Assembly (NCBI RefSeq): GCF_025628885.1
Contig: NZ_JAOTIF010000018.1
Span: forward strand, 62,001-126,000
Reading direction: 5' to 3'
DNA from: Paraflavisolibacter caeni
Lineage (GTDB): Bacteria; Bacteroidota; Bacteroidia; Chitinophagales; Chitinophagaceae
DNA: 64,000 nt
Positions within the stretch are counted from its first letter, which is position 1; each line of letters starts with the position of its first letter. Made by a program: the position numbers and the translations under genes. Under the pieces are notes generated by a model that searched no databases, was not told the DNA's origin, and saw only the letters and a program-made list of their open reading frames with translations. Positions 1 through 64,000 of the stretch are shown here, one piece after another.

Positions 1-762
1 AACATAACCGCTATAGCTTACCACCGACTGTCCTTTTTTTCCTCTTTTGGTTGTGACCATGATCACACCGTTGGCAGCACGGTTACCGTAAATAGCTGTA
101 GCAGCAGCATCTTTCAATACATCGATAGAAGCAATATCATCAGGCGCGATAGCAGAGATATCAGCACCGGGAACTCCATCGATCACATAGAAAGGAGATT
201 GTGAACTGTTTAAGGTAGAAGCACCACGCAACACCACAGCAGAAGGCCTGTTAGGGTCGCCGCTGGCAGAGATATTCAAGCCGGGGACTTTACCTTGTAA
301 TAATTGTCCCACATCGGTAATAGCGCCACGGTTCAAATCTTCAGGCTTTACACTGGTAACGGCGCTTGATAAGTTTTTACGAGAGCTACGGCCGTAACCC
401 ACCATTACTACCTCATTCAATTGAGCCACTTTTTCATTCAACACTACGGCCAGAATCTTACCAGCTGCCGCCGTAGCTTCCCTGGATTCAAAGTTGATGG
501 CCGAAAAAGTGAGGGTAGCAGTTGGTGACGCCTTGATGGTGAAAGAACCGGTCTGATCGGTCAACACCGCTTTGTTGGTTCCTTTTACAGTAACGGTTAT
601 GCCAACAGCAGGTTGTCCCTTGCTGTCGGTTACGGTTCCCTTTACTTCCTGCGTTCCCTGGGCGATGGCAGAGGTGAAGCCCGCTAAGAAAATGAGCATC
701 AACAGCAAGGAAGGGCCTTTCCGATTGCTGCGTTTCATTAAAAGAGTCTTCTTTTCATACAT
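1..762 (-). CDS. SusC/RagA TonB-linked outer-membrane transporter, N-terminal part
   Basis: The frame is open from an ATG at 762 to the left edge, so only the first 254 codons are present. It starts MYEKKTLLMKR, has a hydrophobic signal segment ending near AIAQ, then a carboxypeptidase-D regulatory-like domain, then a TonB plug with the MVGYGRSSRKN and PFYVIDGVPG segments typical of SusC. The family forms a 22-strand barrel that, with a SusD lipoprotein, imports oligosaccharides or similar nutrients. An internal ATG at 738 is a possible alternative start. The protein is closely similar throughout to the complete SusC at 8451-11495 and lies directly downstream of MIOX copy 1, with a 59-bp gap, as that SusC lies downstream of MIOX copy 2. 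The substrate is inferred only from these neighbours. Confidence 0.93.
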   Translation of the reverse strand, partial: MYEKKTLLMKRSNRKGPSLLLMLIFLAGFTSAIAQGTQEVKGTVTDSKGQPAVGITVTVKGTNKAVLTDQTGSFTIKASPTATLTFSAINFESREATAAAGKILAVVLNEKVAQLNEVVMVGYGRSSRKNLSSAVTSVKPEDLNRGAITDVGQLLQGKVPGLNISASGDPNRPSAVVLRGASTLNSSQSPFYVIDGVPGADISAIAPDDIASIDVLKDAAATAIYGNRAANGVIMVTTKRGKKGQSVVSYSGYV

Positions 763-821
763 ATGGCTGCGTTTTAACAGTTAGATGTTCGTTTTTAAAG
801 TGGATCTATCAAAAAATTGGT

Positions 822-1700
822 TTAGAACCTCAGTGTTTTAGGCAAATATTTATTCACCAGTTCTTCATAATAAGGCTGTAGTTTATTCCAATCAGGAGGT
901 GTAGGACTTTTTGAGTATAAGTCATAAGAGTTAAAAAGCCTTACCCACGCAAACATTTTGTGGTCATGCTCGTCCATCAAATGGTCATAAGCTCCCTCTC
1001 TGTGCTGGGCATAAAAAGAATGATAGCGGAGCATATACAGAGCCGGCTCGGGAAGATAATCCTTCATCATGGCATAGATATACTCATCATGCCCCCACGA
1101 CATATGAACATTACGCAGGCCACAATTGGGTGCATAAATGCCAAACTTTGTATTGTATTTCTCGTTTTCGAAATCAGGATTGTTTTTAAAGAACTCATGA
1201 TATACAATTTTGTCTGAATAGGCACATCCCACAGGGAAGGTATCACCTACTACTGCCCACTGCGGTTCACCAAACAAACAGAGCACCTTGCCCATGTCGT
1301 GCATTAAACCAGCAAGCACCATCCAGTCGGGATGACCATCGGCACGTACGGCTTCTGAAGTTTGCAAGAGGTGTTGAAACTGGCTTAAATCAGTATCAGG
1401 ATCTGAGTCATCAACCAATTGATTGAGGAAATCAAATGCTTCCCAAACGGTCATTACTTTCCTATCAAAACTTAAGAACTCCTCCCGCTTCTGCATCACA
1501 AAATCAAATGTCTGATACTGGTGGTTCAACTTGTAAAATTCACGAACCGAATCACGGGCAGGCGCTTCATAATTTCTGAAGGCCTCTACACTCTTTTCTT
1601 TGGCTATGGTACCAGGCTCCGGATACCGTCTCAGCAAGTCATCCTCCCATTCATCAAGACTCTGTAATGGAGAGAATTGAGATAATTCTTGTACACTCAT
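822..1700 (-). CDS. myo-inositol oxygenase (MIOX), copy 1
   Basis: 292 residues, the usual MIOX length. MIOX is a cytoplasmic mixed-valent di-iron enzyme that cleaves myo-inositol with O2 to D-glucuronate. The six expected iron ligands are all visible by comparison with the animal enzyme: H110 in QFQHLLQ, H134 and D135 in GLMHDMGK, H204 in SWGHDEY, H227 in RYHSFY and D260 in FNSYDLYSKS. The VDDSDPDTDLSQ stretch and the C-terminal PYYEELVNKYLP stretch are also typical. By hand count it matches copy 2 (11609-12487) at 235 of 292 positions, with identical length and no gaps. It has no signal peptide. It is likely co-transcribed with the SusC gene downstream; a LacI-type operator lies about 240 bp upstream. 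MIOX is common in eukaryotes and less so in bacteria. Confidence 0.93.
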   Translation of the reverse strand: MSVQELSQFSPLQSLDEWEDDLLRRYPEPGTIAKEKSVEAFRNYEAPARDSVREFYKLNHQYQTFDFVMQKREEFLSFDRKVMTVWEAFDFLNQLVDDSDPDTDLSQFQHLLQTSEAVRADGHPDWMVLAGLMHDMGKVLCLFGEPQWAVVGDTFPVGCAYSDKIVYHEFFKNNPDFENEKYNTKFGIYAPNCGLRNVHMSWGHDEYIYAMMKDYLPEPALYMLRYHSFYAQHREGAYDHLMDEHDHKMFAWVRLFNSYDLYSKSPTPPDWNKLQPYYEELVNKYLPKTLRF

Positions 1701-1943
1701 TAGTGATGATTATTGATTTCCGTTTAATTGAAGTATGAAATAAATGAAGTGAAAGTGCAGCTATATTACCAGCAAACAGTATCCTGCATGTGAATTATGC
1801 AATGTCGCAAATAAGATTTCTTAATACATGAAAAATAATGGCAAGCAATCATAGCAAGTGTTGTTTTAATCATTAGGCTTTCGTCAATTCTGATGCGAAT
1901 ATGAGCGATTTAATAATCGTAAAATCTACGATAAACCAAATTT

Positions 1944-1961
1944 TACGAAAACGATTTCGTA
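1944..1961. promoter_or_regulatory. LacI-family operator, left copy
   Basis: The 18-bp site TACGAAAACGATTTCGTA is a near-perfect palindrome around a central CG, the usual form of LacI/GalR-family operators, with only one symmetric mismatch pair. An identical 18-mer sits at 12689-12706 just upstream of the lacI gene. Here it lies upstream of MIOX copy 1 and probably lets the regulator at 12756-13766 control both MIOX-SusC units. Confidence 0.72.
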
Positions 1962-2006
1962 CCTTTCTGATTAAGCGATCGACTTTGATTGCCTTCTAAT
2001 TGAAAG

Positions 2007-2028
2007 GGATACCTGCAAGCGCTGAAAG
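2007..2028 (+). pseudogene. 22-bp scrap of a deleted lacI gene
   Basis: These 22 bases are identical to 13356-13377 inside the lacI gene (codons for G-Y-L-Q-A-L-K). They directly follow sequence resembling the lacI upstream region. The simplest reading is that a second lacI once lay here and lost everything from its start to about codon 200, and also everything after this scrap. It is far too short to encode anything now. Confidence 0.75.
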
Positions 2029-2053
2029 CAATCCATTTATAGCAACCTTGGGT

Positions 2054-2133
2054 ACATAAGCCTTACAGTATCTTGCTGTATTGACTGCAGAAAGCTGAGA
2101 TCCATAAAGAGGCATGGAACTTACTAAATCATT
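2054..2133. repeat. 80-bp dispersed repeat, copy A
   Basis: Matches 32875-32954 in the same orientation at 71 of 80 positions by hand count, without gaps. The minus strand is open in one frame in both copies and reads NDxVSSMPLYG, then LSAxNTARYxKAYVP. Seven of the twelve codon differences counted over a slightly longer stretch fall at third positions, which hints at a coding origin. No terminal repeats or transposase were seen around it. Its nature is unknown. Confidence 0.7.
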
Positions 2134-2155
2134 GACCAAACGACCATATTTTTTT

Positions 2156-3781
2156 CTACCAGAACACTGTATATAAAGCGGTTAATATTCCCAATATAAT
2201 GACGGAGCTCAATACAAACCCAGGTGATACCCGGTAAAGTGCCCGGTCGACTTTTATAACCTCTGTCACCGCGCTGCGCTTAGAAAGACTCATGATTACC
2301 ATCAATAAAGTGATGACAATAAATGTAATGGACATTCTGTCTAAAAAAGGGAAATCAGGGAAAGCTCCATTTGTCCAAACAGGTAAGAATTTTAATAAAG
2401 TAGATACCGGAATGGTTAACAATGCACCGGCCAAGGCGGCATTGGCAGTTGTTCTTTTCCAGAACAATCCCAGCAAAAAAATAGCCAGCACACCGGGTGA
2501 AAAGAAACCTACATATTCCTGTATAAACTGGTAAGCCTGGTCGAGAGAACGCAGGGAGGGCGTAATGATAGCAGCAATGACCATAGAAACAATCACTGCC
2601 CCCCGGCCAACACGAATTAGCTTTCTCTCTGATGCCTCTTTGTCAAAATATTTCTGATAAATATCAAGGCAAAAGATGGTGGATATACTATTTGCTTTAC
2701 CGGCCAGAGAAGCAACAATAGCAGCAGTTAATGCAGCAAAGGCCACACCTTTTAATCCTGCAGGCAGTAAATTCATCAAGGTAGGATAAGCATGGTCTGG
2801 TTTTACCACACCTGTAGCATCCATCATTTCTGCCTGGAATAACCCTTTCTGATGTAATACATACATGGTAATGCCGGGTAACACAGCAATGACAGGAATG
2901 AGCAATTTTAGAAATGCAGCAAACAGGATTCCTTTGCGGGCCGTATGCAAATCGGCCCCCAGGGCTCTCTGAACAATGTACTGATTACAGCCCCAATAAG
3001 CCAGGTTATTCACCAGCATTCCGCCTACAATTACCGAAATTCCCGGAAGATCTTTGTAATACTTGTGTGAAGGCGCAAAGATCATATGAAAATGCGAAGG
3101 TGCTTCCTTGCGCAAAACAGAAAGAGCACTGAAAACATCACCACCATAACCAAACTCCCTGGACAACAAAGTCAAAGCAAGATATGTAGTTATCAAACCG
3201 CCAATAATCAACACAACAACTTGTATTACATCAGTATAACCAATTACTTTCATACCTCCTAGTGTTACCACTGCAGAGAACAGGGTTAATCCAACAATGC
3301 AAGTTTCAAAACTTAAACCGGAGATAGAAGAAATAGCCAGCGCACCAAGGTAAATGATAGATGTTAGGTTAACAAACACATAAACCAGCAGCCAAAATAC
3401 CGCCATAATGGTACTGACCTTATCATTGTACCGCATAGCTAAAAATTGCGGCATGGTGTATATCTTGTTCTTTAGATAAAGGGGAATGAAGAAAACAGCC
3501 ACCAATATCAAGGTGGCTGCAGCCATCCACTCATAGGTAGAAATAGCTAGCCCCAATGCAAAGCCGGAGCCGGACATACCAATGAAATGTTCTGCAGAAA
3601 TATTAGAGGCGATAAGGGAAGCACCAATAGCCCACCACGTTAGTGCCCCTTCTGCCAAAAAGAAATCTTTGGAACTGGCCGCGGCAGATCTCTTTTTGTG
3701 ATAAATATGATATCCATAAGCTGATATGCCAATGAAGTAAATGAAGAATACAATATAGTCAGCTAGTTGTAAAGATTTCAT
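2156..3781 (-). CDS. sodium/solute symporter, SGLT type (SSS family)
   Basis: 541 residues, entirely rich in hydrophobic segments, with about 14 predicted membrane helices. SSS family features include the N-terminal DYIVFFIYFIGISAYG helix, the FLAEGALTWWAIGASLIASNISAEHFIGMSG segment (helix 1/2 region with the substrate and sodium site) and the GLKGVAFAALTAAIVASLAGKANS segment. Members couple Na+ influx to uptake of sugars, inositols, sugar acids or other solutes across the inner membrane. Placement in a set with two MIOX genes makes myo-inositol or glucuronate a reasonable substrate, but the sequence alone cannot decide. The phosphatase gene starts 93 bp beyond its start codon, upstream in the same orientation. 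Confidence 0.9.
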   Translation of the reverse strand: MKSLQLADYIVFFIYFIGISAYGYHIYHKKRSAAASSKDFFLAEGALTWWAIGASLIASNISAEHFIGMSGSGFALGLAISTYEWMAAATLILVAVFFIPLYLKNKIYTMPQFLAMRYNDKVSTIMAVFWLLVYVFVNLTSIIYLGALAISSISGLSFETCIVGLTLFSAVVTLGGMKVIGYTDVIQVVVLIIGGLITTYLALTLLSREFGYGGDVFSALSVLRKEAPSHFHMIFAPSHKYYKDLPGISVIVGGMLVNNLAYWGCNQYIVQRALGADLHTARKGILFAAFLKLLIPVIAVLPGITMYVLHQKGLFQAEMMDATGVVKPDHAYPTLMNLLPAGLKGVAFAALTAAIVASLAGKANSISTIFCLDIYQKYFDKEASERKLIRVGRGAVIVSMVIAAIITPSLRSLDQAYQFIQEYVGFFSPGVLAIFLLGLFWKRTTANAALAGALLTIPVSTLLKFLPVWTNGAFPDFPFLDRMSITFIVITLLMVIMSLSKRSAVTEVIKVDRALYRVSPGFVLSSVIILGILTALYTVFW

Positions 3782-3874
3782 ATAACAGCAATTTCAAAAT
3801 ATTTAATTGTACAACTTAAAAATTAATTGCCCCAGTAAAGCATCAAGTGACACAAACGAGGGATGCAATTGCAT

Positions 3875-4855
3875 TTATTTCTTAATACTTGTTTTATAGA
3901 TCACCTTTCCTGTGTAATCAATAGCTTGCACCAACATTTCGTTGTCTGTAACTGAAAAAGTCAAAAAGCCATATTCAGACGCAACCATCAAGCTTTCCGG
4001 AATTAATCTTACTGGTGTTTTTTCCGAAGCTGATCCTGAAATAAAGTGATGTGTTTTTCCATTGGGTAATATATGTTGCAAACTATGTTCATGACCGGAT
4101 AAATAAACATCCACCTGGTATCGGTCGAGAATGCCTTTTAAAGAACGATAAACTGCTTTGGTATCGTACCCCTCTGTCCTGCTACCCCCGGTGTATATCG
4201 GATGATGACCTACTACAATTTTCCACTTGATGTTTTTCGATGGATTACTCAACACTTCCTCTAACCACTTCTTTTGTGCCGTAGAATCCTGCGTACGAAC
4301 GTTCGGACCATATTCCGGATTTTTATAGAACTCCGGGATCAATGGGTTGGTATCGATAAAAGCAATCAATACCTGTCGCGTTGTATCGAAGTTGATGGCA
4401 AATGTCTTTGCATAGTAGCGTGCAGGCATCTTCCAGCGGCGACTGATTTTTGAATAGGCTACCTGGGCATCGGGATTAGATTTATAATCGTGGTTTCCTA
4501 AAATAGAATACCAATCCCATTGCAGGGAGAAAGCAGTATAAATATCTTCGAATGAATATTTGAATAAAGGATCCTGCTCACTAATGACGCCACTGGGATA
4601 AAAATTATCGCCGGTAGATATAATGAAACTGGCATACAAAGCTGCTGCCGTTTTACCCATTTGTACGGCCACTTCTTTTTGATGGTCGGCGCCGTTGCGA
4701 CCCCAATCACCCAAAACAAGAAAATTCAAGACACTGTCCTTCTTTGTCAGCATCGAATCTTTCCGATTATAATGAACTCCTTCCCTAATCAACACTTGTG
4801 CTTGCACAGGATTGAATCCCATCAAGAACAACAACAAAAAAAGAATTATTTTCAT
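3875..4855 (-). CDS. secreted purple-acid-phosphatase-like metallophosphoesterase
   Basis: 326 residues with a signal peptide ending near PVQAQ (residue 20). The calcineurin-like phosphoesterase motifs appear in order: LGDWG (D50), TGDNFY (D83, with Y86 as in purple acid phosphatases), LGNHDY (N121, H122), VVGHHPIY and LSGHEH. The size and the GDNFY motif fit the small mammalian-type (tartrate-resistant) purple acid phosphatases, which carry an Fe-metal centre and hydrolyse phosphate monoesters; some family members act on phytate. It lies between the symporter and a toroid protein in the MIOX/SusCD set, so release of phosphate from a phosphorylated inositol or sugar before import is a plausible role. 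That role is inference. Confidence 0.87.
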   Translation of the reverse strand: MKIILFLLLFLMGFNPVQAQVLIREGVHYNRKDSMLTKKDSVLNFLVLGDWGRNGADHQKEVAVQMGKTAAALYASFIISTGDNFYPSGVISEQDPLFKYSFEDIYTAFSLQWDWYSILGNHDYKSNPDAQVAYSKISRRWKMPARYYAKTFAINFDTTRQVLIAFIDTNPLIPEFYKNPEYGPNVRTQDSTAQKKWLEEVLSNPSKNIKWKIVVGHHPIYTGGSRTEGYDTKAVYRSLKGILDRYQVDVYLSGHEHSLQHILPNGKTHHFISGSASEKTPVRLIPESLMVASEYGFLTFSVTDNEMLVQAIDYTGKVIYKTSIKK

Positions 4856-4898
4856 TTTGTCAAATGCGGTTAAAATAATTTGTTATGCAATGCTTTTA

Positions 4899-6698
4899 TT
4901 AACTAAAAGTGAGTTTATGTGTAAAAGGAGTAAGGCCTGTAAGATAAACATGCATACCTTCTGTACGTAAACTTCCAAAATGTGAACTATACCTTTCTCC
5001 TTCTAAATTCCTGATTGACTTTTGACTGACTGTGCCGGGTCCAAATTGGATGACATCACCACCAAACTCATATTGTCCCATTCCTTGTTCGAGGAAGCTG
5101 TTGCCATTTTCTGACTCCGATACACCTATCAATTTACCGCCTTCTTTAAAACATAGCTCAATGGTTACTTGCACACCAGCCTGACCTGTGACCTCAAAGG
5201 CGAGCTCATTGCTGCCATTTGTTTCACTTAAAGAAATGGTTGTTTCCAAAGTTTTTACGTTGCTTGTTGGCCGGTGTTCAAAATCCATTTTGTTCCAGAA
5301 CCTGTCGTCAATGCTTGGCGATAATTGGTAATCCCCATCCGTCTTTCTAAACTTTTTGGGAAGCGGCTGATAATAAGGTACTGTCAACTTCTTATGCAGG
5401 ATATAATTGTTGCCAGCTTTTTTCAGTCCTTCACTATAGAAATAACCTGTACTGAAAAAGCTGGTGGACAAGCGCATATATTTTAAGATAGCATTACCTT
5501 TTCTGTATGAATAGAAATCAGGACTGTTAGAACGGCCGGAAGCAATCATGATAGGCCAATCTACACCGCCAAAGAAAGTAGTTGTTATTGCGCCATTGCG
5601 CATCCGTAACAAATGAGATTGGGCAAACAATTTTTCATAATTCACCAGAGGTGTGACAGCCGCGGGCAGCTCTTTCTGCAACAAAGGTTCTTCTAAAAAA
5701 TAGATCATGTCTCTATTTAAAACACGTTCTTCAAACCCTTTCATTTGCTCCATCATTATGGCAATAGCCGCAAAAGTGCTGTTGTTTTCCCTGATAGCCA
5801 TATAACGGTAGAGCATGTAGTAATTTAAAATACTGAGTGGGGAGTTTGGGTCCGGCTGGATAAAATGATATTGGTCCTGCCTTCTTGAGTCGTTGGCTAC
5901 CAAATCACCGTTTGGCTCCATGTAATAGTACGTTGTATCCAGGTTCTTCTTAACAGGTTCAAACAATGATGGCTTATTTAGTAACCTGGCCATGGTCAAA
6001 AACGCAGTGTTCTCTACATAAGAATATATGCGGCTTCTTTCAGGATAGTTGCCATCACTGTTGATGTAAATACCTTCACCTAACCAGTCTTCAATTCTGT
6101 CAACGTATTTTTTGTTTGGATACAGGGCATTTATCCGAGCCAAAGCTGCACTAATCACCCATCGATGATTAGGTGTGTGTACACCACCAGCTATTAATCC
6201 ATCGCCGGCTTTCAGCAAAAATGTTTTGAGGTTACCCTTCAAATCGCTGAGGGCTTCACTGTTTTCTTTTTGGAGCGGAAAAACTGCCGCTGTAACAATT
6301 TCTACTATAAAAGCAGTATCGGGAGGTGACTCTAAATTTCCAACGTTTACAGTACCATCTGCTGTTTGCGCATGAAGCAGGTGCTGCGATAATTTTTGAA
6401 GAGGAGCAAGCAACGAGGGAACATGATAATACTTAGAAGTTTCGCAGCAATAAGATGCAACCAGTGTTCCCAGATCATACCCTATCTTCCGGCTAAATTC
6501 TCTTTTATCAAAGTTTGTTTGCAACAGCTTTTCCACCTGCGTATCGTTAGCCAATACCATGCGGTTGAATAAATCATCTTTCAAGGAAGGAGATTGGGCC
6601 ATAGCTGATGCCTTCGTAAGCAAAGAAGGGGTCAACAAAACACCAGCACTTGCTTTTAATGATTGCATTAAAAAGGCACCACGATTTATTTTTTTCAT
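4899..6698 (-). CDS. secreted (alpha/alpha)-toroid plus beta-sandwich protein, polysaccharide-lyase-like
   Basis: 599 residues. It starts MKKINRGAFLMQSLKASAG with a long export signal ending near ASAMAQ. The first half is helix-rich and carries GGVHTPNHRW, then NPERS-like YPERSRIYSYVENTAF, similar in style to the His/Tyr-containing toroid of heparinase-type and other polysaccharide lyases. The C-terminal 150 residues look like beta-sheet. I do not recognise a specific family. Its position just after SusC/SusD and before a phosphatase suggests action on the imported substrate or its precursor, in the periplasm or on the surface. A lyase or hydrolase function remains unproven. Confidence 0.75.
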   Translation of the reverse strand: MKKINRGAFLMQSLKASAGVLLTPSLLTKASAMAQSPSLKDDLFNRMVLANDTQVEKLLQTNFDKREFSRKIGYDLGTLVASYCCETSKYYHVPSLLAPLQKLSQHLLHAQTADGTVNVGNLESPPDTAFIVEIVTAAVFPLQKENSEALSDLKGNLKTFLLKAGDGLIAGGVHTPNHRWVISAALARINALYPNKKYVDRIEDWLGEGIYINSDGNYPERSRIYSYVENTAFLTMARLLNKPSLFEPVKKNLDTTYYYMEPNGDLVANDSRRQDQYHFIQPDPNSPLSILNYYMLYRYMAIRENNSTFAAIAIMMEQMKGFEERVLNRDMIYFLEEPLLQKELPAAVTPLVNYEKLFAQSHLLRMRNGAITTTFFGGVDWPIMIASGRSNSPDFYSYRKGNAILKYMRLSTSFFSTGYFYSEGLKKAGNNYILHKKLTVPYYQPLPKKFRKTDGDYQLSPSIDDRFWNKMDFEHRPTSNVKTLETTISLSETNGSNELAFEVTGQAGVQVTIELCFKEGGKLIGVSESENGNSFLEQGMGQYEFGGDVIQFGPGTVSQKSIRNLEGERYSSHFGSLRTEGMHVYLTGLTPFTHKLTFS

Positions 6699-6756
6699 TG
6701 GAAGCTAATACAGTTAGAAAAATGAGTCTGGGATGTAATTCTACAACTATTTAAAC

Positions 6757-6787
6757 AAAATATCAGGGCAATCAGCCCTGATATTTT
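6757..6787 (-). terminator. stem-loop between susD and the downstream gene
   Basis: A perfect 13-bp stem (AAAATATCAGGGC with its complement) around a 5-base loop lies in the 111-bp gap after susD. On the minus strand the right side of the stem is followed by a T-rich run. It could act as a partial terminator that lowers expression of the enzyme genes relative to susC/susD, or as a 3' stabiliser. Confidence 0.7.
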
Positions 6788-6809
6788 AAGCTATGAGCAC
6801 ATTCCTTTT

Positions 6810-8426
6810 TTATTGATATCCAGGATTTTGTACCAGAGCAGGATTAAGCGCCATGGCACCTGTTGGAATCGGGAAAATACGCTTATATGCATTTGCATCA
6901 GTTTTAAAGCCCCAGGAGTTTTCGTACTTGCCAAAGCGGATCATGTCATTACGATGCCACGTTTCCCAGGCGAATTCACGGTTTCTTTCTGCATAGATAT
7001 CTTCTAATGTAACAGCTGATAAAGCTGGAGAGGTAGTACGGTTTGACCTTACCATATTCACCAGGGAAACAGGAGTATGTCCCAGGGTAGCTGTTCCGCC
7101 GCGAAGAATCGCTTCCGCTTTCATTAAAATAATATCGGAATAACGCAGGAAAGGAACATCATTACTCTGGTTTCTGTTAGTAGAAGTGCTGTCAGGATAA
7201 AACTTGTTGTTGCGATAGCCCAGGTTCCAGGCTATTTCATCATTTCCCAGATCAAATGCTGTTACACTTTGACGCAGTTCAATTTTGGGCGTTAAAGTTA
7301 CCTGATATGTTATAGGTGCCCCCCCGTCTGAACCGGTATAAAACTGGTTGTACCCTTGCTTGGTAGTGGATACAGTAACCGGAGTGCCGTTGTAATTATA
7401 CTGTGGACCCGTCAGCCATTGCTGATTCCTGATATCATTGGGGTCGTTAAAATAAGCATAGAACTCAGGTAAGGTGCTGCGCGGTGCACTGGGGGTATAG
7501 GGCATGCTAAAGGTTTTCTGCATTGATCGTGGCAAATCGTAGCGAGCATGATACATAAAACCATTGGTTCCCGGCAAAGCTACAAAAGCAGGGTCATAAG
7601 GAATAGCAAAGATGAACTCTTTCATTTGCGGTCCATTGCTGGGATAGAACATCTTTAAGTAACTGCTTCTGGGTTCAATTGCGTAAAGCCCGGAGTTGAT
7701 CACACTGTCACAAGCTGCAATGCAATCATTGTAGCGCTGTGCACCGGTGTACACTTCAGCATTCAGATACATCTTCGCTAAAAGAGCAAATGCTGTGTAC
7801 TTATTTGCGCGGCCATAAGTAGAAGTACCAGAAGCGGGGCTTAAATAAGGAAGGTTGGTTTTCACCTCAGTTTCTATGAAGTTGAAAACATCCTTACGTG
7901 GCGTGTTGGGCTTGGGATTGAAATCACCATACTCGGTTACTATTGGAACATTGCCATATAAATCCATCATCATAAAGTATGCAATGGCACGAACCATCTT
8001 TAATTCAGCTAAAGTTGCTGTCTTGCTTGCATCATCAGGCATGGTTTCATCTAAGATAGAAAGCGCCTGGTTTGTTGTTCCTATTACAACTGAAAGCCAG
8101 TTCCAGGTGCCGTTCGTGTTGCCATGGTCCTTGGTCCAGTTGTGGTAGTGCAGATTAATATAATTCTGGTTATCATACCAGTTGCCGCCCCTGGCAGGCA
8201 AAATGGCTTCATCAGTGCTCAATGATTGCATGAACCAGTAGTCTAATGAATAGTTGCCTCTTAAGGCAGCATAAGCCGGTCCCGTGGCTTGTATAAACTG
8301 TGATGGATTTTGAGGGAAAACATCCGGCGTCAGTTCCGTTTTGATCGGAACATCAATCTTGTGACAAGATGCTAATAAACAAATGAGCATCGCCGGAAAG
8401 AACAGATGATTCAATATCTTTTTCAT
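6810..8426 (-). CDS. SusD/RagB nutrient-binding outer-membrane lipoprotein
   Basis: 538 residues with a lipoprotein signal (PAMLICLLASC, lipidated Cys21). The N-terminal SusD-like domain (GPAYAALRGNYSLDYWFMQSLSTDE) and the TPR-like core (LAELKMVRAIAYFMMMDLYGNVPIV) are typical, as is the C-terminal IYAERNREFAWETWHRNDMIRFG segment. SusD proteins cap the SusC barrel and capture the substrate on the cell surface. It follows susC at 8451-11495 with a 24-bp gap, so the two are certainly a pair. Downstream is a strong stem-loop, then the enzyme genes. No SusD follows MIOX copy 1 inside this window. Confidence 0.95.
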   Translation of the reverse strand: MKKILNHLFFPAMLICLLASCHKIDVPIKTELTPDVFPQNPSQFIQATGPAYAALRGNYSLDYWFMQSLSTDEAILPARGGNWYDNQNYINLHYHNWTKDHGNTNGTWNWLSVVIGTTNQALSILDETMPDDASKTATLAELKMVRAIAYFMMMDLYGNVPIVTEYGDFNPKPNTPRKDVFNFIETEVKTNLPYLSPASGTSTYGRANKYTAFALLAKMYLNAEVYTGAQRYNDCIAACDSVINSGLYAIEPRSSYLKMFYPSNGPQMKEFIFAIPYDPAFVALPGTNGFMYHARYDLPRSMQKTFSMPYTPSAPRSTLPEFYAYFNDPNDIRNQQWLTGPQYNYNGTPVTVSTTKQGYNQFYTGSDGGAPITYQVTLTPKIELRQSVTAFDLGNDEIAWNLGYRNNKFYPDSTSTNRNQSNDVPFLRYSDIILMKAEAILRGGTATLGHTPVSLVNMVRSNRTTSPALSAVTLEDIYAERNREFAWETWHRNDMIRFGKYENSWGFKTDANAYKRIFPIPTGAMALNPALVQNPGYQ

Positions 8427-8450
8427 TGCAATATTTTTTATCAGAATGTT

Positions 8451-11400
8451 TTAGAAAGAAGCGTTTACACCAAATAAAAAGGTTCTTGTCCTGGGATAGA
8501 AGTTAGCTGCATCTATACCCGGAGCAATGCCGCCCTGGTTGATTTCAGGATCGATGCCTTTATAATTGGTAATGACGAATGCATTGTTTACTGATGCATA
8601 AATCCGTAACGATCTTACATACTGACTGAATGATTTAAAATTGTAGCCCAATGTGGCATTATCGAGACGCACATAACTACCATCTTCAATAAAGCGGCTC
8701 GAATACCGGTAAGCATTTACATCCTGCACTGATTCGCTTGCGACATCTTTTAAGATATTCGTGAATTGTGCTGTGCTCGGCCTGAACAAATCAGCCCGGG
8801 TAGCATTGAAGATCTTATTTCCAAATGCGCCTCTGAAGAATATATTTAAATCAAAATTATTATAGCGCAGGGTATTGGTAAAGCCCAGTAGCAGCTTAGG
8901 CTGAGGGCTGCCTACGTAATAATAGTCTGCCCCTATTGCCGGTGTTGTTGTTGGCTTACCACTTTTATCATAATACTGCGAAACGCCCTGGTCGTTTTTG
9001 CCGGCATACTTCAAAGTAAAGAACTGACCCAATGGACGTCCTGACTTTAAGATCTGCAAGGTGCTACCTGTTTGCCCTTGTCCTTCTGGTTGCGTCAAAC
9101 GGACAGAGTCGCCACCAGGAAATAAAGGATTGGTCAAGCTGGTAATTTCGTTGTTGTTGTGCGACAGGTTCAGGGATGCTGTCCAGTTAAATTTCTGTGT
9201 CCGAACAGGAGTTCCACTTAACATCAGTTCTATACCTTTGTTTTTCATGCTGCCGCCGTTGGCAATGATATTACCATTGGGTACAAGCATGGGATCTACC
9301 TTGTAGCTATAAATCATGCCCGTTGTGTTCTTATTATAAACATCAATTGACCCATTCAATCTTCCCTGCAGTATCGTAAAATCCAAACCAATGTTGGTTG
9401 TGGCTGTTTTCTCCCATTGCAAATCCGGGTTGGCTGCTTGTGTGGGTCCATATGCATTTACAGTTGTACCGTTGTAGTAGAAGCTGCCCAAAGTACCCGA
9501 AATAATTTGTGCAGTATATGCATTAAAGCCTGTGGAATTACCGACTTGTCCGTAGCTAGCTCTTAATTTCAAATCGCTGAACAGTTTTTGGCCCTGCATG
9601 AAACCTTCCTGGTTTATGCGCCATGCCGCACCAACGGCAGGGAAATAACCCCACTGCTTATCGGAGCCAAAAACAGAACTACCATCTCTTCTAAGCGAAC
9701 CTTGTACCAGGTATTTATCCTTGTAGTTGTAATTCAAACGGACAAAGTCAGAGATCAAGCGTGTTTCCTGATAAATACCAGGTGATCCAAAGTTGATGCG
9801 GTAGGAGGTAATTGCATATGGGTTACTCAATGACAAATTGTTATAGCTTACGTTATCAACAGGGAAGTTGGTGCTGGTAGTTTGAAAACCTTCACCCACA
9901 ATATTGTCCTGATAAGAATAACCCAGCACTGCATTTAGTGTATGACTGCCAAACTTTTTATCCCAGGTAAGGAAAGTTTCCAAAATTTTATTTGTGCTCT
10001 GATAGGTATTTCTCAATGCCGAACCATTAGTACCAAAATTGAGCAGGGTATGCACCAATGGAGGGTCAGGATTATTGTAGAAGTTGGCGCTATTGTAATT
10101 CGAGTAATAACTACCGTAATACTCGCCATGCAAGCTATTGCCTTGCTGGTAAGAAAGATTTAAATCATAAGTGAGACCAAACGGCAGTTTCACCTGTGTG
10201 TTAAAGCTTCCGATGAGGTTATTATACTTTGTATCATCCTGGCCATACTCTATAAGAGGTAACGGATTAAAATAACCGGTTTTCTGAAAGTTTTCAAAGA
10301 AAGTTCCATCAGGATTTTTTTCAGGAGAGACTGGCAAGTAACTGACCATTTGTAATAATACCGTATTCCGCTGCGGAACGTTTTGGGCATCGCTGCGTGA
10401 ATTGGTCAGATTCAGGCCAAACCTCACCTTATCATTAAAAGCAAATTGTTCCATGGCCAGCCTGGCAATGAACCTTTTTAAAGAGCTTTTTAAAAGAACG
10501 CCCTGTTTATCGACATAGTTCAAGCTGGCACTATAGGTACTGTGTTCTCCACCACCATTGAAACTCAAGTTATGGTTGTGAGAAATGGCAGAGTTGCTTT
10601 GCACAGCTTTCTGCCAGTTCGTATTGGCTCCTTTTTCATCGTTTGGAGATAAGGACTGCCCATTAGCTGTTATAAAAGCACGCAATTCATCGGCATTCAT
10701 CATTTCCAATTCATTCGATACTTTCTCCAGACCAATATATCCGCTATAGCCCACTATTGACTGCCCTTTTCTTCCTCTTTTGGTAGTCACCATAATGACA
10801 CCATTGGCAGCACGGTTACCATAAATGGCTGTAGCAGCAGCATCTTTTAAAACATCGATGGAGGCAATATCATCAGGCGCGATAACAGAGATATCAGCGC
10901 CGGGGACTCCATCAATGACATAAAATGGCGACTGGGAACTATTTAAGGTTGAAGCACCACGTAAAACAACGGCAGAAGGCCGGTTAGGGTCACCGCTGGT
11001 AGAAACATTCAGGCCGGGCACTTTTCCCTGCAACAGTTGCCCTACATCAGTAATAGCACCCCGGTTCAGATCTTCAGGCTTTACGGAGGTAACAGCACTG
11101 GATAGGTTTTTACGAGAGCTTCGGCCATAACCAACCATTACAACTTCATTCAGTTGTGCTATTTTTTCCTTTAATACCACAGCAAGAGGTTTCCCGGCTT
11201 CAGCCGCGACGTCGATGGGCTCAAAGTTGATGGCGGAAAAAGTAAGAGTGGCTGATGGTGGCGCTTTGATGCTAAAGGCACCGGACTGGTCGGTTAACGT
11301 TTTTGTGTTTGTTCCTTTTATTGTAACCGTTACGCCAATAGCGGGTTGGCCTTTACTGTCGGCCACGGTTCCTTTTACTTCCTGTGTACCTTGCGCAATG

Positions 11401-11495
11401 GAAGAGGTAACACCCACAAAGAAAAAGAGCAGCAACAATAAGAATTGACTTTTCCTACGGATGCTTAGCGTTGGATGTGTTTTCGTTTCAAACAT
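8451..11495 (-). CDS. SusC/RagA TonB-linked outer-membrane transporter
   Basis: 1014 residues, complete. It has a signal peptide (LLLLLFFFVGVTSSIAQ), a carboxypeptidase-D regulatory-like domain at about 38-115, a TonB plug at about 125-240 (MVGYGRSSRKN, PFYVIDGVPGADIS, ATAIYGNRAANGVIMVTTKRG) and then a long beta-barrel ending NFYPRTRTFLFGVNASF with the terminal aromatic residue usual for outer-membrane proteins. It imports the substrate captured by SusD using TonB energy. The first 250 residues are very close to the partial SusC at 1-762, so both probably handle related substrates. Alternative starts within the first residues are possible. Confidence 0.96.
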   Translation of the reverse strand: MFETKTHPTLSIRRKSQFLLLLLFFFVGVTSSIAQGTQEVKGTVADSKGQPAIGVTVTIKGTNTKTLTDQSGAFSIKAPPSATLTFSAINFEPIDVAAEAGKPLAVVLKEKIAQLNEVVMVGYGRSSRKNLSSAVTSVKPEDLNRGAITDVGQLLQGKVPGLNVSTSGDPNRPSAVVLRGASTLNSSQSPFYVIDGVPGADISVIAPDDIASIDVLKDAAATAIYGNRAANGVIMVTTKRGRKGQSIVGYSGYIGLEKVSNELEMMNADELRAFITANGQSLSPNDEKGANTNWQKAVQSNSAISHNHNLSFNGGGEHSTYSASLNYVDKQGVLLKSSLKRFIARLAMEQFAFNDKVRFGLNLTNSRSDAQNVPQRNTVLLQMVSYLPVSPEKNPDGTFFENFQKTGYFNPLPLIEYGQDDTKYNNLIGSFNTQVKLPFGLTYDLNLSYQQGNSLHGEYYGSYYSNYNSANFYNNPDPPLVHTLLNFGTNGSALRNTYQSTNKILETFLTWDKKFGSHTLNAVLGYSYQDNIVGEGFQTTSTNFPVDNVSYNNLSLSNPYAITSYRINFGSPGIYQETRLISDFVRLNYNYKDKYLVQGSLRRDGSSVFGSDKQWGYFPAVGAAWRINQEGFMQGQKLFSDLKLRASYGQVGNSTGFNAYTAQIISGTLGSFYYNGTTVNAYGPTQAANPDLQWEKTATTNIGLDFTILQGRLNGSIDVYNKNTTGMIYSYKVDPMLVPNGNIIANGGSMKNKGIELMLSGTPVRTQKFNWTASLNLSHNNNEITSLTNPLFPGGDSVRLTQPEGQGQTGSTLQILKSGRPLGQFFTLKYAGKNDQGVSQYYDKSGKPTTTPAIGADYYYVGSPQPKLLLGFTNTLRYNNFDLNIFFRGAFGNKIFNATRADLFRPSTAQFTNILKDVASESVQDVNAYRYSSRFIEDGSYVRLDNATLGYNFKSFSQYVRSLRIYASVNNAFVITNYKGIDPEINQGGIAPGIDAANFYPRTRTFLFGVNASF

Positions 11496-11561
11496 AAAGT
11501 GTATTTTGACAGTTAGAAGTTCCTTTGGAAATTCATATTATTTGCCACAGGCATGGCAATT

Positions 11562-11585
11562 CAGGGAAACCAAAATGTTTCCCTG
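11562..11585 (-). other. intergenic stem-loop between MIOX copy 2 and susC
   Basis: A perfect 9-bp stem, CAGGGAAAC with GTTTCCCTG around a 6-base loop. No T-run follows, so it is more likely an mRNA processing or stability element, or protein site, than a terminator. The left copy of this junction (763-821) lacks it. Confidence 0.5.
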
Positions 11586-11608
11586 TTGCAGATATCAAAA
11601 AATTCAAT

Positions 11609-12487
11609 TTAGAACCTCAGCGTTTTTGGCAAATACTTGTTTACCAAGTTTTCATAATAGGGCCGTAGTTCGTTCCAATTAGGAGGAGTAGGATTTTTTG
11701 AGTATAAGTCATAGGGATTAAACAGCTTTACCCATTTCAGCATTTCCCTATCATGATCATCTAATAAATGATCATAAGCTCCTTCTCTGTGCCATGCGTA
11801 GAAAGAATGATAGCGCAGCATATATAAAGCTGGTTCCGGCAAATAATCTTTCAACATGCTGTATATATACTCATCATGACCCCACGACATATCAACATTC
11901 CTTAAACCACAATTAGGTGTATAAATACCATACCTTGTATTGTATTTCTTATTGTTAAAGTCCGGATTGTTTTCAAAAAACTCGGGATACACAATTTTGT
12001 CTGAATAGGCACATCCCACAGGGAAAGTATCACCTACCACAGCCCATTGCGGTTCACCGAACAAGCAAAGAACTTTTCCCATATCGTGCATTAACCCGGT
12101 TAACACCATCCAATCGGGGTGACCATCGTTGCGGATAGCTTCGGAAGTCTGGAGCAAGTGTTGAAACTGGCTCAGATCGGTATCAGGATCAGAGTCATCA
12201 ACCAATTGGTTCAGGAATTCGAATGCATCCCACACGGTCATTTCTTTTCTACCGAACGAAAGGAAATCCGCTCTTTTCTGCTGCACAAAATCATACGTTT
12301 GATACGTATGGTTCAGCCTGTAAAATTCCTTTACGGTATCGCGTTCGGGATTGTCATAGTTGCGGTAGGCTTCCGTATCTTTTTCCATTGCAATGGATTC
12401 CGGATCGGGATAGCGTCTTAACACATCATCTTCCCATTCGTCCAGGCTGTTCAGAGGGTGAAGTTGGGGCAATTTTTCAGCACTCAT
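11609..12487 (-). CDS. myo-inositol oxygenase (MIOX), copy 2
   Basis: 292 residues, same length as copy 1. The iron ligands are at the same positions: H110, H134, D135, H204, H227 and D260. Differences from copy 1 are concentrated in the first 90 and last 60 residues, while the catalytic core (about 91-165) is nearly identical. It converts myo-inositol plus O2 to D-glucuronate in the cytoplasm. It is transcribed away from lacI, with a shared 268-bp region containing the operator, and is followed by susC and susD. This arrangement makes it the first gene of the regulated set. Whether the two copies differ in substrate or expression cannot be seen. Confidence 0.94.
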   Translation of the reverse strand: MSAEKLPQLHPLNSLDEWEDDVLRRYPDPESIAMEKDTEAYRNYDNPERDTVKEFYRLNHTYQTYDFVQQKRADFLSFGRKEMTVWDAFEFLNQLVDDSDPDTDLSQFQHLLQTSEAIRNDGHPDWMVLTGLMHDMGKVLCLFGEPQWAVVGDTFPVGCAYSDKIVYPEFFENNPDFNNKKYNTRYGIYTPNCGLRNVDMSWGHDEYIYSMLKDYLPEPALYMLRYHSFYAWHREGAYDHLLDDHDREMLKWVKLFNPYDLYSKNPTPPNWNELRPYYENLVNKYLPKTLRF

Positions 12488-12688
12488 TGGTTATTCATTT
12501 TAAATGGTTAAAAGTTAATAGGGCAGCGGAGTGTTGAATGAAAAAGCAGAGCTTCTATGTTACCTGAGAAAAAAGAAGGAATAGCAGAATAACATGGCAA
12601 GCTGAATATTTTACTTCGTCGTTGTTTCTTAAATCTGATGTGAAATTGAGTTATTTTAATTAGGTTCCATTCCCTGTTCATCAAATTT

Positions 12689-12706
12689 TACGAAAACGAT
12701 TTCGTA
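12689..12706. promoter_or_regulatory. LacI-family operator, right copy
   Basis: Same 18-mer as at 1944-1961 (TACGAAAACGATTTCGTA), a palindrome with central CG. It lies 49 bp before the lacI start and about 200 bp before MIOX copy 2, in the divergent promoter region. It is expected to mediate autoregulation and control of the MIOX-SusCD set. Confidence 0.78.
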
Positions 12707-12755
12707 CCTTTCCGGTTGAGCTTTCTACTTTGATTGTCTTCTAATTGAAACGACC

Positions 12756-13766
12756 ATGGGCGATATCACCATTAAAGAACTGGCGCAAAAACTGAACGTC
12801 TCTATTGCTACCATATCAAAAGCATTAAACGACAGTCATGAAATCAGCGCAGCCACTAAAGAAAAGGTGCTGGCCGGTGTACGCAAGTACAACTACACCC
12901 CTAACCCCAATGCCAGCAGTCTGCGCAAAAAGAGAAGTAATACCATTGCCATTGTTATCCCGGAAGTTGCCGACTCTTTTTTTTCTCAAGCCCTGAAAGG
13001 CATTGAGAGCATCGCCCAAAACCTTGGCTACCATGTATTGATCTATCTTACTTATGAAAGCTTTTATAAAGAGCGGCTGATCCTCAATGATATCAAAAAC
13101 GGGCGCGTGGATGGGGTGCTGATGTCTATATCGAGTGAAACGTCCAACAGCCTCCACATCAAGGCTTTGAGGGATCGGAATATTCCCATTGTATTCTTTG
13201 ACCGAGTGATGGAAGAAACAGAAACGGCCAAGGTGGTTACTGATGATTATCAAAGCAGTTATAAAGCCACGCAGCATCTATTGGAAAGGGGATGCCAACA
13301 CATTGCATACCTATCTACCTCCAAACACCTGATGATCAGCAATGAACGTAAAGATGGATACCTGCAAGCGCTGAAAGAGCACCACATCAAAGCATCCAAG
13401 CATACGGTTGTACAATGCTCCAACCATGCAGAATACAACTTCACTGTACTGCAAAAACTGCTGCAGCAGGAAGACAGACCTGATGGCATCATTGCTTCTA
13501 TAGAAAGGCTGACATCAACGATCTACCTTGTCTGCAAGGAATTGGGCATCGCCATTCCCGGACAACTCAAAGTAATTACGTTTTCCAACCTGGACACAGC
13601 GCCCATACTATCCCCTTCCTTAACAACGGTATCGCAACCAGCATTTGAAATGGGCAGGACTGCTGCCAGCATTTTGTTCAAAGCCCTTCAGAAGAAAAAG
13701 CTAAACATCAAGAATGAAAAGATTGTCATTCCATCTGTGTTGGTGAAGAGAGAGTCTACTAATTAG
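12756..13766 (+). CDS. LacI/GalR-family transcriptional regulator
   Basis: 336 residues. The N-terminal helix-turn-helix (ITIKELAQKLNVSIATISK) and hinge helix (NPNASSLRKKRSNTIAIVIP) are clear, followed by a periplasmic-binding-protein-type effector domain (QALKGIESIAQNLGYHVLIY, PIVFFDRVMEE, GREs-like MGRTAASILFKAL near the end). LacI members bind palindromic operators and release them on binding a sugar or sugar-derived ligand. The gene is divergent from MIOX copy 2, with an operator in between, so its effector is probably inositol, glucuronate or a related metabolite (inference). A 22-bp scrap identical to codons near 201-208 is at 2007-2028, evidence that a second lacI was lost. Confidence 0.95.
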   Translation: MGDITIKELAQKLNVSIATISKALNDSHEISAATKEKVLAGVRKYNYTPNPNASSLRKKRSNTIAIVIPEVADSFFSQALKGIESIAQNLGYHVLIYLTYESFYKERLILNDIKNGRVDGVLMSISSETSNSLHIKALRDRNIPIVFFDRVMEETETAKVVTDDYQSSYKATQHLLERGCQHIAYLSTSKHLMISNERKDGYLQALKEHHIKASKHTVVQCSNHAEYNFTVLQKLLQQEDRPDGIIASIERLTSTIYLVCKELGIAIPGQLKVITFSNLDTAPILSPSLTTVSQPAFEMGRTAASILFKALQKKKLNIKNEKIVIPSVLVKRESTN

Positions 13767-13828
13767 AAAGCTATATAGGAGCGTGTGTTTACAATGTTGT
13801 TCTTTGGGGATGATGGTTGAAGATGTTT

Positions 13829-13844
13829 CTGCGTGAGGCGGCAG
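13829..13844. repeat. CTGC-N8-GCAG element, copy 1
   Basis: Short inverted repeat CTGC and GCAG around 8 bases, preceded by GAAGATGTTT and followed by ACT. It lies just beyond the 3' end of the 13882-14466 gene. Related elements with the same spacing are at 15146 and 15572, and a looser one is at 17210. Confidence 0.45.
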
Positions 13845-13881
13845 ACTGGGTGGCAGCAAATTGGTGTTGGCTGCGTTGTCT

Positions 13882-14466
13882 TCACTCCCAAAATAAACTT
13901 TCGTCGAGCTGGGTTCGTTGATAGGTCTGGTTGTTGTTGCTGTCATAGGTGTAAGTATACTTCCGAATGTCACCTAAAGGTGCATACCACCAAACCCTTT
14001 CTTTGATTCGCCCCAAGCTGTCATAGGTAAACCTTGCCTTTTCATAAAGCAATGCTACGTAATGCATCACATCCGGGTCTGGGTCATTGTTTGCAGGCAG
14101 CATTAAACATGACCAATTCCATCCTTCCGAATAACTCAATTTGCCTGATGATTTATAGATCTCACTGACTTCCCACAATTTGAATCCTTTTTTGTCATAC
14201 CTATTCAACATTCTATACAGCAGCTCGCCACTAACATTTGAAAAATATATCGCTGATGAATCGTTGTCAAAGTTTATGATTTTATAGTTGTAATTGTCTG
14301 GGGGAGCAGGGATGTCGGTATCAGTTTTCCGAATCAATTTAGCTAATACGTTTAATTTTTCGTATAAAGAGTCAATGGTTTTTCGACTGGAATCCAGTCG
14401 AAAATCGGCTTGCCCAAATGAGTGCAGCGTTATGATCAGTAATAAGGTTGTAAGTAAAGCTTTCAT
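13882..14466 (-). CDS. secreted protein of unknown function
   Basis: Starting from the ATG at 14466 it encodes 194 residues beginning MKALLTTLLLIITLHSFGQA, a clear signal peptide; the upstream in-frame extension is unlikely to be translated. The mature part is hydrophilic with many aromatic residues, and the C-terminus (ARFTYDSLGRIKERVWWY, YTYDSNNNQTYQ) resembles YD-type or RHS-like repeats: tyrosine-aspartate pairs in short beta strands. It may be a fragment related to a larger repeat protein. It is the leftmost gene of a run of small accessory genes. No function is assigned. Confidence 0.65.
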   Translation of the reverse strand: MKALLTTLLLIITLHSFGQADFRLDSSRKTIDSLYEKLNVLAKLIRKTDTDIPAPPDNYNYKIINFDNDSSAIYFSNVSGELLYRMLNRYDKKGFKLWEVSEIYKSSGKLSYSEGWNWSCLMLPANNDPDPDVMHYVALLYEKARFTYDSLGRIKERVWWYAPLGDIRKYTYTYDSNNNQTYQRTQLDESLFWE

Positions 14467-14478
14467 CTGTATACGGTT

Positions 14479-14508
14479 AACATTTGTCGCAGCTTTGCTA
14501 AGGCAGGG
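14479..14508. repeat. 30-bp leader repeat, copy 1
   Basis: Thirty bases that match 16272-16301 with one mismatch. Both copies lie a short distance (12 and 22 bp) upstream of the start codon of an unrelated minus-strand secreted-protein gene. The sequence following this copy can also pair with itself (TAAGG at 14499 with CCTTA at 14526, AGTAT at 14510 with ATACT at 14518). Confidence 0.6.
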
Positions 14509-14617
14509 AAGTATGTGATACTGCACCTTAACTTATGCATTGCTGCTGAATTGCATTTTTTTGTTTAAATATAGTTCAGAAACCTAGCTTCTACAAACCT
14601 GAATGTTACCTTACGTG

Positions 14618-14770
14618 CTATTCATATAAAAGCTGCTCAACTTCTTGTTTAAGGATGGGCAGATGGTTTTTGATAATCCCCCAAATTACTTCGTCAGAGA
14701 CGGTGTCGTAGCCATGAATGATACGGTTCCTGGTACCGACTATTTTCCTAGCGTTTGAGAGTTGGATGGA
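14618..14770 (-). pseudogene. HepT-type (HEPN, DUF86) toxin, C-terminal remnant
   Basis: The minus strand encodes 50 residues, SIQLSNARKIVGTRNRIIHG and onward to KQEVEQLLYE and a stop, with an in-frame TAA immediately before them. This is the C-terminal end of HepT toxins, including the R-X4-H ribonuclease motif (RNRIIH) and the following Y. Intact HepT is about 110-120 residues, so the N-terminal half or more is missing and no start codon is present. It overlaps the last 23 bases of the MNT gene in another frame. It looks like the product of an internal deletion that fused the end of the antitoxin gene to the end of the toxin gene. Confidence 0.78.
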
Positions 14771-15065
14771 TTAATTGTCGCTGATGCTCAATTGCTTTTC
14801 GAAAATATGGATTGCGAATGGTTTTTTCTTCCAAGAGGTCAACCGATCGGTGCAGGGTATCCTCCAAAGCAAATTTGAGGTCAAAATAATTGTCTGCATA
14901 CTGACTAACATCTAAGGGTTCGAAATCGACAATAAAATCAACGTCACTATCCTTTTTAAAACGGTCTGTTAATACTGAGCCAAAGGCATATAGGCGCCTA
15001 ACCTTGTGCTGTTCACAAAGTTTTTGAATATCTCTTGTATATTGATCAATCAGTGACATGCGCAA
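14748..15065 (-). CDS. MNT-domain nucleotidyltransferase antitoxin (MntA-like)
   Basis: 105 residues, the usual size for the family. The minimal nucleotidyltransferase motif G29-S30-X10-D41-X-D43 (AFGSVLTDRFKKDSDVDF) is complete, and the C-terminal RSVDLLEEKTIRNPYFRKAIE is typical. In MntA-HepT systems this protein adds AMP to the toxin near its R-X4-H motif and neutralises it. The toxin gene next to it is truncated (14618-14770), so this is an orphan antitoxin. Met3 (15059) is an alternative start. Confidence 0.88.
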   Translation of the reverse strand: MRMSLIDQYTRDIQKLCEQHKVRRLYAFGSVLTDRFKKDSDVDFIVDFEPLDVSQYADNYFDLKFALEDTLHRSVDLLEEKTIRNPYFRKAIEHQRQLIHPTLKR

Positions 15066-15145
15066 TCAATAAGGACAAATTTACGAACAATCTGCTAGAC
15101 TGGAAGGGCAGCCGAAGAATGGTGGGTAACAGTTTTCAGGTGTTT

Positions 15146-15161
15146 CTGCCCATGGAAGCAG
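15146..15161. repeat. CTGC-N8-GCAG element, copy 2
   Basis: Inverted repeat CTGC / GCAG around 8 bases inside TTCAGGTGTTT and TCT flanks that match copy 3 closely. Outer bases GTAACAG (15125-15131) and CTGTTTAC (from 15174) can also pair, giving a two-step hairpin. Confidence 0.5.
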
Positions 15162-15332
15162 TCTCATCTGCCGCTGTTTACTTAAAGGTGTGACGCTTAA
15201 TTATGATTTCAGAGCTGACAATGATCATAGAGTCGCCATGGCAGAAAAACCAAGTATCAGCGGAAGTTGATTAAATCCAACCGGTAAATGTTTAAAGGGT
15301 GGAAATGAGAAGGTCGCCTTTAATTTGTTGCA

Positions 15333-15530
15333 TTACCAGTTAAAAAAATCCTTAAACTTAGGATAGGTTAAAAGTTTATAAAAGAACAATAAAGCTCCCA
15401 AAACTTTTAAACAGGCCGCCACAATAAAAATAGTACCAGCTTGGGGATGATGCATAAGCTTCTGAAAGGCTCCAATGAGATCTAAACAGTAGCCTAATAC
15501 GAGTAATGTTATTGCATGTTTTGTTTTCAT
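15333..15530 (-). CDS. small two-helix membrane protein
   Basis: 65 residues with two hydrophobic segments: HAITLLVLGYCLDLIGAF (about 5-22) and GTIFIVAACLKVLGALLFFY (about 32-51), ending in a charged tail YPKFKDFFNW. The pattern resembles small GldL-N-like or DUF-type two-helix proteins of Bacteroidota, some of which are involved in gliding or secretion, but at this length the match is weak. It is bracketed by CTGC-N8-GCAG elements. No function assigned. Confidence 0.6.
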   Translation of the reverse strand: MKTKHAITLLVLGYCLDLIGAFQKLMHHPQAGTIFIVAACLKVLGALLFFYKLLTYPKFKDFFNW

Positions 15531-15571
15531 ACTGATTGAATGTAGATTTTCGTTAACGATTTCAGGTGTAT

Positions 15572-15587
15572 CTGCCAGTGGTAGCAG
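15572..15587. repeat. CTGC-N8-GCAG element, copy 3
   Basis: Inverted repeat CTGC / GCAG around 8 bases, with TTCAGGTGTAT before and TCT after, matching copy 2. It is flanked by GTTAACG and CGTTACC stretches that can pair partially. Confidence 0.5.
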
Positions 15588-15691
15588 TCTGCGTTACCGT
15601 TGCCTGGTTAAAGATATGGTGTTCGATAGCGATTTTAAAACAGACGGTGGTCAGCCAGCCGCCATTGCTGAACCATCTCAGTCGGCTGCTG

Positions 15692-16249
15692 CTATAGTAT
15701 ATTAGTTATTTCTGAAAGCAGCTTGGACATCACAAATTCTCTTGCCTTGTCTTTATCGGTTGGCCCACCACAGACCAGGTAGGCTATCTTTCCGTTTTTG
15801 TCCACTACAATACTGGTTGGATAACCATTGTTTTGGTTCAACCGCCTACACTCTGCATCATTAATAGAAAAAATCTTAAACTGAAGCCCAAACTTTTCTT
15901 TTACTCTATTGATGGCTTCGGCATTATCCCGTGTAAAAGAAACAAACTCAAAGTCCTTGCGGTCTTTAAGTTTTCTATAGAGTTCGTTAAGTGCTTCCAT
16001 TTCAGCCATACAGGGGTGGCAGTCTTCAAACCAGAAGTTTACCAAAATTACTTTGCCTTTAAAGGCTTTCTTGTTGATCCTGCCATGTTCGTTTGTGGCT
16101 TCAAACTCAGGAAAAGGTCGACCGATTGCAGCCTTTGCATTTGCTTCCATTAAAGAGTCAATATTAACACTGCCCTTAGGATTGATAGATGCCTGTCCAA
16201 AAGAAATGAATGCAATCAGTAGAAACAGTCCAGAAAAGATTATTCTCAT
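15692..16249 (-). CDS. TlpA/thioredoxin-like protein
   Basis: Taking the ATG at 16249 gives 185 residues with a signal peptide (MRIIFSGLFLLIAFISFGQA). A thioredoxin-like domain follows, with KGKVILVNFWFEDCHPC (redox pair C77 and C80) and the cis-proline loop NGYPTSIVVDKNG. Such proteins reduce or isomerise disulfides in the periplasm or in envelope-attached proteins. The start was placed by the signal peptide; a longer in-frame start at 16276 would put nine extra residues before it. A second, truncated relative lies at 17709-18047. Its 5' leader carries a hairpin and the 30-bp leader repeat. Confidence 0.87.
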   Translation of the reverse strand: MRIIFSGLFLLIAFISFGQASINPKGSVNIDSLMEANAKAAIGRPFPEFEATNEHGRINKKAFKGKVILVNFWFEDCHPCMAEMEALNELYRKLKDRKDFEFVSFTRDNAEAINRVKEKFGLQFKIFSINDAECRRLNQNNGYPTSIVVDKNGKIAYLVCGGPTDKDKAREFVMSKLLSEITNIL

Positions 16250-16266
16250 AGTTAGGTTTTTAGTAA

Positions 16267-16323
16267 CCACCAACATTTGTCGCAGCTTTGCTAAGCCAGG
16301 GTAGTCAAAGCTGCAGTTGGTGG
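16267..16323. repeat. two-arm imperfect hairpin with 30-bp leader repeat, copy 2
   Basis: Outer arms CCACCAAC (16267-16274) and GTTGGTGG (16316-16323) pair fully, and inner arms CAGCTTTG (16283-16290) and CAAAGCTG (16306-16313) pair fully. Between them are an 8-base bulge on one side and 2 bases on the other, and a 15-base loop. It fills most of the 78-bp gap between two minus-strand genes and includes the repeat at 16272-16301. The two-arm geometry recalls integron attC sites, but the arm sequences are not the canonical core sites. Confidence 0.6.
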
Positions 16324-16327
16324 CAGG

Positions 16328-16942
16328 TTATTTACTTATTGGTACTTCTGCCCCACGAATCCTAATTTCTTTCATCTTTTTTATATTCTCCTCAGACTTT
16401 GTCAATATTTTTATAAGACCCAAATGAATATTCTCTTTTAAATTTTCGACCTTATCAACAATGATTGCTAAAAGGTAATTTTCGTCAACCTCATAATTAT
16501 CATAATCAGCGTTTACAATGTTTCCGTCAAGCATAAATATGGCTGACTTGCCTTTCAAATTTGTATACTTTTCTTTCAAAGCGTTTAAAGAAATGAGTTT
16601 AGGATTATAGAGGCTTTTTGTCTTTATATGTATTTGTCCATCATATTCTCTATTGTTAATTTGCAAACTACCCTTCACAACATGGACACTTTCGATGAGC
16701 CCGGGATTCAAAGTGGCTACTAAAGTTTGGCTCACCAATTTGTCATTTATAAAGTACGCAGGCTGATACATATTGCTTATTTTATCTGCATATATCTTAT
16801 CTACATATATCACTTTTATACCCGTATCATTATCCCCAGCCTTTTTACTATCGATAACAACTCGGGTGTCTTTATCATTTGTGGATTGTCCAAATGCATT
16901 TGTTGCAAAAAGTATTGCTATTAAAACCAAAATCTTTTTCAT
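16328..16942 (-). CDS. secreted protein with TonB-plug-like or regulatory-like fold
   Basis: 204 residues with a signal peptide (MKKILVLIAILFATNAFGQS). The central part (YFINDKLVSQTLVATLNPGLIESVHVVKG, then GQIHIKTK) resembles the short segments in TonB receptor plug domains where a residue pair precedes I-S-I-D-V-type strands, a resemblance often seen in small Bacteroidota proteins named by that domain. The C-terminus is charged and helical. Alone it cannot be a receptor because there is no barrel. It is separated from the next gene by a hairpin (16267-16323). Function unknown. Confidence 0.6.
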   Translation of the reverse strand: MKKILVLIAILFATNAFGQSTNDKDTRVVIDSKKAGDNDTGIKVIYVDKIYADKISNMYQPAYFINDKLVSQTLVATLNPGLIESVHVVKGSLQINNREYDGQIHIKTKSLYNPKLISLNALKEKYTNLKGKSAIFMLDGNIVNADYDNYEVDENYLLAIIVDKVENLKENIHLGLIKILTKSEENIKKMKEIRIRGAEVPISK

Positions 16943-17581
16943 TGTTTATTTTGAAATTATAGAGTTCTTCGACTTGCCACCAACACACTAATTTACGGAC
17001 TAAGCTCATTTAGTTATGAGAATTTTAATAAGGTCTAAAAGATGCTATTATTATCTTTTTTCTGATGAGCATTCTTTGTTACCCAATTTGCATGGGCTCT
17101 GTTATAGTGCTAACCTGGCAACACATAAAACGGACTTGTTTATCTGGCTATGTGGGGTTTCTTGTGTTTGCTTGTACGCTGCTGATGTAAGGAGTATAGG
17201 AATAGGTACCTGCTATCCATGCAGTCATGTGGATGATAAGTTGGTCTGGCTGGCAGTGGTGGGCATAGTGAATTAAAGAAATGTCATTTTCATGTACTAT
17301 CCTGGGAGTATGTTGGGAATGACATGGAAATGACGAATGTCGAATAAAGGGATATCGGAGTTATTTATGCATGGTCCGTTAGTACTATTCATCTTTAGAC
17401 AGCTCCACCTCGCAATGTCGTGCTTCGAATATGCATTCATGTTAATCAAGGCAAAAATAGCATCAGCAATTGTCAAAATTGATGTGGTTTGTTGCTGGCC
17501 TAAAGTTCATCTTTAGCCTTTTAAGGCTGGAATGATGTTCTAGAAGATATTATGATGCTCTGACGATAACTTAATTTTTCG
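16943..17581. other. intergenic region without a convincing gene
   Basis: About 640 bp between the minus-strand gene ending the cassette-like run and a plus-strand group. An open frame at 17016-17276 (86 residues) has no recognisable features and is cysteine-rich and erratic. A CTGC-N7-GCAG element lies at 17210-17224. GCCACCAAC, like the arm of the 16267 hairpin, occurs around 16976. Confidence 0.5.
17210..17224. repeat. CTGC-N7-GCAG element, copy 4 (looser)
   Basis: CTGC and GCAG around 7 bases, preceded by AGGTAC and followed by TC, as in the other three elements, but one base shorter in the loop. Membership in the family is tentative. Confidence 0.35.
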
Positions 17582-17722
17582 ATGCTCCATACATACTTGA
17601 ATAAACCCATACTAACTGCTTTATTTATTGTGGGTGTAACAATTTACACATTAGCACAAAATACGCGTGGAAGTAACGTCTATATGGAAGACTTCTTAAA
17701 AAACTGCCATGATGCGTTATAA
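17582..17722 (+). CDS. 46-residue reading frame with hydrophobic N-terminus
   Basis: ATG at 17582, stop at 17720-17722. It reads as a positively charged start, then a hydrophobic segment (PILTALFIVGVTIYTLAQ) like a signal peptide, then about 20 polar residues. It overlaps the first 14 bases of the following gene. It may be a small secreted peptide, or the N-terminal remnant of a larger protein disrupted by the same event that truncated the next gene. Too short for a firm call. Confidence 0.35.
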   Translation: MLHTYLNKPILTALFIVGVTIYTLAQNTRGSNVYMEDFLKNCHDAL

Positions 17723-18047
17723 ATACTACTTTGTTTTCGCCCTGCTATTCATGTTTTTACAATCGAACAGTCAAAGTGTAGCGGTTGACAGTGCTGCCAG
17801 AAAAGCCAGGCTTGATTCGCCGGAAGTAATCAGCGAAACAAGAAAGAAATATCAATTAAAATTTAAATCCTACTCAATACCAGAGCTGGAATGCCACAAA
17901 CCAAATCAAGGCTCGGGATTTCCAACAAGTATTCTCATTGGGAAAGATGGTAGAATCAAACAATTCTATAATGCTAGTATATCAAAGGAAAATATTGAAG
18001 CGGTTTGTCGAGATGTATTAAGCGAACTCAATACAAGCAAAAGTTAA
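17709..18047 (+). pseudogene. thioredoxin-like protein lacking its active-site half
   Basis: 112 residues: a signal peptide (YYFVFALLFMFLQSNSQS), a short linker, and then EVISETRKKYQLKFKSYS with GSGFPTSILIGKDGRI. The latter matches the C-terminal half of the thioredoxin-like protein at 15692-16249 (KFGLQFKIFS, NGYPTSIVVDKNGKI). The central region that should hold the CxxC redox pair (about 70 residues) is missing, so the signal peptide is joined directly to the second half. It cannot carry out thiol redox chemistry in the normal way. It is an internal deletion product, possibly still translated. The start could be either of two adjacent ATG codons (17709 or 17712). Confidence 0.7.
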
Positions 18048-18136
18048 CCCCAGGTTAATTGTAATAAGAAGCTGTTACCTGCTATATAACGGTAATGCTT
18101 AAGTTATAATTTTATACCACTAACTGTAAATGAAAT

Positions 18137-20890
18137 ATGAATAAGCTGCTCTTGTTTTTCTTGTTTATTATATGCCTCAATCATGCATCTGCACAACAGG
18201 AATCCCAATTGAAAGGTAAGGTAGTGGATACCTTGGGAAAAGCGCCTTTATCTAATGCCGTTATTTCCTTGCTTCATAAAAAAGATTCTACTTTATCGAA
18301 TTATACCCGAAGCGGTAAAGATGGCAGCTTTAGCCTGCCCCATATTGCAAAAGGCCAGTACATTGTTATGGTCACTTTCCCAAAGTTTGCCGATTATGTT
18401 GAGGTGGTGAATGTGCAAGGACAGGCGGTGGATATGGGCGCTATTGCGCTTACCCAAAAAGCTACGCTTTTAAAAGAAGTGGTGATACAAAGTGGCCGTG
18501 CCATCCGCATTAAGGGCGATACTACAGAATTTACAGCTGATAGCTTTCATGTAAAAGAAGGTGCTACGGTGGAAGATCTTCTGAAAGAGTTCCCAGGCTT
18601 CCAGGTAGACAGTAAAGGCCAGATCACGGCTCATGGACAGCGGGTGCAAAAGGTATTGGTAGATGGGGAGGAATTCTTTGGTGATGATCCTACGATGGCT
18701 ACTCAGAATATCTCAGCCAAGGCTGTAGACAAAGTGCAGGTATTTGATACAAAGACAGATCAGGAAAATCTTACCGGGTTGGGAGGCAACAGCCAAAGCA
18801 AGACGGTAAACATCAAGCTGAAAGAAAATAGTAAGAAGGGCGCTTTTGGTAAGATTAATGTCGGAAGCGACTTTCAAAAATACCATGATGGCAAGGCCTT
18901 GTACAACCGATTCGTAGGTAAAAAGAAGGTTTCTGTATATGGAACAAAAAGTACTCTTAATACAGGAAGTTTGAACTGGGAAGAAAATCAAAAGCTTGGC
19001 ATAGAAAGTGATTTTGAATATGACGAAGTCAACGGCTATTATTACAGCATAGGCAGTGGTGATGACTTCAACGACTGGAGTTTGCGTGGCCTGCCCGATT
19101 CTTATACAGCAGGAGCCTTATTCAGCAACAAGTGGAACGAAGACAAATATGGCGTCAATGGTTCTTACAGGTACAACCGCCTCTCCACAAGGAACCAGGC
19201 TTCCACGCTTACGCAGACCATCCTTTCTAGTGGATTGTTATATAAGAACGATTATGTACAATCCAATGGCCTTAACCAGCAGCACGCCATCAATGGCAAA
19301 TACGAATGGAAGCTTGACTCCCTGGCATCCTTCAAATTCACCACTGCCGGTATCTACAAAACATCCCAAGGATTCAACCACACCAATAGCTATACGCAGA
19401 ACGAAAATCACCAGTATCTCAACCAGAACAACCAGGGAAGGGAGAATGAAACAGAGCGCAAACAACTGGACAACCAGCTTACTTACAAGCAACTGTTCAA
19501 AAAGAAAAACAGGCAACTCTTTATGACATTACGCTTCGGACTGGTAGAAGACGACAACAAAGGCACACTAAATTCAGTATTCAGCAAATACGATGCCGCT
19601 GGCAATTTCCTGGCTGACAGTATTACCGACCAGAAAAAGCTATTTACAGGCAGCTCACGCACCATCGGCACCAAGATCACTTTCAGTGAGCCGCTCACTC
19701 CTAAACTGAACCTGGTGGTAGACTATAGTTACAACAACAACAATTCAGCCTCCAACCAAGCCTCCTACAACGATGCCGGCAATAGCAAGTACGAGATCCT
19801 CGACTCTTTATACAGTAATAATTTCAACCTTGATGTCTCTTCACAAAGCACGATGGGAGTATTAAGGTATGTTGGTAAAAAGACAAGGTTCGCACTCGGG
19901 TCTGGATTGTCTGCCCTCCAGCTAAACCTCGATGACCAGTATAAAGACAAAAAGACGACTTACCACTTCCTGAATTTTACGCCACAGGCTTCCTATAACT
20001 ACCAGTTAAAACAGCAATCACGGTTTTCAGTGGACTACAGGGGTACCACCCGCCAGCCCAATATGAACCAGTTGCAACCTTTGCGTGATAATAATGACCA
20101 GACCAATGTCTTTATCGGAAACCCTGACCTGAAGGTGGGCTTCAACCACAGGTTTAGCAGTTCTTATTCAAGCTATAAGGTACTTACCGGTACGAGCTTT
20201 TATATTAATGGCTCATACGGATTTACACAAAACGATATTTCCAATGCCAGCATCATTGATGCATCGGGTAGAAGAACATACACCCCAGTAAATGTAAATG
20301 GCAACAATTTCTGGAATGTATATAGCTATTGGCATTATGGGCAAGGAGAAAAGAAACTGATTCACGAAATTGGTTTTGATGCCAATGGTGGCCGCAATAT
20401 CAGTTTCGTGAACAAGGAAAAAGGCATCAACGACAGGGCCTACTATAATTTGCGTTATAGCATTCGCTATGAGGTAAAAGACAAATTCAATTTCAGTATG
20501 GGCCCACACGCAGGCTATAACACTTCCCGCTCTTCTTTGCGCCAGGTTGACAACAACTATTTTAATTATGGAGGCTCTGCCGATGGCTATGTAATGCTTC
20601 CGGGTAAGATCGAACTAACCAGTAATGTCTACGCCAACCTTCGCCAGAAGATTGATGCTTTTGACAGTAATCCCAATATTATTACATGGAATGGTAACCT
20701 CTCCAGAAAGATATTTAAGGATAAAAGCGGAAAGTTCATCTTTGTGGCTAACGATATCCTGAACCAAAATAAAGGCTTTAACCGTTACTTTAGCGAAAAC
20801 ACTGTGCGTGAAGACCGGTACCAGCGTGTAAGCCGTTATTTCCTATTGAAGTTTGAATGGTCGTTCAATAAAATGCCAACAGGAAAATAG
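18137..20890 (+). CDS. TonB-linked outer-membrane beta-barrel protein
   Basis: 917 residues with signal peptide (LLFFLFIICLNHASAQQ), a carboxypeptidase-regulatory-like domain (about 23-110, KGKVVDTLGKAPLSNAVISL), a plug-like region (about 120-235, ATVEDLLKEFPGFQVDSKGQ, KVLVDGEEFFGDDPTMATQN) and a large barrel ending RYFLLKFEWSFN. The SusC-type signature is absent, and the type fits the family of OMP_b-brl receptors without a SusD partner. A GLPGLI-family gene follows after a 54-bp gap, and such pairs are common in Bacteroidota. Substrate unknown (peptide, metal-chelate or other). Confidence 0.9.
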   Translation: MNKLLLFFLFIICLNHASAQQESQLKGKVVDTLGKAPLSNAVISLLHKKDSTLSNYTRSGKDGSFSLPHIAKGQYIVMVTFPKFADYVEVVNVQGQAVDMGAIALTQKATLLKEVVIQSGRAIRIKGDTTEFTADSFHVKEGATVEDLLKEFPGFQVDSKGQITAHGQRVQKVLVDGEEFFGDDPTMATQNISAKAVDKVQVFDTKTDQENLTGLGGNSQSKTVNIKLKENSKKGAFGKINVGSDFQKYHDGKALYNRFVGKKKVSVYGTKSTLNTGSLNWEENQKLGIESDFEYDEVNGYYYSIGSGDDFNDWSLRGLPDSYTAGALFSNKWNEDKYGVNGSYRYNRLSTRNQASTLTQTILSSGLLYKNDYVQSNGLNQQHAINGKYEWKLDSLASFKFTTAGIYKTSQGFNHTNSYTQNENHQYLNQNNQGRENETERKQLDNQLTYKQLFKKKNRQLFMTLRFGLVEDDNKGTLNSVFSKYDAAGNFLADSITDQKKLFTGSSRTIGTKITFSEPLTPKLNLVVDYSYNNNNSASNQASYNDAGNSKYEILDSLYSNNFNLDVSSQSTMGVLRYVGKKTRFALGSGLSALQLNLDDQYKDKKTTYHFLNFTPQASYNYQLKQQSRFSVDYRGTTRQPNMNQLQPLRDNNDQTNVFIGNPDLKVGFNHRFSSSYSSYKVLTGTSFYINGSYGFTQNDISNASIIDASGRRTYTPVNVNGNNFWNVYSYWHYGQGEKKLIHEIGFDANGGRNISFVNKEKGINDRAYYNLRYSIRYEVKDKFNFSMGPHAGYNTSRSSLRQVDNNYFNYGGSADGYVMLPGKIELTSNVYANLRQKIDAFDSNPNIITWNGNLSRKIFKDKSGKFIFVANDILNQNKGFNRYFSENTVREDRYQRVSRYFLLKFEWSFNKMPTGK

Positions 20891-20944
20891 TAATACTTGA
20901 AATATTGATAGGCCATTATCTAACTTACTTAAACAACAACATTT

Positions 20945-21685
20945 ATGAAAAGATCATTTTTCCTTTTAATAGCTATATTTCTTATCCATTCATTGATACA
21001 CGCACAAACACTTTTCTATAATACCATAAAAGTGGAATTTGAAAAGACCGTTTATGTTCAACAGATGTATAAAGAGTTAGTACCAGAATACTTTGACAAT
21101 TATAAAGCCAATCTTCCTGCAACTTCGACCAGTTATTTTGACTTCATAGGAGATTCTTCCAAATCGATTTTCAAACCTGGCAGGGAAGTTCCTGTGAGTA
21201 CACGTTCCTGGTATAGTCCAATTGCCGATAAAAATGTTGTTTATTCAGATTATAAAGGTGATCGGGTGGTGGCACAGAAACCTGTATATGAGGAGACATT
21301 TCTTGTAGAAGACAGTCTTGCCAAAATCAAATGGAAAATAACTGCCGATACGCGGGAGATTGCAGGATTTGAATGCAGGAAGGCTGTAGGCATTCTCAAT
21401 GACAGTATAGGTGTATTTGCATTTTATACAGATAATATTTTGATCCCAGGAGGGCCGGAAAGTATTCAAGGGCTACCTGGCATGATACTAGGAATGGGGA
21501 TCCCCCGCCTGCATACAACATGGTTTGCGACCAAGGTAGAAGTAAGTGGTGTGAACATGAACAGTGTGGTGCCAGCAGCCAAAGGAAAGAAGGCTACTTA
21601 TAAAACGATGATGGAGGCTATCAACAAAGTTGCCAACAGATGGGGCGATTATGGCAAGAAAATGCTGCTGAACTTTGCGATTTGA
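20945..21685 (+). CDS. GLPGLI-family secreted protein
   Basis: 246 residues with a signal peptide (FFLLIAIFLIHSLIHAQ). The family motif occurs as ESIQGLPGMILGMGIP near residues 170-185, where the name-giving G-L-P-G segment is exact. GLPGLI proteins are periplasmic or outer-membrane-associated, typically encoded beside TonB-linked barrels. Their biochemical role is not established. It lies 54 bp after the barrel gene and in the same orientation, supporting a shared operon. Confidence 0.9.
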   Translation: MKRSFFLLIAIFLIHSLIHAQTLFYNTIKVEFEKTVYVQQMYKELVPEYFDNYKANLPATSTSYFDFIGDSSKSIFKPGREVPVSTRSWYSPIADKNVVYSDYKGDRVVAQKPVYEETFLVEDSLAKIKWKITADTREIAGFECRKAVGILNDSIGVFAFYTDNILIPGGPESIQGLPGMILGMGIPRLHTTWFATKVEVSGVNMNSVVPAAKGKKATYKTMMEAINKVANRWGDYGKKMLLNFAI

Positions 21686-21783
21686 GAATAGGAATAACCT
21701 GACCCTTGTAATTGGAATTTCAATCACGCCTATATTCAAAAAAGATTGATAAAATTATTAATACTTTGATTCAATAACTGTTA

Positions 21784-22644
21784 ATGCGAGTACCCAAAGG
21801 ACTTTTTATCTGCTGCCTCCTAATCATGTATGCTGCTTTTGCATGGGGACAGGATGGCTTTATTAAAGGTTCGCCCGAATTAGCCTACTGGAAGATTGGC
21901 AACAAAAAAGAGGTTGTGATTGTTTTACATGGTGGACCAAGTGCAGCACACAATTATTTACGACCGGAGTGGGATCAACTTAGTAAAGCTGCACAGGTTG
22001 TCTATTATGACCAGAGGGGATGTGGGAAAAGCCAAAAAGCTGCCTGCTATAGTTGGCGGGAGCACGTGGAGGATTTAAAAAGAGTGATTAATGCTTTTTC
22101 AAAAGGCAAAAGAGTAATCCTGGCGGGTTCTTCCTGGGGCTCTATGCTTGCATTTCTTTATGCCTATACTTACCCAGATGATGTGAAAGCAATGATTCTC
22201 TCTGGAACGGTTACATGGAGAGGTCAAAACATGACTACAAGAGATTGTTCTGTATATAAACCTAGCAATATTAATCCTGAAAGAGATAACGATTCTACAA
22301 CTTTCATGTCCTTTATTCGATATCGTACATATTCAGATACTTCAAGTTATACTGATTTAAATAAAACTCTTGAAGTACATAGCTTTAATAGGAGGTTTAC
22401 AGAAGCAAGTTTAATTGATGCACCAAAACTAAATGACTTGAGAAAGATACAGGAACCAGTTTTAATTTTCCAAGGTACAGGAAATTGCACGGGGCATCAA
22501 GATGCCGCAAAACAATTTATTGGAATGCTTTCTAATTTGGAGGTTTACCCTATTAAAGATGCCTGCCATGATCCCTGGTATACGCATACGGAAGAGTTTT
22601 TTAAGAAATGCAATGAGTTTATCAAAAAGGTAAGGCATAGCTAA
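21784..22644 (+). CDS. alpha/beta hydrolase, proline-iminopeptidase-like
   Basis: 286 residues with a signal peptide (CCLLIMYAAFAWGQ). Hydrolase-fold elements: oxyanion HGGPSAAHNY, DQRGCGKSQ, nucleophile elbow GSSWGS (Ser in the G-x-S-x-G pattern), then the later Asp (QEPVLIFQGTGNCTGH) and His (DACHDPW). The HGGP and DQRG-type segments resemble the S33 prolyl aminopeptidases and related hydrolases. The N-terminal export signal is unusual for a cytoplasmic iminopeptidase, so this protein is likely periplasmic. It follows the GLPGLI gene and may process an imported peptide or ester. Confidence 0.85.
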   Translation: MRVPKGLFICCLLIMYAAFAWGQDGFIKGSPELAYWKIGNKKEVVIVLHGGPSAAHNYLRPEWDQLSKAAQVVYYDQRGCGKSQKAACYSWREHVEDLKRVINAFSKGKRVILAGSSWGSMLAFLYAYTYPDDVKAMILSGTVTWRGQNMTTRDCSVYKPSNINPERDNDSTTFMSFIRYRTYSDTSSYTDLNKTLEVHSFNRRFTEASLIDAPKLNDLRKIQEPVLIFQGTGNCTGHQDAAKQFIGMLSNLEVYPIKDACHDPWYTHTEEFFKKCNEFIKKVRHS

Positions 22645-22664
22645 TTATTTTGATCTCTTCAATT

Positions 22665-23114
22665 ATGAAATGGAATAAGCTCGCATTTAATGATTCAGAG
22701 TTGTGGAATACACTCCATTTATGGATAAAGGTCTTTTCTATTTATTTTCTTATTATGCTGCTCGTGGTTTTATCATTAGCAGTTTACAATTTACTAGGGT
22801 GGCATCCGACTATTTCCATTTATGGTTTAAGAGCAGAACCGGTCTCTCTTTTAGGCGTATTTATATTGATAATATATTTGGTTAAGTCGATTATAGTTTA
22901 CGGCTTTTTGAAAGATAAATATTGGTCTTTAAAAGTAGGGATCATAGATGCACTTGTTGGGATAGTCATTTCTTTGTTTTTTTTATTAGAACCACTTCTA
23001 TTAAAGGAATTAATAATACCCAATGGCCTTCCGTTTGACCTTATTTTTCTTATCCCATATTTAAGAGTCTTAATTTCTATTAATAAAAGGCAAAATCCAA
23101 AGCCATGCAATTAA
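22665..23114 (+). CDS. membrane protein, four helices, function unknown
   Basis: 149 residues from the ATG at 22665 (MKWNKLAFNDSEL). The ATG at 22650 adds five residues. Hydrophobic stretches: FSIYFLIMLLVVLSLAVYN, SLLGVFILIIYLVKSIIVYGF, IIDALVGIVISLFFLLEPLL and LIFLIPYLRVLISI. It resembles no family I can name. The stop overlaps the next gene by 10 bases, so the two are translationally coupled. Confidence 0.75.
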   Translation: MKWNKLAFNDSELWNTLHLWIKVFSIYFLIMLLVVLSLAVYNLLGWHPTISIYGLRAEPVSLLGVFILIIYLVKSIIVYGFLKDKYWSLKVGIIDALVGIVISLFFLLEPLLLKELIIPNGLPFDLIFLIPYLRVLISINKRQNPKPCN

Positions 23115-23347
23115 AACTATTTGTTTGCCTTTTTGTACTTATCATTCTTGCTGCTTGTTCCACAACCAAAGTAATCAAACTTTCCGCTGCAAATGGAGCT
23201 TCCAAAGAGCTTGGGTACGGCTATGGTCATGTTAAAACTACCAATGCTGATAGCAGTTATGCAACTTATGCAAGAAAGTTAGGGTTGGACAGTTTTGTAC
23301 TTGTCCGTTTTAATCACTATCCATACAAGGCCTGTCTGAAAAACTGA
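23105..23347 (+). CDS. small lipoprotein
   Basis: 80 residues with a lipoprotein signal: MQLKLFVCLFVLIILAAC, lipidated Cys18, followed by STTKVIKLS. The remainder is hydrophilic with no known motif. It overlaps the end of the preceding membrane-protein gene by 10 bases (out of frame), so the pair is likely co-translated. Function unknown. Confidence 0.7.
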   Translation: MQLKLFVCLFVLIILAACSTTKVIKLSAANGASKELGYGYGHVKTTNADSSYATYARKLGLDSFVLVRFNHYPYKACLKN

Positions 23348-23399
23348 AGCAGCCACTAACAGCTGCGTGATATATTTAACATTGAACAAACATAACTAT

Positions 23400-24041
23400 A
23401 TGACCAAACTATTGCAACTGAAGCATTGGCAAATATTCCTTCTATTGATTGGTTTGCCTATTTTGTACCAAAAAATATCAATTAGTTTCTTTCTATTTAC
23501 AAATAACCCTACCGTGGTCCTGGTTTCTTATGGTGTTCTAATCTTTTTGTTATTAGGCATAGTAACCTCCTGGTTTTATGCGGCGGCCACAAACCTCTAT
23601 AATAGATTTCCAGAAAATGTGGAGATGAACCTTGCAAGATTCAAGCTGTTTTTGTTCATACCAATTGTGTATGTCTTGATTATTTATACCACAGTATTAG
23701 GCCTTGTCATGTTTTATGGAACTGGAGAGAGGCTACTTGAGACAGTTCCCATATCAACTAAGTTCATTCAGAGCAATCTTGGCTTCATATTCATATTAGC
23801 ATTGCTCCTGAGCCTTTTACAACTTGGTGCTTTAGTCTGCACCTTCTATTGTGTTCATTTTACTGCGAAGGCATTAAAGAGTGTTGAGTTAGGACGTAAA
23901 GCGACATTTAGTGACTACTCAATGGAGTTTTTCCTTATACTATTCTTTCCTGTTGGAATCTGGCTGATTCAGCCAAGAATTAATGCCTTGTTTACAAATA
24001 ATAGTGAGACAACTGATGATATTGTATTGCAACAGGTTTAA
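23400..24041 (+). CDS. membrane protein of unknown function
   Basis: 213 residues from the ATG at 23400 (MTKLLQLKHWQIF); an upstream start at 23367 would add eleven residues and lies close to the previous stop. About six hydrophobic segments are visible (LIGLPILYQKISISFFL, VVLVSYGVLIFLLLGIV, FLFIPIVYVLIIYTTVLGLVMFY, NLGFIFILALLLSLLQLGAL, FTAKALKSV, EFFLILFFPVGIW). It ends WLIQPRINALFTNNS. It resembles DUF-type integral membrane proteins common in the phylum; no function is assigned. Confidence 0.8.
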   Translation: MTKLLQLKHWQIFLLLIGLPILYQKISISFFLFTNNPTVVLVSYGVLIFLLLGIVTSWFYAAATNLYNRFPENVEMNLARFKLFLFIPIVYVLIIYTTVLGLVMFYGTGERLLETVPISTKFIQSNLGFIFILALLLSLLQLGALVCTFYCVHFTAKALKSVELGRKATFSDYSMEFFLILFFPVGIWLIQPRINALFTNNSETTDDIVLQQV

Positions 24042-24114
24042 TTACTTGAAAAGTAAAGCTTCTGATACGGGTGCTCTTGCCATGGCCGGCTACAAAATAT
24101 AAAGAAGACATTGA

Positions 24115-25404
24115 ATGACCAATATAAATGATTTACATATTCTTCAGGAAGTATTGCCGTTGTTTGACTTCACGCACAATGACTTTTCAAAAGAGGCTTT
24201 AGTCAGCATATTTAAAGAACCACTTTCTTCAACAGAAGAAATCCTGTACCGGCAAGAAGTGCTGAAAGGCTTTATAGCTAATCTGGATTTCTTAAAAGAT
24301 TATTCTTATTCAAGGGTAGACCTTTTTGAAGTTTATACCTTTCTCGGCAACTACTCCGCAATAGAGACTTCTATCAGAGGTCTCAAACTCAGACTTTTAC
24401 TTTCAGAAAGAGAGCGGCACCAAACTATGGGCAGGTATATTCAAGTTGTATTGCTCTTTCATAAACTGCAGTTATATTACCTGAAAAGGATAGACACAAA
24501 ACATTTTCCTGAAGGCTATAAAAGAGAAATTTTAAGCATCAATGACTTTCTAAGCAGCTTCAATCTTGTTTATTATGAAGAATTGATCAGGGAGCAAAGA
24601 TTTAAGATTAAGCATGTAATGGAATTAATCGGTATCATTTCAGAGAAAGCAAGCAGAGGGGAGCTTACATCGTTTTGGAAACGATATTTTTTATTTGAAG
24701 CATACCTCTCCATAAGCAAAGCCATAGCCAAGCATGAATTTTCTTTCCCTACGTTTTCTGAGACAGCTCTTTCATTTGAACAGTTATATCACCCCTTACT
24801 AAAGGAGCCTGTCAAAAACAGTTTTACGACCAGTAACAATGTGAATTTGCTTACAGGGCCTAATATGTCGGGGAAATCTACTTTCCTAAAGGCTGTAGGG
24901 CTATGTGTCTACCTGGGGCATTTAGGATTAGGAGTGCCTGCATCAAAAGCTGAAATGCCCATTTTCGATTGTATTTCAATATCCATTAATCTGAATGATG
25001 ATATCGTAAGTGGTTATAGCCATTTCATGACGGAAGTTATGAATTTGAAGAAAGTGGTGATGCAGGCTGTCAATGGTAAAAAGTGTTTTGCCGTGTTTGA
25101 CGAATTGTTTAGAGGAACAAATATTGAAGATGCTGTTGAAATAAGTGGCACAACTGTAAAGGGGCTGCTGGGCTTTAAAAACTCATTCTTTTTCATTTCT
25201 ACTCATTTACATCAATTGAAAGAGATGGCTGAAGTGAAAACTGAAATGGTGGCGACCTATTATATTGATTGTGGTTTGAGGGATCAAATACCTGAATTTA
25301 CCTACTTGTTGCAAAGGGGGTGGTCAGACTTGAGGGTCGGACGAATACTATTTGAGAAAGAAGGACTGAATGAAATGTTGGATAATCGTGATCAATGGGT
25401 GTAA
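24115..25404 (+). CDS. MutS-like ATPase lacking the mismatch-binding domain
   Basis: 429 residues, about half the length of MutS. The N-terminal portion is helical (lever/clamp-like core). The ATPase has Walker A GPNMSGKST (248-256) and Walker B CFAVFDELFRGTN (D329, E330), followed by FFFISTHLHQLKEM. Classical domain I with the mismatch-reading Phe is absent. This resembles MutS-related proteins other than MutS1, which do not act in ordinary mismatch repair; roles in recombination control or membrane association have been proposed for such paralogues. It follows a membrane-protein gene by 73 bp. The function here is not known. Confidence 0.85.
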   Translation: MTNINDLHILQEVLPLFDFTHNDFSKEALVSIFKEPLSSTEEILYRQEVLKGFIANLDFLKDYSYSRVDLFEVYTFLGNYSAIETSIRGLKLRLLLSERERHQTMGRYIQVVLLFHKLQLYYLKRIDTKHFPEGYKREILSINDFLSSFNLVYYEELIREQRFKIKHVMELIGIISEKASRGELTSFWKRYFLFEAYLSISKAIAKHEFSFPTFSETALSFEQLYHPLLKEPVKNSFTTSNNVNLLTGPNMSGKSTFLKAVGLCVYLGHLGLGVPASKAEMPIFDCISISINLNDDIVSGYSHFMTEVMNLKKVVMQAVNGKKCFAVFDELFRGTNIEDAVEISGTTVKGLLGFKNSFFFISTHLHQLKEMAEVKTEMVATYYIDCGLRDQIPEFTYLLQRGWSDLRVGRILFEKEGLNEMLDNRDQWV

Positions 25405-25654
25405 GTGCTGGTAAAGGTGGTTACCTGCGGTGTTTGCAGAAAAGATTTGCATATTTATGTTGGATACTGTATTGAGAGCTACTTAAGAATTTGTTTCAAT
25501 GTTTCTTCTACTGTATGAATAATGCTCCGGTCATTTTTGAGGAGTGAAATAGATTTGGATAGGAATAGCAAAGGCATTGAAGTTTCAGCTTGTAAACCAT
25601 CAAAAAAACACAATTATATGTGCATGGATGGTTTCCTTCTGGACCCGTCAATAG

Positions 25655-25683
25655 AAACGCCTGGAGATTTCCAGGCGTTTTTT
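25655..25683 (+). terminator. bidirectional stem-loop terminator
   Basis: Perfect 10-bp stem AAACGCCTGG / CCAGGCGTTT around a 6-base loop, with T-runs on the plus strand (TTTTTT) and T/A-rich sequence on the minus strand. It sits between a plus-strand ATPase gene and a minus-strand gene, and ends transcription from both sides. Confidence 0.85.
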
Positions 25684-25696
25684 CAGATTGCAGAAG

Positions 25697-26116
25697 CTAT
25701 GAATTTCGACCTCCTCCTCTATTTCCGCTTTCACTACTGCGTCCACCGCCCTGAGAGGCTTTTCCTCCTTCTCTTGATACATTTTCTTTGGTTTCTTTAT
25801 CCGCAGAAGCCAGGCCTCTCTGGGAGGTGTTACTTTTGCTTCCACCCTGACTGCCGCGGTTGCCACCTTGATTGCGGCCGCCGCTTCCTTCTTGTTTTAC
25901 CAACTTGTTATAAATTCCAAGAAGTAAAAAGGGCGCGGGCCATTGACCAATGAACAAGCTTGTTTTTTTTCGCCCTAATATTTGTAAGGTCAGGGATGCT
26001 GCCATACATCCTAATGCTGCCCATAAAAAGTAATCTGAAGGTAATTTAGCGGTTTGTTCTTCAATTGCTATGGCCACCTTGCCTTCCTTGTGCTCAGTAT
26101 TATAAACTGTTTCCAT
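25697..26116 (-). CDS. protein with membrane segment and glycine/serine-rich tail
   Basis: 139 residues from the ATG at 26116 (METVYNTEHK); the ATG at 26125 would add three. After an N-terminal charged stretch there is a membrane-like segment, SDYFLWAALGCMAASLTLQILG, and a second hydrophobic patch QWPAPFLLLGIYNKLV. The C-terminal 60 residues are low complexity (GSGGRNQGGNRGSQGGSKSN and more), as in some stress-related coat proteins. It lies next to stress-type DUF2382 genes in the same orientation. Unknown role, perhaps envelope stress. Confidence 0.7.
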   Translation of the reverse strand: METVYNTEHKEGKVAIAIEEQTAKLPSDYFLWAALGCMAASLTLQILGRKKTSLFIGQWPAPFLLLGIYNKLVKQEGSGGRNQGGNRGSQGGSKSNTSQRGLASADKETKENVSREGGKASQGGGRSSESGNRGGGRNS

Positions 26117-26183
26117 AATTTCCACTTTTTATATTGAAGTTATATTTATCAATGTCTCAATTTTCTTGCCAACGAGGTTGAGC

Positions 26184-26217
26184 TAATAAAGGCAGTCGGT
26201 AATGACTGCCTTTATTA
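26184..26217 (-). terminator. terminator of the DUF2382 gene
   Basis: Perfect 14-bp stem TAATAAAGGCAGTC with its complement around a 6-base loop, directly after the stop of the 26232-26906 gene. It works in both directions. Confidence 0.85.
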
Positions 26218-26231
26218 ATTGAAAATTGATG

Positions 26232-26906
26232 TTATAGCCCTTTGTAACGGGTATTGGTATTATCCCGGTCCTCACGGTCTTCTCTGGAGTCTGTTCGATC
26301 TTTATGATCAGTGCGGTCCACTTTATTGATATCGATATCTGTGCTACGCACCGTATCCCTGATGGTCTCCTCGTGCTCCTCACGTAAGCGGACACTTTCT
26401 TCTACAGGACGTTCTACGATACGGCTTCGTACACGTACGCCCCCTCTTTCCACTTCTCTTTTACCTACTTCAATATTTTCCCGGATGTTGGGTATGGTTC
26501 TCTCTTCCGTGTCCGAATCTCTATTTAAGGAACTGTCAGGACTGCTGCTCGCAGAAGTATAACCATATTGAGCTGACCGCTCGTCTACATCAATAGCGCC
26601 ACAGTCATCCAATAAATCAGCCGCCCTTTCCGCCTCTTCATCTGTCAGGGCATGCACCGTAACGATGGTACTGTTCCTGCCTACTTTGCTGTAGCGGTCT
26701 GCATCGTCACTGTCACCTCCAAAAAGTGATTTGAAAAAACGAGTAATACCACTTTCTTCCTCCCGGTCGTGACTTACGTTCGTTGTACCGGCATCTCCTC
26801 TGGAAACATCCACATACTGCCTGGAAATTCCTGCACTCTGTAATCTCTCAACGGCTCTTTGAGCATCGGATGCGTCATCAAAGAAGCCTAACACTGTTTT
26901 TGCCAT
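26232..26906 (-). CDS. general stress protein, DUF2382 (YsnF/AvaK-type)
   Basis: 224 residues. The N-terminal 90 residues (TVLGFFDDASDAQRAVERLQSAGIS) look like the flavin/oxidoreductase-like or GvpT-like 'heat induced stress protein' domain found in such proteins. A linker follows (about 100-140), then a DUF2382 repeat: ENIEVGKREVERGGVRVRSRI, ERPVEESVRLREEHEETI. DUF2382 proteins (YsnF/AvaK) are widespread and stress-inducible, with no known enzymatic role. The final 40 residues are highly charged, RTDHKDRTDSREDREDRDNT. It lies in a small stress cluster with 25697-26116 and 26960-27163. Confidence 0.87.
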   Translation of the reverse strand: MAKTVLGFFDDASDAQRAVERLQSAGISRQYVDVSRGDAGTTNVSHDREEESGITRFFKSLFGGDSDDADRYSKVGRNSTIVTVHALTDEEAERAADLLDDCGAIDVDERSAQYGYTSASSSPDSSLNRDSDTEERTIPNIRENIEVGKREVERGGVRVRSRIVERPVEESVRLREEHEETIRDTVRSTDIDINKVDRTDHKDRTDSREDREDRDNTNTRYKGL

Positions 26907-26959
26907 GATTGTTTTTTTCAGGTTTTTAAATGATTAACATCTATAGGTTAGCTATTTGA

Positions 26960-27163
26960 TTATAATTTCTTTTTTTCGCCATCGGGTTTGATCCGCTCCA
27001 CCTGGACGTCTTCTTTGCGCAGGGTCACCTGCTGCATGAAAGGCGTTTCTGTGGTATGTTTCACCAAATGCACTTCCTCCTTTACCTTGTATTTTTTTGC
27101 CACCACAACAATCTCTTCTATAACAGGAACAATGAGTTGAGGATTTTGTTGCTTACTTTCCAT
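26960..27163 (-). CDS. short DUF2382 protein
   Basis: 67 residues. IVPVIEEIVVVAKKYKVKEE and VTLRKEDVQVERIKPDG match the second half of the DUF2382 repeat. It lacks any N-terminal domain. It lies 53 bp before the longer DUF2382 gene and is likely co-transcribed with it. A stand-alone partial repeat of this type may be either functional or a degraded copy. Confidence 0.75.
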   Translation of the reverse strand: MESKQQNPQLIVPVIEEIVVVAKKYKVKEEVHLVKHTTETPFMQQVTLRKEDVQVERIKPDGEKKKL

Positions 27164-27812
27164 AGTAAGCCTTATCTAACCAATACTGTGCCTCTAATGA
27201 ATACAGATGAGAAGATATCATAAAATGATATACTCATAACCATATACTCTACTTACAGAAGACCCCTTAGCTTTGCTAATAAAATTAGCATTTACCTTAT
27301 TATAGAATTGTGATATGGACCAGTAGGCGGCGGGAACCTTTTACGGGGATCCGGCAGATCGAGAACTATAATGTGGATGCGGTGCAACTGGTTGTTGTGC
27401 TGCGGTTGTTGGATTGAAAAAGTTGCGCAATCGATTGTCCAACCTAATCTTGGGTTTTCAACAAAAAAAGCAAGTTACATTTACGTGCACTTGTGAGTGA
27501 AAGTTTTACTTTGAAAGTGCGATCAACGTATTGCTTAGTGCTTATCCTGCTTAGCCATAAAGTGCCCAAAGGAAGTACATCTGCCATCAGTACAACATTA
27601 AGAAAGCTAGCTTTAATTATCCAGAACATGGTAATAAAAAAGCTGCTTTACAACAATAATCATGGTTACAAGTTCCATGATCAAAAAAGAAAAATAAAAG
27701 TACAGTAAATGAAAAAGCTAATTCATTAGTTTGACATCAAGACTGATGAATTAGGGTTATAAATGAGCGGTTTATAAAACGTTAGACAAAATTGTAAAGC
27801 AGCCATCAAACT
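27164..27812. other. intergenic region with a possible coding relic
   Basis: About 650 bp. Around 27330-27417 one plus-strand frame reads REPFTGIRQIENYNVDAVQL and ends LRLLD with a stop, without an upstream start, as if the end of a decayed gene. I cannot place it in a family. A short hairpin ATCATGG / CCATGAT is at about 27660-27682. Nothing else is supported. Confidence 0.4.
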
Positions 27813-27995
27813 ATGCTTATAGAAAAAGAAGTTCTTGATACTTTAGACAGATCAAATAAACAAGGTTATTACTACTCCTTTAATGACCTTGGATTCCTAT
27901 ATTCTTATGTAATTAATCGCAGAGTCGGGGTTTTTAGTACAGAAATGGCCGTTGAATTTTTGTTACTGAAAAGCCTGGTCCTCATTCAAGAGTAG
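27813..27995 (+). CDS. small hypothetical protein
   Basis: 60 residues, MLIEKEVLDTLDRSNKQGYY and onward, ending SLVLIQE. It has balanced hydrophilic and hydrophobic composition and no recognisable motif. The open frame is preceded by an A/T-rich stretch that could host a promoter. It may be a real small gene or chance; function unknown. Confidence 0.4.
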   Translation: MLIEKEVLDTLDRSNKQGYYYSFNDLGFLYSYVINRRVGVFSTEMAVEFLLLKSLVLIQE

Positions 27996-28102
27996 GACGC
28001 CTCTCCCGTTTAACATTTCTATTTTGACCATAGCCATTATCAACTGATGTAGTGTAATGCCAGCTGATAACGGCACTTTAAAATTTACCAACTCTTCGTA
28101 AG

Positions 28103-29344
28103 ATGAGAAATTATCTATTTTACCGTACACTTTTACTTTGCTGCTTACTTATTTCAACTATAGCCCATTCACAACTACAAAAAATTTATCTCCATCCTAA
28201 AGTGGCTGGTAACGGAAAGCAATCGCAATTTGTAGATTCTATTCGATTTATCCCCCTGGAAATAAAAGAGGGCATTCAAGTAGGGACTTATAACAATATT
28301 CAAATCACCGAAAAATACTTCCTGATCACGGATCATTTGGGTAAAACCATTTTTGTGTATGCCAGAAACGGAAGCTTTATCAATAAAATAAGCTACAAAA
28401 AGCTCGGGAACGGATTTTACCCGTCTTACAATGAGCATACTAACCAGATCGTGTTTTTTGGATATAATAAAAATTATGCGCTTTCGACAAAAGACGGGGT
28501 TAAAATAATGCTGGATTGGAATAACCCGCGTAATAAAAAGTATTTTAAAAAATATACGATTGATCTAAAAGATACATCGTTTGCTTTTAAAAAAGCTATT
28601 CCCAATCAAAACGACATTATACGCGCTTACCAGTTTGACGATGATCATTACTGGCAGGGACAAATCTTTACCAGTTCGGTGTATAAAGACAGTCTTGATT
28701 ACGAGTTCAAGATTTACCGAAATAACCAATTGGTAAAAGGATTTTTCCCGTACAACCATATCGATGAAACCAGGTTTTTATATGCCAATGAAAGTGTTTC
28801 TGTCACGGCAACAGATAACCCCAATATTCATTATATAACCCGCCCTTATTGCGATACCATTTACAAGATGGTAAAGGACAGCCTATTTCCCCTGTACCAT
28901 GTAGTACTGCCTTTGGAAAACAGCCTGCCCCTGTCATTTTTTACCAAGCCATTTAAGAATAGAACCGAACGGGAAAATTTTAAGCAGAACAACGGATGGA
29001 TGCTACGCCAGTTTTATAGCTTCTATGAAACGCCAAGCTTCATTCATTTTAATGTAGGCTATCTCAACAACTATGATTCTTATATCTATATAAAGCAAAC
29101 CAATGTTACCTATAAAACAAAGAACATCAGGCCGGACAGCAGCCAGTATAATTTGCAGCTACTGGCAGATTTTAACATCTTAAGAAAAGGTGACAGGTTA
29201 TACAAATCGCAAAAGGCAGGCGATCTTATTGCATTTTTCGAGCAAAATAAAAATGTGGCGGTTCCCAAAGAGCTGGAAGACTTTTTAAAGAGCAATCCGC
29301 CCGCAACTACTCCCATCATTGTTGAATTCAAACTTAAAAACTAG
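28103..29344 (+). CDS. secreted 6-bladed beta-propeller-like protein
   Basis: 413 residues with a signal peptide (YRTLLLCCLLISTIAHSQ). The sequence is beta-rich with repeated aromatic segments such as NGSFINKISYKKLGNGFYPSY, EHTNQIVFFGYN and QFDDDHYWQGQIF, resembling the DUF4934/6-bladed propeller proteins that Bacteroidota encode beside TonB-linked barrels. The next gene starts two bases after the stop, so it is co-translated with a barrel protein. Its job may be substrate or ligand binding on the surface, but this is inference. Confidence 0.72.
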   Translation: MRNYLFYRTLLLCCLLISTIAHSQLQKIYLHPKVAGNGKQSQFVDSIRFIPLEIKEGIQVGTYNNIQITEKYFLITDHLGKTIFVYARNGSFINKISYKKLGNGFYPSYNEHTNQIVFFGYNKNYALSTKDGVKIMLDWNNPRNKKYFKKYTIDLKDTSFAFKKAIPNQNDIIRAYQFDDDHYWQGQIFTSSVYKDSLDYEFKIYRNNQLVKGFFPYNHIDETRFLYANESVSVTATDNPNIHYITRPYCDTIYKMVKDSLFPLYHVVLPLENSLPLSFFTKPFKNRTERENFKQNNGWMLRQFYSFYETPSFIHFNVGYLNNYDSYIYIKQTNVTYKTKNIRPDSSQYNLQLLADFNILRKGDRLYKSQKAGDLIAFFEQNKNVAVPKELEDFLKSNPPATTPIIVEFKLKN

Positions 29345-29346
29345 CG

Positions 29347-32157
29347 GTGAAGCATATTTTCTTTTTTATTTTCTTACAGGGCTGGTGCGCTACGGCTTTT
29401 TGCCAGACAGGCAAGGTAACGGGTACGGTGATGGATGTTGAAGCCAAGGTGCCTTTGGAGCTGGCAACAGTAAGTGTATTGGGACCTGACTCCAGCCTGA
29501 TTACCTATAAATTGTCTGACAAAGACGGAAAGTTCACCATCGAAAAACTGCCTGTGCGTCAGAAACTGGTGGTCCATATTACCTACACAGGATACACCGC
29601 ATACCATAGACCGATACAACTGGATGCAGGCAAGACAGATACACTTGCTGTTTTTTTATCGCTGAACAATAATGACACCAATGCGGTGGTGGTGAAAGCT
29701 ATCATTCCCATCAAGATGAACGGTGATACCCTGGAGATCAACCCAGCAGCATTTAAATTGAAGGAAAACGCGGTAGCAGAGGAGCTTTTGAACCAGGTTC
29801 CCGGCATTACCATCTGGTCTGATGGCACCATAACTGCCAATGGCAAAAAAGTACAAAGCCTGCTGGTAGATGGGAAGCCGTTCATGGGATCAACAGATCC
29901 TCGTGTGGCCACACAAAATCTTCCCAGGACAGCGATCGATAAAATCCAACTTTACCAGGAATACGACAGAAACAATATAAACCAGCAAAACAAGCCCCAG
30001 GATTCGCTGTTGACCATGAACATTAAGCTTAAGGAAAACAGCAGAAAAGGATACTTCGGCAAGGCGGGGGCCGGTTATGGCACCACAGACCGTTTTGAAT
30101 CTGATCTTTCTTTCCAGATGTATAACAAGAAAAACTTCGCCGGCATAGGCGGAGGATTCAATAATATCAATAAAAACTTTGGCAGCCTGCAGGAAATGTT
30201 CCGGAATAACACCTTCAGAAATAGTAATCCCAATTTATACAATGTAGGCAGGTTTGGAACAAACGGCATCAATAAGAACCATTCCATTGGAGGCGTTTAT
30301 TCGCATAGTTTTAATCAATCGTCCAACAGCAGGCAAAACAACCGGATAAGCATCAATTACACTAAATCAGGAACCGATGCTTATCTAACTGATGTGGGTA
30401 TGCAGAACAGATCTGCGATCGATAACCCACAGTTTATCCGCGATGAGGGCAAAACAAATAACCGCCAGGACAATCATGACATTGGCATCAGATACGTAAA
30501 GACCAATAGTTATAACGATAACCTGAATGTGAATGGTACTATAAGCAACTCGAACGAAAAAGGCAGTTCCACACAGTCTACAGAAGTAAGAGATACAGCT
30601 AACCGCCTACAAAGTACAAACAATACAAACACGCAGAACAGCCGTAGATCGGACAATGAGTCGATGAATGTGAATTTTTCCAGGTCAAATTCTGAAGACA
30701 TTTTAAAAAGTTTCAATATCCAGTTCAATGCCAGGCGTGGTCATACTGAATCGGAAAGAGAGGTGCGTAGTACATTCCACTCCTTTACTGATATGAGCAA
30801 AAGCACTGCTAACAACCGTCACTATGCCGCGAACAATCAGTCTCTTAACCTGGGTGGAATGCTGTACTACCCGGGCTTTAAAAGGCTGCTATTGGGAAGG
30901 TATAATCTGTTTGGCGTTGATCTCAATTTTACACAATCTATCAATTATGCGCGGAATATAGACAATAACCTAGTAGGCGACTATGACAGTACAACAAAGG
31001 GATATATCGCCAATGGGAATCTTTCTAACCGCAATGAAAGGGAAGTATTTGAATATACCCCTACCCTAGCGATGGCAAAGAGTTTTTCCAAATACGCTGA
31101 AACATACGATCGGTACCTGGGCATGCAGGTTACATTTTTGGACGAGATGAAAACAGATAAAAACCTGTCCTCGTTTGCCAAAAGAAACCTGGACCGCTCC
31201 TTTCAGTTTCCAAGGTATGAGGGGAGGATCGACTACCAGCGTACTAAACGGGAAAAATACCAGTATAACATGAATGCCGGCTACACTAAAAACTTTGAAT
31301 ACCCTTCAGTGGACCATTTATACACCATCGTTGATGATATCAATGTTTATGAGACAAGGATCGGTAACCCGCTATTAAGCAACCGGACGAACCATTCCAT
31401 TAGCATGAATGGTAATTTTAATACGCTGTACCCCAAATCGGCATATTCGATAAACAGCTACGTCAATGGCGGTTTTAGACGATCCGTCAACCCGGTTACA
31501 GATAGCATCATCAATGATTTGTCCGGTAAAAGGATGTACTACTACACCAATGGGGATAAAAGTGAAAACTTAAATCTGAATTACGGTTTTAATATTTCCA
31601 GGAAGTTGAAGAATAATAGTCTTCAACTTATGTACAGCGGACAGCTGGGCACTGGAAAATTGCCCAATTACATCGATGGAATCTATAACACCAGTGAAAC
31701 CGGGAATTTAACCAACCAGTTTACGTTGCAATATAACCTTGGTTCCATCCTTGTTGTAAATGTGGGACAAAACTTTCAGCGTAACAAGAGCAGGCAAACT
31801 GCCCAGGGGCTCAGGGCATTTACCAACAACAGTCGTACGACCAAGATGGGAATGGTGCTTAATTACCCGGCTCATTTTGCCTTCAGTAGTACGGCGGATC
31901 ATGTTTCGAACTCCAACCTGAATAAACCAAGGATTCTATGGAATGCATTTGCTACTTACCGGTTTATGAAGGACCAGGGGGAATTGAAATTTTCTGCCAT
32001 GGATATATTAAAGCAGTATCAAAATATTACCAACAGCGTGAATGCTTATGGTACCACTACAAGAATTACCAATGGATTGCAGCAATTTTACCTGTTGACT
32101 TTTTCTTATTATCCGAGGCAGTTTGGGAAGATGGAGATTAAGAGGAGGGGGAATTGA
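29347..32157 (+). CDS. TonB-linked outer-membrane beta-barrel protein
   Basis: 936 residues, starting at GTG (29347) only two bases after the preceding stop. It has a signal peptide, a carboxypeptidase-regulatory-like domain (about 20-105, GTVMDVEAKVPLELATVSVLG) and a plug-like region (about 110-215, GDTLEINPAAFKLKENAVAE, VPGITIWSDGTITANGKKVQ), then a long barrel with many asparagine-rich turns. It belongs to the same general type as 18137-20890 but is not closely similar. The GTG start and tight spacing show translational coupling to the propeller protein. Substrate unknown. Confidence 0.9.
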   Translation: MKHIFFFIFLQGWCATAFCQTGKVTGTVMDVEAKVPLELATVSVLGPDSSLITYKLSDKDGKFTIEKLPVRQKLVVHITYTGYTAYHRPIQLDAGKTDTLAVFLSLNNNDTNAVVVKAIIPIKMNGDTLEINPAAFKLKENAVAEELLNQVPGITIWSDGTITANGKKVQSLLVDGKPFMGSTDPRVATQNLPRTAIDKIQLYQEYDRNNINQQNKPQDSLLTMNIKLKENSRKGYFGKAGAGYGTTDRFESDLSFQMYNKKNFAGIGGGFNNINKNFGSLQEMFRNNTFRNSNPNLYNVGRFGTNGINKNHSIGGVYSHSFNQSSNSRQNNRISINYTKSGTDAYLTDVGMQNRSAIDNPQFIRDEGKTNNRQDNHDIGIRYVKTNSYNDNLNVNGTISNSNEKGSSTQSTEVRDTANRLQSTNNTNTQNSRRSDNESMNVNFSRSNSEDILKSFNIQFNARRGHTESEREVRSTFHSFTDMSKSTANNRHYAANNQSLNLGGMLYYPGFKRLLLGRYNLFGVDLNFTQSINYARNIDNNLVGDYDSTTKGYIANGNLSNRNEREVFEYTPTLAMAKSFSKYAETYDRYLGMQVTFLDEMKTDKNLSSFAKRNLDRSFQFPRYEGRIDYQRTKREKYQYNMNAGYTKNFEYPSVDHLYTIVDDINVYETRIGNPLLSNRTNHSISMNGNFNTLYPKSAYSINSYVNGGFRRSVNPVTDSIINDLSGKRMYYYTNGDKSENLNLNYGFNISRKLKNNSLQLMYSGQLGTGKLPNYIDGIYNTSETGNLTNQFTLQYNLGSILVVNVGQNFQRNKSRQTAQGLRAFTNNSRTTKMGMVLNYPAHFAFSSTADHVSNSNLNKPRILWNAFATYRFMKDQGELKFSAMDILKQYQNITNSVNAYGTTTRITNGLQQFYLLTFSYYPRQFGKMEIKRRGN

Positions 32158-32402
32158 GGAGTGAGAATTGGGTGATGGGGCAATTTTTGCCATAGTTGGA
32201 ATCGCCAGGTTGCCCATAACAAGCAGCTTTGCTGCAAGCTTTAAAACCTGTTGAAGGCAATACAACTGATCAAGTTTCAATCAGAATGCCAGAGACAATC
32301 TGACAAGAAAATTATTTAAATTTATGATGCTTAATAAAGCATCCATTAAAAATGGATGAAATCGAAAAGTCAAATGATCCGGAATTAACTCAATAAATTT
32401 TT

Positions 32403-32852
32403 ATGTCAAACAACAGTGTCTCGCTTCATAGAGTTCTTAAAACATCACCTGAAAAAGTTTATCGTGCTTTTACAGAGTCAAATGCTATCGCATCCTGGTT
32501 ACCTCCTTATGGATTCCTTTGTACAGTACATGAAATGAATGTGCAGGTAGAAGGTACCTTCAGGATGTCATTTCATAATTTTTCCACTGGCAATGGCCAC
32601 TCATTTGGAGGAAAATATATCGAACTCAAGCCCAATGAGTTTTTAAAGTACACGGATAAATTTGATGATCCTAACCTACCAGGTGAAATGACGACCTCTG
32701 TTTGGCTAAAAAAAGTTTCGGTTGGGACTGAAATAAAAATTTTACAGGAAAACATTCCTTCAGTGATACCTGTAGAAATGTGCTACCTCGGTTGGCAAGA
32801 GTCTTTAGAAAAGTTGGCGAAGTTAGTCGAACCAGAAATTCCAGATGCCTAA
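32403..32852 (+). CDS. SRPBCC (AHSA1-type) domain protein
   Basis: 149 residues. LHRVLKTSPEKVYRAFTES and IASWLPPYGF, with GKYIELKPNEFLKYTDKFDD and CYLGWQESLEKLAKLVE, match the START-like SRPBCC fold of AHSA1/activator-type proteins, which bind hydrophobic ligands or act as co-chaperones. No catalytic residue can be named. It is preceded by a 245-bp gap and followed by an 80-bp repeat. The cytoplasmic role is unknown. Confidence 0.87.
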   Translation: MSNNSVSLHRVLKTSPEKVYRAFTESNAIASWLPPYGFLCTVHEMNVQVEGTFRMSFHNFSTGNGHSFGGKYIELKPNEFLKYTDKFDDPNLPGEMTTSVWLKKVSVGTEIKILQENIPSVIPVEMCYLGWQESLEKLAKLVEPEIPDA

Positions 32853-32874
32853 TTCATTCATAGCAGTCATAGGC

Positions 32875-32954
32875 ACATAGGCCTTCCAGTATCTTGCTGT
32901 ATTGATTGCAGAAAGCCGGGGCCCATACAGAGGCATGGAACTTACTGAATCATT
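32875..32954. repeat. 80-bp dispersed repeat, copy B
   Basis: 71 of 80 bases match copy A at 2054-2133, in the same orientation, 30.8 kb away. In the minus-strand frame it continues beyond the repeat as PMTAMNELGIWNFW, so this copy may retain more of an ancestral reading frame. No coding gene or transposon end is evident nearby. Confidence 0.7.
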
Positions 32955-33003
32955 AAGCAAGAAGCTCTGAGGAATGCTCATTCATTTAGAAATGTTTGAA
33001 GAA

Positions 33004-33026
33004 CAAAAAACCCGCTAAAAGCGGGT
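33004..33026 (-). terminator. terminator of the small basic-protein gene
   Basis: Stem ACCCGCT / AGCGGGT (7 bp) around a 3-base loop, followed on the minus strand by seven T. It lies immediately after the stop of the small gene at 33032-33205. Confidence 0.85.
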
Positions 33027-33031
33027 CCTGT

Positions 33032-33205
33032 TTATTGAACTTTTTTTAAGGATATTTTTCGTCTACTGTTTGCGGCAGCCCTGGCTTGCCTGAAAACTTC
33101 ACCTGTCTTTTTCTTATGATATAATTGAGCGGCAGCAGATGTTTTCACTTGACTTCCAATAATACCCACATCATCAAGTTTATAATATTTCTCCTTATTT
33201 TTCAT
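33032..33205 (-). CDS. small basic protein of unknown function
   Basis: 57 residues, taking the ATG at 33205 (MKNKEKYYKLDDVGIIG). Longer starts exist but run into the next gene's stop region. It is rich in Lys and Arg (AAAQLYHKKKTGEVFRQARA, NSRRKISLKKVQ) and lacks a signal peptide; it may bind nucleic acid. A strong terminator follows, supporting a real transcription unit. Function unknown. Confidence 0.55.
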   Translation of the reverse strand: MKNKEKYYKLDDVGIIGSQVKTSAAAQLYHKKKTGEVFRQARAAANSRRKISLKKVQ

Positions 33206-33243
33206 GGAAGTAATTTTTATAGTACGAATTTGCCAACTATCGA

Positions 33244-36168
33244 TCAAAGATTGGCTTTAGGTTTCAATTCATCGGGGCTGTCTTTGGTAAAACTATCCCA
33301 ACGCTCCTTGGATGGGGTTTGGAAGATGTCTTTAACAACAGATAATTCTACTGCATCTTTTGGATTAAAAGCAGGCGAGCGCATATATTGCTCAATGCTA
33401 TAGAACAGTTGTCGTGCAGCGATGCGATGGGTGGTATCCGTAACCAGGTCAGCACTGCAGACCATCAATTTACCATTACCTACCTTAGCTTCCAGGAGCA
33501 ATGCTAAACGACGGTTCATGAACCAGGTATCTATGGGTTGCACAATGGGTTTAAATCCTTTGGGGAAATCTTCAAGATTCATCACCTGGGCTTTATTGGC
33601 AATCTCCCACCATTGAAGCGTATTGTAATAATTGGTAGGGAAATCATTGAACGCAGGGTGCTTTTCCTGTATCAACATTCCCGTTACATGTGGAGGACGC
33701 ATTTTGAACCAGGATGTATTCCAGAATACGGGCGTGAAGTACATGGATACTTCCTTGCCCTTTACTACTTTACCTGCAGCATTTAGAAAGACGCTGCCGC
33801 CAGAGCGGAGGACGGATTCGGCCGAAGAATCTAGCTCTGTACAGTAATAGATAGCCCTAGCCTCACCCCCGGCCCCTAAAGGGGAGCTGCCGGCGCGCAG
33901 GCTCGTTTTGTTTGGGTAGACCCAGAAGTCCCAGTCATTGGCATAATTGGTTCCTTTTAGGGCGACTTCTAAGTTTAGTTGGGTTGCTTTATTGAACCTG
34001 GAGAGGGGAAGACTTATTTTACCTATTTGGCTGTTAGTGCCTCGTTCGACCTTGCTGGGTGAGGACTGATTACTGGCAATGATAACGCCTTTTTCATCTT
34101 TTATCTGCCAGTTGAAAACAGCATTATTCAATTCGTTTGCGCCGAAGTTGTACAATTCGAGATCGGCCGTAAAAGTATCCTTATTGCTGTATACAAACTT
34201 TGGAATACGTGCCAGCGGCACTACGGCATTACAAAAACGGCTGAAGTCTTTGGCAGTGCTATAACCTTTGTCATCCCAGAATGCATCAATAGTACCCACT
34301 AATGCAGTGCCCTGGCCAGGAAAGTCCTGAAGACCTAATAATTGAAATCCCGCCAGTCCGGGTGTACGCAATGCTTTTTCTATTTCATATTTGTAACAAA
34401 GTGCTTGCAGTTTACCTGATGCCATCAGGAAATCCTCTGCCTGGTCAGCCATACCATGATCTTTCAGATCTTCCTGGAACAGCTCGAAGTTCCGCGCGCG
34501 AAAAACACCTGTGTACTTTTTGATCTCCTTGAAGTTGGGGAAGACACACCATTGTCCCATTTCATGGGTCACATAAGGCACATTAAACTTTTCAATGGCA
34601 GTGCGGTAATCAGAAACGGATTCTGGCATTTTATTCACCCAGTCCAATCCACGGGCACCAGACTTGATCATGTATTCATTTTCGGGGACCAGAGGCCAGC
34701 TCATAGCTACAGAAGCACCTGTATATATACGACGGCTGTCCTTTTCTTTCCAATAGTTGATAAAACCCGCCAGGTACTTAGCCTGGTTTCTCCCGGCAGG
34801 TTCATTACCTGCAGCCAACATGCAATAGGATGCATAATTGCCATAGGCTTTGGCCATACGTGTTGTCTCATCGAAAATATATTGATCAATGAATCGACCA
34901 TCGCCTAATGAAGTGCCATGGTTCGGCCAACTGGGTCCTTCAGGCTGTAAGTAAAAGCCCCATTGATCTGCAGCAATAAATGTAGCTTCAGGAGGGCACC
35001 AGGAGTGAAAACGCATGTGGTTAAGACCGTGTGCTTTGGCTATTCTGAATATACGGCCCCACGAAGCGGTATCCATAGGGGGATAACCCGTTAACGGGAA
35101 CTCGCAGTTGTTGACCGTGCCCCTTAAGAATACAGGCCTTCCATTCACTTCTATTCTTGTCCCATTTGTTTTAATCGCTCTCATGCCGAACTGTAACACT
35201 TTTTCATTCCCGCTGCCTTCTTTCAGCATCAAACGTGCAGAAAGACGATAGAGTGCAGGATTGAACTCATCCCAGGTAAGCATTTGCTCACCCATCGGCA
35301 GGCTCATCTCTACCTCCGTTGTTCCATACCCTTTCAATTCAATTGTCTTAGATACTGGTGTTACCGTATGCTTCTTTGATGAATTAAAACTATTGGCTGA
35401 AAGATATAAAGGCACCAATGCTTTTTGCCTGTTGTTGACTACTGTCAGTTTTACCCTAGCCAACTTGTTTTGTATATCAGGATATACCTGAACATCTTCA
35501 ATAAATACTTGTGGCGTAGCCGTGAGCAGCATTTTACCAATCACTCCATTCCAGTTCCCTTGGGTATGATCGGAAACACTATGCGAGTCAGGACCAACAT
35601 TGGCATCTTTGATACTGTTATCTATGCGTAGCGTAATGATATGTTTGCCGGGCCTCAATGCAATTGACAGATCAAATTGATGTGGAGATACCAGTGAATT
35701 GTAACTGCCCATTTCTTTACCATCCACCCAAACCCTTGACTGAAAGTGCACCCTTTCCAGGAAAAGCGTAATGCGTCTTCCCTTCCAGGTTGCAGGAATG
35801 GTTACCTCCTTTTGATACCATGCTGGTCCTACATAGTGCTTTACCGGAGTGAGCCAGAAAGGGATCTTTACATTTCCCGGCTGGCGGTATTTTGCCAGGC
35901 TGGGCCGGAAGAAAAAAGAACTATCATAAATGCTGCCCGTCCATTTAGTAGTGAGTGTTACCTCATCACCCTTGCCATTCTGGGCCATAGACCCGGGCAA
36001 TTGAATATTGTCAGAAAGTTTTTTAGTAAACCATTTTTGTTCAATGCCTTTGTCATTCCTATCAATAGCAAAACGCCATGATCCGGCTAATGAAATTTCC
36101 TGGGCATAGGTATTCAACAAACAAAAGACGCAAATGGTAATCAGCAACAGTGATGATCTAATTTTCAT
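33244..36168 (-). CDS. glycoside hydrolase family 2 protein, secreted
   Basis: 974 residues with a signal peptide (SLLLITICVFCLLNTYAQE). A jelly-roll sugar-binding domain (about 25-200, PAWYQKEVTIPATWKGRRIT, VWVDGKEMG), an immunoglobulin-like domain and a TIM barrel follow. In the barrel, AAGNEPAGR has the acid/base E456 after N455, and VTHEMGQW has the nucleophile E536. GH2 includes beta-galactosidases, glucuronidases and mannosidases; the specific activity cannot be read. It belongs to the pectin cluster, where side chains of rhamnogalacturonan I contain galactose. It is larger than simple GH2 enzymes because of a C-terminal region of about 250 residues. Confidence 0.92.
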   Translation of the reverse strand: MKIRSSLLLITICVFCLLNTYAQEISLAGSWRFAIDRNDKGIEQKWFTKKLSDNIQLPGSMAQNGKGDEVTLTTKWTGSIYDSSFFFRPSLAKYRQPGNVKIPFWLTPVKHYVGPAWYQKEVTIPATWKGRRITLFLERVHFQSRVWVDGKEMGSYNSLVSPHQFDLSIALRPGKHIITLRIDNSIKDANVGPDSHSVSDHTQGNWNGVIGKMLLTATPQVFIEDVQVYPDIQNKLARVKLTVVNNRQKALVPLYLSANSFNSSKKHTVTPVSKTIELKGYGTTEVEMSLPMGEQMLTWDEFNPALYRLSARLMLKEGSGNEKVLQFGMRAIKTNGTRIEVNGRPVFLRGTVNNCEFPLTGYPPMDTASWGRIFRIAKAHGLNHMRFHSWCPPEATFIAADQWGFYLQPEGPSWPNHGTSLGDGRFIDQYIFDETTRMAKAYGNYASYCMLAAGNEPAGRNQAKYLAGFINYWKEKDSRRIYTGASVAMSWPLVPENEYMIKSGARGLDWVNKMPESVSDYRTAIEKFNVPYVTHEMGQWCVFPNFKEIKKYTGVFRARNFELFQEDLKDHGMADQAEDFLMASGKLQALCYKYEIEKALRTPGLAGFQLLGLQDFPGQGTALVGTIDAFWDDKGYSTAKDFSRFCNAVVPLARIPKFVYSNKDTFTADLELYNFGANELNNAVFNWQIKDEKGVIIASNQSSPSKVERGTNSQIGKISLPLSRFNKATQLNLEVALKGTNYANDWDFWVYPNKTSLRAGSSPLGAGGEARAIYYCTELDSSAESVLRSGGSVFLNAAGKVVKGKEVSMYFTPVFWNTSWFKMRPPHVTGMLIQEKHPAFNDFPTNYYNTLQWWEIANKAQVMNLEDFPKGFKPIVQPIDTWFMNRRLALLLEAKVGNGKLMVCSADLVTDTTHRIAARQLFYSIEQYMRSPAFNPKDAVELSVVKDIFQTPSKERWDSFTKDSPDELKPKANL

Positions 36169-36283
36169 AACGGAGGTAAAAAGTAACAGCCTGTAAAGTT
36201 ACTGCGGGTTGCTTTTTAATCCAGCTAAGAAAATAACGTCAGCGACATGTGAATCATACATAAAAACCAGATTGGAGCATTGT

Positions 36284-36889
36284 CTACTTCCCTTTATTCA
36301 GCCAAAAGCCAAGGCTCAATTGTCCTAAAGGTGTAATCATGGATTTTGTGGAAGTAATATAACGGCCCTCGTCGAATTCTGTTTCCTTTGCAAACATGTA
36401 ACCAGCCCCCAGGTTAAGATCCAGGCTAAACCGTTTTTGATAATTCCTCTGTAAGCCCCAAACAATTCCGATAGAATTGACAGGTCTTCTATTCTCCTGC
36501 TCGATTCCAGAATCTGTCACCGCATCTTTAGAAAACAGGGTTTCCCAAACTGCGCCTACATAGTTCATACTGTTCATCTCGGTTCGCTTTCCCTTCTCTT
36601 GTCTTTTGGCTGCATTGTAATAGTACCGGTATTGGGCTGAAAGTGCCGGGTCAAAACTGATTCCTGCATCAGTTCCCAGCGAACTTGAATAAAAGAAATA
36701 GGCCGATGTGCTCATATATGCTTGCAGACTGATGGTTTGCAACTTTCCCACCTTCCGTTCAACACTCACACCAGGACTTAAAAAGTTAGCTTTCGTTACA
36801 TTGGTAACTTCTGTACTTTGATTTTCCTGGGAAAAGCTTTGGAATGATGAAATCAAAAGGACACAAAAGCAGATCAATCTTGCATTCAT
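36284..36889 (-). CDS. secreted outer-membrane beta-barrel-like protein
   Basis: 201 residues from the ATG at 36889 (MNARLICFCVLLISSFQSFS), chosen for its signal peptide. The remainder looks like a small barrel: alternating aromatic strands (RKVGKLQTISLQAYMSTSAYFF, RFSLDLNLGAGYMF) ending LGQLSLGFWLNKGK. It resembles outer-membrane proteins of eight strands, often of unknown role. It sits between GH2 and a membrane-protein gene. Function unknown. Confidence 0.72.
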   Translation of the reverse strand: MNARLICFCVLLISSFQSFSQENQSTEVTNVTKANFLSPGVSVERKVGKLQTISLQAYMSTSAYFFYSSSLGTDAGISFDPALSAQYRYYYNAAKRQEKGKRTEMNSMNYVGAVWETLFSKDAVTDSGIEQENRRPVNSIGIVWGLQRNYQKRFSLDLNLGAGYMFAKETEFDEGRYITSTKSMITPLGQLSLGFWLNKGK

Positions 36890-37003
36890 AAGCAGTAGTG
36901 TTTTAGTTTTAGAAGTTTGGAATTGCAGGTGCAATATCTAAAGTATTCATCAAAGAGTGCAATTTGTTGCTTGAATTATTTCTCTTTGTAACAGATACAT
37001 TGA

Positions 37004-37591
37004 TTATACATGATCAAATACAAACCTGAAGATAAGGTGCGTTGGCAAGAATATAGCTACTAGGAATAAGGCCATTAGTATTGACAGGTAAACTAAAGGA
37101 TGCAAACGCTTCTGTGGCTCATTACCAGGCCCATACACCCAGTTGATATTTTCCTTTGGATCAGTAAAAAAATAACACAGCAGCAATACGATCCAGGCAA
37201 GTAAGGTTTGCGCCCACAATGCATTAGGATCGTAACCCACTTTTGCAATCATCCAAACCATCATTACAGGCAAAAACACATGGAATAGGGAAAGAACCCT
37301 TAACCAAAGTGGTTTACCGGGATGAAACATATAATCGGTCAAACCACCAAAGCGAACACCTGTAAGCAACCTGAGAAAGAAGCTTATGTTCCAGAATGTT
37401 TCAGGTATCAAAACGCCTACAGTCATCATGCTTACCAACAATGGACTTTCCAGCCATAGTGCTGGTACCATTAAGATCAATGCGATATCTGAGAACCACA
37501 GAAAATTACCCCAGCCCCATTTCTTTGCATAAATAGGTACCAGTATAGCGACAAAAGCCGTATAAGCAATCTTTAACCAGAGGGGAATCAT
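37004..37591 (-). CDS. integral membrane protein of unknown function
   Basis: 195 residues, six hydrophobic segments (WLKIAYTAFVAILVPIY, FSDIALILMVPALWLESPL, SMMTVGVLIPETFWNISFF, LRVLSLFHVFLPVMMVWMIA, LWAQTLLAWIVLLLCYFFTD, VYLSILMALFLVAIFLPTH). The GYDPNALWAQ and FTDPKENINWVYG motifs are found in a poorly described family in Bacteroidota. It shares its orientation with the pectin genes but is separated from the next one by a terminator. Confidence 0.75.
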   Translation of the reverse strand: MIPLWLKIAYTAFVAILVPIYAKKWGWGNFLWFSDIALILMVPALWLESPLLVSMMTVGVLIPETFWNISFFLRLLTGVRFGGLTDYMFHPGKPLWLRVLSLFHVFLPVMMVWMIAKVGYDPNALWAQTLLAWIVLLLCYFFTDPKENINWVYGPGNEPQKRLHPLVYLSILMALFLVAIFLPTHLIFRFVFDHV

Positions 37592-37654
37592 GTAATGTAT
37601 GGTTTCAACATTTGCACATTTAAGTTAGTTCAAAGAATGATTAAAATATAAAAT

Positions 37655-37694
37655 AAAAACTCCCGGAGGTATTTGAGTCCCCCGGGAGTTTTTT
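37655..37694 (-). terminator. terminator after the six-hairpin glycosidase gene
   Basis: AACTCCCGG pairs with CCGGGAGTT around a loop of about 15 bases, with A- and T-runs on both sides. It follows the stop of the minus-strand gene at 37711-39888. Confidence 0.85.
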
Positions 37695-37710
37695 ATGTAG
37701 CTCGGATCGT

Positions 37711-39888
37711 TTATGGCATCCTCTTCAATCCTTCCCACTTCACTTTCCACTTTCCATCTTTTGGTATTCCTGGTAATGTAGGAGAACCATCATATCCTTC
37801 TACCATCATGGCGATGGCTGTCAATAAACCACCATTACCAGGCATATACAACGTCAAACGGTTGTCCTGGTAATTATGCCCGTTCTTCAGGTAAGTATTG
37901 GTTCTAATAGGCATAAATAATGCATCCATCGCTTTATCAGGCATACCCAGCCTCGTTGCAGTCATGGCTGTCATCGGGAAATCCCAGCCCCAGGTATCCG
38001 GCCATGTCCATGTATTCCAGATCAAGTCGAAAGTGCGGCGCATGGTGGCGGTATCCAGCAAATTGCTTTTGGGCAGCATACCGTAAGCACCAAATACACT
38101 TGGGTGGTCTGTTTTGTATTCAGGATTGGTGTATGAATCCGGTGCACTTTCAGCAGCCAGGTATACACTATCCTGTTTAGGCAAAGGAGACAACCTGGCC
38201 AGTACTTCATCCCACTTTTTATTGCGGGGCAAGCCCAGGCGCTGACGCCATTGCTGTGCAGCCTCTAAGCCCCACTGCCAGTATACCAGCTCGTAAGTAG
38301 GATTGTAGGTATCTTCTGCCTTAAAGCGCTCCTGTGCAGGAATCAAGCCTTTACCCAGTATATAGCGCCCTTTTTCTTTGTCGTAATAAGCAAAAGAAGC
38401 CATGAAGTCTGCTGTCGCAAATACCAGGTCTTTGTATTTATCCAAGGTAGCCTTGTCTTTTTTGTTGCGGTAGATCAACTCTGCAAAGTAGATATAGTGC
38501 GGCTGCTGCCAGATCAGGAACGCACCGACAGAAGAAGGCACTTCCTCCCCTGTATTCTCTACCACCTTTTGCCAGCGAATACCTTCAAATCCCTGGCGCT
38601 CTGCTATGCCTTTGGCAAAGGGAGCTACTTTAGCATACCAGCTCATTACTTTTTCCAGGTATTCTGTTCTTCCCCACAATGGATAGTGTGTGATGTGCCA
38701 GTAAGGCATTTCAAGGTGCGCCTTGCCATACCAGCTATTGTACGTCAAACCAGTTTCCTGTGGAGGATAAGAGCCTGCCTCCTGAACCTTCATCAGGTAT
38801 TGCGACAGAACAATTCTTCTTTCCAGTTCCGCTGCACGGGGATCAGTACTGCCGGAGAAATCAATAGCACCGCCTTTGGTCCAAAAAGCCAACAGTTCTT
38901 TTTGACTGGAGGCTTTGGTGCTTTCAAAGGTGAGTACAGTAGCAGCCTTTTGTAAAACATGTGGTTTAAACAGGCAGGTAAATTCAAAAACAGTACTGCT
39001 TTGATCAGGCGTAATTAAAAAGTCATGTGGAGCTTTTTGAGCAATCGTAGCTTTGGTCTTCCAGTTCAACTGAGCTGAGTAATCTGCAGTTTGCAACTGG
39101 TGCCTTACCGAGGCTCCTGTAGCATTGCTGCCCTGAATAGAAGATGTATGCTTGTCGGTATGAGTATAATTCGTACCATAATCTGCCCACTCTCCGGTTG
39201 GGTAAGGAAAGCGCAGGCGTACCTTCAATCGTCCTTCTTTGATCAACGGGGATTGCACTTTAGCAGCAACTGCATCTTCGGTACCATGACCATAAGTGAT
39301 TACTTCCACTGGAGTGCCTTCTACACTGAACTGGCTTCGGATCTCCCCGGTCCAGGGATTCAACTCCTGGTGAATGTTTTGAAGGTCATCAATGGATACG
39401 GGTGTACCATCTTTTTTCAGGATCTCAAATCCAAGATTACCCAACTGCAAGCGGTGAGGGTTTGCACGAAACCAATCAGCGGCCTGCTTACCACGACCAC
39501 CAGCAGATGAATTTTGTACAAGGTATTTAATATCCCGGCCATTCAGATTGTAAGCACGCAAAGCTTCTTCGCGTTTATAGCCAATAGTATCTTTAAAACT
39601 GTTCCAACCCCATTCAGATTGGGTACCCAGCGGAACACCTTTTTGATATTCCTTCGGGAAGGTTTGCAAACCTGTAACATCTACAGTAAAGGCAAACTTG
39701 CCGTTGCCTACAGTAAGAGAACCTAATGTATCAGGTGAGGTATTCACAACTTTATGCCGCTCTACCAATGCCTTACGATCGATACGTGTTTGAGCGGAAG
39801 ATTGATGCGTTGCGGAAAGGCTAGCAATTAAAGCAATCACAACTGCACTACTACGCCAGCGTGATTGTTTTACAAAAGAAGAGAGCAT
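37711..39888 (-). CDS. six-hairpin glycosidase-like enzyme, secreted
   Basis: 725 residues with a signal peptide (VIALIASLSATHQSSAQ). The central region has the (alpha/alpha)6 toroid layout: LEMPYWHITHYPLWGRTEYLEKVM, FLIWQQPHYIYFAELIYRNK and NTWTWPDTWGWDFPMTAMTATRLG, as in GH65/GH95-type and related families. The exact family and substrate are not certain; glucosidase, galactosidase and rhamnosidase-linked roles all occur. It lies in the pectin cluster between a membrane protein and a lipocalin-like gene and may remove side-chain sugars. Confidence 0.8.
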   Translation of the reverse strand: MLSSFVKQSRWRSSAVVIALIASLSATHQSSAQTRIDRKALVERHKVVNTSPDTLGSLTVGNGKFAFTVDVTGLQTFPKEYQKGVPLGTQSEWGWNSFKDTIGYKREEALRAYNLNGRDIKYLVQNSSAGGRGKQAADWFRANPHRLQLGNLGFEILKKDGTPVSIDDLQNIHQELNPWTGEIRSQFSVEGTPVEVITYGHGTEDAVAAKVQSPLIKEGRLKVRLRFPYPTGEWADYGTNYTHTDKHTSSIQGSNATGASVRHQLQTADYSAQLNWKTKATIAQKAPHDFLITPDQSSTVFEFTCLFKPHVLQKAATVLTFESTKASSQKELLAFWTKGGAIDFSGSTDPRAAELERRIVLSQYLMKVQEAGSYPPQETGLTYNSWYGKAHLEMPYWHITHYPLWGRTEYLEKVMSWYAKVAPFAKGIAERQGFEGIRWQKVVENTGEEVPSSVGAFLIWQQPHYIYFAELIYRNKKDKATLDKYKDLVFATADFMASFAYYDKEKGRYILGKGLIPAQERFKAEDTYNPTYELVYWQWGLEAAQQWRQRLGLPRNKKWDEVLARLSPLPKQDSVYLAAESAPDSYTNPEYKTDHPSVFGAYGMLPKSNLLDTATMRRTFDLIWNTWTWPDTWGWDFPMTAMTATRLGMPDKAMDALFMPIRTNTYLKNGHNYQDNRLTLYMPGNGGLLTAIAMMVEGYDGSPTLPGIPKDGKWKVKWEGLKRMP

Positions 39889-39926
39889 GATCTATTTGAT
39901 TGTTTAGGGATGGGTTTATTGTGAAT

Positions 39927-39964
39927 GGTGAATGGGCAATGTTGAAAATCATCGACCATTCACC
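39927..39964. repeat. word-type inverted repeat (GGTGAATGG)
   Basis: GGTGAATGG (39927-39935) pairs with CCATTCACC (39956-39964) in the gap between the lipocalin-like gene and the glycosidase start. The same word occurs tandemly near 47390, and related words form the hairpins at 44072 and 49399. It may end transcription of the minus-strand lipocalin-like gene. Confidence 0.6.
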
Positions 39965-39974
39965 TTGTTGAGCA

Positions 39975-40493
39975 TTACTTCGCTTTTTCGTACACCAGTT
40001 TCAACGTATTGGTGCCACGTGAAGAGGTAGAAGTAGATTCAACAGAAAGAACCTGCCCATTTTCAGTAAGTTTCCAGGCCTCGGCTACTTTGATTTCCAT
40101 TTGCTCACCATTGCGGTCGAAAACCATAACGGAGTTAATGTTCAATGTTTGACCGTCATCAGACCATTTAGCAGTAGACTTCTTTTTGTTGTTTCCAAAA
40201 ACAGTGGTTTCAGTCTCTTTTCCATCAAACGTCAGCTTTTCTGATGTGGTTCTTTCCTCTCCATTTTGCGTAACAGAAGTACGCTCGATAGAAATAGCAT
40301 CAGCCTGGCTACTTACCTTCAGCTTACGAGCTGCCATGCGGCCACCAAACTGACCCAACTCACTTTTCTGCTCGTTTAATTTCCATTCACCAGATAGATC
40401 GGCATTGGCAAAAAGAACGGCAGCAGTTGTAGAAAGACAAATAAAGCCGGCAAGCAGAAAAAGAACAATTCTTTTAGGCACAGCTTTTTTCAT
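39975..40493 (-). CDS. secreted lipocalin-like protein
   Basis: 172 residues from the ATG at 40493 (MKKAVPKRIVLFLLAGFIC). The signal peptide is followed by DLSGEWKLNEQKSELGQFGG, then alternating hydrophilic beta strands (EERTTSEKLTFDGKETETTV, STAKWSDDGQTLNINSVMVF, AWKLTENGQVLSVEST). This is the up-and-down barrel pattern of lipocalin-like or DUF4488-type proteins. Ligand and role unknown. It is the first gene of a minus-strand unit and diverges from treS-mak across a 249-bp gap. Confidence 0.8.
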   Translation of the reverse strand: MKKAVPKRIVLFLLAGFICLSTTAAVLFANADLSGEWKLNEQKSELGQFGGRMAARKLKVSSQADAISIERTSVTQNGEERTTSEKLTFDGKETETTVFGNNKKKSTAKWSDDGQTLNINSVMVFDRNGEQMEIKVAEAWKLTENGQVLSVESTSTSSRGTNTLKLVYEKAK

Positions 40494-40742
40494 AAGGGCA
40501 ATTGTTGCATTCATAATTTGGAATTTGATTGAATGGGGAAAGTTAAATGATTCTTTGTTAAAAAACGTGAATACTTGTCAGTAATACGGTTACAACATCC
40601 TATTATCCATTATGCCTGGAAGATAAAGTACAATTATTGATCTCTTCACGGATTAAGGCACGATATTTTAGAAGGGTGAAAGGGCATTGATCCTTAACTG
40701 AAAAGCTGAGGTATTTTCTTACTCCTAAATTAATGAGGGCTC

Positions 40743-43700
40743 ATGGCAGAAAACACAACAGTATTAGACGATAAACTTCACTGGTACAAGGATGCAGTTA
40801 TCTATGAGTTGCATATCAAAGCGTTTTGTGACGGCAATGGAGACGGCATAGGTGATTTTACAGGCCTGCTTCAGAAGTTGGACTACTTGCAGGAACTGGG
40901 TATTACGGCAGTATGGGTATTACCTTTTTACCCTTCGCCCTTAAGAGATGATGGTTATGACATTGCCGATTATTACTCCATCAATCCATCTTATGGGAAT
41001 ATTGCTGACTTCAAGAAGTTTCTGAGTGAAGCGCATAACCGCAACCTGAAAGTGATTACCGAGTTGGTGATCAATCACACATCTGATCAGCATCCCTGGT
41101 TTCAAAGAGCCAGAACAGCGCCCAAGTATTCTCCTGAAAGGGATTACTATGTGTGGACGGACAACCCAAACCAATACAAAGATGTGCGCATCATCTTCCA
41201 GGACTTTGAAACTTCGAACTGGACCTGGGACCCGGTAGCACAACAGTATTACTGGCATAGATTCTTCCATCATCAACCCGACCTCAACTATGATAATCCC
41301 ATGGTGCAGGAAGAGGTCTTTAAAATCATTGACTACTGGTGCGCAATGGGCGTTGACGGCTTCAGGCTTGATGCTGTGCCTTACCTTTTTGAACGGGAAG
41401 GTACCAATGGAGAAAACCTGCCGGAAACCCATGCTTTCCTGAAAAAGTTAAGAGCGCACATGGATCAACATTTTCCCGGAACAGCCTTCCTTGCAGAGGC
41501 TAATATGTGGCCAGAAGATTCAGCTTCCTACTTTGGTGATGGTGATGAATGCCACATGAACTATCACTTCCCCGTAATGCCACGGATGTTTATGGCCTTG
41601 CAAAGAGAGGATCGCTATCCAATTACCGATATTTTTGACCAGACACCTGCCATCCCGGAAACCTGTCAATGGGCCATGTTCTTAAGAAACCATGATGAGC
41701 TGACGTTGGAAATGGTAACAGACGAAGAGCGGGATTATATGTACAAGGTATATGCAAAGGACCCCAAGGCAAGGATCAACCTGGGTATCCGACACCGGCT
41801 GGCCCCACTGATGGAAAACAGCCGCAGGAAAATAGAACTCATGAACTCTCTTCTATTTTCTTTACCCGGTACCCCGGTCATCTATTACGGCGATGAGATA
41901 GGAATGGGGGACAATTTCTACCTTGGCGACCGTAATGGGGTTCGTACGCCCATGCAATGGTCTCCTGACCGGAATGCAGGTTTTTCTGCCACCAACCCTC
42001 AAAAGTTGTACCTCCCTGTAATACTTGACCCGGCCTATCATTATGAATCAGTAAATGTGGAAACCCAGCGTCAGAATACGTCCTCCCTATTCTGGTTCAT
42101 GAAACGCATCATCAATATGCGTAAAAAGTATAAGGCGCTTAGCAGGGGAGATATGAAATTTATCAATGTTGAAAATCCAAAAGTATTGGCTTTCACCCGT
42201 ACTTATGGAAAAGAAACATTGTTGATCATCTCCAACCTTTCAAAATATTCACAACCAGCAGAATTAGACATCAAAGAATTTAAAGGCTATATACCTGTTG
42301 AGGTGATCAGTAAAAACAAATTTCCCATTATCAAGGAAGAAAGTCCTTATTTCTTTACACTGGGCCCTCATTCCTTCCTTTGGTTTGAACTGGAAAAAGT
42401 TTATAGCGATGCAGAACACGAAGAAGCACTGGTTTCCCTGAAGATTGATCAATGGGAAGACCTTTTGAAAAATAGCATGGTGGCAGAACTGGAGGAAAAC
42501 ATTCTTCCGGATTACCTACGAAAAGTAAAATGGTTCAAAGGCATCCCGGCTAATATACGGAGTACTCGCATTGCCTATTCAGCCGCTGTGCCCCTGGGCC
42601 AACATAATGCCTTTATCTTACTGGTAGAGGTATCATTTGAAAGTGGTTTACCAGAAGCTTACCAAATTCCTGTAACATTTGTAAAAGAACCAGCTTCAAA
42701 AAGTATAGCGGAAAGTTATCCATTGGCCATTCTGTCGCAAATAAAAGTAGGCGAAGAAGAAGGCTTGCTTTGCGATGCATTATACACCACTGAATTTCAG
42801 CAGGTACTCTTTACCAGGATGGCCGAAGCTCAGAATATAAAGTTTGAGAGAAGTGAGATAAAATTTTACGGCAGGGAGGCTATGAAAAAATTAATAGAAG
42901 ACGCACCAGAAGTACCATCAAAAATTCATAATTCGGAAATTACCCATACTGCCATAACTTATGGTAACTGTTTTATCTTACAGATGTACAGGAAAATAGA
43001 CAGGGGCCTCAACCCGGATGCAGAAATCACCCGTTATCTTACCGAAGTAGCCAAATTCAAACATATTCCACCGTTTGTAGGTGCCATTGAATGGTCGGCT
43101 TATAGAGATCCCTCCAGGGACTTTGTTGTTCTGGGCATGATGCAGGAGTTGATCGAAAACCATGGCGATGGATATAGTTTTATGCTGGAACGCATCAACA
43201 ACTATATAGAAAGGATATTAGCAAGAGATAGATCCACCCTTGCTTTCCAAAAAAAGGGAAGTCTTACTGATCCGATTAGCTTCGATCAAATTCCGGAAGA
43301 CCGGAAAGAATTTATTGGCGGGACAGCTGCAGATCAGGCTCGGTGGATCGGCGAGAGGACTGGAGAATTGCACCTTGCACTAACCTCACACACTGGTTTG
43401 AAAGAATTTGCACCTGAAGAATTCTCCCTCCACTACCAACGTTCTCTTTTTGCTTCCATGCAATCGCTGGTGCGTGAAACCTATCAAAGCCTCAGCAGGA
43501 ACCTTAAGCGGCTCCCTGAACATATAAAAGGAGAAGCAGAGGAAATATTCGCCAGGCGGGATGATGTACTCAACAAACTAAAAAGGATTTACGCCAGGAA
43601 GTTGGATGTAGTTAAGATTCGCATTCATGACAACTACCATTTAAGAAAGATATTGCTTTCAGGAAGGGATCTATCGATCAATGACTTTGGCGGAAATCCT

Positions 43701-44066
43701 ACGCGTGCTTACAGCGAAAGAAGACTGAAGCGCTCTCCGCTCCGCGACGTTGCTTCCATGTACTTTTCGTTCCATTATGTGGCTTATGAAGGCTTCTTAA
43801 AAAACACCCATATCCAGAAGGATGATGTTCAACAGATACTTCCCTTTGCAGGTTTATGGGCACACTACATGGGCGGGTTCTTTGTTAAGGCTTACCTGCA
43901 AACAGTTCAGGACAGCACATTTATTCCAAAAGAGAAAGAAGACCTGGAAATGTTGTTGCAGACTTATTTACTGGAAAAATCTTTACTTGAGTTAAACTAC
44001 AATATCAATAACAACCCGGATAAGATCATTGCACCCATACGGATTATCAAATCAATATTGGGATAG
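40743..44066 (+). CDS. treS: trehalose synthase fused to a degenerate maltokinase
   Basis: 1107 residues. The N-terminal half is a GH13 trehalose synthase (maltose/trehalose interconversion) with the catalytic triad intact: nucleophile D210 (GVDGFRLDAV), acid/base E252 (FLAEANMW) and D318 (RNHDELT). The C-terminal half has the shape of maltokinase (ATP + maltose to maltose 1-phosphate), for example SERRLKRSPLRDVASMYFSF. The usual catalytic loop H-G-D-Y-H-L-G-Q reads H-D-N-Y-H-L-R-K at 962-969, so the catalytic Asp is Asn964 and the metal-binding Gln is Lys969. The usual D-F-E-G-E-P is D981-F-G-G-N-P. The kinase is probably inactive. The gene runs opposite to its pectin-gene neighbours and is isolated. 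Confidence 0.92.
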   Translation: MAENTTVLDDKLHWYKDAVIYELHIKAFCDGNGDGIGDFTGLLQKLDYLQELGITAVWVLPFYPSPLRDDGYDIADYYSINPSYGNIADFKKFLSEAHNRNLKVITELVINHTSDQHPWFQRARTAPKYSPERDYYVWTDNPNQYKDVRIIFQDFETSNWTWDPVAQQYYWHRFFHHQPDLNYDNPMVQEEVFKIIDYWCAMGVDGFRLDAVPYLFEREGTNGENLPETHAFLKKLRAHMDQHFPGTAFLAEANMWPEDSASYFGDGDECHMNYHFPVMPRMFMALQREDRYPITDIFDQTPAIPETCQWAMFLRNHDELTLEMVTDEERDYMYKVYAKDPKARINLGIRHRLAPLMENSRRKIELMNSLLFSLPGTPVIYYGDEIGMGDNFYLGDRNGVRTPMQWSPDRNAGFSATNPQKLYLPVILDPAYHYESVNVETQRQNTSSLFWFMKRIINMRKKYKALSRGDMKFINVENPKVLAFTRTYGKETLLIISNLSKYSQPAELDIKEFKGYIPVEVISKNKFPIIKEESPYFFTLGPHSFLWFELEKVYSDAEHEEALVSLKIDQWEDLLKNSMVAELEENILPDYLRKVKWFKGIPANIRSTRIAYSAAVPLGQHNAFILLVEVSFESGLPEAYQIPVTFVKEPASKSIAESYPLAILSQIKVGEEEGLLCDALYTTEFQQVLFTRMAEAQNIKFERSEIKFYGREAMKKLIEDAPEVPSKIHNSEITHTAITYGNCFILQMYRKIDRGLNPDAEITRYLTEVAKFKHIPPFVGAIEWSAYRDPSRDFVVLGMMQELIENHGDGYSFMLERINNYIERILARDRSTLAFQKKGSLTDPISFDQIPEDRKEFIGGTAADQARWIGERTGELHLALTSHTGLKEFAPEEFSLHYQRSLFASMQSLVRETYQSLSRNLKRLPEHIKGEAEEIFARRDDVLNKLKRIYARKLDVVKIRIHDNYHLRKILLSGRDLSINDFGGNPTRAYSERRLKRSPLRDVASMYFSFHYVAYEGFLKNTHIQKDDVQQILPFAGLWAHYMGGFFVKAYLQTVQDSTFIPKEKEDLEMLLQTYLLEKSLLELNYNINNNPDKIIAPIRIIKSILG

Positions 44067-44071
44067 CGAGG

Positions 44072-44132
44072 AATGAATAATGAGTGAGCAGTAATGAGTG
44101 AGTTACTCATTACTGCTCACTCATTATTCATT
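44072..44132. repeat. 28-bp perfect inverted repeat, 5-base loop
   Basis: Arms 44072-44099 and 44105-44132 are perfect reverse complements. They fill nearly all of the 64-bp gap between the convergent treS-mak and rhamnogalacturonan acetylesterase genes; the right arm reaches into the acetylesterase stop codon. It may be a bidirectional terminator. The arms are made of TGAGTGA and AATGA words, like other repeats in this part of the window. Confidence 0.85.
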
Positions 44133-44913
44133 ATTTCATATACTTCTTCAAGTCTAATCCATTTATCTTTTTTAACTGCTCAACTACAATTGCGACATTC
44201 ATCTTAGCACCTGCTTCACCAGTGTGCGTATGGTCGCCATGAAACAAAGGAGCTACTTTTTCGCTGCCCATTTTATCATACTCATCAGCAATGAGGTTGT
44301 TCAGATCAATAAAGTAAGCGCCTTCTGATTGAGCCACTTCCTGGGCCCATTTGCCATAGTCACCAGATGCTCTTTTCACTTTACTTCCCTCCCATTGGTT
44401 CCTTGGAATCAAAGAACAAACAATGGGAGTGGCCCCTTTGGATTTCGCATCATTGATATACTTACGCATGTACCAACCGTAACTATATACCACTTCCTGC
44501 TTTTTTGTAATAGGATTGTAAATCTCTTTCGACTCTGTGTCAATACCTTTAATAGTACCGCGGGCGCGGGCTGTATCATCCAGCGGGCCAGAATCGTTGT
44601 GTCCAAATTGCATGATTACATAATCTCCCTTTTTAAGGTTGGCCATGATCTTATCCCAACGTCCTTCCGTAATGAATGTGCGGCTGCTGCGGCCACCCAT
44701 AGCAAGGTTTTGCACACTGATCCTTGTAGTATCGAAGTATTGGGCCATAAAGCTGCCCCAACCCCATTGTCCATTGCTACCTGTGCCAGCTCCGTTGCGA
44801 ACTGTTGAATCGCCAATGATATACAGTGTTGGCTTTGGCTTTAACATCAAGACCGTGAAAGAGGTCAGAGCTATAAAAGCTATTACTAATAAGGGTTTGA
44901 CAAACTTGCTCAT
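44131..44913 (-). CDS. rhamnogalacturonan acetylesterase (SGNH/GDSL, CE12-type)
   Basis: 260 residues with an N-terminal signal or membrane anchor (FVKPLLVIAFIALTSFTVLML). The SGNH hydrolase blocks: block I IIGDSTVRNG (catalytic Ser36), block II GGRSSRTF with conserved Gly, block III MQFGHNDSGP (Asn), and block V DHTHTGEAG with the Asp/His pair. Such enzymes remove acetyl groups from galacturonate residues in the rhamnogalacturonan I backbone, opening it to lyases. Its start overlaps the stop of the lyase gene by four bases, so they are translationally coupled. Confidence 0.92.
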   Translation of the reverse strand: MSKFVKPLLVIAFIALTSFTVLMLKPKPTLYIIGDSTVRNGAGTGSNGQWGWGSFMAQYFDTTRISVQNLAMGGRSSRTFITEGRWDKIMANLKKGDYVIMQFGHNDSGPLDDTARARGTIKGIDTESKEIYNPITKKQEVVYSYGWYMRKYINDAKSKGATPIVCSLIPRNQWEGSKVKRASGDYGKWAQEVAQSEGAYFIDLNNLIADEYDKMGSEKVAPLFHGDHTHTGEAGAKMNVAIVVEQLKKINGLDLKKYMK

Positions 44914-46859
44914 TTAGTTGTTGCTGTTTTTGTTAGTGATTTATTTGACTGATTAAAGCTGATATTGGGTTTAGGTGCTTTCTTCATGCCTGCCCCTAAA
45001 TAAAACCCGGTATGCGGCGGCTGGTTGTAGGAAACATTCTGCCAGGCAATACTTAAGCGGTACTGAGGGTCGTGCATCAATGTGTAAAACTTATGGGTGG
45101 AAGGAATGGTGGTTGTGTAGATGCGCAGCTCTTTATTGTCCTTCGTCCTCCAGATCACCTCTTCGCGCCAGTCACCGAACAAGTCAGCAGACAGGCAGGG
45201 TGTGGCTTTAGTACCATTATTGGATGCACATTCCTCAGCCGTGAGCAAACGGTTGGTGGTTTGTGAATTCCAATTCCATTTATCAATATGATTGCCATCA
45301 AGCAACTCTCTTGTCAGGTCGTCATCCCACCAGATCACGAAGTTGGTAGAAGAAGGTGTTTGCGCTGAAATAGTTCTACCCTTTGCATCACGCAATCCTC
45401 CTGGTCCACCCCAGTTTTCAAAACCTTCATGTGTAGGATCTATATCAGCTGCAACACCGCGGCCCACATCCACACCGGGGGCTAAGGAGAACAATATTTT
45501 ACCGGTCCTGGCATCAAACTGCGCTACGCCAGGTGTATGTAAAGCTTCTGTCTTTTCTTCCGTTTCATGAATCCCAAACACTTCCAAACCGGGATGAGCA
45601 GGATCCAAATCGCTCACATGAATAGCATCTCCATGACGCAATCCTGTTGTGTACAAACCTTTGCCATCATCATCAACAGTCATCGCACCAATACAGATTT
45701 CGTCTTTGCCGTCTTCATCCATATCAGCAACTGTGAGGTTGTGATTGCCCATGCCAGAATAAGGATTGTTAGCGTCTTTCGAATCAAACACCCAACGCTG
45801 GGTCAGTTGACCATTCCGCCAGTCCCAGGCTGCTAACACAGAACGTCCATACCAACCACGCACCATTACAGCACTGGGCAATTTGCCATCCAGGTAAGCC
45901 ACACAGGCAGTAAAGCGATCTGAACGGCTGGCTGAATTGTCATTGCCGCCATTGCCACCTATGCCTCCCCAACCATCCAGTGGATAGCGGGTAGGAACAT
46001 ATTCTGCAGAAGCCATGGCTTCACCGGTCATGCCATTGAATACAGTCAGGTATTCGAGACCATTGGCAACCTTACCATACATGGCTCCTTTGGAATCACC
46101 ATAAGTGCGCCAGTCTTTAGAAGAATCACCAACCATCTTTCCTGTACCATCGATTGTTCCATCAGCCGTCTTGCAGATCATCTCCGCTTTGCCATCACCA
46201 TCAAAATCATAGACTAAGAACTGTGTGTAGGCAGCCCCTGAACGCACGTTCTTTCCAAGGTTGATACGCCACAGCAATGTGCCATTCATTTTGTAAGCAT
46301 CAATGATCTGCGGACCAGTAAAACCTGTCTGTGGCGGATTCCTGCTATTAGAGGGATCCCACTTTACAATGATCTCGTATTCTCCATCACCATCCAGGTC
46401 ACCAACCGACGCATCATTGGCAGTGTAGGTGTATTTGCTGCCCGTTACTTCACCTGCCGGAGGTGGTTGAATGGGAACAGACAAATATTGTTGCGCAGGA
46501 GCATTGGCCTTTACGATGAAAGCATTACTCTTAGCTTGTTCCTTGTTTTTTACTATGGGTTTTACAAAGTAGCTATTTTCCAGAGAGAGGTTGGCACTAC
46601 TGTCGATGAAGTTTGTATTGTTAGTAATTGGCTTATTATTCAGCTTTACTGTATTACCATTGGCCGATCGGTAAAGGTCAAACGCAGTTTCTCCTGGTTC
46701 TGATGCCAGCAAGCGCCAGCCAACATAAACTTTACCATTGTCTTGCCTGACAGCTATGAGTCCACGGCTCAAGTTCTCCATGAGACGCTGCGCTTGAACA
46801 CTGTTTGTATTCAAAAGCACAAACGCGAGGAATGGAAATGATAGCTTACATAATTTCAT
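44910..46859 (-). CDS. rhamnogalacturonan lyase, PL11 family, copy 1
   Basis: 649 residues with a signal peptide (FLAFVLLNTNSVQAQ). PL11 signatures: RLMENLSRGLIAVRQDNGKV, repeated Ca-binding D-x-D-G-D-x-E loops (VGDLDGDGEYEI, YDFDGDGKAEM, ADMDEDGKDEI), LFGDWREEV, and PHTGFYLGAGM at the C-terminus. The enzyme cuts the rhamnogalacturonan I backbone by beta-elimination. It is close in layout to the copy at 47421-49346, with conserved RIYTTTIPSTHKFYTLMHD. Stop/start overlap with the acetylesterase gene indicates one operon. Confidence 0.94.
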   Translation of the reverse strand: MKLCKLSFPFLAFVLLNTNSVQAQRLMENLSRGLIAVRQDNGKVYVGWRLLASEPGETAFDLYRSANGNTVKLNNKPITNNTNFIDSSANLSLENSYFVKPIVKNKEQAKSNAFIVKANAPAQQYLSVPIQPPPAGEVTGSKYTYTANDASVGDLDGDGEYEIIVKWDPSNSRNPPQTGFTGPQIIDAYKMNGTLLWRINLGKNVRSGAAYTQFLVYDFDGDGKAEMICKTADGTIDGTGKMVGDSSKDWRTYGDSKGAMYGKVANGLEYLTVFNGMTGEAMASAEYVPTRYPLDGWGGIGGNGGNDNSASRSDRFTACVAYLDGKLPSAVMVRGWYGRSVLAAWDWRNGQLTQRWVFDSKDANNPYSGMGNHNLTVADMDEDGKDEICIGAMTVDDDGKGLYTTGLRHGDAIHVSDLDPAHPGLEVFGIHETEEKTEALHTPGVAQFDARTGKILFSLAPGVDVGRGVAADIDPTHEGFENWGGPGGLRDAKGRTISAQTPSSTNFVIWWDDDLTRELLDGNHIDKWNWNSQTTNRLLTAEECASNNGTKATPCLSADLFGDWREEVIWRTKDNKELRIYTTTIPSTHKFYTLMHDPQYRLSIAWQNVSYNQPPHTGFYLGAGMKKAPKPNISFNQSNKSLTKTATTK

Positions 46860-46873
46860 TTGAAATTCTTTAT

Positions 46874-47374
46874 TTACTCTCTTGTTTTTCTGTCAACGTA
46901 TTTCAATAAATCGGGTATCCTGCTTGCTCCATGCATTGATTGTATACAGTTTGCCGCTTCATCCACATCCATACCCATTGCTGTCACATATAATGGTCGT
47001 TCACTCTTCCCGCGGTATACCTCTCTTACATATTTTGAAACTCCTTTGAAACTTCTTTTTGCTACACCGATCACAGGGATCCTCTTCTCCAGCACTTCAA
47101 ATAAATGCCCTCCTAATCCATAGGTACCCTCATCATCTAAAACCGTATAGCCGTCAATCACAATCACATCTTTGTTTTGAAGACTCAGCTTCTCGAACAG
47201 TTTTATTATGCAGGGTAGTTCTCTCTTATAAAACGCGCCGGGTGTATATGCCTCAACGCCATCCACCATTGCTATATAAGTTTGCAGTGGTTCAGCATCG
47301 CTCCAACTGGCAAACTCTATCCCTACAGCTTTGGCTCTATGATCAAGATAGTATACATCAACGGCGATCTTCAT
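46874..47374 (-). CDS. endonuclease V homologue
   Basis: 166 residues, taking the ATG at 47374 (MKIAVDVYYLD); a TTG at 47380 would add two residues. Metal-binding acidic residues correspond to D6 (AVDVYY), E52 (YKREL) and D74 (VIDGY), with the expected YTPGAFYKRELP and PVIGVAKRSFKG segments. EndoV cleaves DNA or RNA next to inosine. Compared with typical enzymes (225 residues) it is shortened and several usual motifs differ (for example YTPG instead of YIPG, and a DDEGTYGLGGHL stretch). The start codon abuts a tandem repeat. It is lodged between two rhamnogalacturonan lyase genes and is unrelated to them. Confidence 0.8.
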   Translation of the reverse strand: MKIAVDVYYLDHRAKAVGIEFASWSDAEPLQTYIAMVDGVEAYTPGAFYKRELPCIIKLFEKLSLQNKDVIVIDGYTVLDDEGTYGLGGHLFEVLEKRIPVIGVAKRSFKGVSKYVREVYRGKSERPLYVTAMGMDVDEAANCIQSMHGASRIPDLLKYVDRKTRE

Positions 47375-47377
47375 GGT

Positions 47378-47414
47378 CAATAGTGAATGGTCAATAGTGA
47401 ATGGTGAATGGTGA
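47378..47414. repeat. tandem word repeat at the endonuclease V start
   Basis: Direct repeats of GGTCAATAGTGAAT followed by GGTGAAT. On the minus strand they read CACCATTCACCATTCACTAT and so on, finishing TTGACC just before the endonuclease V ATG. The leader of this gene is thus composed entirely of repeated words. Confidence 0.65.
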
Positions 47415-47420
47415 AATTCA

Positions 47421-49346
47421 TCACTTATTACTTCCCTTCATGATAGCCACACCATTGTTTTGCTTTGGCTGAATCAATACAATGTTGGGTTTTGGTGGCT
47501 TATTCATGCCTTCTCCCATAAAGAAGCTAGTATGCGGCGGTTGGTTGTATGCAACGTTTTGCCAGGCAATACTCAAGCGGTATTGAGGGTTGTGCATGAG
47601 CGTATAGAAGCGGTGCTGTGTTGGAATTGAAGTAGTGAAAATGCGCAGCTCTTTAGCATCAGCTGTGCGGTAAATCACTTCTTCCCTCCAGTCGCCTAAA
47701 ATATCTGCAGATAAAACAGGATTTGATTTTGTACCGTTGTTGTGCAAACAATTGTACTGGCGTGCCTGCAGCAGGTTTTGTGTTTTGCTGTTCACATAAT
47801 CCCATTTGTCAATCGTAGTTCCATTCAGTATTTCACTGAGCACATCACCATCCCAGAAAATGCCCATATTACACGCAGGAGTCTTATCTGCAATCTTGTT
47901 CCCTTTTGCGTCAAACATACCAGTAATACCGGCACCAGCAACCCAGCATTCATAGCCGGGGTAACGAGGGTCGATATCCAGAGCCAAACCCCTGCCCGGG
48001 CCTTCGCCATCTTCACCAGCCTTTACGGATGCTTTCTTCCAGATGATTTCACCAGTCCTGGCATCACGAAAAGAAGCACCTGCATCATCAAAACGTTCTT
48101 GTATATCAAAGACCTCCATGCCGGGGCGTTGTGGGTCCAGGTCGGAGACGTGCAATGCATCACCATGGCCAAGCCCAGTTGAATACAGCCCTTTGCCATT
48201 ATCGTCGATGGCCATGGCGCCAAATATGATCTCGTCTTTACCATCACCATCTACATCTGTAACCGTCAGGTTATGATTGCCCTGCCCGCGGTAAGCGCGA
48301 TTCTTACCCGAGCTGTCATCACTATCAAATGTCCAGAGGTGGGATAATTTACCATTGCGGAAGTTCCAGGCAGCCAGTACTGAACGGGTGTAATACCCTC
48401 TTGTCATTACGAGGCTAGGTGTTTTGCCATCGAGGTAAGCGATCGCTGCCAGAAAGCGGTCCACGCGGTTGCCATAGCCATCACCCCAAACTTCTTTGAG
48501 TTGCTCTGTTGATGGGTTCAATTCTGAAGGGTGGCGAGGAGGGATAAAGCTTGTTGTAGATAAAGCAGCCCCGGTCAGGCCATCAAATACAGTAAGATAT
48601 TCAGGACCTGCTAAAATATAACCACGCTCGTTGCGCCAGTCTTTAGTGGAATCGCCTATTACATTACCTTTTCCATCTATAGTGCCATCTGCAGTTTTCA
48701 TGGCTACTTCTGCCCTGCCGTCACCGTCCAGGTCATACACCATGAACTGGGTGTAGTGAGCGCCTTCGCGAATGTTTTTGCCAAGGTTGATGGTCCAGAG
48801 TAAAGTACCATCCAGTTTATAGGCCTGGAAAATGGGAGCATCCGTGATACCCGCCTGGCTATTGTCGCGGCCCTTACCGGCCTGGTGCAATACGATCTCA
48901 TATTCACCATCGCCATCCAGATCGCCAACCGAACCATCATTGGGGGCATAGCCTGCAGGTGTTTGCAATGGTATAGAGAAATATGGCTGGTTGCCTTCCT
49001 TTAAAGCAAAAGGTTTGCTGGCAGTGCCTTCTTTTCCTTTTACAACTGTCTTTACAAAGTAGGCATATTGATGCGAAGTATCGGCAGTAAGATCTCTAAA
49101 ACTCGTAGTAGTGCGTATGGATTGTTTGTTCAGTTTCTCTGCCTTTCCATTGCTTGAAGCCCTATATACATTGAAGGCAAGATCCTCTGGTTCAGTACCC
49201 AGTTGACGCCAGCTGACAAATACTTTTCCTTCACTATCGCGGACAGCAACCACGCCGCGGTCAAGGTTTTCCATTTGGCGCTGGGAAAATACGGTTAATG
49301 AGGTGAGGGTCAAAAAAGAGAGGCTGAGTAGAATTGATTTTTTCAT
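47421..49346 (-). CDS. rhamnogalacturonan lyase, PL11 family, copy 2
   Basis: 641 residues from the ATG at 49346 (MKKSILLSLSFLTLTSLTVF); a further start at 49358 adds four residues. PL11 signs: RQMENLDRGVVAVRDSEGKV, Ca-binding loops VGDLDGDGEYEIV, YDLDGDGRAEVAM, TDVDGDGKDEIIFG, and ILGDWREEVIYRTADAKE, PHTSFFMGEGM at the end. It shares gene order and layout with copy 1, but the two have diverged. Two lyases of this type in one locus usually differ in endo/exo action or polymer length. Its products would feed uptake genes not seen in the window. Confidence 0.94.
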   Translation of the reverse strand: MKKSILLSLSFLTLTSLTVFSQRQMENLDRGVVAVRDSEGKVFVSWRQLGTEPEDLAFNVYRASSNGKAEKLNKQSIRTTTSFRDLTADTSHQYAYFVKTVVKGKEGTASKPFALKEGNQPYFSIPLQTPAGYAPNDGSVGDLDGDGEYEIVLHQAGKGRDNSQAGITDAPIFQAYKLDGTLLWTINLGKNIREGAHYTQFMVYDLDGDGRAEVAMKTADGTIDGKGNVIGDSTKDWRNERGYILAGPEYLTVFDGLTGAALSTTSFIPPRHPSELNPSTEQLKEVWGDGYGNRVDRFLAAIAYLDGKTPSLVMTRGYYTRSVLAAWNFRNGKLSHLWTFDSDDSSGKNRAYRGQGNHNLTVTDVDGDGKDEIIFGAMAIDDNGKGLYSTGLGHGDALHVSDLDPQRPGMEVFDIQERFDDAGASFRDARTGEIIWKKASVKAGEDGEGPGRGLALDIDPRYPGYECWVAGAGITGMFDAKGNKIADKTPACNMGIFWDGDVLSEILNGTTIDKWDYVNSKTQNLLQARQYNCLHNNGTKSNPVLSADILGDWREEVIYRTADAKELRIFTTSIPTQHRFYTLMHNPQYRLSIAWQNVAYNQPPHTSFFMGEGMNKPPKPNIVLIQPKQNNGVAIMKGSNK

Positions 49347-49398
49347 GATGATAAACAAATCGATTTAAAAATGATTTCGATTAGAGGAAAGATCTGTG

Positions 49399-49443
49399 AT
49401 GAATGATGAGTAAACAGAATAAATACGAGCACTCATCATTCAT
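49399..49443. repeat. hairpin after the GH28 gene
   Basis: ATGAATGATGAGT (49399-49411) pairs perfectly with ACTCATCATTCAT (49431-49443) around a 19-base loop. It lies between the GH28 stop and the PL11 copy 2 start and shares words with the repeat at 44072. A terminator or mRNA end structure is likely. Confidence 0.7.
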
Positions 49444-49459
49444 TACTGATCATTCATTT

Positions 49460-50872
49460 CTATAAGCTGACGCCGTTTGAGTTCTTTACACTTACAGTGC
49501 TGTTGTCTTTTGATTTGATATTAACCTGCTTCAATGTCCATTGTTGAGCATAGATAATATCACCTGCAGCAGCCGCATTGATGTCTACTTTAGAGAAGTT
49601 GAAGTTCTGCAAAGGAGATTGTTCCAGTCCACTAGCATTGATAGCTTTCTTAGCCTGTGCCACTTTTACATTTGAAACATAAATGTCTTTGAACTTCGGA
49701 ATGCCTTTCTCTGCCGGTTCCACTTTTTGCAACATGGTTTTCCAGTGTGAAGGCAGCGTTTCATAAGTATATCCTTCAGGCAATTTGGAATAACTGTAAG
49801 TAGGATTCCAGTTCATGGTGTACATGAAAGCATTGCCTACGCTGTCCATTACTACATTCCTGAAATAGATGTCCTCTACCACACCGCCACGGGTTGTAGC
49901 TGATTTAATATGAAAGCCGTTACCGGTACCTTTAGCAACCAGATCTTCAGCCAATACATGCCGGATACCACCTGAGGTCTCACTACCCAGTGTCAGCAAA
50001 CCACCACCTTTGCGGGCAACAGATTTGCGGATCACTACATACTCGGTTGGACGATTCACACGAAGGCCATCCCAGTCGCGACCAGATTTAAGGCAAAAGT
50101 CATCATCATTGCAATCAATATCGCAGTTTTGAACCAGCACCCAGGAGGAAGAATCTACATCCACACCATCAGTGCTGGGACCGTGACCATCTTCATTGTT
50201 GCGGATGGTAACGCCATCTACAGTAACGTGGTCAGAGTACAGAACCTGTACGGTCCAGAAGCCAGCGTTGGAGAAGGTCAAACCTTTCAAAGTAACATCA
50301 GAAGAGGATTGTACCAGGAAGGTACGTACGCGCTTGGCGTCATAGTCTACGATCCAGCGCAGCCCCTTAGCTTCATATTCCTTACGCATTGCCCAGTATT
50401 TATCCCAACAGAATTTGCCTTGTGCGTTTACTTTACCTTCGCCACTCACTGCCACATTCTTTTGATCAACGATGTTGATGAGGGCTGCAGGCCACTTCAT
50501 TTCGATACCAGCAATGCGTGTATCCATTTCAGGATAATCTGCAAAATCCTGGCTGCCTTTAATGAGTACTCCTTTATCTATTTTCAGGTGCACACCGCTC
50601 TTGATGAATATAGAACCCATGAGGTATTCACCAGGCTTGAAAGAAACAACACCGCCACCATTGCTGGCACAGGCGTCAATAGCAGCCTGAATGGCTTTGG
50701 TAGTAACTGTTTTGCCATCACTAACGGCTCCATAGTTATTTACCCAGTATACTTTTTTAGAAGAAGGCTTTTTCCTTGCTCCTACCTTTTTCGTCCAGTC
50801 CAGATTTGGCTTTTGAGCAAAAGAAGGAGCAATGGTTAGCAACAGGAAGCTGGCAAACAAGATAGCTTTCAT
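49460..50872 (-). CDS. glycoside hydrolase family 28 (polygalacturonase-type)
   Basis: 470 residues with a signal peptide (LFASFLLLTIAPSFAQKPN). Right-handed parallel beta-helix motifs: WVNNYGAVSDGKTVTTKAIQ, IDACASNGGGVVSFKPGEY, GVDVDSSSWVLVQNCDIDCN, DDDFCLKSGRDWDG and TLGSETSGGIRHV. The acidic residues in the D-V-D and N-D-D-D segments and the conserved His after GGIR match GH28 catalytic features. It attacks galacturonate linkages in pectin, either homogalacturonan or rhamnogalacturonan. It is the likely first gene of the minus-strand group, followed downstream by PL11 copy 2. Confidence 0.93.
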   Translation of the reverse strand: MKAILFASFLLLTIAPSFAQKPNLDWTKKVGARKKPSSKKVYWVNNYGAVSDGKTVTTKAIQAAIDACASNGGGVVSFKPGEYLMGSIFIKSGVHLKIDKGVLIKGSQDFADYPEMDTRIAGIEMKWPAALINIVDQKNVAVSGEGKVNAQGKFCWDKYWAMRKEYEAKGLRWIVDYDAKRVRTFLVQSSSDVTLKGLTFSNAGFWTVQVLYSDHVTVDGVTIRNNEDGHGPSTDGVDVDSSSWVLVQNCDIDCNDDDFCLKSGRDWDGLRVNRPTEYVVIRKSVARKGGGLLTLGSETSGGIRHVLAEDLVAKGTGNGFHIKSATTRGGVVEDIYFRNVVMDSVGNAFMYTMNWNPTYSYSKLPEGYTYETLPSHWKTMLQKVEPAEKGIPKFKDIYVSNVKVAQAKKAINASGLEQSPLQNFNFSKVDINAAAAGDIIYAQQWTLKQVNIKSKDNSTVSVKNSNGVSL

Positions 50873-51108
50873 GAGTCAAGGTTATTTGAATGGGGAAAGG
50901 TAAGGCTGGCAAGGTTGATAGCTATCCTGAGGCATCCTGTTAATTAATGTTAAGGGATTTTGGAGTTTGGAGTTGGGGTGGGCAAAACTTGGAAGGTGGG
51001 GGCTGGTTTTGTATCTTTAGGCACAGCCCTGTTGCCTCCGTTCAGGGCATTGAAGGCGTTCTGCCAGCAGGTTGTTTTCCCCTTATTTAGGAGCATTTGC
51101 TCAATTCA

Positions 51109-51172
51109 GATCGAAGCATAGTCGAAGGATAGTCGAAGGATGGTCGAAGGATGATCGAAGGATGGTCGAGGT
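51109..51172. repeat. 11-bp tandem repeat, RGTCGAAGGAT unit
   Basis: Units begin at 51109, 51120, 51131, 51142, 51153 and 51164: GATCGAAGCAT, AGTCGAAGGAT (twice), GGTCGAAGGAT, GATCGAAGGAT and a partial GGTCGAGGT. The unit is not a multiple of three, so it is unlikely to be coding. Confidence 0.8.
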
Positions 51173-51299
51173 AACATCGGCTTAGATACGCTTAAAGTAT
51201 ACTTATGGTACGGCTTAGCTATGGAGTAGGCATACAGTCAGCATGGAGTAAGTGGAGGGAATGGAGGGATGCTGTTGGAATACTCTATCCCTACTTTAA

Positions 51300-51343
51300 G
51301 TATACTGAAGGTATACTGAATCTATACTGAATCTACGAAGGAT
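51300..51343. repeat. 11-bp tandem repeat, GTATACTGAAT unit
   Basis: Units at 51300 (GTATACTGAAG), 51311 (GTATACTGAAT), 51322 (CTATACTGAAT) and 51333 (CTACGAAGGAT). The last unit blends into the CGAAGGAT word of the tract at 51109, linking the two. The same 11-bp spacing suggests a common origin or role. Confidence 0.75.
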
Positions 51344-51414
51344 ACATGGATTAACATGGAGTAGAATGGAGAGGAAAAGGATGTAGTGGATGCTGATTGG
51401 AACTGAATTATAGC

Positions 51415-51447
51415 AAAAAAGCACAGGCAAAACACCTGTGCTTTTTT
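51415..51447 (-). terminator. terminator of the GH43 gene
   Basis: Stem AAAAAAGCACAGG with its complement, 7-base loop, and T-runs in both directions. It sits just after the minus-strand gene at 51474-52427. Confidence 0.9.
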
Positions 51448-51473
51448 GAATTTGGTTATACGTGAAACAACAG

Positions 51474-52427
51474 CTAGTCTCTCTTTGCCTGGAAGCCGGA
51501 AACGAGGTTTTCGAATTCTTTTTTGCTTACTGAGAATACGGTTCCATGACGTGTGCCTTTAGGGAACTCAACTTTGTCAGAGATATCTGTCCAATTGACG
51601 AGATCGGTGGAAGTTACAGCACCGTAGGCATGATCCCTGTATATATCGAAATACACGAGCCATTGGTTGCCGATTTTAATGGCTGTTGGGCCTTCTGCCC
51701 AGTAATTGCCGGTAATGGCTTTTGAAGGAGCGCTGTAAGGCCCTTTCAACTTTTTGGCGGTAGCTACACGGATATTCTTTTCTACTGGGTAGCGGGTTTC
51801 ATTTTTCAGGAACATCACATAGCGCTTTCCATCTTTTAAGATAGTAGCATCGATTACATTAAAGCCAGGTTCATACAACAGTTTTGTTTCGCTGTAAGTC
51901 TTAAAGTCTTTGGTTGTGACATAATAGATGCGGTGGTTGTATTTGCTTTCTGAAGCGGTATCTATCAGCGGGAAACGACCGGTAATGGTTGTAGCCCAGT
52001 AGATCATATATTCTTTCTTTTTAGGATCGTAAGTGATCTCTGGAGCCCAGGTATTGCGGGCTTCCGGCTCGTGCTCCATTACGGGGATGTATTGCTGCTC
52101 AGACCAGTGTAACAGATCTGGAGAGGAAGCGTAGCCTATGCCCCTTTCGTTCCAGCTTACCGTCCATACCATGTGGAACTGGCCGTCGCCACCGCGGATG
52201 ATGCATGGGTCGCGCATCAATTTGTCTTTGCCGGCGGTGGGTTTTAGTACGATGCTGTCATTGAAGAGTATATTCCACTTGTAGCCATCATTGCTGTATG
52301 TAAAGTGCAGGCCATCACCATTGCCTTTGAAATAGCAAAAGAGGTAGACATTATCATTGCTCTGCGACCATGCAGCCATGCACAGCAGTGATACAAAAAG
52401 GGTCAATAAAGTTGCGCGTTTTTTCAT
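51474..52427 (-). CDS. glycoside hydrolase family 43-like enzyme, secreted
   Basis: 317 residues with a signal peptide (LLTLFVSLLCMAAWSQS). Five-bladed propeller hallmarks: MRDPCIIRGGDGQFHMVWTV (the first catalytic Asp region), RGIGYASSPDLLHWSEQQ, NTWAPEITYDPKKKEYMIYW and WAEGPTAIKIGNQWLVYFD. These match GH43 family enzymes that release arabinose or xylose, or similar beta-D-galactofuranosidase variants. In the pectin cluster the expected role is removal of arabinan or arabinogalactan side chains from rhamnogalacturonan I. Confidence 0.85.
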   Translation of the reverse strand: MKKRATLLTLFVSLLCMAAWSQSNDNVYLFCYFKGNGDGLHFTYSNDGYKWNILFNDSIVLKPTAGKDKLMRDPCIIRGGDGQFHMVWTVSWNERGIGYASSPDLLHWSEQQYIPVMEHEPEARNTWAPEITYDPKKKEYMIYWATTITGRFPLIDTASESKYNHRIYYVTTKDFKTYSETKLLYEPGFNVIDATILKDGKRYVMFLKNETRYPVEKNIRVATAKKLKGPYSAPSKAITGNYWAEGPTAIKIGNQWLVYFDIYRDHAYGAVTSTDLVNWTDISDKVEFPKGTRHGTVFSVSKKEFENLVSGFQAKRD

Positions 52428-52515
52428 GCTTTGAGTTGATAAAGGAGTTCAAATCTATGCAACAGAAATGTTTAAAATGTCAGATTTACAATAATTAACC
52501 TTTTCGAGTGATGTT

Positions 52516-55500
52516 TTATCGAACTAAAGTCACACTCATCAGGCCGATCACGATGTCGTTTGCTACCGTTTTCAGTACAAGGCCTGCGAGTTCTTTTTCT
52601 TTGTTGAGGGGCAGGTCCAGTACTGTGGCAGCACCACCGTCTACAGCCATGGTGGAAAAGCCTTTGATGGTTGTAAACTGGTTGTAGGTTCTGCTATCCT
52701 GACCGCTTTTTAAATAAACACGCACGGGTTTTGGAGCATCGGTGGTAAAGGCATAGCCATCTACAAAGTAATCCTGCTCAATAGGCCACCAGTTTTCTGG
52801 ATTTTTCAATTCCAGTTTTTCTGAAGAGCCATCCTTGTACAAAACTGTTATTTCACCGTTGGTGAAACGAGTTTGCATTGGGTTGGTAGAACCGGCCACC
52901 AGGAAGTAAGCATGGGAAGCGTTGCCTGAAAGGGGCAGTTTCACAGAATCTGGATAGTTATCCCATAAGGATGTAAACAGTATGTTTTTGCCACTTGCCG
53001 GAGTGGCCAAAGGCACGCCCTGAGACAGTACAATTTCGCCTTTGCTGCCTGCACGCTGACGCAGACCAGCATCATCAATATTGGCTGTAGTCATTGGATA
53101 GCACCAGTTACCAATACCTTGTACAGGCAGTTGCAAGGTTGGACTTGCCGGGCGTGGTGAAAGGTACTCTGTCTTGAATATATTGGTAACGCTGTTGTTG
53201 AAATGAGGCGCCAAGTCTACTTTTTCATACTGTACTGTGCTGCTATTCTGTACGTTCCAATTGATAACAGTGCTGGCCGTCAGTTGTTTACCTGCCGTTT
53301 CAAATCCGATCCTGTTACTTCCGGCGTTCAAAGCAGTTGCAGGAATTGTGATCAGAGATGATGTACTGTTTGCCTTGAGTTTGATTGCTTTGCTCCAGCC
53401 ATTCACAGTTATATTACCATTTTTAGCAGCAGCTGTATTATTGCGGATGCGCAGTTTTACTATATTGTCTTTTTGTTCGTCAGCAGTAATGATCTGTAAT
53501 CCTTTAACAGCTTCAAAACCCAGAGGCTGCCACCACTCAAACTGACCCTGCTTCATGTGGAGGAAGAAAGTTTTGTTTCCTGCGTCATCCTTTACCATGG
53601 CACTCATTTTACCAAAGTCATTAGAGGAGCTTATGAGCGCGTCCTGCGGGTCGTATACTTCAACCAGCACGGCTTGCTTCAGCCCAATAGAGAACATCTC
53701 ACCTTTAGCAAGTTTTGCAGGTATAGCAGGTTTTTCCAAAGCGTATCCGATCCATGCTACTTGAATCAGGTATTTGTCGCTTTCTGCACTATTTATTTCC
53801 AGCACTGGCATGCCGACAGCATCTTTCACCACCTTCCATGGAACCTCTTTACCATTCACTTTTACGGAAGTTAAGGACTCTCTTTTGGCCTGTACTCTAA
53901 AATTCAATTTCATGCTTTTAGTATAAGCAGGAATGATGGTGTATTCATCAATATCGGCTTTTCTACCCTCCAGGCCGGTTTTATGGATGAATGAAAACTG
54001 TATATCAGGTGTCGTTAATGAGGCATTATTCCATGCAAGAGGCAAGCCCGGTTTGATATATAGTGTATCCTTCAACGCATTGGGCAGGATACCGAACAGC
54101 CCCTCGGTCAACGTTCTTGCAGCCATGCCGACAGGATCGGCAAAGTCGCGGTACAACTCCCCACGAATGGCATCATAAAAAGAAAGCTGCTGCATGTTGC
54201 CGGGAGAAGAACTAAGGTACATACTTTCCAAGAGCGAGCTTTTCCAAAGTTTATAAGCCTCTTCACTTCTTCCCCCTTGCCAGTAGGCTAACGCAGTATG
54301 CAGTACTTCAGCAAGTGCTACATTGTTGAGCGACCAGGTATATGGCTGCCAGTTGGTTGTTGAAATTGTGTACAGAGAAGTATCTTTCAGTCCTTTTGCC
54401 CGAATAGGAATACGAGGAATATTGGTGTCTATATAACGCAGTGCCTGGTATGCCTGGAAGGGATTGGGTACACGGGAGTCAATGGCGTGGTAAATTGTCC
54501 AAAGACCTGCAGAAGGGTGTACTTTTTTTCCGCCCAGCAAGTCCTTATACTCGCCATACCATCCTTTAGATGGTATCCACAATTGGTTCTGTAATGCTTT
54601 CAGTATCTTATCCGCTTCCTGCTGGTAAGGAGTTGGATCCTTACCAATCAGTTTAGCCAGTCCGGCGGCCAATTTATTTGCCCTATAGTTGTAAGAAGAA
54701 GAATGGGTAACACCGCCACCGCTATATTGCAAGGCATCGGAAGCCCAGATGCAGCAATAGGCATCATACAGGCCATCACCATCGGTATCGAAGTTTCGCT
54801 TTTCCCAATCCAGGTGACGCTGGAGTAGTGGCCACATTTCGCGAACATAAGCCGTATCGCCAGTGTACTGGAAGTGTGTCAGCAACTGGTCGACGAACAC
54901 CAGGTTCATATCGTAATGGTGCGGGCGGAAGTCGCCATTTGGATTGCGGCAGATGTAGCCGCTGCTGAACATGGCTGTACCCAGTTTTTCGATATGCCTT
55001 GCCAGGTGAAGGGCGGTATCGGCGATCACTGGACCAACGGCAGGTGTTGTCAACTGTGATAATGCATAAGAGCTGAAATGTTTGCGGGCGCGGTCGTGCC
55101 AGCCAAGGGCATCAGCAGCATAAGCACCCCTCCAGGCGTTGAGCCGCATGCGCCAGGCAACGGCGCCATGCAGGTAGGAAGGATCTTCCCAGATAGCATC
55201 GGCGGCCATACTTAGAGCTCCGCCCAGGGTATTGATGTAGGGATCGGGCGTATTCAGCTTTATCCTTTCTGCCATTTTTTTCCTGGCTTCTTCTGCTCTT
55301 GCCTGGAGTTGTGCAGCTTCAGCGGTAGCAGCGCCCTTTGCATCGGGATTTTGCACCAGGAAGTGCAATGCCTCAGTTTGTAACGGCATTTGAGCGGTGA
55401 GTGCCGGTGTTTCTGACCCTGAGGAAGCGAGGAATTGAAGTGGTGATTCCTGCTTTGTCGCGTCACCAATTTTTAATTGGGCTGTAGCAGGAAAAACTCC

Positions 55501-56220
55501 GACCAGTTTCTTTGAAGGAACTGTATTAGCAGTGGTATCTCCATTTTGACTTGCCACATGTTTGATCTCGTAGCGGTCTTCTTCAGACAAGGGCTTTTTA
55601 GTCCCGTAGTAAAGAGAAAAAGTATTGCCCTTGATATTAAAAATGTTGTTCTTGCAGTATTCCGGTTTTAAGTAGAAAGAAGATTCAGGATCGGCACCGA
55701 TGTCGCCATCGCGAGAGAACTTGGCTCCTGTAGCACCACCAAAGGCGGCAAACAGTATTACGTTGGAAGGGATGTTTTGTCCCTGCGCCTTTACGATGAT
55801 TCCTTCACCTTCAGCCAGTGCCAGTATCGTGAGCTGGAGGGAGCCATTTCCTAATATTTGATCCTTGATCTCATAGAGCATTGAACCAGGCCGGTAGCGG
55901 GCCGTGATGCTTTTGGCGTTGATGAGCCACTTGCTGGTACTGCCTGAGATCAATCCAAACTTCAGGTTGCCACCCATACCGGGCATATAGAGTGCAAATT
56001 CGGGCAGATCGCCAGCTTCTGCACGGAAGGCTGTATTGGTGCCATAGAGCGCACGGTTAAAGCGCTTATCGCCATTTGTAATTACGAAGTCTTCACCCTC
56101 GGGACGGTAGCGCAGGGATCGTTCTTTACCATGCCACCAGAGAGCGGTGTTTTGTGCTAATACAGGTGAATTAGCTATGATTAGCAAGCAAATAATGGAA
56201 TAAAGGATATTTCTTTTCAT
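52516..56220 (-). CDS. large secreted DUF4450 protein with six-hairpin glycosidase core
   Basis: 1234 residues from the ATG at 56220 (MKRNILYSIICLLIIANSPV), chosen for its signal peptide; the frame stays open 138 bases further upstream but that part is unlike a signal. The N-terminus LWWHGKERSLRYRPEGEDFV and PEFALYMPGMGGNLKFGLIS match the DUF4450 domain of Bacteroidota polysaccharide-utilization proteins. The middle (AWRMRLNAWRGAYAADALGW, DTDGDGLYDAYCCIWASDAL, SSYNYRANKLAAGLAKLIGK) is a toroid as in six-hairpin enzymes. The C-terminal 400 residues are beta domains. It probably acts on rhamnogalacturonan side chains; exact activity unproven. Confidence 0.85.
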   Translation of the reverse strand: MKRNILYSIICLLIIANSPVLAQNTALWWHGKERSLRYRPEGEDFVITNGDKRFNRALYGTNTAFRAEAGDLPEFALYMPGMGGNLKFGLISGSTSKWLINAKSITARYRPGSMLYEIKDQILGNGSLQLTILALAEGEGIIVKAQGQNIPSNVILFAAFGGATGAKFSRDGDIGADPESSFYLKPEYCKNNIFNIKGNTFSLYYGTKKPLSEEDRYEIKHVASQNGDTTANTVPSKKLVGVFPATAQLKIGDATKQESPLQFLASSGSETPALTAQMPLQTEALHFLVQNPDAKGAATAEAAQLQARAEEARKKMAERIKLNTPDPYINTLGGALSMAADAIWEDPSYLHGAVAWRMRLNAWRGAYAADALGWHDRARKHFSSYALSQLTTPAVGPVIADTALHLARHIEKLGTAMFSSGYICRNPNGDFRPHHYDMNLVFVDQLLTHFQYTGDTAYVREMWPLLQRHLDWEKRNFDTDGDGLYDAYCCIWASDALQYSGGGVTHSSSYNYRANKLAAGLAKLIGKDPTPYQQEADKILKALQNQLWIPSKGWYGEYKDLLGGKKVHPSAGLWTIYHAIDSRVPNPFQAYQALRYIDTNIPRIPIRAKGLKDTSLYTISTTNWQPYTWSLNNVALAEVLHTALAYWQGGRSEEAYKLWKSSLLESMYLSSSPGNMQQLSFYDAIRGELYRDFADPVGMAARTLTEGLFGILPNALKDTLYIKPGLPLAWNNASLTTPDIQFSFIHKTGLEGRKADIDEYTIIPAYTKSMKLNFRVQAKRESLTSVKVNGKEVPWKVVKDAVGMPVLEINSAESDKYLIQVAWIGYALEKPAIPAKLAKGEMFSIGLKQAVLVEVYDPQDALISSSNDFGKMSAMVKDDAGNKTFFLHMKQGQFEWWQPLGFEAVKGLQIITADEQKDNIVKLRIRNNTAAAKNGNITVNGWSKAIKLKANSTSSLITIPATALNAGSNRIGFETAGKQLTASTVINWNVQNSSTVQYEKVDLAPHFNNSVTNIFKTEYLSPRPASPTLQLPVQGIGNWCYPMTTANIDDAGLRQRAGSKGEIVLSQGVPLATPASGKNILFTSLWDNYPDSVKLPLSGNASHAYFLVAGSTNPMQTRFTNGEITVLYKDGSSEKLELKNPENWWPIEQDYFVDGYAFTTDAPKPVRVYLKSGQDSRTYNQFTTIKGFSTMAVDGGAATVLDLPLNKEKELAGLVLKTVANDIVIGLMSVTLVR

Positions 56221-56418
56221 GTGGAAGAACCTGGTGTTAAAAGTATTAGGGTAAAGGAAAGGAATAAAAATAGGAAAGGTTTGGTGTAAGGTGATCCTAG
56301 TTGTTAAAAAATAACAGCTAATAGTCTTTGATGTATTACAAGTTGAACTCCACACCAAAGGCGGTGTGAAACCTGCTATGGCATATCAATTGCAGCGTTA
56401 CAATAGTAAAAAATCATA

Positions 56419-56817
56419 ATGCCAGAAAAAAAAACCATCAGGGCTGCCCAACGTGCAAAACGAGAAGGTAAAGCGCCGAGTACACAAGCCGGTGAGTTTG
56501 TACATGAGGAGATAGAACACATTCGCGAAGGGAAACATGAACCTATTTCCCAAACACGTTCCCGTGCCAGAGTACGTGCCTTGAAAAAAGAAAGCACTGC
56601 GGCGGCTTCCCATACGGCACTTTCCCGACAGACACATGCAGCGGCAAAGAAGCGCACTGCTTCAGAGCGCTCAGCTGCAGCAAAAAAAGCAGCAGTAACA
56701 AAAGGACCACGCGGACGATCATCGGCTGCAAAAAAAGCGGCAGCAACAAAAGGGCCGCATGGACGATCAGTGGCGGCTAAGAAAGCAGCACGCACACGAG
56801 CACGCAGGGCAAGCTGA
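56419..56817 (+). CDS. lysine/alanine-rich DUF6496 protein
   Basis: 132 residues. The first 40 (KKTIRAAQRAKREGKAPSTQ, AGEFVHEEIEHIREGKH) match the DUF6496 head common in Bacteroidota and Proteobacteria. The tail has histone H1-like repeats of AAKKAAxTKGPxGRS (about residues 80-120), rich in Lys, Arg and Ala, and is likely disordered and DNA-binding. On the opposite strand the same bases leave a frame open, but its composition is an artefact of this repeat. It ends 20 bp before aceE and in the same direction. Confidence 0.82.
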   Translation: MPEKKTIRAAQRAKREGKAPSTQAGEFVHEEIEHIREGKHEPISQTRSRARVRALKKESTAAASHTALSRQTHAAAKKRTASERSAAAKKAAVTKGPRGRSSAAKKAAATKGPHGRSVAAKKAARTRARRAS

Positions 56818-56837
56818 TGTAGCGTACTATAATTCTG

Positions 56838-59498
56838 GTGGAGGAAAACCAATACGATATCGAAAATCAGGAATGGCTCCAATCTTTTGAATGGATTATT
56901 CAGAATGAACCTCCTGAAAGGGTACAGGAAATTATCCGTTTACTTTCCAATAAGGCGGCAGAAAATGGCATTTCACTTTCTTCACTCATCAATACTCCTT
57001 ATGTCAATTCTCTTCCACCCATAAAAGAACCAGTATATCCGGGCAACCTTGAAATAGAAAGAAAATTGACCGGCATTATTCGCTGGAATGCAATGGCTAT
57101 GGTAGTGAAGGCTAACAAAAAAAACAAGGGTATTGGCGGCCATATCTCTACATATGCTTCAGCTGCGGACCTGTTTGAAACCGGCTTCCATCATTTTTTT
57201 AAAACTGCCGATGGAGGTTCTGACCTGATATATTTTCAGGGACATGCTTCCCCAGGTGTTTATGCCCGTTCATTTGTAGAAAGACAATTGGATGAAGAAG
57301 CAATGGGAAACTTCCGTTTGGAATTGCAATCCAACAAAGGTCTCTCCTCCTATCCTCACCCAAGATTAATGGAAAATTACTGGCAATTTCCTACTGTGTC
57401 CATGGGCCTTTCGCCCATTATAGCGATTTATCAGGCACGGTTTTGCAAATACCTTGAGAACAGAGGATTAAGAGAAAAGTCAGAACAGCATATATGGGCA
57501 TTTATGGGAGATGGTGAAATGGATGAGCCGGAATCTATTGGTGCCATTACAGTAGCTGCACGGGAAAAACTCAATAACCTCATTTTTGTTATCAACTGCA
57601 ATCTACAGCGCCTTGATGGTCCTGTGCGGGGCAATGGAAAAATCATCCAAGAGTTAGAAGCAATTTTTAAAGGGGCTGGCTGGAAGGTGATCAAAGTGTT
57701 ATGGGGGAGTGAGTGGGATTCCTTATTTGAAAAGGATAAGGAAGGCATACTTACAGAAACATTGAATAAAACGCTGGATGGGCAGTTTCAAAAATATGCG
57801 GCATCAGATGGCAAATATATCCGTGAACATTTGTTTGGCCAGGATGAAAGATTAGTGAAGCTAGTAGAAGATCTTTCTGATGAAGAGATCAGGAATCTTC
57901 GTTTAGGAGGGCATGATCCTGTAAAGATTTACCAGGCATACAAAGCGGCTGTCGAAAATGGGGAGAGTCCGACCGTAATTTTGGCGCAAACGGTAAAAGG
58001 TTATGGCCAAGGCAAAGCGGGCGAAGCCAGTAATGTAGCACACCAACAGAAGGTATTGAACGAAGAGGAATTGAAATATTTTAGAGACCGGTTTAACGTG
58101 CCTGTCACAGATGAGCATATTAAAGAAATTCCCTTTTATTTGCCTGATGAGCATAGCGAGGAATATCAATATTTAATAAAACAGAGAGAAAAGCTTGGTG
58201 GTTGGCTACCCAAACGTCAAAGTGGAAACAACCCGCTTTCTATGCCCAATGAAAAGGCATTTTCACATTTTTATGAGGGCTCAAAAGACAAGGAGGCAGC
58301 AACAACGATAGTGGTGATCCAACTGCTTTCGGCGCTCATGAAAGATGAGCAGATTGGAAAGTTGATCGTGCCCATTATTCCTGACGAATCACGCACATTC
58401 GGTTTGGATTCCCTGTTTCACCAGGCCGGAATTTATTCACCTTTGGGTCAAAATTATGAACCTGTTGACAAGGAGAACTTGCTCTATTATAAAGAAGAAA
58501 TAAAGGGTGCGATCATTGAGGAAGGCATTACTGAAGCCGGTTCCATGTCCACCTTTATTGCTGCCGGTACTGCTCATGCAAATTTGGGGATCAATATGAT
58601 CCCGGTTTTTTTCTTTTACTCCATGTTTGGCTTTCAACGATTTGGTGACCTCGCCTGGGCGGCTTCAGATGCCCGTGCCCGAGGCTTTTTGATTGGAGGC
58701 GTTTCGGGCAGGACTTCACTGGCAGGGGAAGGATTGCAACATTGTGATGGACAAAGTCATATGTATGCAATGGCATTCCCGAACGTAAAGGCTTACGATC
58801 CTGCTTTTGCTTATGAAATAGCAGTGATCTTTCGCGAGGGATTCAGGAACATGTTTGTAGAAGGAAAGGATTGGATGTATTATATAACGGTTATGAACGC
58901 TACTTATAAAATGCCTGCTAAACCCCAGGAAGAAGGTATTGACGAGGGCATTATAAATGGTATGTACCGTTTTAAAAAATCGGGTAAAAAGAATGACAAC
59001 GGAAAGATCAACCTTTTGGGAAGCGGAGCAGTAATGACCGAAGTGTTGAAAGCAGCGGAAATACTGGAAGAAGAATTTAATTTTTCTGTTGATATCTGGA
59101 GCGTTACGAGCTATAAACAATTATATGATAATGCCATTAATGCCGAACGTGGAAACCGCTTACCTAAAGAGCATTTGAGCATAAGATCGCATATTGAAAA
59201 ATGTGTTGGAAATGAAAAAGGTTTATTTGTCGCTGCCTGCGATTATCTGAAACTATTGCCCCTGTCGGTTGCCAAATGGTTTCCCGGAAAATTTATTGCA
59301 TTAGGAACAGATGGATTTGGTAGAAGTGACACGGTTCCAGTCATGCGGGAATTTTTTGAAGTGAATGATAAGCACATCGTTTTCGCTGCTTTGTCGGCTT
59401 TATTTGAAGAAGGAAAATTCAGTAAAGAAGAATTAGTAAAATCAATAGATGTTTTAGGAATTGATACCGGGAAACTAAATCCGACCAATCCATTATGA
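56838..59498 (+). CDS. aceE: pyruvate dehydrogenase E1 component, homodimeric type
   Basis: 886 residues, close to the 887 of Escherichia coli AceE. The start is GTG at 56838, supported by the family-like N-terminus (ENQEWLQSFEWIIQNEPPER). The N-terminal domain has PVYPGNLEIERKLTGIIRWN, and the thiamine diphosphate motif starts at G224 (GDGEMDEPES, then NLIFVINCNLQRLDGPVRG). FQGHASPGVYARSF and the C-terminal SDTVPVMREFF are also typical. It decarboxylates pyruvate and passes the acetyl group to E2 lipoyl. Most Bacteroidota use PFOR or the heterotetrameric E1, so the bacterial homodimeric form is notable. The E2 gene follows with a 37-bp gap. Confidence 0.96.
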   Translation: MEENQYDIENQEWLQSFEWIIQNEPPERVQEIIRLLSNKAAENGISLSSLINTPYVNSLPPIKEPVYPGNLEIERKLTGIIRWNAMAMVVKANKKNKGIGGHISTYASAADLFETGFHHFFKTADGGSDLIYFQGHASPGVYARSFVERQLDEEAMGNFRLELQSNKGLSSYPHPRLMENYWQFPTVSMGLSPIIAIYQARFCKYLENRGLREKSEQHIWAFMGDGEMDEPESIGAITVAAREKLNNLIFVINCNLQRLDGPVRGNGKIIQELEAIFKGAGWKVIKVLWGSEWDSLFEKDKEGILTETLNKTLDGQFQKYAASDGKYIREHLFGQDERLVKLVEDLSDEEIRNLRLGGHDPVKIYQAYKAAVENGESPTVILAQTVKGYGQGKAGEASNVAHQQKVLNEEELKYFRDRFNVPVTDEHIKEIPFYLPDEHSEEYQYLIKQREKLGGWLPKRQSGNNPLSMPNEKAFSHFYEGSKDKEAATTIVVIQLLSALMKDEQIGKLIVPIIPDESRTFGLDSLFHQAGIYSPLGQNYEPVDKENLLYYKEEIKGAIIEEGITEAGSMSTFIAAGTAHANLGINMIPVFFFYSMFGFQRFGDLAWAASDARARGFLIGGVSGRTSLAGEGLQHCDGQSHMYAMAFPNVKAYDPAFAYEIAVIFREGFRNMFVEGKDWMYYITVMNATYKMPAKPQEEGIDEGIINGMYRFKKSGKKNDNGKINLLGSGAVMTEVLKAAEILEEEFNFSVDIWSVTSYKQLYDNAINAERGNRLPKEHLSIRSHIEKCVGNEKGLFVAACDYLKLLPLSVAKWFPGKFIALGTDGFGRSDTVPVMREFFEVNDKHIVFAALSALFEEGKFSKEELVKSIDVLGIDTGKLNPTNPL

Positions 59499-59535
59499 AT
59501 CTGCAGAAGCATTTAAAAGAAAGTAAAAGGAATAC

Positions 59536-60978
59536 ATGATGCAGAAAGAAATTAAACTACCTAAAATTGCCGAAGGCGTTGAATCTGCTACTGTAACAAA
59601 TATATTAGTGTCGGAAGGAGATGCTGTTGAAAAAGCACAATCCTTGATCGTCGTTGAAAGCGACAAGGCTTCTGTCGAAGTTCCTTCGGAGGCAGCAGGC
59701 AAGGTAAGTACGATCAAGGTTAAAGAAAATGATGAGATAAAAGTAGGTGATGTAATCCTGGTTTTGGAATCAGAGGAAGAAGAACAGTCAACTGAAGGCG
59801 CTGAAGAAAAAGAAGGAGAACAGCCTACTGAGGCGACAATAGGAAAAGAAGTTGTAAAAGAAAAAGAAGAAGAACCAAAGAAAGAAAAAGTTAGTGAGGA
59901 AGAGAAAACTGAACCCAAGGAAGGAACAGAACGAACAGCTGTAAAGAAAGAAGAAAAAAAGGGTGAGGTTCAGCCAGTAGCGGGAGGTAAAGTTCAGCCT
60001 GTGGCGGAAAAAGAAAAACAGCCAGTGATAAAACCCGAAGAGGAAGAAAAAGCAGGGGAAGAGGATCGGGTAACCAAGGAACAGGAGATTGCTGCAGCGC
60101 CAAATGTTCTGAGACTTGCAAGAGAACTAGGCATTCAGGTTAATGAGTTGAAAGGAAGCGGGCCGGAAGGGAGAATTCTAGAGGAAGATGTCATGGCCTA
60201 TGCAAAAGAGATCATTCAAGGTAAAGGGAGGCGTCCGGTACAAGAAGAACCGCCACTGCCTGATTTTTCCAATTGGGGAGAGATAGAAAAAGTCCCATTG
60301 AAAGGCATACGCAGAGCAACGGCAAAAAGAACGGCTGTGTCCTGGAATACTATTCCCCATGTAACCCATTTTGATCAGGCTGAAATTTCAAAAATAGAGG
60401 AATTAAGAGCCAATAAAAACCATTTAGCCGAACAGCAAGGTGGGAAGTTGACTGTCACCGCCATTTTATTAAAAATTGTAGCCGAAGCCCTTCAGGAGTT
60501 TCCAATGCTAAATGCATCGATCGATGTTAATGGTCAGGAAATTATTCTCAAGAAATACATTCATATCGGAGTAGCTGTTGATACGGAGCGGGGCTTGCTT
60601 GTTCCTGTGGTCCGGGATGTTAATAAGAAGAATCTAATCAATCTTTCAGTTGAGTTGACTGAATTATCTGAGAAAGCCCGGAAAGGAAAGTTAACTGTTG
60701 ATGAAATGAAAGGCGGCAGCTTTACGATTTCTAATGTCGGAGGAATAGGCGGCACCAACTTCACCCAGCTTATTTATCACCCGCAAGCAGCCATATTGGG
60801 GGTAGCAAAAGCTGAATTGAAACCCATTTTTATAGATGGTGAATTTAAGCCGAAACTAATGCTTCCTTTATCACTTAGCTATGATCATCGCCTGATTGAT
60901 GGCGCTGATGCAGCCCGTTTTCTCAGATGGATTTGCGATGTCATTGAAAACCCTTTGAACCTGCTTATAGATGAGTGA
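59536..60978 (+). CDS. aceF: dihydrolipoamide acetyltransferase, pyruvate dehydrogenase E2
   Basis: 480 residues. A single lipoyl domain (about 1-78; VVESDKASVEVPS with lipoyl Lys44), a highly charged E/K/P linker of about 100 residues (80-185), a peripheral-subunit-binding domain (APNVLRLARELGIQVNELKG, GRILEEDV) and a catalytic core ending SLSYDHRLIDGADAARF with the H451-x3-D455-G motif. The acetyl group from E1 moves on lipoyl to CoA. Only one lipoyl domain is present, unlike the three in E. coli AceF. Two adjacent ATGs (59536, 59539) are possible starts. No E3 gene lies in the window. Confidence 0.95.
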   Translation: MMQKEIKLPKIAEGVESATVTNILVSEGDAVEKAQSLIVVESDKASVEVPSEAAGKVSTIKVKENDEIKVGDVILVLESEEEEQSTEGAEEKEGEQPTEATIGKEVVKEKEEEPKKEKVSEEEKTEPKEGTERTAVKKEEKKGEVQPVAGGKVQPVAEKEKQPVIKPEEEEKAGEEDRVTKEQEIAAAPNVLRLARELGIQVNELKGSGPEGRILEEDVMAYAKEIIQGKGRRPVQEEPPLPDFSNWGEIEKVPLKGIRRATAKRTAVSWNTIPHVTHFDQAEISKIEELRANKNHLAEQQGGKLTVTAILLKIVAEALQEFPMLNASIDVNGQEIILKKYIHIGVAVDTERGLLVPVVRDVNKKNLINLSVELTELSEKARKGKLTVDEMKGGSFTISNVGGIGGTNFTQLIYHPQAAILGVAKAELKPIFIDGEFKPKLMLPLSLSYDHRLIDGADAARFLRWICDVIENPLNLLIDE

Positions 60979-61180
60979 TCATCAAATGTATGTTGCTCAG
61001 GGGATGAATATCAAGTCAGTAGCAAAGATCTTGCATCGGAAAAAATTGAAGAGAAATAAGGAGTATTCAATTATTTGTCTAATGTGTTCATTAAAATAAT
61101 GAAAACAAATAAAACAGTTTTAATGTGACAAAAATCAAGCTTCGTCATCAAAAAGCCTAATTTTTACATGCCAGAAAATT

Positions 61181-61206
61181 GTATATTAGAGTTGCCATAT
61201 GGAAAA
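61181..61206 (+). promoter_or_regulatory. conserved promoter or leader of the 61237 gene
   Basis: GTATATTAGAGTTGCCATAT followed by GGAAAA matches GTATTTTAGACTCGCCATAT and AGAAGA at 61506, with 20 of 26 or more bases the same, at an equal distance (about 55 bp) from the start codon. It probably contains the shared promoter and 5' leader. Confidence 0.65.
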
Positions 61207-61236
61207 TACTAGCATTCGATCACTAAAACTTTTCAT

Positions 61237-61443
61237 ATGGTAGCATTTTTCAAACTCACCTCGAAGGCCTCTGGCGAATTAACTGCATTTTTCGAAATGG
61301 ATGTACAAGGAGACAATGAATTGGACTATCTCAATTCTTTAAAAGAAGGTAGTAAAGTCAAACAAATCAGCCGGAAAGAGTATGATAAACTTATGATAGC
61401 AGAGCGGGACAAATGTTTTGTTTTTGATGCGCAACAAGTGTAA
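61237..61443 (+). CDS. 68-residue paralogue 1, unknown function
   Basis: 68 residues: MVAFFKLTSKASGELTAFFE, MDVQGDNELDYLNSLKEGSK, ISRKEYDKLMIAERDKCFVF. It matches the following paralogue over its full length, with one inserted residue in the latter (AFFKLTSK, DLDYLNS/ELDYLNS, KC.FFD-like end). No signal peptide; a small cytoplasmic protein. The pair has retained the same upstream segment, so both were duplicated together. Function unknown. Confidence 0.72.
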   Translation: MVAFFKLTSKASGELTAFFEMDVQGDNELDYLNSLKEGSKVKQISRKEYDKLMIAERDKCFVFDAQQV

Positions 61444-61505
61444 GAACATGACTAAAATCATGTGTTTTTTTATAGACACAGAACTCTTTTAAAGGCTTAT
61501 AATCC

Positions 61506-61531
61506 GTATTTTAGACTCGCCATATAGAAGA
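61506..61531 (+). promoter_or_regulatory. conserved promoter or leader of the 61560 gene
   Basis: Duplicate of the element at 61181-61206, 54 bp before the start codon of the second paralogue instead of 56 bp. Retention in both suggests a functional site rather than drift. Confidence 0.65.
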
Positions 61532-61559
61532 CAACCGTATCTATATTAAAACCGCTCAC

Positions 61560-61766
61560 ATGGGTGCTTTTTTCAAACTCACTTCCAAACATTCCGGAGA
61601 ATTGATTGCATTCTTCGAATTCGATGTCAAAGACGACAACGATTTAGATTATCTCAACTCATTTAAAGAGACCAGTAGTTACGTGCAGCAAATCAGCTTA
61701 GCTGAATATGACCTGCTATTTAGAGAAAAGCGTGGCAAGTGTTATTTTTTTGATTTGAGGGTGTAA
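61560..61766 (+). CDS. 68-residue paralogue 2, unknown function
   Basis: 68 residues: MGAFFKLTSKHSGELIAFFE, FDVKDDNDLDYLNSFKETSS, ISLAEYDLLFREKRGKCYFF. Paralogue of 61237-61443, lying 116 bp downstream, in the same orientation, with its own conserved upstream element. The invariant core (AFFKLTSK, GEL-AFFE, D-N-LDYLNS, KC-F-D) may mark a real functional fold, such as a small regulator. No family recognised. Confidence 0.72.
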   Translation: MGAFFKLTSKHSGELIAFFEFDVKDDNDLDYLNSFKETSSYVQQISLAEYDLLFREKRGKCYFFDLRV

Positions 61767-61853
61767 GATCGCTTGTTATTCGCCTCAGCATGTTGCGAGG
61801 TAAACAAATGTATTATTCCCTCATATTGGTCATGAATTGGCAGCTATAAAGTA

Positions 61854-63026
61854 TTAGCGAATGCTCTGTTTTTTGCAATAGTTGAAAATGGCTCCCAACT
61901 CTGCTCTGCTGATGTAATTCACACCTGGGTATAATTCGCTAGCCAGCAGTAAATCACTGCAAACTTTTGCCTTCTCTGCTTCGGGCATTAGCATAAAGTC
62001 CTCCAAAGTCACAATCACATATTTATTGTCTTGTGGAGCTGTTTTTAGGTTCTCAAACTTATATTTTTTTATCCGGGCAAGTACCCTTTGTTCCAAGGCC
62101 TCCGGCATCAGTGGCTCGACTGTCAAGGCCCTGTCGAATTGCGCAATGGCTTCATCGAAACGAAATTCACGGCTCAGGAGCAGGCCTTCTTTAAAATAGG
62201 TGTCTATACTTGCGCTGTCGATTAACCAGATACGGTAAAAACTCTTGTTTGCGCCTTTGAGATTCCCGGTGCGCAAGTACTCGTAAAACATGGCTGTGTG
62301 GAAAGTGAGGGCAGCTTCTTTTTTTTCCTTAAAGACACCAGTCCTTGACAGGGCCATGCGCCTGATTTTGCCGGTGGAATAATATGTTATAGAAGTATCA
62401 TAGCCGGTTTCTTTTTTCAACCTTAACTCCTGTTTTATTTGGCCATTGTTAAAATACAGTTTTGCATTTCCGCTTGGCTTTCCATTGATACATTCCTCCA
62501 AACGCATGAGTGACCCATTTGGGTAATAATCCATCCACAGGCCATGCATGATGCCATTCTTATAATTCGTAACCAATATTTTGATACCACTTATGTTATA
62601 GTAGGTTTGCGCACCGTCTAATTTCCCGTTCAAAAGTGTTCCTTCGTTTTGTATTTTACCATTGTTGTAGTAATCAATGTATCTTCCACTGTAGGGAATT
62701 CCCCTAAGTGTCCAAACACCCTCCTTTAGAACCATTTGCTTTAGGCTCGGAATTCTCCTCACGCTGTCGGCGCGGCTCCGATATGCTTTAGTGAAAAAAT
62801 AAGTAATGCTATCCACCTCCTTCCAACCCAACAACCGCAAAGAGTCCCGATTGGTGATGACGGAATAGTCGGCGATGTCTTCCGGCAAAATTGGGTCCCA
62901 CGGTGCTGAGTATTTGACAAGGGGAATAGAGTCAAGAATGTAAAGTATTTTATGATATTTGGACTGACCAGATGCAGTCACAATTATCGAAAAGAAACCG
63001 AATAGAAATAGTAAAAGTTTGCTCAT
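61854..63026 (-). CDS. YwqK/MORN-repeat protein with TPR-like end
   Basis: 390 residues with a signal peptide (LLLFLFGFFSIIVTASGQS). Repeats of about 23 residues with Y-x-NG-x-I/K motifs, such as YYNNGKIQNEGTLLNGKLDG, YYPNGSLMRLEECINGKPSG and YFNNGQIKQELRLKKET, are of the YwqK/MORN type (about 115-225). The C-terminal part (about 250-310) has helix pairs like TPR (FRFDEAIAQFDRALTVEPLM). Similar repeats are often annotated as YwqK antitoxin, but no toxin gene lies beside it. It may bind other envelope proteins. Function unknown. Confidence 0.78.
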   Translation of the reverse strand: MSKLLLFLFGFFSIIVTASGQSKYHKILYILDSIPLVKYSAPWDPILPEDIADYSVITNRDSLRLLGWKEVDSITYFFTKAYRSRADSVRRIPSLKQMVLKEGVWTLRGIPYSGRYIDYYNNGKIQNEGTLLNGKLDGAQTYYNISGIKILVTNYKNGIMHGLWMDYYPNGSLMRLEECINGKPSGNAKLYFNNGQIKQELRLKKETGYDTSITYYSTGKIRRMALSRTGVFKEKKEAALTFHTAMFYEYLRTGNLKGANKSFYRIWLIDSASIDTYFKEGLLLSREFRFDEAIAQFDRALTVEPLMPEALEQRVLARIKKYKFENLKTAPQDNKYVIVTLEDFMLMPEAEKAKVCSDLLLASELYPGVNYISRAELGAIFNYCKKQSIR

Positions 63027-63344
63027 CTTAAAAACTCAATAGGGTTTCCGCTACCCTTACTAGCTGCAGATAAACAATGGTGCCTGTGCTATGATGAAAT
63101 CCTGCACTTTGTAATCTTACAGGTATTAGGATAAAGGTAAGGGGAGACAGACAAGGCTTTCCTATCCCTGCCGGATATTTAAAGAAAATTAACTCATGTA
63201 TTCAGTTGAGCAGCACCGTTGCACAAGCCCGGTCTCCCTGCTGCACAAAGCCTGAGGGTTTGCTGTCCTTGCTTTGGTTGAGCGCAGAAAACTTTAGCGA
63301 TTGCTGAAATTCCAGAAAACCTCTAAAACATATCAGAAAAGAAT
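63027..63344. other. intergenic region, no feature recognised
   Basis: About 320 bp between the YwqK protein start and the GH2 terminator. It has no supportable gene and no clear repeat. It may contain the promoter of the minus-strand YwqK gene. Confidence 0.6.
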
Positions 63345-63383
63345 AAAAGGAAAGGCGGGTTGATGGCCCGCCTTTCCTTTTTT
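63345..63383 (-). terminator. terminator of the GH2 gene at the right edge
   Basis: AAAAGGAAAGGCGGG pairs with CCCGCCTTTCCTTTT around a short loop, with T- and A-runs on both sides. It follows the stop of the partial gene. Confidence 0.9.
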
Positions 63384-63407
63384 ATACTATTGTGCTATTT
63401 CCAATTA

Positions 63408-64000
63408 CTAGAAAAGATCATTCACTTTAGGCATGACAAACTGCTTGTTCTCTCCACTTGGTTTGGGCAAGCCGAAGTAGAAGTACAAGGTGCGTTTGAA
63501 AGTGCCATTCAGTTTATTGGGTTCACTTTGAGGACCAAGGGCCGAAGTATTGTAACTAATGTTCAAAGCCAGTTTGGTGCCTATGGGTGGAATGCGGTCG
63601 AGAAACGACAAGTTGCCTACAGGCAGTTCGGGATGCGGACGAACACCGGATAAGCCGTAGAAATCGAACAGACGTACAAATAATCCAGTGTCGGGAGAAG
63701 CTACACAGAACTTGCCTTCCACGGTATTTAATTCCATCCATGTAATATCACCATAATATCCTTTGAATTCAGGAAAGATCCAGGGTGCAGAACCAGTTTG
63801 GGTGTTGTTGTATACATTCTGCCAAACATTATTGGTAACACCTTGCAAACGATTTTTCCAAACGCGGTAAGGACCTTTGCCCAGCCACTTAGCACCCAAT
63901 ACAAAGTTCTCAGGATAGTTAAAACTTATACCGGCAAACTGGTAATTACCGTTTAATTCATATTCATAATCCAACTGTGTCCAGCCACTGGGATAGATCT
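63408..64000 (-). CDS. GH2 beta-galactosidase-like enzyme, C-terminal part
   Basis: The frame is open to the right edge, so only the last 196 complete codons are visible and no start is present. It contains YPENFVLGAKWLGKGPYRVW, KNRLQGVTNNVWQNVYN and FDFYGLSGVRPHPELPVG, typical of the C-terminal beta-sandwich (Bgal small-chain-like) domain of GH2 beta-galactosidases and related PUL enzymes. The catalytic TIM barrel lies outside the window. It would belong to another saccharide locus to the right. Confidence 0.85.
   Translation of the reverse strand, partial: IYPSGWTQLDYEYELNGNYQFAGISFNYPENFVLGAKWLGKGPYRVWKNRLQGVTNNVWQNVYNNTQTGSAPWIFPEFKGYYGDITWMELNTVEGKFCVASPDTGLFVRLFDFYGLSGVRPHPELPVGNLSFLDRIPPIGTKLALNISYNTSALGPQSEPNKLNGTFKRTLYFYFGLPKPSGENKQFVMPKVNDLF

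Follow-up and report, generated by a model that had tools for sequence, protein, structure and literature searches.

The gene at positions 40743..44066 (plus strand) of the window, by which is meant the whole 64,000-nucleotide stretch of the Paraflavisolibacter caeni genome that was analysed, encodes a trehalose synthase (TreS) fused to a degenerate maltokinase (Mak), and it belongs to a class of such fusions with a single origin rather than carrying a private defect. With a probability of about two thirds, the protein is a trehalose synthase that has retained its kinase half as a structural or regulatory pseudokinase, the kinase having been silenced once and the link to GlgE lost. Fusions of TreS and Mak are read as the entry into the GlgE glucan pathway, and here is a whole lineage in which the kinase appears to be dead.

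Domain organisation of the fusion protein

The complete open reading frame encodes 1107 amino acids. Residues 13-550 (40779..42392, plus strand) form the trehalose synthase of the GH13 type with its C-terminal beta-sandwich and match TIGR02456 (treS_nterm) with 910.8 bits (913.4 in the genome search), above the cut-off of 678.35, and the best PDB match of this half is the trehalose synthase 5x7u both by sequence and by fold. D210 (41370..41372), E252 (41496..41498) and D318 (41694..41696, all plus strand), which we take to be the GH13 catalytic residues of TreS, do not vary in any of the 80 aligned rows. The degenerate maltokinase domain spans residues 564-1105 (42432..44057, plus strand) and scores 363.9 bits (366.5 in the genome search) with TIGR02457, the putative maltokinase family (EC 2.7.1.175), just below the cut-off of 375.05. 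An earlier note on this DNA had proposed both the fusion and the retention of the three TreS residues, and the reading frame, the two family matches and the alignment bear it out.

The protein has the same domain order, a similar length, an intact TreS and a homologous Mak as the bifunctional TreS-Mak fusions of Estrella lausannensis (PMC7935935) and P. aeruginosa (TreS-Pep2, PMC11046441) in the available parts of those papers, but unlike them its Mak lacks residues needed for catalysis and its genome lacks glgE. The mycobacterial TreS:Pep2 complex (PDB 5jy7) and the Mak structures (PDB 4u94, 4o7o) represent the same two partners, and the Mak profile matches their chains (5jy7_I, 4u94, 4o7o), whereas here the partners are fused, the kinase is degenerate and the counterpart of the salt-bridge residue Asp228 is not acidic. 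The kind of event is familiar, since degenerate members of a related fold have been described: the bacterial spore kinases (YtaA/CotI) include pseudokinases, in which a kinase-like fold has lost the catalytic Asp and kept a fold-stabilising His and Asp. Those proteins belong to the spore coat, are not known as fusions to metabolic enzymes from the sections of the source at hand, and reflect several independent losses as against one here (PMC2860764). A 2024 review describes fused TreS-Mak as active in the part available (PMC11046441), and among the open-licence papers listed by full-text searches no title or abstract opening concerned a TreS fusion with a degenerate maltokinase, which as an instance appears to be new.

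Loss of kinase residues

Residues of the kinase half are numbered after the Mak of M. vanbaalenii (Mvan; structure paper PMC4306142, available in part) and were placed by aligning profile A1, which includes the window row, with the PDB chains 5jy7_I, 4u94 and 4o7o. Ten sites were scored (Gln135, Ser136, Lys149, Asp305, Gln310, Asp322, Glu324, Lys413, Tyr416 and Tyr420), at which the window Mak has, in the same order, I, T, Q, N, K, D, G, K, L and Y, seven of the ten being changed. The catalytic loop reads HDNYHLRK (residues 962-969, 43626..43649, plus strand), with Asp305 replaced by N964 and Gln310 by K969, and is followed by DFGGNP (residues 981-986, 43683..43700, plus strand), in which Asp322 is kept as D981 while Glu324 has become G983 and Glu326 N985. 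The earlier note had read both motifs correctly to the residue, and had rightly described the flanking SERRLKRSPLRDVA as intact and the catalytic base, the Asp305 of HGD, as replaced. Its claim that the metal ligand of DFEGEP is replaced has to be amended, as the main Mg ligand at that motif is still present (D981) and the ligand that has been lost is Gln310, now K969.

Further losses lie beyond the two loops named in that note. The P-loop equivalent (residues 731-737, 42933..42953, plus strand) reads SEITHTA instead of AEQSNTS, so that Gln135 is replaced by I733 and Ser136, in a mild change, by T734. The ATP-binding lysine (Mvan K149) is replaced by Q747 (42981..42983, plus strand); all 51 intact domains and 55 of the 59 degenerate ones have a lysine at this position, and only the window protein has a glutamine. 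At the maltose-site equivalent (residues 1079-1086, 43977..44000, plus strand) Lys413 (K1079) and Tyr420 (Y1086) are kept and Tyr416 is replaced by L1082. The accessible text of the structure paper gives Asp305 as the putative base of Mak and Glu324 as a residue that touches a Mg-bound water without being a direct Mg ligand, equates Asp322 with M. tuberculosis Asp339, of which the Asn mutant is inactive, and reports that Ser136 to Ala lowers activity by 97% and that mutation of Tyr416 practically abolishes it (PMC4306142). From these residues we infer that the fused Mak half of the window protein is a pseudokinase that would not carry out phosphotransfer.

Distribution and origin of the degenerate class

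The same kind of loss is widespread. The 110 distinct Mak domains divide into 59 that are degenerate, 33 that are intact and fused and 18 that are intact and free-standing, where intact means that both loop motifs (HGD-Y/F-HLGQ and DFEGEP) are present; Gln310, Asp322 and Glu324, besides Asp305, therefore sit in columns that define the groups, and the grouping does not depend on Gln135, Ser136, Lys149, Lys413, Tyr416 or Tyr420. None of the ten sites is lost in any of the 33 intact fused domains, and the intact free-standing Mak have lost none (3 domains) or only Gln135 (15 domains). Degenerate domains have lost between four and nine, with Glu324 gone in all 59 and Asp305 in 52, and His245, His303 and Asp343, which make hydrogen-bond or stacking contacts round the active loop according to the available part of PMC4306142, kept in all 59. 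Both loops are changed in 58 distinct domains other than that of the window and its frame is open; on these grounds a sequencing error, which the earlier note had named as a possible refutation, is rejected, as are chance and a lone pseudogene.

The decay is uneven, in that Asp305 is kept in 7 of the 59 degenerate domains, the ATP lysine in 55, Asp322 in 50 and Gln310 in 36. Nucleotide binding or weak activity is for this reason possible in some members, which speaks against the preferred reading of a pseudokinase. A rather unlikely alternative builds on these retained residues and holds that the kinase half is a ligand sensor, which would still bind a nucleotide, maltose or trehalose but transfer no phosphoryl group, and would tune TreS. 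Such a sensor would be in keeping with an active fusion whose TreS activity drops as ATP rises to 20 mM, as reported in the part of PMC7935935 at hand, but the window protein has lost the lysine, Gln310, the P-loop Gln135 and Tyr416 and is thus a poor candidate binder. It is highly improbable that the altered domain is instead still an enzyme that catalyses another reaction or acts on another substrate, for instance nucleotidyl transfer or another sugar. Nucleotidyl transfer by a kinase-like fold is known from SelO. SidJ is a further kinase-like fold with other chemistry (PMC6858067, in the part available), and many members still have the lysine and the first metal-site Asp beside the change of Asp305; however, metal and nucleotide residues have been lost sporadically, and no new consensus has arisen at Tyr416 or Tyr420.

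The earlier note had advised an alignment of relatives to date the change of the loop, and two trees give the degenerate class a single origin. In the tree of TreS alone (80 rows) all 50 degenerate rows lie beyond one branch and need one change, with an SH-aLRT support of 93 that is below the tool's mark at 95, compared with 24.4 changes on average for shuffled labels. The Mak tree, from which 20 functional columns were removed, has the degenerate class as one clade of 59 with a support of 96. Both are quick trees, and one locus with a split frame (L069) was left out of alignments and trees. In a tree of both halves the 18 members from Spirosomataceae and Spirosoma do not form one clade (p-AU 4.5e-42, a guide only since the group was named after the first tree had been seen), which fits a transfer of the already degenerate form between families, or an old duplication and loss.

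Association with GlgE

The genome of the window (7.0 Mb in 89 contigs, given as 100% complete) was searched for glgE, a check that the earlier note had proposed, and holds no match to the GlgE N-domain PF11896. A second Mak is ruled out, as the single TIGR02457 match is the window gene itself, and so is a second TreS, with one TIGR02456 match above the cut-off and the next at 279 bits. The genome does contain a GlgX-TreZ-TreY/MalQ gene group and four trehalose-6-phosphate synthase matches.

Relatives were represented by 80 loci kept of 290 found, 79 of them with genomes (30 with intact fusions, 48 with degenerate ones and the one with the split frame); the genome of locus L085 is absent from the glgE counts, and that of L069 lacks glgE and stands outside the second-Mak count. 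The gene glgE is present in all 30 genomes with an intact fusion. Among the 48 with a degenerate fusion 29 lack it and have one Mak match each, and 19 have it, 18 of which hold a separate free-standing Mak with both loops intact in every case. These 18 comprise 17 Spirosomataceae or Spirosoma and one named Flavobacterium (L068). When ten of the free-standing Mak regions were read, eight had glgE within them, two had it on another contig and none had TreS. The exception among the 19 is a metagenome bin (L067) with glgE and a degenerate fusion in which no second Mak was found, and this counts against the preferred reading of a silenced kinase cut off from GlgE. Three further intact free-standing Mak from other families (L155-L157) lie outside the glgE tally.

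A set of 23 genomes from the genus and family of the window, nine of which resemble genomes already counted, agrees with this pattern. Three have glgE, all with an intact fusion, and the 20 without it comprise 18 with a degenerate Mak, one without any fusion (G091) and one whose Mak loop was left unread (G096). Natural loss of the Mak half within the genus is rejected: the gene looked split in one genome (G083), but its two pieces each stop at a contig end and the Mak piece is degenerate. Taking the relatives and this set together, every genome examined with an intact fused Mak has glgE. There was only one loss, so that however small the Fisher value (6e-9), the association between glgE and the state of the kinase amounts to a single evolutionary event.

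The search for TreS covered 41 genomes, 34 with degenerate and 7 with intact fusions, and in all 34 of the former the fusion is the sole TreS above the cut-off (frames of 1103-1252 aa). Nineteen of the 34 also have GH13 proteins of 540-680 aa that score 530-588 bits, just below the cut-off. These could be a further source of trehalose or maltose, which counts against the preferred reading.

The earlier note had suggested that maltose 1-phosphate production was lost and TreS uncoupled from the GlgE pathway, and the residue losses together with the genome content make both well supported as readings of sequence. That the domain is still a maltokinase working at a lowered rate is extremely improbable. 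The retention of Asp322, Lys413 and Tyr420 in the window protein, the replacement of Ser136 by no more than a threonine and the survival of Asp305 in 7 of the 59 domains would all suit a slow enzyme, but the putative base is gone from the window protein, mutants of Ser136 and Tyr416 are nearly dead in the available text of PMC4306142, glgE as the known consumer of the product is absent from the genome, and 18 of the 19 degenerate-class genomes with glgE hold a separate intact Mak.

Constraint on the kinase half

Close pairs show purifying selection on the degenerate Mak half, on which constraint is relaxed but present. In eight degenerate pairs with dS below 1 in both halves (seven from Larkinella and one from Spirosoma) the Nei-Gojobori omega of Mak lies at 0.06-0.20 and that of TreS at 0.02-0.05; the intact class is represented by a single listed pair, with 0.15 for Mak and 0.08 for TreS. 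Relaxation is indicated by more distant degenerate pairs, in which Mak omega reaches 0.47 with dS near saturation, and by faster divergence at equal TreS identity, the Mak identity being 0.44 in degenerate against 0.58 in intact fusions at a TreS identity of 0.80-0.85. In addition, the Mak half of L069, the Niastella bin with the split frame, is interrupted by an in-frame stop.

At fourteen Mak columns the degenerate class is strongly conserved whereas the intact class differs or varies, and six of these columns fall in residues 807-824 (43161..43214, plus strand), which comprise the interlobe loop and the start of the next helix. The clustering has a hypergeometric value of 1.3e-6, and in 100000 random placements an equal clustering within any 18-residue stretch arose 15 times; the thresholds and the stretch were picked after the alignment had been seen, and the any-stretch figure corrects for the stretch only. 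An AlphaFold2 model built on the 80 rows (mean pLDDT 80.3, pTM 0.56, parts of the TreS half poor) gives pLDDT of 77-98 in 10-residue blocks of the Mak half from residue 561 on and places a helix at 810-827, while the Mak half alone without an alignment reaches a pLDDT of 40.0. The best 50 Foldseek matches of the full model are all GH13-type chains, and this search thus compared the TreS half only. In the M. smegmatis TreS:Pep2 complex the loop that joins the lobes and helix alpha-5 are among the contacts with TreS (PMC6509496, available in part), and judging from alignment and model residues 807-824 probably correspond to the place where the mycobacterial Mak meets TreS. Docking may differ here, since no acidic residue of the window protein aligns with the mycobacterial salt-bridge Asp228, a point against the preferred reading of a retained structural or regulatory half. 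The earlier note had offered a new scaffold or regulatory role as one possible outcome, and the purifying selection and the class-specific stretch fit such a role.

It is unlikely that the Mak half is a mere leftover that persists only because its truncation would unfold or destabilise TreS, with no docking or regulatory function. Its faster divergence, the drift of the maltose and P-loop sites to many different residues and the stop in L069 would be expected of a leftover, and the first and the last of these, with the omega values in distant pairs, also tell against a retained functional half. A leftover would, however, sit uneasily with the conserved stretch at 807-824, with His245, His303 and Asp343 in all 59 domains, with the low Mak omega in close pairs and with the 34 genomes that have no TreS above the cut-off apart from the fusion.

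Proposed mechanism

From the residue losses, their single origin, the genome context and the purifying selection in close pairs, we infer the inactivity of the kinase, the activity of TreS, the order of events and a structural or regulatory role for the kinase half. In the preferred reading of a retained pseudokinase, the fused kinase of one Bacteroidota ancestor would have lost its catalytic, nucleotide and maltose residues after, or together with, the departure of the gene from the glgE operon. Maltose 1-phosphate is reported to be toxic where GlgE does not consume it (PMC4663749 and PMC7935935, both available in part), and as an active TreS-Mak without GlgE would build it up, the kinase was most likely silenced on leaving the GlgE operon. 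Maltose formed from trehalose would then no longer be turned into maltose 1-phosphate, and TreS would be left to bring trehalose and maltose into equilibrium in the service of trehalose homeostasis. The kinase fold may have been kept as a structural part of the TreS assembly that docks on TreS and supports its oligomerisation or stability, and it may also relay a regulatory signal; that the same altered half is kept in dozens of related species suggests such a structural or control role.

A bolder proposal, possible but doubtful, is that the dead maltokinase now serves TreS as a dedicated subunit for allostery or assembly. Silenced once in Bacteroidota and equipped with a new, conserved contact surface at 807-824, it would have passed across families by descent or transfer as a unit of TreS plus regulator that sets the direction or extent of the exchange between trehalose and maltose.

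Pathway predictions from domain names fail in this lineage, as the fusion would carry a dead kinase and 8 of 46 degenerate fusions still pass the curated maltokinase cut-off. The lineage also offers a natural case of the role that a metabolic kinase domain may play for its partner enzyme once its chemistry has been lost, with the intact sister fusions as controls.

Genomic neighbourhood

The fetched flanks, some of which are short, contain GlgE matches at 23 and GlgB matches at 22 of the 30 intact loci, and neither at any of the 49 degenerate loci. A fusion of trehalose-6-phosphate synthase and phosphatase (OtsA-OtsB), identified as such by Pfam in one locus only (L024), has a match at most 400 bases away at 13 of the 49 degenerate and none of the 30 intact loci, and anywhere in the flanks at 15 and 5, respectively. 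For the part of the class that lies beside OtsA-OtsB this points to trehalose metabolism rather than the building of glucan. The window gene has neither GlgE nor the OtsA-OtsB fusion as a neighbour. Around it the opposite strand carries genes for rhamnogalacturonan and other glycans.

Maltokinases in relatives

The free-standing maltokinases in which Ser takes the place of the P-loop residue Gln135 (numbering of the M. vanbaalenii enzyme) are a distinct type of maltokinase, which is represented by 15 proteins among the relatives' loci (L105, L108, L109, L112-L114, L116-L121, L123, L124 and L126). At Telluribacter L161:4288-5556, an M19 membrane dipeptidase gene separates glgE from a free-standing maltokinase gene.

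Among the genomes whose fusions keep both maltokinase loops, six carry two matches to the maltokinase profile TIGR02457, each of which lies in a reading frame of fusion length. The loops are intact at their loci L043 (G023), L046 (G026), L049 (G029), L058 (G038), L070 (G050) and L076 (G056), and the fetched flanks of these six loci contain no match to GlgE. A TreS-maltokinase fusion from a Niastella metagenome bin (L069:4876-8196) is interrupted by an in-frame stop within its maltokinase half, and the loop in the part downstream of the stop is degenerate. This stop could be an error or the beginning of a loss.

Genomic surroundings of the TreS gene

The TreS gene of the window is flanked on one side by minus-strand genes for proteins of 725 (37711-39888) and 179 amino acids (39975-40514), neither of which has a Pfam match at E 1e-4. 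Downstream of it, the opposite (minus) strand carries genes (44131-46859) for a hydrolase of the GDSL type and for a rhamnogalacturonan lyase of family 11. The Paraflavisolibacter caeni genome (G000) holds four trehalose-6-phosphate synthase matches on contigs C3 and C45 (L177-L179), three of which share a stretch of roughly 25 kb on a single contig.
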